From an uncultured Erysipelotrichaceae bacterium (GTDB lineage Bacteria > Bacillota_I > Bacilli_A > RFN20 > CAG-826): a stretch of 17,494 nt of DNA. Each line of letters starts with the position of its first letter. Within the stretch, counting starts at the first letter, position 1. The notes below the pieces were generated by a model. It ran no database searches. It was not told where the DNA came from and worked only from the letters and a program-made list of their open reading frames with translations. Positions 1 through 17,494 of this stretch are shown here, piece after piece. The translations under genes and the position numbers were made by a program. The stretch is from assembly GCA_902799855.1 (NCBI GenBank), contig CADCCA010000035.1:1-17494 (forward strand), in the 5' to 3' direction.

Positions 1-110
1 TAATAAATATCCTTAACCGAGGGACTCTCGGGGATAGCCCATTGATACTGAATTCATTAGAGTTCTTGAGTGGGAAGCCCCCATCTTCTATAAGTGGGGA
101 GGAGGTCACA
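1..110 (+). ncRNA. Possible 3' part of a structured RNA (6S-like?)
   Basis: No reading frame fills this stretch, but it is relatively G+C-rich against its surroundings and holds two clear hairpins. One pairs CCGAG (17-21) with CTCGG (27-31) around a 5-base loop. The other pairs CCCCA (79-83) with TGGGG (95-99) and CTT (85-87) with AAG (92-94), with a single bulged T at 84. A purine-rich GGAGGAGG follows at 98-105. This looks like the 3' half of a folded RNA whose 5' half lies left of the window. A 6S RNA is one candidate; the identity is a guess. No clear terminator follows. Confidence 0.3.
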
Positions 111-149
111 AAATTAATCATATTATTTCTATAACCTGAAATAATGGTG

Positions 150-174
150 TAGAATACTTCCGTAACAAAAAGGA
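150..174 (+). promoter_or_regulatory. Probable -10 box and ribosome binding site of the aminopeptidase
   Basis: A -10-like TAGAAT lies at 150-155 without a convincing -35. The ribosome binding site AAGGAG-like sequence ends at 174, nine bases before the ATG at 184, and fixes that start. Confidence 0.4.
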
Positions 175-183
175 GTTATAACT

Positions 184-1545
184 ATGTATCGTAAAAACGC
201 ATGGCTCAAGTATCAAAACAAAGATAAGGTGATGAAATTCGCTGAAGGCTATAAAGATTTCATCTCCACCGCGAAAAGCGAAAGACTCGCTGTTAAAGAA
301 GCGGAAAAACTTTTAAAGGATAACGGTTTTAAAAACGTTGATGATGTTAAATCATTAAAAGAAGGGGACCGTGTATACTTTATCAACAAGAAAAAGAACG
401 TCGCTGCTTTCATTATTGGCAAAGAACCATTAGTGAAAGGCTTAAGAATTTTAGGCGCACACATTGACTCACCTCGCTTAGACTTAAAAGAAAATCCAGT
501 CTATGAGGCTAAAGGTTTTGCCCTTGGTGATACTCACTATTATGGTGGTATCAAGAAATACCAATGGACAACAATTCCTCTTTCATTAGTGGGTGTTGTT
601 TGTAAGAAAGATGGCACAGTTGTCGAAGTTAATATCGGTGAAGATCCAAAAGATCCAATCGTTGGTATTACCGATTTATTAATTCACTTATCCGCTGATC
701 AAATGGCTAAAACGTTAGCCAAAGCCATTGAAGGTGAAAGCCTTGATATTACCTTAGGTTCAATGCCACTTAACGAAGAAGACAAAGAACCAGTTAAGGC
801 TAATGTCTTAAGACTCTTAAAAGAAAAATATGACATTGAAGAAGAAGATTTAGTGTCCGCTGAAATCGAAATCGTTCCAGCTGGTCCTGCTAGAGACTAT
901 GGTCTTGATAGAAGCATGATTGCCGGTTATGGTCATGATGATAGAAGCTGTGCTTATACTTCCTTAATGGCCTTATTAGACACTAAGAAAGTTAAATATA
1001 CAGCTTGCTGTATCTTGGTGGATAAAGAAGAAATCGGTTCTGTCGGTGCGACAGGTGCTCAATCACTCTTCTTTGAAAACGCTATTGCTAAATTAGCAGC
1101 CCTCTTAAAATCAAATAATCCATTATGGGATGCCCGTTTAGCTTTAGAAAATAGTAAGATGTTATCCAGTGATGTCAGTGCTGGTTATGATCCTTTATAC
1201 GCTAGTGTGTCTGATCCAAAGAACGTCGCTTATTTAGGCGAAGGTATTGTCTTTAACAAATACACTGGTGCAAGAGGCAAATCTGGCAGCAATGATTCCA
1301 TGCCTGAATACTACGCGTTCGTGAGAAATGCGATGGATAAAGGCAATGTCAATTGGCAAAACGCTGAACTTGGTAAAGTTGACCAAGGCGGTGGTGGCAC
1401 AATTGCATACATTTTAGGCAATTACAACATGAGCGTTATCGACGCAGGTATTCCTGTCCTTAACATGCACGCTCCAATGGAAATTGTCAGTAAGGTTGAC
1501 GTCTACGAGGCATATTTAGGCTATAAAGCCTTCCTCGTTGCGTGA
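184..1545 (+). CDS. M18 family aminopeptidase
   Basis: A cytoplasmic zinc aminopeptidase of family M18 (yeast Ape1/bacterial ApeA type), which removes N-terminal residues from peptides. The 453-residue length is usual for the family. The di-zinc ligand pattern is complete: H93 in GAHIDSP (with D95), D252 in GYGHDDR, the general-base/metal pair E282-E283 in DKEEIGS, D330 in SSDVSAG, and H429 in NMHAPME. There is no signal peptide. The start has a good ribosome binding site. It is the only gene in the window that clearly ends in TGA, which argues for the standard genetic code. The next gene begins 29 nt downstream and no terminator lies between, so the two are probably co-transcribed. The family call is secure; the preferred substrate (acidic residues in characterised members) cannot be read from the sequence. 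Confidence 0.95.
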   Translation: MYRKNAWLKYQNKDKVMKFAEGYKDFISTAKSERLAVKEAEKLLKDNGFKNVDDVKSLKEGDRVYFINKKKNVAAFIIGKEPLVKGLRILGAHIDSPRLDLKENPVYEAKGFALGDTHYYGGIKKYQWTTIPLSLVGVVCKKDGTVVEVNIGEDPKDPIVGITDLLIHLSADQMAKTLAKAIEGESLDITLGSMPLNEEDKEPVKANVLRLLKEKYDIEEEDLVSAEIEIVPAGPARDYGLDRSMIAGYGHDDRSCAYTSLMALLDTKKVKYTACCILVDKEEIGSVGATGAQSLFFENAIAKLAALLKSNNPLWDARLALENSKMLSSDVSAGYDPLYASVSDPKNVAYLGEGIVFNKYTGARGKSGSNDSMPEYYAFVRNAMDKGNVNWQNAELGKVDQGGGGTIAYILGNYNMSVIDAGIPVLNMHAPMEIVSKVDVYEAYLGYKAFLVA

Positions 1546-1574
1546 TATAATTAAAACAAATAAAGGAGAAAAAT

Positions 1575-1802
1575 ATGGGTTACGTCAAATGGATGGATGA
1601 ATTATCCAAGGTCGTGAAAATCATTTTCTGTATCTTCTACCTTGACTTGCTCTGGATGGTCTATCGTATCATCAAAGCATTCAATGCGAAGAACACCACA
1701 ATGGGCGTCGTTTGGATTCTTATCGCTGTCTTCCTTGGCTGGATCTGGTGGATTATCGACCTCGTCTATGTCATCATCAACGACAAAGTCATTGAATTCT
1801 AA
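1575..1802 (+). CDS. Small two-helix membrane protein, unknown function
   Basis: A 75-residue protein I do not recognise. It has two predicted membrane helices, roughly residues 13-34 and 43-66, joined by a short polar loop with Lys and Asn. It is rich in Trp, with five of its six in or near helix 2 and helix 1. A ribosome binding site (AAAGGAGAA) lies just before the ATG. It follows the aminopeptidase by 29 nt and is closed by a strong terminator, so it is the last gene of that transcript. Start, ribosome binding site and composition make it look like a real gene. It may be a small membrane subunit or stress peptide, but nothing in the sequence shows which. Confidence 0.75.
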   Translation: MGYVKWMDELSKVVKIIFCIFYLDLLWMVYRIIKAFNAKNTTMGVVWILIAVFLGWIWWIIDLVYVIINDKVIEF

Positions 1803-1812
1803 TTTTTAAAGA

Positions 1813-1859
1813 AATAATCTTGCCAATTAGTAATCTAAGAAAGCAAGATTTTTCTTTTT
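1813..1859 (+). terminator. Rho-independent terminator
   Basis: AATCTTGC (1816-1823) pairs with GCAAGATT (1843-1850) around a 19-base loop and is followed by TTTCTTTTT. It ends the aminopeptidase/membrane-protein transcript and insulates the tRNA gene. Confidence 0.75.
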
Positions 1860-1882
1860 GCCTAAAAACTCAATAAAACGCT

Positions 1883-1909
1883 TTGACAAAGTAGGGCTAA
1901 TGATATTAT
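1883..1909 (+). promoter_or_regulatory. tRNA-His promoter
   Basis: A consensus TTGACA (1883-1888) is followed after 15 bases by TATTAT (1904-1909), which carries the extended TGn motif (1901-1903). The short spacer is compensated by the extended -10. It lies 17 bases ahead of the tRNA. Confidence 0.65.
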
Positions 1910-1925
1910 CATATATAAGCAATTT

Positions 1926-2003
1926 GGCGGGTGTGGTGAAGAGGCCCAACACACCTGGCTGTGAACCAGGCATTCGTCAGTTCGAATCTGATCACTCGCC
2001 CCA
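1926..2003 (+). tRNA. tRNA-His (anticodon GTG)
   Basis: A cloverleaf can be drawn by hand. The anticodon stem CCTGG/CCAGG encloses the loop CTGTGAA with anticodon GTG, which reads His codons. The T arm is GTCAG-TTCGAAT-CTGAT, and the D arm GTG/CAC has three pairs. The acceptor stem has the extra G(-1) at 1926 pairing with C73 at 2000, the hallmark of tRNA-His. CCA is encoded at 2001-2003. The gene stands alone, with its own promoter and terminator. Confidence 0.95.
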
Positions 2004-2012
2004 AACAAAAAA

Positions 2013-2043
2013 GAATGAACCAATTCGTTGGTTCTTTTTCTTT
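2013..2043 (+). terminator. Terminator of tRNA-His
   Basis: GAACCAA (2017-2023) pairs with TTGGTTC (2028-2034) across a stable TTCG tetraloop, followed by TTTTTCTTT. It lies 14 bases beyond the tRNA CCA end. Confidence 0.85.
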
Positions 2044-2052
2044 ATTTTGTTT

Positions 2053-2058
2053 TACAAT
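2053..2058 (+). promoter_or_regulatory. Candidate -10 box placing transcription start next to the ATG
   Basis: TACAAT ends eight bases before the ATG at 2066. No good -35 is visible; TTGGTT at 2028-2033, inside the tRNA terminator stem, is the nearest but gives a 19-base spacer. If real, the transcript of the following gene would be almost leaderless. That would fit the lack of a ribosome binding site. Confidence 0.3.
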
Positions 2059-2065
2059 ATATGTA

Positions 2066-3208
2066 ATGAAATACGACGCTATCATCAAAGAATCATCTAA
2101 TAATCCAATCGAAGAAGTGAAGATGGTGGATGGTTCAATTATCAAATGCAAAAAAGTTCCTTTGGCGACAGTTGAATCAATGGATACTTTTTTAGTGGGC
2201 GTTAAAAAATCATTAGACCATACTGAAAAAGCGCTCAACTACATTGCGACATGCGGTGATAAAAAGCTCTATGCGGCAGTGGGAGATGCTTCAACCTATT
2301 TAAGAAATAAACAAGGTCATGTCCTATCTTCATCAATTGATGAGAAAGGTAAGATTACTGGTCAACCAGGTTTTAAAGAAATACAAATATCAGAAAAAGG
2401 CGTTAAAGCCGCTACTGGAATGGCTAAAGCAATTCCATGGGTTGCCTTAGCGGTCACTGTGATTGAAGTAGGAACTAACATCATTAAAAATCAAAAAGCC
2501 ATTCAAGCAGAACAAATCGCTTTCTACGATAAACTATCGGAAATCAATGAAGATAACATTAATAATCTCTGGCAAGTCATTAATGACTATACCTTATCTA
2601 GACAAGATGATGCTCATAGAACTGCTGATTTAGTAGTTGTTAAGACCGCTTTTAATGAAGCTAACAACTCATTTAGAAAACTTTCAAAAGAAGCATCGAA
2701 TAATAAGAAGATTAATGACCATTTGGTGTCCGCGATGAAAACCGCGCTAGACGTGTATTCGTTTTCATATCTATTAAACATCATGTATTCCAATGTTGAA
2801 GATTGTTCCGAATACGTTAATAAGGCCTTAGAAGATATTACTGGTAAGACAGAAGTCTTCAACGCTATTTGTGATAAATGCTATAACGAATATATTGAGA
2901 ATAGTAAGAAGCACAATAAACTATTAGAAAACACCCAATACGATAATTCAAATAAGAGCAAGAAAGCGTTAGCAGCGAGAATCGGTGTTGATGTTTTAAC
3001 GGGTGGCTTAGCAGAACTTGGTTCATTAGGTTCGAAACAAGTTGGCAAAAAAGTGCAAAAAGATGACGAAGAAATCATCAAGAAATTAAAAAAGATTAAA
3101 CAAAGCAATAATCCATTCTTAGAAGCCATTAAAAACGCTAATCAAATGCTCCTATTAGAAAAACCAGTATTAAAAGACGACAAATATTTATATTATCAAG
3201 TAGATTAA
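2066..3208 (+). CDS. Unknown helical protein with one central hydrophobic segment
   Basis: A 380-residue protein I do not recognise. The frame is open further upstream to an ATG at 1961, but that start lies inside the tRNA gene and its terminator, so I place the start at 2066 (MKYDAIIKE). No ribosome binding site precedes it. Residues about 115-140 form a hydrophobic, Ala/Val-rich segment (AIPWVALAVTVIEVG). A long helix-forming, Lys/Glu/Asn-rich region follows to about residue 300. A second small Gly/Leu/Val-rich patch, about 307-322 (IGVDVLTGGLAELGSLG), comes next, then a strongly basic tail. One or two hydrophobic hairpins flanked by long amphipathic helices recall membrane-inserting helical proteins, but this is only resemblance. 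It ends one base before the acyltransferase start, so the two are probably translated from one transcript. Confidence 0.7.
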   Translation: MKYDAIIKESSNNPIEEVKMVDGSIIKCKKVPLATVESMDTFLVGVKKSLDHTEKALNYIATCGDKKLYAAVGDASTYLRNKQGHVLSSSIDEKGKITGQPGFKEIQISEKGVKAATGMAKAIPWVALAVTVIEVGTNIIKNQKAIQAEQIAFYDKLSEINEDNINNLWQVINDYTLSRQDDAHRTADLVVVKTAFNEANNSFRKLSKEASNNKKINDHLVSAMKTALDVYSFSYLLNIMYSNVEDCSEYVNKALEDITGKTEVFNAICDKCYNEYIENSKKHNKLLENTQYDNSNKSKKALAARIGVDVLTGGLAELGSLGSKQVGKKVQKDDEEIIKKLKKIKQSNNPFLEAIKNANQMLLLEKPVLKDDKYLYYQVD

Positions 3209-3209
3209 T

Positions 3210-4034
3210 ATGTTCATTCCAGATACCCATAACAAATTCCCTTATCCAGAAGATACGAGTTCACATTACATCACAGTGAAGATGGACCGTGGTTTTGTTT
3301 TCGATAAGGATTATCCATATGTTGATTATTCAAAAGGCTTTGCCTTCAAAAGATTCTGGGTTAGGCTCTTACTTCGCTTAATCGTTTTCCCTTTAGCGAG
3401 AGTGAGAATGGGTTTAAGAATTAAAGGAAAAGCTAATTTAAAAGGCAATAAAGAACTCCTCAAGAAAGGCGCTATTACTATTTGTAACCACGTTCATTTC
3501 TGGGACTACATCTGTGTGATGAAGGCCCTTCATAATTATCGCTGGCCGTATCTATTAGCCTGGGATAAAAACGTTAACGGTGAAAGTGGTCCATTAGTGA
3601 GATTTGTCGGTGGTATCCCCATTCCTGAACACGATAATGAAGCAACATTAGCGTTCACTAAATCCATTACTAAACTATTAGAAGACGGTAATTTCTTACA
3701 AATCTATTCCGAAGGAAGCATGTGGGAATATTACGCTCCGATTAGACCATTTAAAAGAGGAGCGGCCTCAATCGCTATTAAAAATGATAAACCAATTATT
3801 CCAATGGCGTTTTCCTATCGTAAACCTGGTTGGATTAGAAGAAAGATCTTTAAACAAATGGCGTTATTCACTCTTCATATTGGTGAACCGCTATATCCAA
3901 ATAAAGAGTTAGAAAAAAGCGCCCAGATTGATGATCTCACCATCCGAGCGCATGAAGCCATGTGTGTGCTTGCAGGAGTGGAAAAGAATCCTTATCCACC
4001 AATCTACAATAACTCCAAAAGAATTGATAACTAG
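3210..4034 (+). CDS. 1-acyl-sn-glycerol-3-phosphate acyltransferase-like (PlsC family)
   Basis: A membrane-associated acyltransferase of the PlsC/LPLAT superfamily, which transfers a fatty acyl chain to lysophosphatidate or a related acceptor in phospholipid synthesis. The catalytic HX4D box is H94-D99 (NHVHFWD). The second block is the substrate-binding YSEGSMWEY, with E168-G169-S170 as the EGTRS-type motif. The third, PIIPMAF, is near residue 195. GGIPIPE stands where many members have an Arg, so the acceptor may differ from the classical enzyme. A hydrophobic stretch near residues 50-65 (VRLLLRLIVFPLARV) should anchor it to the membrane. The length, 274 residues, is slightly above the usual 240-260 because of a polar N-terminal extension. 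The start has no ribosome binding site and follows the previous stop by one base, suggesting translational coupling. Confidence 0.88.
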   Translation: MFIPDTHNKFPYPEDTSSHYITVKMDRGFVFDKDYPYVDYSKGFAFKRFWVRLLLRLIVFPLARVRMGLRIKGKANLKGNKELLKKGAITICNHVHFWDYICVMKALHNYRWPYLLAWDKNVNGESGPLVRFVGGIPIPEHDNEATLAFTKSITKLLEDGNFLQIYSEGSMWEYYAPIRPFKRGAASIAIKNDKPIIPMAFSYRKPGWIRRKIFKQMALFTLHIGEPLYPNKELEKSAQIDDLTIRAHEAMCVLAGVEKNPYPPIYNNSKRIDN

Positions 4035-4060
4035 ACTAAATTTGGTCTAGTTCTTTTCTT
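4029..4060 (+). terminator. Terminator spanning the stop codons of both convergent genes
   Basis: AACTAGAC (4029-4036) pairs with GTCTAGTT (4045-4052), followed by CTTTTCTT. The TAG of the acyltransferase (4032-4034) and the complement of the GTPase stop (4036-4038) lie in and against the left arm. The T-rich run is on the plus side, so it mainly ends the acyltransferase transcript. Confidence 0.7.
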
Positions 4061-5304
4061 ATGGCCTTTTCGTTTAAGTTTTGTCCGATGAACACTAGTT
4101 TTACTAGTTTATCGCCATACTCGTCATCCCAGTCATGAGCGAAGTTTTCGTCGTTTTCTCTTAAATAATTAAGTTGTTTCTTGCTTAAAGTCGCAGAGAA
4201 CCATTTTCTAGAAAATGTTAAGGTAATTTGGCTACCTGCTGATTCATAGACGTAAATGTTATCTTTTTCATCATCAAAGTAGAGGATACCTTTCGCTCTA
4301 ATGATATGGTGTTTACCGCTTTCATTTTTCGCCCAGTTTTCAAATGCTTTTTGATTGAACGCTCTACGACGGTAATAAACGAATGTATTAATATCGTATT
4401 CTAAAGCAGTACCTTCTTCTTCATTTTCTACACCGTGATGATGGTGATGGTGGTGGTGATGATGTTCGTGATGATGTTCATCCTCATCCTCATCCTCATC
4501 GTCATCGTCATGATGGTGGTGTTCTTCTCCCTCTTCATCATCGTCATCATGATGTTCAACATCAGTGCTCCAGTCTTCAAATTCTCTAATCCAAGCAGCG
4601 GAACCGCTAGCTTGTTCGAAATTGAATAAGTTAGTGTCGATTAATTCGTTGATATCGACCTTGCAGAAATCAGCGTCGATAATCTTCGCGCCTGGTTGAA
4701 GAGCCTTAACAGCCATCTTCACTTTTCTAAGTTCTTCTTGGCTCACTAATGAGACTTTATTTAATAAGACAATGTCACAGAATTCAATTTGTTGGATAAC
4801 TAAGTTTTCTAAGTTTTCCTCGCCACGTACCGCTTCTTTTAATGTATCGCCACAACCGAATTCATCTCTTAAACGTAATGCATCGGTCACGGAAATAATC
4901 GCATCTAAATAATAGAAGCGTGGTAAGCTTTGTCTTTCAAACTCTTGTTCCATATAGGTAATAGTTTGAGCGATTGGGACTGGCTCACAAATACCTGACG
5001 CTTCAATTAAGATGTGGTCAAATCTTTCTTGTTTCACCAAGTCTGCGAGTTGAGTAATTAAATCTTTCTTTAATGTGCAGCAAATACAGCCATTTGATAA
5101 GGCCACTAAGTTTTCATCTTTTCCAGAAACAACACCGTTTCCTTCAATGAGATCAGCGTCGATATTAACTTCACCAATATCATTGACGATAACGGCCATC
5201 TTATGACCTTTCGCGTTTTTTAAAATATGATTAATTAAAGTGGTTTTACCACTTCCTAAATATCCGGTAATTAATGTAATAGGAACTGATTTAAATTCTG
5301 CCAT
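4036..5304 (-). CDS. COG0523 (CobW/ZNG1-type) metal-binding GTPase
   Basis: A cytoplasmic G3E-family P-loop GTPase thought to deliver or allocate metal, usually zinc, to client proteins. The Walker A loop GYLGSGKT is at residues 14-21. The metal-binding CxCC motif is C73-I-C75-C76 inside GCICCTL. EASGICEP and LLNKVS (the NKxD position) follow, and the C-terminal CobW_C domain occupies roughly residues 295-420. Between the two domains, about residues 250-290, lies a run of about 40 His, Asp and Glu residues, including a stretch of ten His. That is longer than the His linkers common in this family. The start has AAAGAAGG eight bases upstream. A probable -10 TACAAT with extended TGa lies on the minus strand at 5330-5335. 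It is divergent from the PII-like/antiporter genes. Zinc is inferred from the family and the His tract. Confidence 0.93.
   Translation of the reverse strand: MAEFKSVPITLITGYLGSGKTTLINHILKNAKGHKMAVIVNDIGEVNIDADLIEGNGVVSGKDENLVALSNGCICCTLKKDLITQLADLVKQERFDHILIEASGICEPVPIAQTITYMEQEFERQSLPRFYYLDAIISVTDALRLRDEFGCGDTLKEAVRGEENLENLVIQQIEFCDIVLLNKVSLVSQEELRKVKMAVKALQPGAKIIDADFCKVDINELIDTNLFNFEQASGSAAWIREFEDWSTDVEHHDDDDEEGEEHHHHDDDDEDEDEDEHHHEHHHHHHHHHHGVENEEEGTALEYDINTFVYYRRRAFNQKAFENWAKNESGKHHIIRAKGILYFDDEKDNIYVYESAGSQITLTFSRKWFSATLSKKQLNYLRENDENFAHDWDDEYGDKLVKLVFIGQNLNEKAIRKELDQI
4434..4557 (-). repeat. Low-complexity CAT/CAC/GAT/GAA tract coding for His/Asp/Glu
   Basis: On the plus strand this reads as runs of ATG, GTG and ATC triplets. 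It encodes alternating blocks of His, Asp and Glu in the linker of the metal GTPase. Such trinucleotide runs are prone to length change by slippage. The tract also creates a spurious Met/Val-rich open frame on the plus strand. Confidence 0.85.
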
Positions 5305-5329
5305 GATATTTACCTTCTTTCCGCTAGTT

Positions 5330-5338
5330 ATTGTATCA
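5330..5338 (-). promoter_or_regulatory. Extended -10 of the metal GTPase
   Basis: Read on the minus strand this is TGATACAAT: a TACAAT box (5330-5335) with the TGn extension (5336-5338). The -35 position is weak. The distance to the AAAGAAGG ribosome binding site and the ATG at 5304 is normal. Confidence 0.5.
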
Positions 5339-5358
5339 CAATAGAAAAAAACTGATTA

Positions 5359-5384
5359 AAAAATGATAATTTATTAACATTTTT
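5359..5384. promoter_or_regulatory. Inverted repeat, candidate Fur-family operator
   Basis: Twelve-base arms, with 11 of 12 pairs matching, flank a TT spacer. The core reads TGATAAT-TT-ATTAACA, and the single mismatch is 5366/5377. The half-site TGATAAT equals half of the Bacillus Fur box (TGATAATnATTATCA), though the spacer here is two bases instead of one. It covers the -35 of the rightward promoter and lies just upstream of the leftward one. Confidence 0.45.
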
Positions 5385-5401
5385 ATAAATGAGACTATAA
5401 T
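5374..5401 (+). promoter_or_regulatory. Promoter of the PII-like/antiporter operon
   Basis: TTAACA (5374-5379), a 16-base spacer and a perfect TATAAT (5396-5401). The -35 is part of the right arm of the dyad at 5359-5384, so a repressor bound there would block it. Confidence 0.65.
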
Positions 5402-5421
5402 CATAGGCGAGGATGATCATT

Positions 5422-5751
5422 ATGAAAGTAGAATTAACTCTCGTCTTAGAAACAACTGAAAAAGCTTATGAAACTCTTGAACGAATAAGAGATGCTGGTT
5501 TCAACGCCACTGTGATGAGCAGCGAATCTTTAAGACACGCGCTTGATTACTATCCAGGTGAACATCACTTCATTAATTTAAGACACATCGAAGAAAAAGA
5601 AACTCTTGAAAGCGTATTATGTCTCTTCGTGATCGACGATAATCGTTTAGAAGAACTTAAATCAGTTATTAGATACTACACTAATAAGTTCCAAGATATT
5701 AAAGGCTTTATGTATTCTCGTCCTATCGATGATTACGAGGGCTCAATCTAA
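5422..5751 (+). CDS. Small PII/ferredoxin-fold-like protein, possible antiporter regulator
   Basis: A 109-residue soluble protein. The order of predicted elements is strand (KVELTLVLE), helix (KAYETLERIRDAG), strand (NATVMSS), a loop of about 20 residues, strand (ESVLCLFVID), helix (LEELKSVIRYYTNK) and strand (IKGFMYSR). This double beta-alpha-beta with a central loop is how PII and PII-like (SbtB, DarA/PstA, CutA) proteins are built. I do not see the classical PII T-loop or signature sequences, so the fold is an inference. The start is 5422 rather than the ATG at 5413, because GAGG at 5409-5412 sits nine bases from 5422 and would touch the earlier ATG. It ends two bases before the antiporter start. 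The antiporter itself has no cytosolic regulatory domain, so a role as its nucleotide-sensing partner is plausible. Confidence 0.72.
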   Translation: MKVELTLVLETTEKAYETLERIRDAGFNATVMSSESLRHALDYYPGEHHFINLRHIEEKETLESVLCLFVIDDNRLEELKSVIRYYTNKFQDIKGFMYSRPIDDYEGSI

Positions 5752-5753
5752 AA

Positions 5754-7067
5754 ATGGATTTCTCAATATTTGCGTATGTGGCTATCCTTCTCTTGGTAGC
5801 CCTCTTATCTACGCGCTTAATGCGTGTGATTAAATTGCCTAATGTGACCGGTTATATCATTACCGGTATCATCATGGGTCCTTTTATCTTTGGTCTTTTA
5901 TTTAATAACTTTTCATTTGATGGTATTAAAGGAAGCACTATATACGGCTTTGTTGACAAAATCAGTTGGGTTTCCACTGTTGCCTTAGGCTTTATCGCTT
6001 TTTCCATCGGTACATCTTTTAAAAGACAAACCATTAAGGCTTTAGGTAAAAGAGTGATAGTGATTACCGTTTTAGAAGCTCTAGGCGCTTCTTTATTAGT
6101 TATCATCGCTTTAATAGTCGCCCATTTTATTTTCCCTCAATATGTCTCATGGCAACTCGTGCTCACGTTATCCGCGATCGCTAGTGCGACTGCCCCTGCT
6201 GCGACATTAATGGTAATTAAGCAATATAACGCTCGTGGTCCATTAGTGAATACACTTCTTCCAGTTGTCGCTCTTGACGATGCGGCAGCCTTAATTTTAT
6301 TTGCTATCTTATTCCAATTAGCGATGGCGCTATCTGGAGGAACCATTACTGTCTATGCAGTTTTAATTAAACCATTATTAGAAATAGTTATTTCTTTAGC
6401 GATAGGTACTGCCTTAGGTTTCTTAATCAGTTTGATGAACAGTTGGTTCAAATCGAGAAATAACCGCCTTATTTGGTGTATCTTCTCCGTCTTTGCAGCC
6501 TTAGGCTTCTATTATTTATTTAAGAGCCCAATGATGGGTGGATTCGAATTAAGTTCCCTTTTAATCTGTATGATGGCGGGCGCAATATATACGAACTTTG
6601 TTAAGGATTCAAATAGAACACTTGATGTCATGGATCGTTTCACTTCACCAATCTACATGATGTTCTTTGTTATCTCTGGTGCATCCTTAGATTTAAGCAT
6701 CTTTTTTAATCCGGATGGTTTAATCGTTCTTGCTATCGCAGCGGTTTATATTGTCTTTAGAGTAATTGGTAAATGGAGTGGTGCGTTTGTAGGCGCTTCT
6801 ATCACAAGATGCGAACCGCAAGTCAGAAAATATATTGGCTTTGCCCTTGTCCCTCAAGCTGGTGTCGCTATCGGTTTATCAACAACTGCTTATAAATTAT
6901 TCTCAGAATTATATGTGGAAACTGGTAACGAAGAATTCCAAAGAGTGGGTTCTCTCATTCTCGCTATTATTTTAACTAGTACATTGGTTTATGAATTAAT
7001 CGGTCCAATGGTAGCGAAGTTCGCTTTAACCAAGGCTCACGAAATTCCCGAAACAAATCTTCAATAA
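5754..7067 (+). CDS. CPA2-type cation:proton antiporter
   Basis: A membrane exchanger of the PF00999 family, which swaps Na+ or K+ for H+ across the cytoplasmic membrane. The 437 residues are almost wholly hydrophobic, with about 12-13 helices. Two family landmarks are visible. The first is the unwound TAPAATLMV helix near residue 145. The second is the adjacent pair D175-D176 in VALDDAAAL, the DD ion site typical of electrogenic CPA2 members such as NapA; CPA1 members have ND. There is no C-terminal RCK/TrkA or USP domain, unlike Kef and many Firmicute homologues. The upstream stop is two bases away and there is no separate promoter, so it is co-expressed with the small PII-like gene. The ion specificity cannot be read from the sequence. 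Confidence 0.92.
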   Translation: MDFSIFAYVAILLLVALLSTRLMRVIKLPNVTGYIITGIIMGPFIFGLLFNNFSFDGIKGSTIYGFVDKISWVSTVALGFIAFSIGTSFKRQTIKALGKRVIVITVLEALGASLLVIIALIVAHFIFPQYVSWQLVLTLSAIASATAPAATLMVIKQYNARGPLVNTLLPVVALDDAAALILFAILFQLAMALSGGTITVYAVLIKPLLEIVISLAIGTALGFLISLMNSWFKSRNNRLIWCIFSVFAALGFYYLFKSPMMGGFELSSLLICMMAGAIYTNFVKDSNRTLDVMDRFTSPIYMMFFVISGASLDLSIFFNPDGLIVLAIAAVYIVFRVIGKWSGAFVGASITRCEPQVRKYIGFALVPQAGVAIGLSTTAYKLFSELYVETGNEEFQRVGSLILAIILTSTLVYELIGPMVAKFALTKAHEIPETNLQ

Positions 7068-7143
7068 TATATTTATATTCAATGTAGGAAACCCTTATAT
7101 AGCAAAAAACTATCAAAAAAAGGTTAATTCCATATTTTTTTTG

Positions 7144-7170
7144 CAAAAATAGGCAATTGAAATATTTTTG
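7144..7170. repeat. Inverted repeat overlapping the putative Fic promoter
   Basis: CAAAAATA (7144-7151) is repeated inverted as TATTTTTG (7163-7170), with the small palindrome CAATTG between. A second, competing pairing is possible: TATCAAAAA (7111-7119) with TTTTTGATA (7165-7173). The rest of the 140-base gap after the antiporter is A/T-rich, and I see no convincing terminator in it. The composition makes chance pairing easy. Confidence 0.35.
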
Positions 7171-7199
7171 ATAATGGTCCATACTAGAAGCATAAGAGG
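7157..7199 (+). promoter_or_regulatory. Probable promoter and ribosome binding site of the Fic gene
   Basis: TTGAAA (7157-7162), a 17-base spacer and a weak CATACT (7180-7185). AGAGG (7195-7199) is the ribosome binding site, eight bases before the ATG at 7208. Confidence 0.45.
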
Positions 7200-7207
7200 T
7201 ACATACT

Positions 7208-8248
7208 ATGCGAATGTTTGACTTACAGGGTGTAGTCAATAGTCTTTTGACCAACCCTAACATTGTTTCTTTGCTTAATTCTATTGAATTATACAAGGGA
7301 AAAACCACATCAGTTCACAAACTCAAAAAGGTTGAAAAACTCTCCGAGCTCGCCTACATCAGTGGTACAGAAGCGAGCTGTGCGATGGGTTCATTATTCA
7401 TCGGTGATGACAGAATTAAAGCCTTATTAGTGAAAGGCCAATCACCAGAAACCTATCAAGAGTTTGTTTTTAATGGCTACTACAAAGCCCTCAGATTCGT
7501 CGACGAATGCTATAAATACCAACCATTCGATCGTTCATTCATTTCTACATTACATTACTATTTATATAAGGACTATAATCCAGAGATGGGTGGTCAATAC
7601 AAAGACTCAGTTAATTACATTCAAGAAAGAATGACTGATGGTTCCATGAGAACAATCTTTGTGACCGCTGATCCAGCTGCGGTTCCACAATTACTTGATA
7701 ACTTGGTTTATCAATACAATTTAGCGGCCCAAAATGAAGAAACAAATAAGCTCGTTCTTATTCTTGCCTTCATGCTTGATTTCATCTGCATTCACCCATT
7801 CAATAGAGCGAATGGTCGTGTCGCCCGCTTAATTATGAATTTCTTAATGAAGAAATACGGTTACGATATCGGCAACTATTTCTCCATCCCATATGTCATG
7901 AGACAACGCTTCTCCGACTACGTTGATGCTTTTGAAGCATCCAGCAAAGGTTGGGAAGACAATGAAAATGATTACACACAATTCGTTGCCTACATGCTCA
8001 AATGTATCTTAGAAGCTTATCGTAAACTCGATTACATCATGGAAGCCAACACCAGCGAAGGCAATACCATCGATAAGGTTTTAAAGATCATCAATGACAG
8101 CGCTAAACCAATTAGCAAACGCGTTATTGAAAACGTTTTATACGCGACAAGCTCTGCCACAATTGAAAAAGCTTTAGCGGACTTAGTGAAAGATAATAGA
8201 GTACAAATCATCGCTAGAGGCAGATACTCTAAATACTTTAGGATTTAA
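7208..8248 (+). CDS. Fic domain protein with C-terminal winged helix and an altered active-site motif
   Basis: A 346-residue Fic-fold protein. Fic enzymes usually transfer AMP or another nucleotide-derived group to a hydroxyl of a target protein. An N-terminal helical part (about 1-90) is followed by the flap and core, with the Fic loop HPFNRANGRVARL at residues 196-208. The catalytic H196, N202, G203 and R204 are present. The acidic residue that holds Mg2+ in HPFx(D/E)GNGR is replaced by R200, and the next Gly by A201. The N-terminal inhibitory motif (S/T)xxxE(G/N) is not clearly present either. The nearest match, ISGTEAS, departs from it. A winged-helix domain fills about residues 285-346, as in many Fic proteins that may regulate their own genes. 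The ATG has a good ribosome binding site. The EF-G-like gene begins 18 nt downstream. Activity could be altered or lost. Confidence 0.9.
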   Translation: MRMFDLQGVVNSLLTNPNIVSLLNSIELYKGKTTSVHKLKKVEKLSELAYISGTEASCAMGSLFIGDDRIKALLVKGQSPETYQEFVFNGYYKALRFVDECYKYQPFDRSFISTLHYYLYKDYNPEMGGQYKDSVNYIQERMTDGSMRTIFVTADPAAVPQLLDNLVYQYNLAAQNEETNKLVLILAFMLDFICIHPFNRANGRVARLIMNFLMKKYGYDIGNYFSIPYVMRQRFSDYVDAFEASSKGWEDNENDYTQFVAYMLKCILEAYRKLDYIMEANTSEGNTIDKVLKIINDSAKPISKRVIENVLYATSSATIEKALADLVKDNRVQIIARGRYSKYFRI

Positions 8249-8266
8249 TAGGAGATATTAATATAT

Positions 8267-10318
8267 ATGGCAAATTATGATGCAAAAAATATCAGAAACG
8301 TCGTGATTTTAGGTCACCAATCTTCTGGTAAAACCACATTAGCGGAATCTCTCGCCTTCATCACCAACTTAATTCCTCAAAAGGGTGAAGTCGAAAAGAA
8401 AAACACCATCAGTGACTACACTGTTGATGAACAAAAAAGAGGTGGTTCTATTCAAACATCCATTATTCCTCTTGAATATAAGAATCACAAAATCAATATT
8501 ATCGATGTTCCAGGTAATGATGACTTCATCTCTGAATACATCGGTGTCTTAGGCGCAGTTAAGGGTGCGGTCTTAGTGATTGATGCCTCCATCGGTGTCC
8601 AAGTCGGTACAGTTAAACACTGGAACCAATTAAGAAAACGCGGTATCCCAACCTTCATCTTTGTCAACAAAGCTGATAAAGAAAACGTCGTCTTCGATGA
8701 TTTATTAAATGAAATCCGCGAACAATTAGGTAAAAACGCCATCCCATTCTGTTACCCATTAGGTCATGGTGATGGATTTGATGGCTTCGCCAATGTCGTT
8801 GACTTAAAAGCCAGAAAACTCAATGGTAAGAAGTGTGAAGACGCTCCTATCCATGATGATAAGAAAGATAAGATTTTCGAACTTCATAACATGATTAGTG
8901 AAGAAGTCGCGAAAGTCGATGATGCTTTATTAGAAAAATTCTTCTCCGGTGAAGAATTCACAGTCCAAGAAGTTCATGATTCTTTAAGAAAGCTCGTCTT
9001 AGCGGGTGAATTAATCCCAGTCTTAGTTGGTAGCGCTACTAAGAATATCGGCTGCGAAACCATGCTTGATATGTTCATTGATTACTTACCAAGCCCAGCG
9101 GATTTAAAACCATACGAAGCCAAAGATGATAATGGTAATCCTGTCACACGTGAAACAAAAGATAGCGAACCATTCTCAGCCTATGTCTTCAAGACCATCG
9201 TTGATCCATATTCAGGCACAATTAACATCGTTAAAGTTAATTCTGGTGTCTTAAAAGCCGGTGATGAAGTCTACGTTGGTAGAGGCACACAAAGAGTGTC
9301 CATGCTCTATCAAATGACTGGTAAGAAACTCGATTCCATTCAAGAAGTTCACGCTGGTGATATCGCCGCTATTACAAGACTTGAAGGTGTTAGTAGTGGT
9401 ATGACATTATCTTCACCAAAAGCGATTATTGAATATAAACCAGCCCATTATCCAACAGCGGTTATCTTCAAAGCCATTATCTTAGCTAACAAAAACGATG
9501 AATCAAAGATTGGTCCAGCCTTAGCGAAAATCCAAGCGGAAGATCCAGCCGTTGAAGTCAAACGTAATAACGAAACAAAACAATTATTATTAGGTGGCGT
9601 TTCTGATTCTCACATCAACTTCATCTTAGCCAAACTCAAAGATACATATAAGATTGATGTTTCTACAGAACCAATGAAAGTCGTTTACCGTGAATCCATC
9701 AAAGGTACAGCGGAAGGCGATGGCCGTTACGTCAAACAATCCGGTGGTAGTGGTTTCTATGGTGTTGTTAAGATGAGATTTGAACCATCAGATGAAAACG
9801 TCTTCGCAGAAGAAGTCTTCGGTGGTGCTGTTCCAAAGAACTACTTCCCAGCTGTTGAAAAAGGTTTCTTTGAAGCCCTCAATAGTGGTCCGTTAGCAGG
9901 CTTCCCAGTTATCGGTGTTAAAGGCGTCTTAGTCGATGGTAAATATCACCCAGTCGATAGTAACGAACAAGCCTTCAAAATGGCGGGTATCTTAGCCTTT
10001 AAAGATGCTTATCCAAAATGTAAGCCAATCATTCTCGAACCAATTATGAGAATTCATGTTATCGCTCCATCACAATACACAGGTGATGTCATGTCTGACT
10101 TAAATACACGTCGTGCTCGTATCCAAAACATGGAAGAACACGAAGGTATGCAAGACATTGAAGCATTAGTTCCAGAAGCCGAAATCGTTGACTATGTCAC
10201 ACAACTTAAGTCCATTACTCAAGCTTCTGGTTACTTCAACAGAGAATTCGAAACATACGAAGAAGTTCCAGAATACTTGAAAGAAAAAGTCATTAAAGAA
10301 AACAAAATCAATCAATAA
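8267..10318 (+). CDS. EF-G-like translational GTPase (EF-G paralogue type)
   Basis: A 683-residue protein with the EF-G domain order: GTPase, beta-barrel, and domains III, IV and V. The GTPase motifs are GHQSSGKT (16-23), the switch I part RGGSIQTS in place of RGITI, DVPGNDDF (80-87), NKAD (134-137) and GSATKN (the SA position). Domain IV shows the EF-G-like DGKYHPVDSNEQAF. The His that activates water in ordinary EF-G (DTPGHVDF) is Asn84 here. With the altered switch I this marks it as one of the EF-G-like paralogues rather than the main fusA product. These paralogues may act in ribosome recycling, tolerance to inhibitors or stress; nothing here decides between them. GGAGA lies about 11-12 bases before the ATG. 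It is co-directional with the Fic gene and closed by a strong terminator. Confidence 0.88.
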   Translation: MANYDAKNIRNVVILGHQSSGKTTLAESLAFITNLIPQKGEVEKKNTISDYTVDEQKRGGSIQTSIIPLEYKNHKINIIDVPGNDDFISEYIGVLGAVKGAVLVIDASIGVQVGTVKHWNQLRKRGIPTFIFVNKADKENVVFDDLLNEIREQLGKNAIPFCYPLGHGDGFDGFANVVDLKARKLNGKKCEDAPIHDDKKDKIFELHNMISEEVAKVDDALLEKFFSGEEFTVQEVHDSLRKLVLAGELIPVLVGSATKNIGCETMLDMFIDYLPSPADLKPYEAKDDNGNPVTRETKDSEPFSAYVFKTIVDPYSGTINIVKVNSGVLKAGDEVYVGRGTQRVSMLYQMTGKKLDSIQEVHAGDIAAITRLEGVSSGMTLSSPKAIIEYKPAHYPTAVIFKAIILANKNDESKIGPALAKIQAEDPAVEVKRNNETKQLLLGGVSDSHINFILAKLKDTYKIDVSTEPMKVVYRESIKGTAEGDGRYVKQSGGSGFYGVVKMRFEPSDENVFAEEVFGGAVPKNYFPAVEKGFFEALNSGPLAGFPVIGVKGVLVDGKYHPVDSNEQAFKMAGILAFKDAYPKCKPIILEPIMRIHVIAPSQYTGDVMSDLNTRRARIQNMEEHEGMQDIEALVPEAEIVDYVTQLKSITQASGYFNREFETYEEVPEYLKEKVIKENKINQ

Positions 10319-10336
10319 TGACTGATATTAAGAATC

Positions 10337-10363
10337 GAGGGAAGCAATTCCCTCTTTTCTTTT
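10337..10363 (+). terminator. Rho-independent terminator
   Basis: GAGGGAA (10337-10343) pairs with TTCCCTC (10348-10354) across a GCAA tetraloop and is followed by TTTTCTTTT. It ends the Fic/EF-G-like transcript. Confidence 0.9.
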
Positions 10364-10389
10364 GAAAAGAAATATAAGAAAATACTCTT

Positions 10390-11079
10390 ATGAAATTCTT
10401 ATTAACTAATGATGATGGCTATAATAAATTACTCAAATATGGTGACGTCACAATTGTTGCCCCTTTTGAGCACATGTCCGCAAAAAGCGCTTCTATCACA
10501 TTGGGTGATTGGTTAAAAGTTGATCAAATTGATGAACATACCTATGCAGTACATGGCACACCTACAGATTGTGCTTCTTTAGCCTTAGGTGGTTTATTCA
10601 TCGATTGTGACATTGTTGTATCGGGATGTAATAACGGCCCAAATCTTTCATATGATGTTTTATTAAGTGGCACGATTGGTGCCTGTTTTGGAGCGGCAGT
10701 ATTCCGCAAAAAGACTGTTGCTTTCTCCGCGCCATTTGATGATTTTTCTTGTCTCATTGAACACTTTGATGAGATATGGGAATACATAAATAAGTATAAC
10801 CTACTAAGTGAAGAATATGTTTTGAATGTTAATCTTCCTAGAGGGCCATATAAAGGCATCGCCTTAGCTAGACTATTTTATCGTAAAGATCGCTATTATT
10901 ATGATCAAAAAGGCGAGATGTATTACGCTTTAAGAGATACCCAAGAATATTTAGAAATGCCAGAAGACGCTGATTGTCGATTAGTAAAAGAAGGCTATGT
11001 TACTATCACTCCTGTTTCCCGTCTTCCATTTGATGAAAAACAATACGAAGAAATGTTAAAGAAAGTCCAGGATAAATAA
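10390..11079 (+). CDS. SurE-like nucleotidase/phosphatase with a shortened N-terminus
   Basis: A 229-residue member of the SurE family: metal-dependent phosphatases acting on nucleoside 5'/3'-monophosphates. The metal-binding NDDG is at residues 7-10, the VAPFEHMSAKSASIT block follows, and SGCNNGPNLSYDVLLSGTIGA matches the family's Asn-rich NxGxNLGxDVxYSGTV block. HGTPTDC is also typical. One thing stands out. Between NDDG and the next strand (VTIVAP) the family normally has about 22 residues, including an AxGI..L helix; here there are only nine. The gap is in frame, so it looks like a deletion in a working frame rather than a frameshift, but an assembly error cannot be excluded. There is no clear ribosome binding site. 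It overlaps the next gene by one base. Confidence 0.85.
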   Translation: MKFLLTNDDGYNKLLKYGDVTIVAPFEHMSAKSASITLGDWLKVDQIDEHTYAVHGTPTDCASLALGGLFIDCDIVVSGCNNGPNLSYDVLLSGTIGACFGAAVFRKKTVAFSAPFDDFSCLIEHFDEIWEYINKYNLLSEEYVLNVNLPRGPYKGIALARLFYRKDRYYYDQKGEMYYALRDTQEYLEMPEDADCRLVKEGYVTITPVSRLPFDEKQYEEMLKKVQDK

Positions 11080-12131
11080 TGGTTTTCGATTTAAACGATA
11101 TTGAAACTAAAAAGCTACTAGCTATATTTGCCCAACACGAGAAAAATATCGACTACCTCATCTATTTACGTGACATTATATGGCAAAAACCCGTTACTAG
11201 TGGTGATTCCATCAAAGGTGAAAACCAATATCAAAAAAGAGATTATCTATTTAACGAATTAGAAAAAGTTCGTCCTTTTCCTAATGAATTTATCAAAAAG
11301 AATATCAAATGGGACAGCCAACTTTTAAGAGTGGATGATTTCTTGAATAATCCATATCTAAAAGCCCTTTCTAATATCTCATTTAATAAAGATGATTGGT
11401 CATTAATAAATAATAAAATATCCGCTTATTCTATCTTCCCATATGAAGAAGAATATCATTATGGTCCTAACTACAATCTAAAAATGAATTTAGGCTATTT
11501 TGATAAGGATTATATTTATCCTTCAATTTCTCTATGCGGTAATGAATGGATGTCACTAAATCCTTATGAAATAAGAACAATGGAAAACGCCATTATCACC
11601 GCAAAAGGTAAAGTCTTAACTTTAGGTTTAGGCCTTGGCTATTACGCCTATATGGTCCATTTAAAAGAGGAAGTAAAAGAAGTACATATCGTGGAGATGG
11701 ATAAAGACCTCATTAAAATATTCAACGAATATCTCCTTCCTTTATTCCCTTATAAAGAAAAGATTCATATCCATAAAGCGGACGCTTTGATATTTGCTAA
11801 ATCTATCAAAGATAGAGATTATGATTTTATATTTTCTGATCTCTGGCATGATGTTGGTGATGGTTTACCAATGTATTTATCACTAAAGGAAATATTCAAT
11901 AAATTCTCCTATACTCAATGCCATTATTGGATTGAAGGTGACTTAGTCACATATCTAAGAATGATTGTTATCTCGGTCATAAGAGACCAATATTATCAAG
12001 AAGATGATAGTGATTACGATGAAATCAGAAGAATCATCAAAACAAATCTAAATCAATACACCGTTAAAAACAGCTATGACATTGACGCTTTATTAAGTAT
12101 CAAGGGTCTCAATAAACTCCTATTCAAATAA
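11079..12131 (+). CDS. SAM-dependent methyltransferase-like protein
   Basis: A 350-residue protein. Its C-terminal half (about 165-300) has a class I Rossmann methyltransferase layout. The SAM-binding glycine loop is LGLGLGYYAYM (G183, G185, G187), an acidic residue ends strand 2 (E206 in VEMDKD), KADAL covers the adenine-side loop, and D254 ends DFIFSDLW. Spermidine-synthase-like proteins share this look, but the aminopropyltransferase signatures are not evident. The N-terminal 165 residues are polar and helical and match nothing I know. Its ATG overlaps the last base of the SurE-like stop codon (TAATG), so the pair is translationally coupled. The substrate is unknown. Confidence 0.72.
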   Translation: MVFDLNDIETKKLLAIFAQHEKNIDYLIYLRDIIWQKPVTSGDSIKGENQYQKRDYLFNELEKVRPFPNEFIKKNIKWDSQLLRVDDFLNNPYLKALSNISFNKDDWSLINNKISAYSIFPYEEEYHYGPNYNLKMNLGYFDKDYIYPSISLCGNEWMSLNPYEIRTMENAIITAKGKVLTLGLGLGYYAYMVHLKEEVKEVHIVEMDKDLIKIFNEYLLPLFPYKEKIHIHKADALIFAKSIKDRDYDFIFSDLWHDVGDGLPMYLSLKEIFNKFSYTQCHYWIEGDLVTYLRMIVISVIRDQYYQEDDSDYDEIRRIIKTNLNQYTVKNSYDIDALLSIKGLNKLLFK

Positions 12132-12140
12132 AAGATACAC

Positions 12141-12165
12141 ATTCCTTAAAGGAATTTGTTATACT
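12141..12165 (+). promoter_or_regulatory. Short palindrome and extended -10 promoter
   Basis: ATTCC/GGAAT around TTAAA (12141-12155) can form a weak hairpin at the end of the previous gene. It is followed at once by TTTGTTATACTTTT. Within that lies TGTTATACT, an extended -10 (TATACT at 12160-12165, TGn at 12157-12159) for the STAS gene. No consensus -35 is seen. The palindrome may act as weak terminator, operator or both. Confidence 0.45.
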
Positions 12166-12184
12166 TTTAGTAGTGGTGTCACGC

Positions 12185-12213
12185 ATAGAAACGAATTTAG
12201 AATTCTTTTCTAT
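12185..12213 (+). promoter_or_regulatory. 5' leader hairpin before the STAS-kinase gene
   Basis: ATAGAAA (12185-12191) pairs with TTTCTAT (12207-12213). Inside it GAATT (12193-12197) pairs with AATTC (12201-12205) around a TAG loop, with a single C/T mismatch. It ends six bases before the ribosome binding site AAGGAG (12220-12225). It is not followed by a T run, so it is a leader structure rather than a terminator. Confidence 0.5.
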
Positions 12214-12230
12214 CCGCAGAAGGAGAACAT

Positions 12231-13388
12231 ATGAGATTTACATTAGAAGAAAAAGTTTTAACTCTTTTCATGGAAGGAGAGTTAAATTCTTATAACGCTG
12301 ATAACGTAGAAAAAGAAATCGATGAAACCATTAAAGGTCAGGCTTTCGATAAACTTGTCCTGGATTTTTCACATATTTCTTATATTTCTAGTGCAGGCTT
12401 AAGAATCATTCTTAAGTTAAAACAAAAATACAATGATATTTCCATCGTGGAAACTTCATTAGAAGTTTATGATATCTTCCAAATGACTGGTTTCGCTAAT
12501 ATCATGAACATCAAAAAAGGCTTAAAGCGCATTTACTTAAGTGGTGCAGAAATCGTTGGTGATGGTTATTACTCAACAGTCTATAGAGTGGATAAAGATA
12601 CCATCATCAAAGTCTTTAACCGCGTCAGTGATTCTGAACAAATCGAAAGAGAATTAAAACTTGCTAAACAAGCTTTCGTTTTAGGTATTCCAACTGCCAT
12701 CTCATTCGATATCGTCAAAGTGGATGATGGCAAGTTAGGTGTCCGTTATGAAATGCTTGACTGTATGTCACTTAGAAACGCCATTGTTAATTATCCAGAA
12801 AAAGAAGAAGAATACATTACAAAATACGCTGCTCTTCTTAAGAAGATGAATACCACTGAATGCCTTGATCCAAACATTCCAGATAAAAAGCAAGCCTACA
12901 TCACTAAACTTGGTAAAATTAAACAATTCTTACCAGATGATGTTAACGCTAAACTTCTCAAAATGTTCGAAGCCATTCCAGAAAGAAAAACACTTATCCA
13001 TGGTGATTGCCACTTCAAAAACATTATGGTGCAAAATGGTGAACTTTTATTAATCGATATGGATACCCTTTCTGTTGGTTATCCAATCTTTGAATTAGCA
13101 GCCCTCTACGCTCCTTATGTTGCCTTCAATGAAGATGAACCAGGAAACTCTGAAAGATTCTTCGGTATCTCTGATGAAAAGGCCGCCAAACTATACGATG
13201 AATTACTCAGTCGTTACTTCGATAAAGTCGATGATGCCATTAGAGATAAAATCAAAATCGTGGGGTACGTGCATATGATTCGCTGGACTTCTAACAATGA
13301 TCCAGACAACACTAAGAGATTAAATGGTTGCAAGGAAAGACTATTAAAACTCTTAGAAAAATATGACGACTTAGATATAGGTGCCTAG
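12231..13388 (+). CDS. STAS domain fused to an aminoglycoside-phosphotransferase-like kinase
   Basis: A 385-residue two-domain protein. Residues 1 to about 100 form a STAS domain of the SpoIIAA/RsbV kind; YISSAGLRIIL contains the candidate phospho-acceptor S53/S54. Residues about 105-385 form a kinase of the APH/protein-kinase-like fold. They show a Gly-rich nucleotide loop (GDGYYSTVY), a lysine in TIIKVF, the catalytic loop HGDCHFKN (H257, D259, N264) and the metal motif IDMD (D276, D278). APH-like enzymes phosphorylate small molecules or, rarely, proteins; the substrate cannot be read here. AAGGAG stands five bases before the ATG. The next gene, encoding phosphatase and HATPase domains, starts at the stop codon, so the two form one unit. 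The fusion suggests that STAS phosphorylation, binding and release control the kinase domain. Confidence 0.88.
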   Translation: MRFTLEEKVLTLFMEGELNSYNADNVEKEIDETIKGQAFDKLVLDFSHISYISSAGLRIILKLKQKYNDISIVETSLEVYDIFQMTGFANIMNIKKGLKRIYLSGAEIVGDGYYSTVYRVDKDTIIKVFNRVSDSEQIERELKLAKQAFVLGIPTAISFDIVKVDDGKLGVRYEMLDCMSLRNAIVNYPEKEEEYITKYAALLKKMNTTECLDPNIPDKKQAYITKLGKIKQFLPDDVNAKLLKMFEAIPERKTLIHGDCHFKNIMVQNGELLLIDMDTLSVGYPIFELAALYAPYVAFNEDEPGNSERFFGISDEKAAKLYDELLSRYFDKVDDAIRDKIKIVGYVHMIRWTSNNDPDNTKRLNGCKERLLKLLEKYDDLDIGA

Positions 13389-13389
13389 T

Positions 13390-15276
13390 ATGAGTGAACA
13401 AGAAAGAAATAGGTATTTAGAAGCCTACTATGCTAACGAAGCAGATGCGAATAGGCAGATGTCTTTTGCTAACGTCCTTGCCGCTATTCTCATGCTCGTT
13501 ATTTGGATTTTATATCTCACAAACATCTTCAAAATCAACACCGAAGTAACCCGTGTTATTGTTAACATCTCCTTCCCAGTCGGTATTCTTGTTTTATGTA
13601 GCCCATTAATCTTCGTTTTTGGCTTTCAAGGAAAGCACTTAAGGAAACCAAGTTATAAATATTTCGTTTTAGTTTCATTTGTTGTTGTTATCGCTGGTTT
13701 AAATATCATTTTGCCTAAACATACCGCGATTATGTGGGCGTTATGTATTTTAATGACTAACCATTATTACAACCCGAAGGTTGGTTTATCTATTTTCATT
13801 GCTGTCATTATCTCCTCATTATTCTGCATGTTCTTTAGCATGTTTGTTGGTGAATTCGACGCTAACTTATTATTAGGTAATGATGTTTTAGAAAAAGCTC
13901 CTGATTTCTATGCACAAGGTGTTGAACTATACGCTAAAGGCCCAGTGGCGAGATATGAACTTCTTGTTAAATTACATGAATTAGGATACAACCGTATGGT
14001 TGATTCCCTCCTTTTCTATTTCTTCCCACGCGCTCTTATCTTAAGCTTGGTGTTCTTCGTTTCTTATGGTCTTAACTTACGTACTTATAAGTTATTGGTC
14101 AGTGAAATTCAAGTTAACAGTGAACAAGAAAAGACCAAGACTGAATTAGAAGTTGCTAAAGAAATCCAATTAGCGACATTACCAAGCGAAATTTCTACAT
14201 CAGAGGATATTGAAATCGTTGCTGAATTAAAAGCGGCCAAAGAAGTCGGTGGTGACTTCTATGATTATTTCAAGATTGATGAAGACCATACTGCGATTGT
14301 CGTTGGTGATATTTCTGGTAAAGGTATTCCAGCGGCCATGTTCATGATGAAAACCATCACCTGCTTTAAAAACTTAGTGGCCCCAAATAAATCACCAGCC
14401 CAAATCTTAAGAGAAGTAAACGCTTCTTTATATGACAATAATAATTCCCAAATGTTTGTCACCTGTTTCTTAGCGATTATCAATGAAAAAACTGGTGAAT
14501 TAAAGTTCGCTAACGCCGGACATAACCCACCAATTATCGGAAGTAATCTCAAATTCCGCTATTTAAAATGCAATCCTGGCTTTGTTTTAGGTGGTCTTAA
14601 AGATGCTTTCGTTGTCGATGAATCAATCATGCTTGAAAAAGGCGAAAGCATTACCATTTATACAGATGGTATTACTGAAGCTAGAAACGAAAAAGGTGGC
14701 TTCTATGGCGAAGATAAATTCTTAGATTTCTTCAACAGTAGAGAATTTACCTGTGTCGTTGAAATCCATCATGCTTTAAAAGATGATTTAGCCAAATTTA
14801 CCGAAGGCTTTGATCAAAGCGATGATATTACTGTCATGACTCTCCAATATAGTGGTGATGAATGCTTCTATTTAGAAAAGAGTTTCGACGCTAAACTTGA
14901 AAACATCCAAGATGGTTTAAATACAATTGAAGAATTCTGTGACAAACATCAAGTCAATATGGAATTCAAACTCAACTTATTAATCGTCGCTGATGAACTT
15001 TATTCAAATATCGTGAAATACGGTTATGAGAATAATGGTGGCGAAGTATTTACACGTTTATTATTTAACAAAGATAAAAATGAATTCGTTTTAACCGTCA
15101 TTGACCGCGCTCCAGCGTTCAATCAGTTAGACATTAACAATTCTCCACTTGTTGGCGAAGCCAAAGATAACAAGATTGGTGGCTTAGGCATCTTAATCGT
15201 TAAAAAGATTATGTCAGAATATGCCTATGACAGAATTAACGGTAAAAACATTCTCGTTCTCAGAAAGAAATTCTAG
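13390..15276 (+). CDS. Membrane SpoIIE-type PP2C phosphatase fused to an RsbW/SpoIIAB-type kinase
   Basis: A 628-residue protein with three parts. Residues about 20-235 hold six hydrophobic helices, likely the sensor. A short coiled linker (to about 262) leads into an RsbU/SpoIIE PP2C phosphatase, about residues 270-485, with metal aspartates D289 (VGGDFYD), D307 (GDISGKG), D426 (YTDGITEA) and D478/D479 (SDDITVM). Residues about 500-628 form a GHKL ATPase/kinase domain with E536-x3-N540 in the N box (ADELYSNIVKYGYE), DRAPAF as the G1 box and GGLGILI as the G2 box. The phosphatase should dephosphorylate a STAS partner and the kinase should phosphorylate one; the STAS protein directly upstream is the obvious candidate. 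I place the start at the ATG at 13390, because AGGTG at 13379-13383 fits it. A GTG at 13381 would add three residues and overlap the previous gene by eight bases. Confidence 0.92.
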   Translation: MSEQERNRYLEAYYANEADANRQMSFANVLAAILMLVIWILYLTNIFKINTEVTRVIVNISFPVGILVLCSPLIFVFGFQGKHLRKPSYKYFVLVSFVVVIAGLNIILPKHTAIMWALCILMTNHYYNPKVGLSIFIAVIISSLFCMFFSMFVGEFDANLLLGNDVLEKAPDFYAQGVELYAKGPVARYELLVKLHELGYNRMVDSLLFYFFPRALILSLVFFVSYGLNLRTYKLLVSEIQVNSEQEKTKTELEVAKEIQLATLPSEISTSEDIEIVAELKAAKEVGGDFYDYFKIDEDHTAIVVGDISGKGIPAAMFMMKTITCFKNLVAPNKSPAQILREVNASLYDNNNSQMFVTCFLAIINEKTGELKFANAGHNPPIIGSNLKFRYLKCNPGFVLGGLKDAFVVDESIMLEKGESITIYTDGITEARNEKGGFYGEDKFLDFFNSREFTCVVEIHHALKDDLAKFTEGFDQSDDITVMTLQYSGDECFYLEKSFDAKLENIQDGLNTIEEFCDKHQVNMEFKLNLLIVADELYSNIVKYGYENNGGEVFTRLLFNKDKNEFVLTVIDRAPAFNQLDINNSPLVGEAKDNKIGGLGILIVKKIMSEYAYDRINGKNILVLRKKF

Positions 15277-15292
15277 GAAAAAGAATTATCAT

Positions 15293-15325
15293 ATTATTTG
15301 TCAAAATAATAAATAGTTATATAAT
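15293..15325 (+). promoter_or_regulatory. Promoter of the aldolase gene
   Basis: TTGTCA (15298-15303), a 16-base spacer and a perfect TATAAT (15320-15325). An inverted repeat ATTATTT-GTCA-AAATAAT (15293-15310) covers the -35 and could be an operator. AAGG at 15339-15342 is the ribosome binding site, seven bases before the ATG. Confidence 0.65.
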
Positions 15326-15349
15326 ATAGGACGGAAAGAAGGATTAGTT

Positions 15350-16324
15350 ATGCCATTAGTTAACTCAAAAGAAATGTTTGAAAAAGCCTATAACGGCGGT
15401 TATGCAATCGGTGCTTTTAACTGCAATAACATGGAAATTGTCCAAGCTATTACAGAAGCTGCCAAAGAATGCAATTCTCCAGTCATTCTCCAAGTATCAG
15501 CAGGCGCTAGAAAATATGCTAAACCAATCTATTTAAAAAAGATGGTTGAAGCTGCTGTTGAAGACACCAACTTACCAATCGTCTTACACTTAGACCACGG
15601 TGCAGACTTTGAAATCTGCAAAGATTGTATTGATGGTGGTTTCACTTCAGTCATGATTGACTGCTCTAGCAAACCTTTCGAAGAAAACATTGCGATCACA
15701 AAGAAAGTTTGTGAATACGCTCACGCTCACGTGCCATACGTCACAGTTGAAGCGGAATTAGGTACCTTAGCCGGTATCGAAGATGAAGTTAAGGTTGAAC
15801 ACGGTGCTGAATCATACACCAGACCAGAAGACGTCGAAGAATTCGTTCGTAGAACTGGTTGTGACTCCTTAGCCATCGCCATTGGTACTTCTCATGGTGC
15901 TTATAAGTTCAAACCAGAACAATGCACAAGAGATCCAGAAACAGGTGTCTTATTACCACCTCCATTAAGATTCGATATCTTAGAAGAAGTGAGCAAACGT
16001 TTACCAGGTTTCCCAATCGTCTTACATGGTAGTTCCTCCGTTAACCAAGAATTCGTTAAGATTATTAACGATAACGGTGGTGCTCTTAAAGACGCCGTTG
16101 GTGTTCCAGAACAACAATTAAGACAAGCTGCTAGATTAGCTGTTTGCAAAATCAATATCGACAGCGACCTCCGCTTAGCGATGACTGCTGGTATTAGAGA
16201 ACACATGAGAGCCCATCCAGATCACTTCGACCCACGTCAATACGTCGGTGATGGTAGAGCCTATGTCAAACAATTAGTCAAACACAAAATCACAGATGTG
16301 TTAGGCTCAAACGACAAGATTTAA
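15350..16324 (+). CDS. fba: Class II fructose-bisphosphate aldolase
   Basis: A glycolytic and gluconeogenic zinc aldolase that splits fructose 1,6-bisphosphate into glyceraldehyde 3-phosphate and dihydroxyacetone phosphate in the cytoplasm. The 324 residues carry GAFNCNN near the N-terminus and HLDHGAD with catalytic D82 and Zn-ligand H83. The later ligand histidines are in IGTSHGAYKF and VLHGSSSV, and NIDSDLRLA is a phosphate/substrate loop. The GTSHGAYKFKPE region is typical of the class II fructose-bisphosphate aldolases rather than tagatose aldolases, although the two can be hard to tell apart. It has its own promoter and a strong terminator, so it is a single-gene transcript. Codon choice resembles that of the EF-G-like gene, as expected for a highly expressed enzyme. 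Confidence 0.93.
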   Translation: MPLVNSKEMFEKAYNGGYAIGAFNCNNMEIVQAITEAAKECNSPVILQVSAGARKYAKPIYLKKMVEAAVEDTNLPIVLHLDHGADFEICKDCIDGGFTSVMIDCSSKPFEENIAITKKVCEYAHAHVPYVTVEAELGTLAGIEDEVKVEHGAESYTRPEDVEEFVRRTGCDSLAIAIGTSHGAYKFKPEQCTRDPETGVLLPPPLRFDILEEVSKRLPGFPIVLHGSSSVNQEFVKIINDNGGALKDAVGVPEQQLRQAARLAVCKINIDSDLRLAMTAGIREHMRAHPDHFDPRQYVGDGRAYVKQLVKHKITDVLGSNDKI

Positions 16325-16341
16325 TTCTTGGAATTAGCAAA

Positions 16342-16375
16342 CAAAAAGAAGCAATGTTGAGTTGCTTCTTTTTTG
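16342..16375. terminator. Bidirectional Rho-independent terminator
   Basis: GAAGCAA (16348-16354) pairs with TTGCTTC (16362-16368) around a seven-base loop. It is flanked by AAAAA (16343-16347) and TTTTTT, so a T run follows the stem on either strand. It ends both the aldolase gene and the convergent GGDEF gene. Confidence 0.9.
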
Positions 16376-16382
16376 TTCTATA

Positions 16383-17494
16383 TTAACGAATTGGTTTCCC
16401 ATCAATTACCGATAAATTCTTACCGTTTCTTTTAGCGAGATATAAACTTTCATCCGCGGTCTTAATCACTTCGTTAAAGTCCTTAATTGTATCAATATTA
16501 ACGAATGAGCCGCCGATAGAAATAGTGACGTAATTATAAGGCGCTCCTTTAGGAGCATCTATCTTCAAAGATAGGACTGCTAATCTAAGTTTTTCAATAA
16601 TAGCGCTAGCTTCTTCAAACGTCTCAGCGGATTGGATTAATAAGAACTCTTCTCCGCCATAACGATAGAATTCTAACGCAGGAGATGGGAATGTCTTTCT
16701 CACACAATCTGCAATAGCTTTTAGGCAATAGTCTCCACCGATATGCGAGTATTGGTCGTTATATTGTTTAAAGTTATCAATATCAAACATCATCACTAAT
16801 AAATTAGAGTCATTATTTTCTATTGAGTTCTTGGAATATTTTTCAATGGCATCTTTTAATGCATAACGGTTTCTACAAAGAGTTAATTCATCATATGTCG
16901 CGGTATTATAAAGCGCTTCATTTCTCAGTTCTTCGCAGTATCTTTGTGTTTCAGCATAGAAAAGAATGGAGACGATAAGGTATGAAACAACAGGAAGGAA
17001 GACTGCAACAAATGTATAATACATGAGTCCTTGCATGTCATAAGCACTGGTGAAGTAAATGGATAAACCAATTAAACCAAAGGAAAGAATACCATCAAGC
17101 ACAATGGCTTCAATCCAGAAAACGGGTTGAATTAAAAGGAATAATGGAATTAAAGCAATTGATGGAGAAAGAGTTGGAGAAACTGACAAGAAGCCTTGTT
17201 TCAAATCAGCGTAAAATGATAGGAAGAAATAAACAATCATCGCTGAAAAGACTAAGACATTAGATACATGTCCAAATCCGTTTTTAATGTGTTCCTTTTT
17301 AGAGAACGTCGAAACAAGACCAAAGATAATTGCGCAGATCGTACCAGTGATGGAAATAATCTGTCCTAAGACAGAAGGTAAACCATATACTTCAACCTGG
17401 TTCCAATTGGTTTCAGCGCCCATAGAAAATAAGGCAATTAAATTGATTAATAAAACTAAAACCGCTGTTACTAAAGAAGAAATACGGATTTTGT
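16383..17494 (-). CDS. Membrane GGDEF (diguanylate cyclase) protein, 5' end beyond the window
   Basis: A probable diguanylate cyclase, making the second messenger c-di-GMP from two GTP. The C-terminal catalytic domain shows DELTLCRNRYAL, the metal site FDIDNFKQYND, the active loop RYGGEEF and SIGGSFV. The residues five places before the loop (SPAL) do not form RxxD, so the usual product-inhibition site is absent. The N-terminal part has five or six hydrophobic helices of no recognised sensor family. The ATG at 17421-17423 has no ribosome binding site. The frame stays open from there to the window edge and encodes a further hydrophobic helix (LVTAVLVLLINLIALFSM), so the true start lies outside and the gene is partial. 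It converges on the aldolase gene. Confidence 0.9.
   Translation of the reverse strand, partial: KIRISSLVTAVLVLLINLIALFSMGAETNWNQVEVYGLPSVLGQIISITGTICAIIFGLVSTFSKKEHIKNGFGHVSNVLVFSAMIVYFFLSFYADLKQGFLSVSPTLSPSIALIPLFLLIQPVFWIEAIVLDGILSFGLIGLSIYFTSAYDMQGLMYYTFVAVFLPVVSYLIVSILFYAETQRYCEELRNEALYNTATYDELTLCRNRYALKDAIEKYSKNSIENNDSNLLVMMFDIDNFKQYNDQYSHIGGDYCLKAIADCVRKTFPSPALEFYRYGGEEFLLIQSAETFEEASAIIEKLRLAVLSLKIDAPKGAPYNYVTISIGGSFVNIDTIKDFNEVIKTADESLYLAKRNGKNLSVIDGKPIR

Follow-up and report, generated by a model that had tools for sequence, protein, structure and literature searches.

An APH-fold kinase as candidate client of a partner-switching module in an uncultured Erysipelotrichaceae bacterium

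Partner switches and their described outputs

The Bacillus subtilis switches of sigma-B (RsbU, RsbV and RsbW) and sigma-F (SpoIIE, SpoIIAA and SpoIIAB) have the same three activities as are predicted for two neighbouring genes in the window analysed here, a stretch of 17,494 nucleotides from an uncultured Erysipelotrichaceae bacterium. In contrast to those switches, the module in the window joins phosphatase and kinase in one membrane protein and has its STAS domain on the same chain as an APH kinase; a sigma gene was not found in its vicinity. Rv1364c, which is not known to be an APH protein, has RsbU and RsbW domains according to the title of PDB entry 3ke6.

In Pseudomonas aeruginosa, unphosphorylated SiaC, a DUF1987 protein structurally related to STAS, activates an enzyme by direct contact (PMC8457831). 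The SiaA/SiaB/SiaC/SiaD system resembles the module studied here in its PP2C phosphatase, SiaA, and in having an enzyme that is switched by contact, but its output is a separate diguanylate cyclase and its kinase, SiaB, is a separate protein. HsbR, also from P. aeruginosa, acts as both kinase and phosphatase on a STAS protein, which in turn makes contact with an enzyme, and HsbA additionally acts on the anti-sigma factor FlgM (PMC5085249). BgrV-BgrR of Sinorhizobium meliloti is named in PMC8457831. In HsbR/HsbA/HsbD and BgrV/BgrR, however, the enzyme is a diguanylate cyclase that is not fused to STAS. SypE of Vibrio fischeri combines kinase and phosphatase in one protein, with the STAS protein SypA as its downstream partner (PMC10120452), but SypE has a REC domain between kinase and phosphatase instead of a membrane region, and SypA, unlike STAS-APH, is a single-domain protein. 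PMC2877116 describes APH domains linked to Ser/Thr protein kinases, which is not the STAS-APH arrangement, and no STAS-APH fusion was found in the passages considered of PMC1262709.

A sequence-only reading of the locus had presented the sigma-independent output and the sharing of phosphatase and kinase by one protein as departures from the classical scheme. The shared protein is present and its surroundings show no sigma gene, but sigma-independent enzyme outputs are already known from SiaC-SiaD and HsbA-HsbD, and kinase/phosphatase fusions have precedents in HsbR, SypE and the Rv1364c entry. By analogy, the precedents for enzyme switching through contact with STAS-type proteins would favour an APH kinase as client. 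The part that may be new is the APH output of a partner switch: neither such an output nor a STAS-APH fusion was found in the literature searched, which lay largely outside subscription journals, and the TIGR02172 family was not named there.

Domain make-up of the two genes

The STAS-APH fusion gene (12231..13388; this and all features below are on the forward strand) is an open reading frame of 385 aa. Its STAS domain (12249..12521, residues 7-97) matches PF01740 with E 4e-15, above the Pfam cut-off, and is followed by an APH-fold kinase domain (12537..13370, residues 103-380), of which residues 108-295 match PF01636 with E 5e-14 and 53.2 bits against a cut-off of 23.2. The catalytic loop HGDCHFKN (12999..13022, residues 257-264) and the metal-binding motif IDMD (13053..13064, residues 275-278) are intact; profile score and catalytic residues together place the domain in the APH superfamily, and the earlier description of a STAS domain fused to a complete APH-fold kinase holds. 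The STAS domain exceeds the cut-off of the superfamily TIGR00377 (61.1 vs 53.45 bits) and stays below that of the SpoIIAA equivalog TIGR02886 (51.6 vs 114.75 bits). Among NCBIfam families, TIGR02172 scores highest with the APH part, but at 102.3 bits this is far under its cut-off of 228.2.

The motif ISSAGL contains the serines S53 and S54 (12387..12392), the latter being the predicted phospho-acceptor. In the alignment, the first serine of the SpoIIAA motif DSSGL, which we take to be the phosphorylated Ser58 of SpoIIAA, pairs with S54 and not with S53; alignment, fold and conservation thus agree on an acceptor serine in the SpoIIAA position. The AlphaFold2 model of STAS-APH has a mean pLDDT of 93.1 and a pTM of 0.80, a value that is no proof of crosstalk between the two domains. 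Structure comparison of the model shows the fold common to choline, fructosamine and aminoglycoside kinases; the candidate output enzyme resembles choline kinases and antibiotic kinases. Searched against PDB sequences, the window protein matched STAS proteins and hygromycin kinases, and none of the entries listed spans both domains.

The second gene (13390..15276) encodes 628 aa from the ATG at 13390, or 631 aa if the GTG at 13381 is used. The ATG, one base past the STAS-APH stop, is probably the start, because the gap is 1-3 bases in 37/61 adjacent pairs of relatives and because an identical database protein (P0121) has 628 aa. An N-terminal membrane region of about five hydrophobic segments (13453..14067), recognised by hydropathy and model helices and without a Pfam match, is the probable sensor. 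In the frame 13381-15276 it is followed by a SpoIIE/PP2C phosphatase domain (14278..14847, residues 300-489 in GTG numbering; Pfam E 4.5e-49) and a HATPase_c_2 kinase domain (14887..15267, residues 503-629 in the same numbering; Pfam E 5e-17), which bears out the claim that one membrane protein holds both phosphatase and kinase. The aspartates of SpoIIE/RsbU-type PP2C domains, presumably metal ligands, are present, as are the N-box Glu/Asn and glycine boxes of RsbW/SpoIIAB-type HATPase domains. The protein does not reach the cut-offs of the SpoIIE equivalog TIGR02865 (29.3 vs 490.8 bits) or the SiaA family NF038263 (52.1 vs 700 bits). Its model has a mean pLDDT of 82.5 and a pTM of 0.53, and the best structural match is the PP2C phosphatase SiaA (6k4e), in a list of solved folds that mostly concerns the PP2C domain and barely covers the membrane region. 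Of the two partners in the solved SpoIIAA-SpoIIAB complex, SpoIIAA is matched in fold by the STAS domain and SpoIIAB by the HATPase domain.

Most neighbours of the pair in the window are housekeeping genes. Promoter-like sites (11 vs 13.2 expected, sd 4.2) and terminator-like sites (4 vs 2.1 expected, sd 1.5) are near expectation and therefore give no usable signal. An anti-phage defence reading of the pair was dropped, neither protein having a PADLOC match at E 0.01.

Linkage, fusions and conservation in relatives

Loci of relatives yielded 98 distinct STAS-APH open frames, the window excluded; frames with the same 250 residues were counted once, and split or partial matches (in G142, G122, G213, G020 and G193) were omitted. 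The flanks of loci L034-L063 are about 1.5 kb long, and where a gene was present in two loci the longer was used. Adjacency means a neighbour matching any TM, PP2C or HATPase profile; contigs ending within the SpoIIE gene were scored as linked if just TM or PP2C matched, and in two adjacent neighbours (L003- and L114-type) PP2C is present without HATPase. A SpoIIE/HATPase gene adjoins STAS-APH in 61/98 cases (49 downstream, 12 upstream), the gene order thus occurring two ways, with gaps from -25 to +39 bp. Another 6/98 have such a gene within three genes without being adjacent, one (L108) is a HATPase-STAS-APH fusion, and two lie at a contig edge. The remaining 28/98 have none within three genes; among these, the partner is four genes off in L084 and L121 and nine in L115, and the flank is shorter than 3 kb in 8. 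The neighbourhood asked about in the earlier reading is therefore not random, but nor is it constant.

A search with the L108 fusion gave thousands of matches; 105 of the best 120 listed are single-chain STAS-APH-HATPase proteins, and the rest of the thousands need not all share this architecture. The two domain sets are thus fused in two orders, HATPase-STAS-APH and STAS-APH-HATPase. An alignment covered 72 STAS-APH-HATPase rows. The nine such rows sampled for the tree form one clade with support 99, and the label for a downstream SpoIIE gene changes 11 times on the tree against 37.3 in shuffles. Searches with STAS-APH (again thousands of matches) and with the SpoIIE-HATPase protein gave, among the best 120 listed for each, matches that all have at least 66% identity and an intact domain make-up. 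Because the pairing recurs in relatives and each protein has these intact matches, it is not due to chance. In one branch, RelA/SpoT-type alarmone genes are paired with the module.

S54, K127, E141, H257, D259, N264 and D276 are invariant in all 98 STAS-APH proteins, the 28 unlinked ones included, and residue 278 is Asp in 94/98 and Glu in 4/98. Both S53 and S54 had been put forward as acceptors; S54, which aligns with the SpoIIAA serine, retains that predicted role, but S53, which does not, is Ser in 93/98 and Thr in 5/98. Among genomes of the order, a HATPase_c_2 match is present in 64/68 with full-length STAS-APH (both figures counted by eye) vs 63/211 without, a co-occurrence with Fisher p 2e-22 that ignores genome relatedness and to which linkage itself contributes. 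One of the STAS-APH genomes, G071, has no HATPase_c_2 match at E 1e-6. Full-length STAS-APH is rare beyond the order, at 17/395 class genomes and 10/392 phylum genomes, samples that include order members.

The proposed client of the switch

With moderate confidence, the pair is read as a partner-switching module that has as its client an APH-fold kinase of small molecules (or proteins) and not a sigma factor, because of the domains, the intact residues, the recurrent linkage, the fusions, the co-occurrence across genomes and the lack of a sigma gene seen nearby. Points that speak against it are the 28 unlinked genes, the genome G071, the rarity of the fusion beyond the order, the softness of the missing sigma genes and the HD-APH proteins described below. 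The membrane region would sense a signal and bias the SpoIIE-HATPase protein between its two activities, the HATPase domain phosphorylating S54 of STAS and the PP2C domain taking the phosphate off. Unphosphorylated STAS would be clamped by HATPase, as SpoIIAA is by SpoIIAB, and the APH kinase thereby fixed in one state, which we guess to be the inactive one. Phosphorylation of S54 would free STAS-APH, or a competing free STAS protein may release it in loci that encode one, and the APH domain would then phosphorylate a substrate as direct output. Both the gating of the kinase by STAS phosphorylation and the direction of this effect are inferences.

In 17/49 loci with SpoIIE downstream, the gene immediately upstream encodes a stand-alone STAS protein; in 5/12 loci with SpoIIE upstream, such a gene is found two places upstream, and another adjoins the L108 fusion. 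With these and the 28 unlinked genes, the two-protein circuit of the sequence-only reading describes the window but not the family in general. Such genes are what would be expected if a free STAS, encoded nearby or elsewhere, were the phospho-switch and the fused STAS merely docked, an arrangement that we hold to be unlikely. It would suit the presence of S54 in 48/48 stand-alone STAS sequences collected, and also five HD-APH proteins whose STAS-like middle is weak (E 2e-4 to 0.13) and has no serine where aligned, the serine-less ones adjoining an intact free STAS. However, S54 is invariant in 98/98 STAS-APH proteins, although a domain that only docks could do without it, and 32/49 of the SpoIIE-downstream loci, some with short flanks, have no STAS gene at the two upstream places, as is the case in the window.

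The HATPase domain could instead serve as anti-sigma factor, acting on RpoD or on an unlinked alternative sigma factor, with STAS as antagonist and APH in an accessory role, tuning STAS or modifying some other target. The solved relatives of the HATPase domain, SpoIIAB and RsbW, are anti-sigma factors, sigma70 region-2 matches number two or more in 42/58 genomes, and in Chlamydia the main sigma subunit is reported to be under a switch-protein kinase network (PMC4552016). Nevertheless, this account is rather improbable. No sigma-factor domain was found among the other window genes scanned, and in 58 draft genomes the 5 kb on either side of STAS-APH are free of sigma70 region-2 matches, in line with the earlier statement that none is nearby; this absence, with distances read by eye from coordinate lists, is soft because draft contigs often end near the pair. 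In 12/58 genomes, the only sigma70 region-2 match is an RpoD-size frame (422-464 aa). Among the first 16 genomes, a sigma match lies no more than 5 kb away from 1/51 above-cut-off HATPase_c_2 matches, and that one is a stand-alone SpoIIAB-like frame of 154 aa (G008, 112 bp apart). Finally, that APH is a housekeeping metabolite kinase placed here for operon convenience, with STAS as a mere localisation or folding module, is very improbable, since the 28 unlinked genes and the housekeeping neighbours in the window are outweighed by the fact that genes and fusions each occur in two orders, by the co-occurrence across genomes and by the invariance of the acceptor serine.

For the APH-client module, a wider role is possible, if doubtful: a large class with a built-in APH-fold kinase whose substrate would be a nucleotide-like compound or another small metabolite, one branch of which would be tied to alarmone turnover. 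There, the sensor would, via STAS phosphorylation, directly set the metabolite kinase, a RelA/SpoT-type synthetase and a MESH1-type hydrolase, with no transcription factor between.

Three of the STAS-APH-HATPase relatives among the matches listed carry the TIGR02172 name, and sources that name STAS-APH or STAS-APH-HATPase proteins use 'anti-sigma factor antagonist' or the TIGR02172 family. Such names point to a sigma factor as target, probably wrongly, and they concern common proteins, each search giving thousands of matches with the best 120 listed. The single-chain STAS-APH-HATPase proteins make the mechanism testable within one purified protein. If it is true, phosphoserine partner switching would be a broader means of gating enzymes, here kinases whose fold is familiar from antibiotic resistance and from choline metabolism.

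STAS-APH and its probable SpoIIE-HATPase partner

On its forward strand the window carries a gene for a 385-aa STAS-APH fusion (12231-13388, assigned by domain profiles) and, one base further on, a gene for a 628-aa TM-SpoIIE/PP2C-HATPase protein (13390-15276; Pfam, hydropathy and structure model), which has about five hydrophobic segments and a long helix together with SpoIIE/PP2C and RsbW/SpoIIAB-type HATPase domains. The neighbours recognised by Pfam are an M18 peptidase, an acyltransferase, CobW, a Na/H exchanger, Fic, EF-G-like and SurE proteins, a spermidine-synthase-like protein, a class II aldolase and a GGDEF protein; two ORFs preceding the Na/H exchanger, of 415 aa (1961-3208) and 112 aa (5413-5751), are without a Pfam match. 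The closest relatives, the rumen Bacilli MAG loci L001 and L002, have STAS-APH proteins 77% and 76% identical to that of the window and conserve the whole gene order between the EF-G-like gene and the aldolase, pair included. Past the aldolase, on the opposite strand, the GGDEF gene (16383-17423) has a counterpart in the same place in L002, 68% identical over the match, and the SurE protein (10390-11079), at 229 aa, is shorter than those of L001 (238 aa) and L002 (239 aa).

Relatives supplied 98 distinct STAS-APH genes: 25 of 33 loci in a search for relatives contributed (the remaining eight have STAS but no APH), as did genomes belonging to the same order and class. A SpoIIE/TM/HATPase gene is the next gene downstream in 49/98 and upstream in 12/98, with gaps of -25 to +39 bp across these 61 adjacent pairs, and is not adjacent but at most three genes away, on the same strand, in 6/98; one case is a HATPase-STAS-APH fusion, and two genes reach a contig end. 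The pairing observed in the window is confirmed and recurs in relatives, but it is not constant: 28/98 have no such gene inside three genes, although three of these have one four to nine genes off and eight have a flank below 3 kb. On the tree, the window's triplet sits in a well-supported set of 27 rows, the smallest such set beyond the triplet itself: 21 with the partner downstream, four with none, one at a contig end and one with it upstream.

By hand count, full-length STAS-APH is found in 68 of 279 genomes of the order and is rare in the wider samples (17/395 class and 10/392 phylum genomes). At E 1e-6, HATPase_c_2 is matched in 64 of the 68 order genomes with it versus 63 of the 211 without (Fisher p 2e-22, uncorrected for kinship and partly re-counting the linkage). 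Three of the four misses (G024, G088, G192) have a SpoIIE gene truncated at a contig end, and the fourth, G071, is genuine.

In locus L108, a single 525-aa protein joins HATPase, STAS and APH in this order (Pfam E 6e-16, 2e-15 and 5e-10). Its best 120 matches comprise 105 proteins of the reverse order, STAS-APH-HATPase, 14 STAS-APH proteins and L108 itself, and the nine STAS-APH-HATPase proteins sampled for the tree cluster in a single clade, separate from L108. Among the matches listed, database names, where present, are TIGR02172 or "anti-sigma factor antagonist", the latter carried by three-domain forms from Mogibacterium and Lachnospiraceae and by STAS-APH from a Clostridia MAG. Because the HATPase is joined in two opposite orders, which is the strongest sign, HATPase and STAS-APH appear to act on each other.

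Free STAS proteins, exporter runs and alarmone-type genes

The sequence-only reading proposed a two-protein circuit, which describes the window pair but not the part of the other loci in which a free STAS gene lies directly upstream of STAS-APH (17/49 loci with the partner downstream) or two genes upstream (5/12 with it upstream). Each of the 48 different free STAS sequences gathered retains S54, the predicted phospho-acceptor serine. Upstream of the free STAS, six loci (L007, L010, L014, L017, L022, L024) carry genes for a radical-SAM/SPASM-like protein, a 130-aa protein, a C39-peptidase ABC exporter and another ABC protein, assigned by custom profiles with Pfam confirmation for L007; there the run continues through STAS and STAS-APH to TM-SpoIIE-HATPase (L007:1734-11327) and looks like a partner switch inside a peptide maturation and export operon. 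Pieces of this run are present in further loci; L032 gave no radical-SAM match in the profile scan. Genomes G001 and G003 keep two halves separate, C39-ABC-type genes with STAS and SpoIIE-HATPase (L031, L033) versus STAS-APH (L001, L004). Together with the free STAS genes, these split halves show the window pair to be a short form of a module which in other loci comprises two STAS proteins and one kinase/phosphatase. In L122 (4098-6789), APH alone (315 aa), STAS (102 aa), a 134-aa protein and PP2C-HATPase adjoin on one strand as a split module.

Four loci (L119, at 2125-7113, L120, L131, L132) show the run STAS, TM-SpoIIE-HATPase, RelA_SpoT-type protein and HD-(STAS-like)-APH, and the 3.3-kb contig L133 has STAS, RelA-type and HD-APH genes without SpoIIE. 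Pfam matched PF04607 (E 4e-20) and PF13328 HD_4 (E 3e-14) in L119 and HD_4 (E 8e-20) in the HD-APH protein of L133, the other domain calls being by similarity to L119. In a search of seven HD proteins the STAS-like middle gave weak scores (E between 0.0002 and 0.13), and wherever aligned it lacks the serine. The L119-type run may represent a partner switch whose neighbours are genes of the alarmone synthetase and hydrolase types. L140 (4995-9164) contains STAS, PP2C-HATPase, a stand-alone HD_4 protein (E 7e-22) and STAS-APH; HD_4 includes RelA/MESH1-type hydrolases, and L140 would be a second link of the APH switch to such a domain. These two arrangements tie the APH kinase to alarmone-type genes, as a lead and not as a result; no alarmone-type gene was found among the scanned window genes.

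Sigma factors

The claim that no sigma factor is nearby holds for the window neighbours scanned with Pfam. In 58 genomes with STAS-APH (16 + 42; 56 with the linked pair, G015 and G112 with unlinked STAS-APH only), sigma70 region 2 was matched at least once in 55, and never within 5 kb of STAS-APH on the same contig, a soft negative because many contigs end before 5 kb. Of the nearest matches, one of RpoD size is 5.2 kb away from the G008 pair; distances to the pair and to a second STAS-APH are 8.6 and 6.0 kb in G005 and, for a sigma fragment, 8.7 and 5.2 kb in G188. As a control, a stand-alone SpoIIAB-like HATPase of G008 has a sigma match at a distance of 112 bp; of the 51 above-cut-off HATPase matches in the first 16 genomes, no other has a sigma match within 5 kb. 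Two or more sigma70 matches occur in 42/58 genomes, and a single one, its frame being of RpoD size (422-464 aa), in 12/58 (G002, G009, G079, G121, G129, G144, G169, G178, G208, G215, G216, G218). L026 (6506-8773) and L027 (683-1512) have STAS followed by a stand-alone 151-aa HATPase, with a radical-SAM/SPASM gene directly upstream in L026; the sigma scan lists hold no match on either contig.

Proposed mechanism and known partner switches

The SpoIIE-HATPase protein would phosphorylate and dephosphorylate S54. HATPase binding to unphosphorylated STAS would fix the APH kinase fused to that STAS in one activity state, and S54 phosphorylation, or a rival free STAS, would release it. The parts, their conservation, linkage and fusions are observed and the mechanism as a whole is probable; we infer the phosphotransfer, the gating, its direction and the substrate of the kinase.

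These observations support the sequence-only interpretation in part, but direct enzyme outputs and kinase/phosphatase fusions were already known. SiaC turns on SiaD by contact, which SiaC phosphorylation blocks (PMC8457831), and HsbD and BgrR are controlled by the STAS proteins HsbA and BgrV (PMC8457831, PMC5085249); all three are partner switches with direct enzyme output. HsbR (PMC5085249) and SypE (PMC10120452) are described as kinase and phosphatase in one protein, and Rv1364c has RsbU and RsbW domains by the title of PDB 3ke6. A review of STAS-only proteins describes SypA as acting on an unknown target (PMC8256260), and another paper describes STAS substrate recognition by PP2C phosphatases (PMC11418112). 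A published STAS-APH fusion was not found in the open-licence literature searched, nor was a description of what the system would represent, namely partner switching with an unusual effector, an APH kinase.
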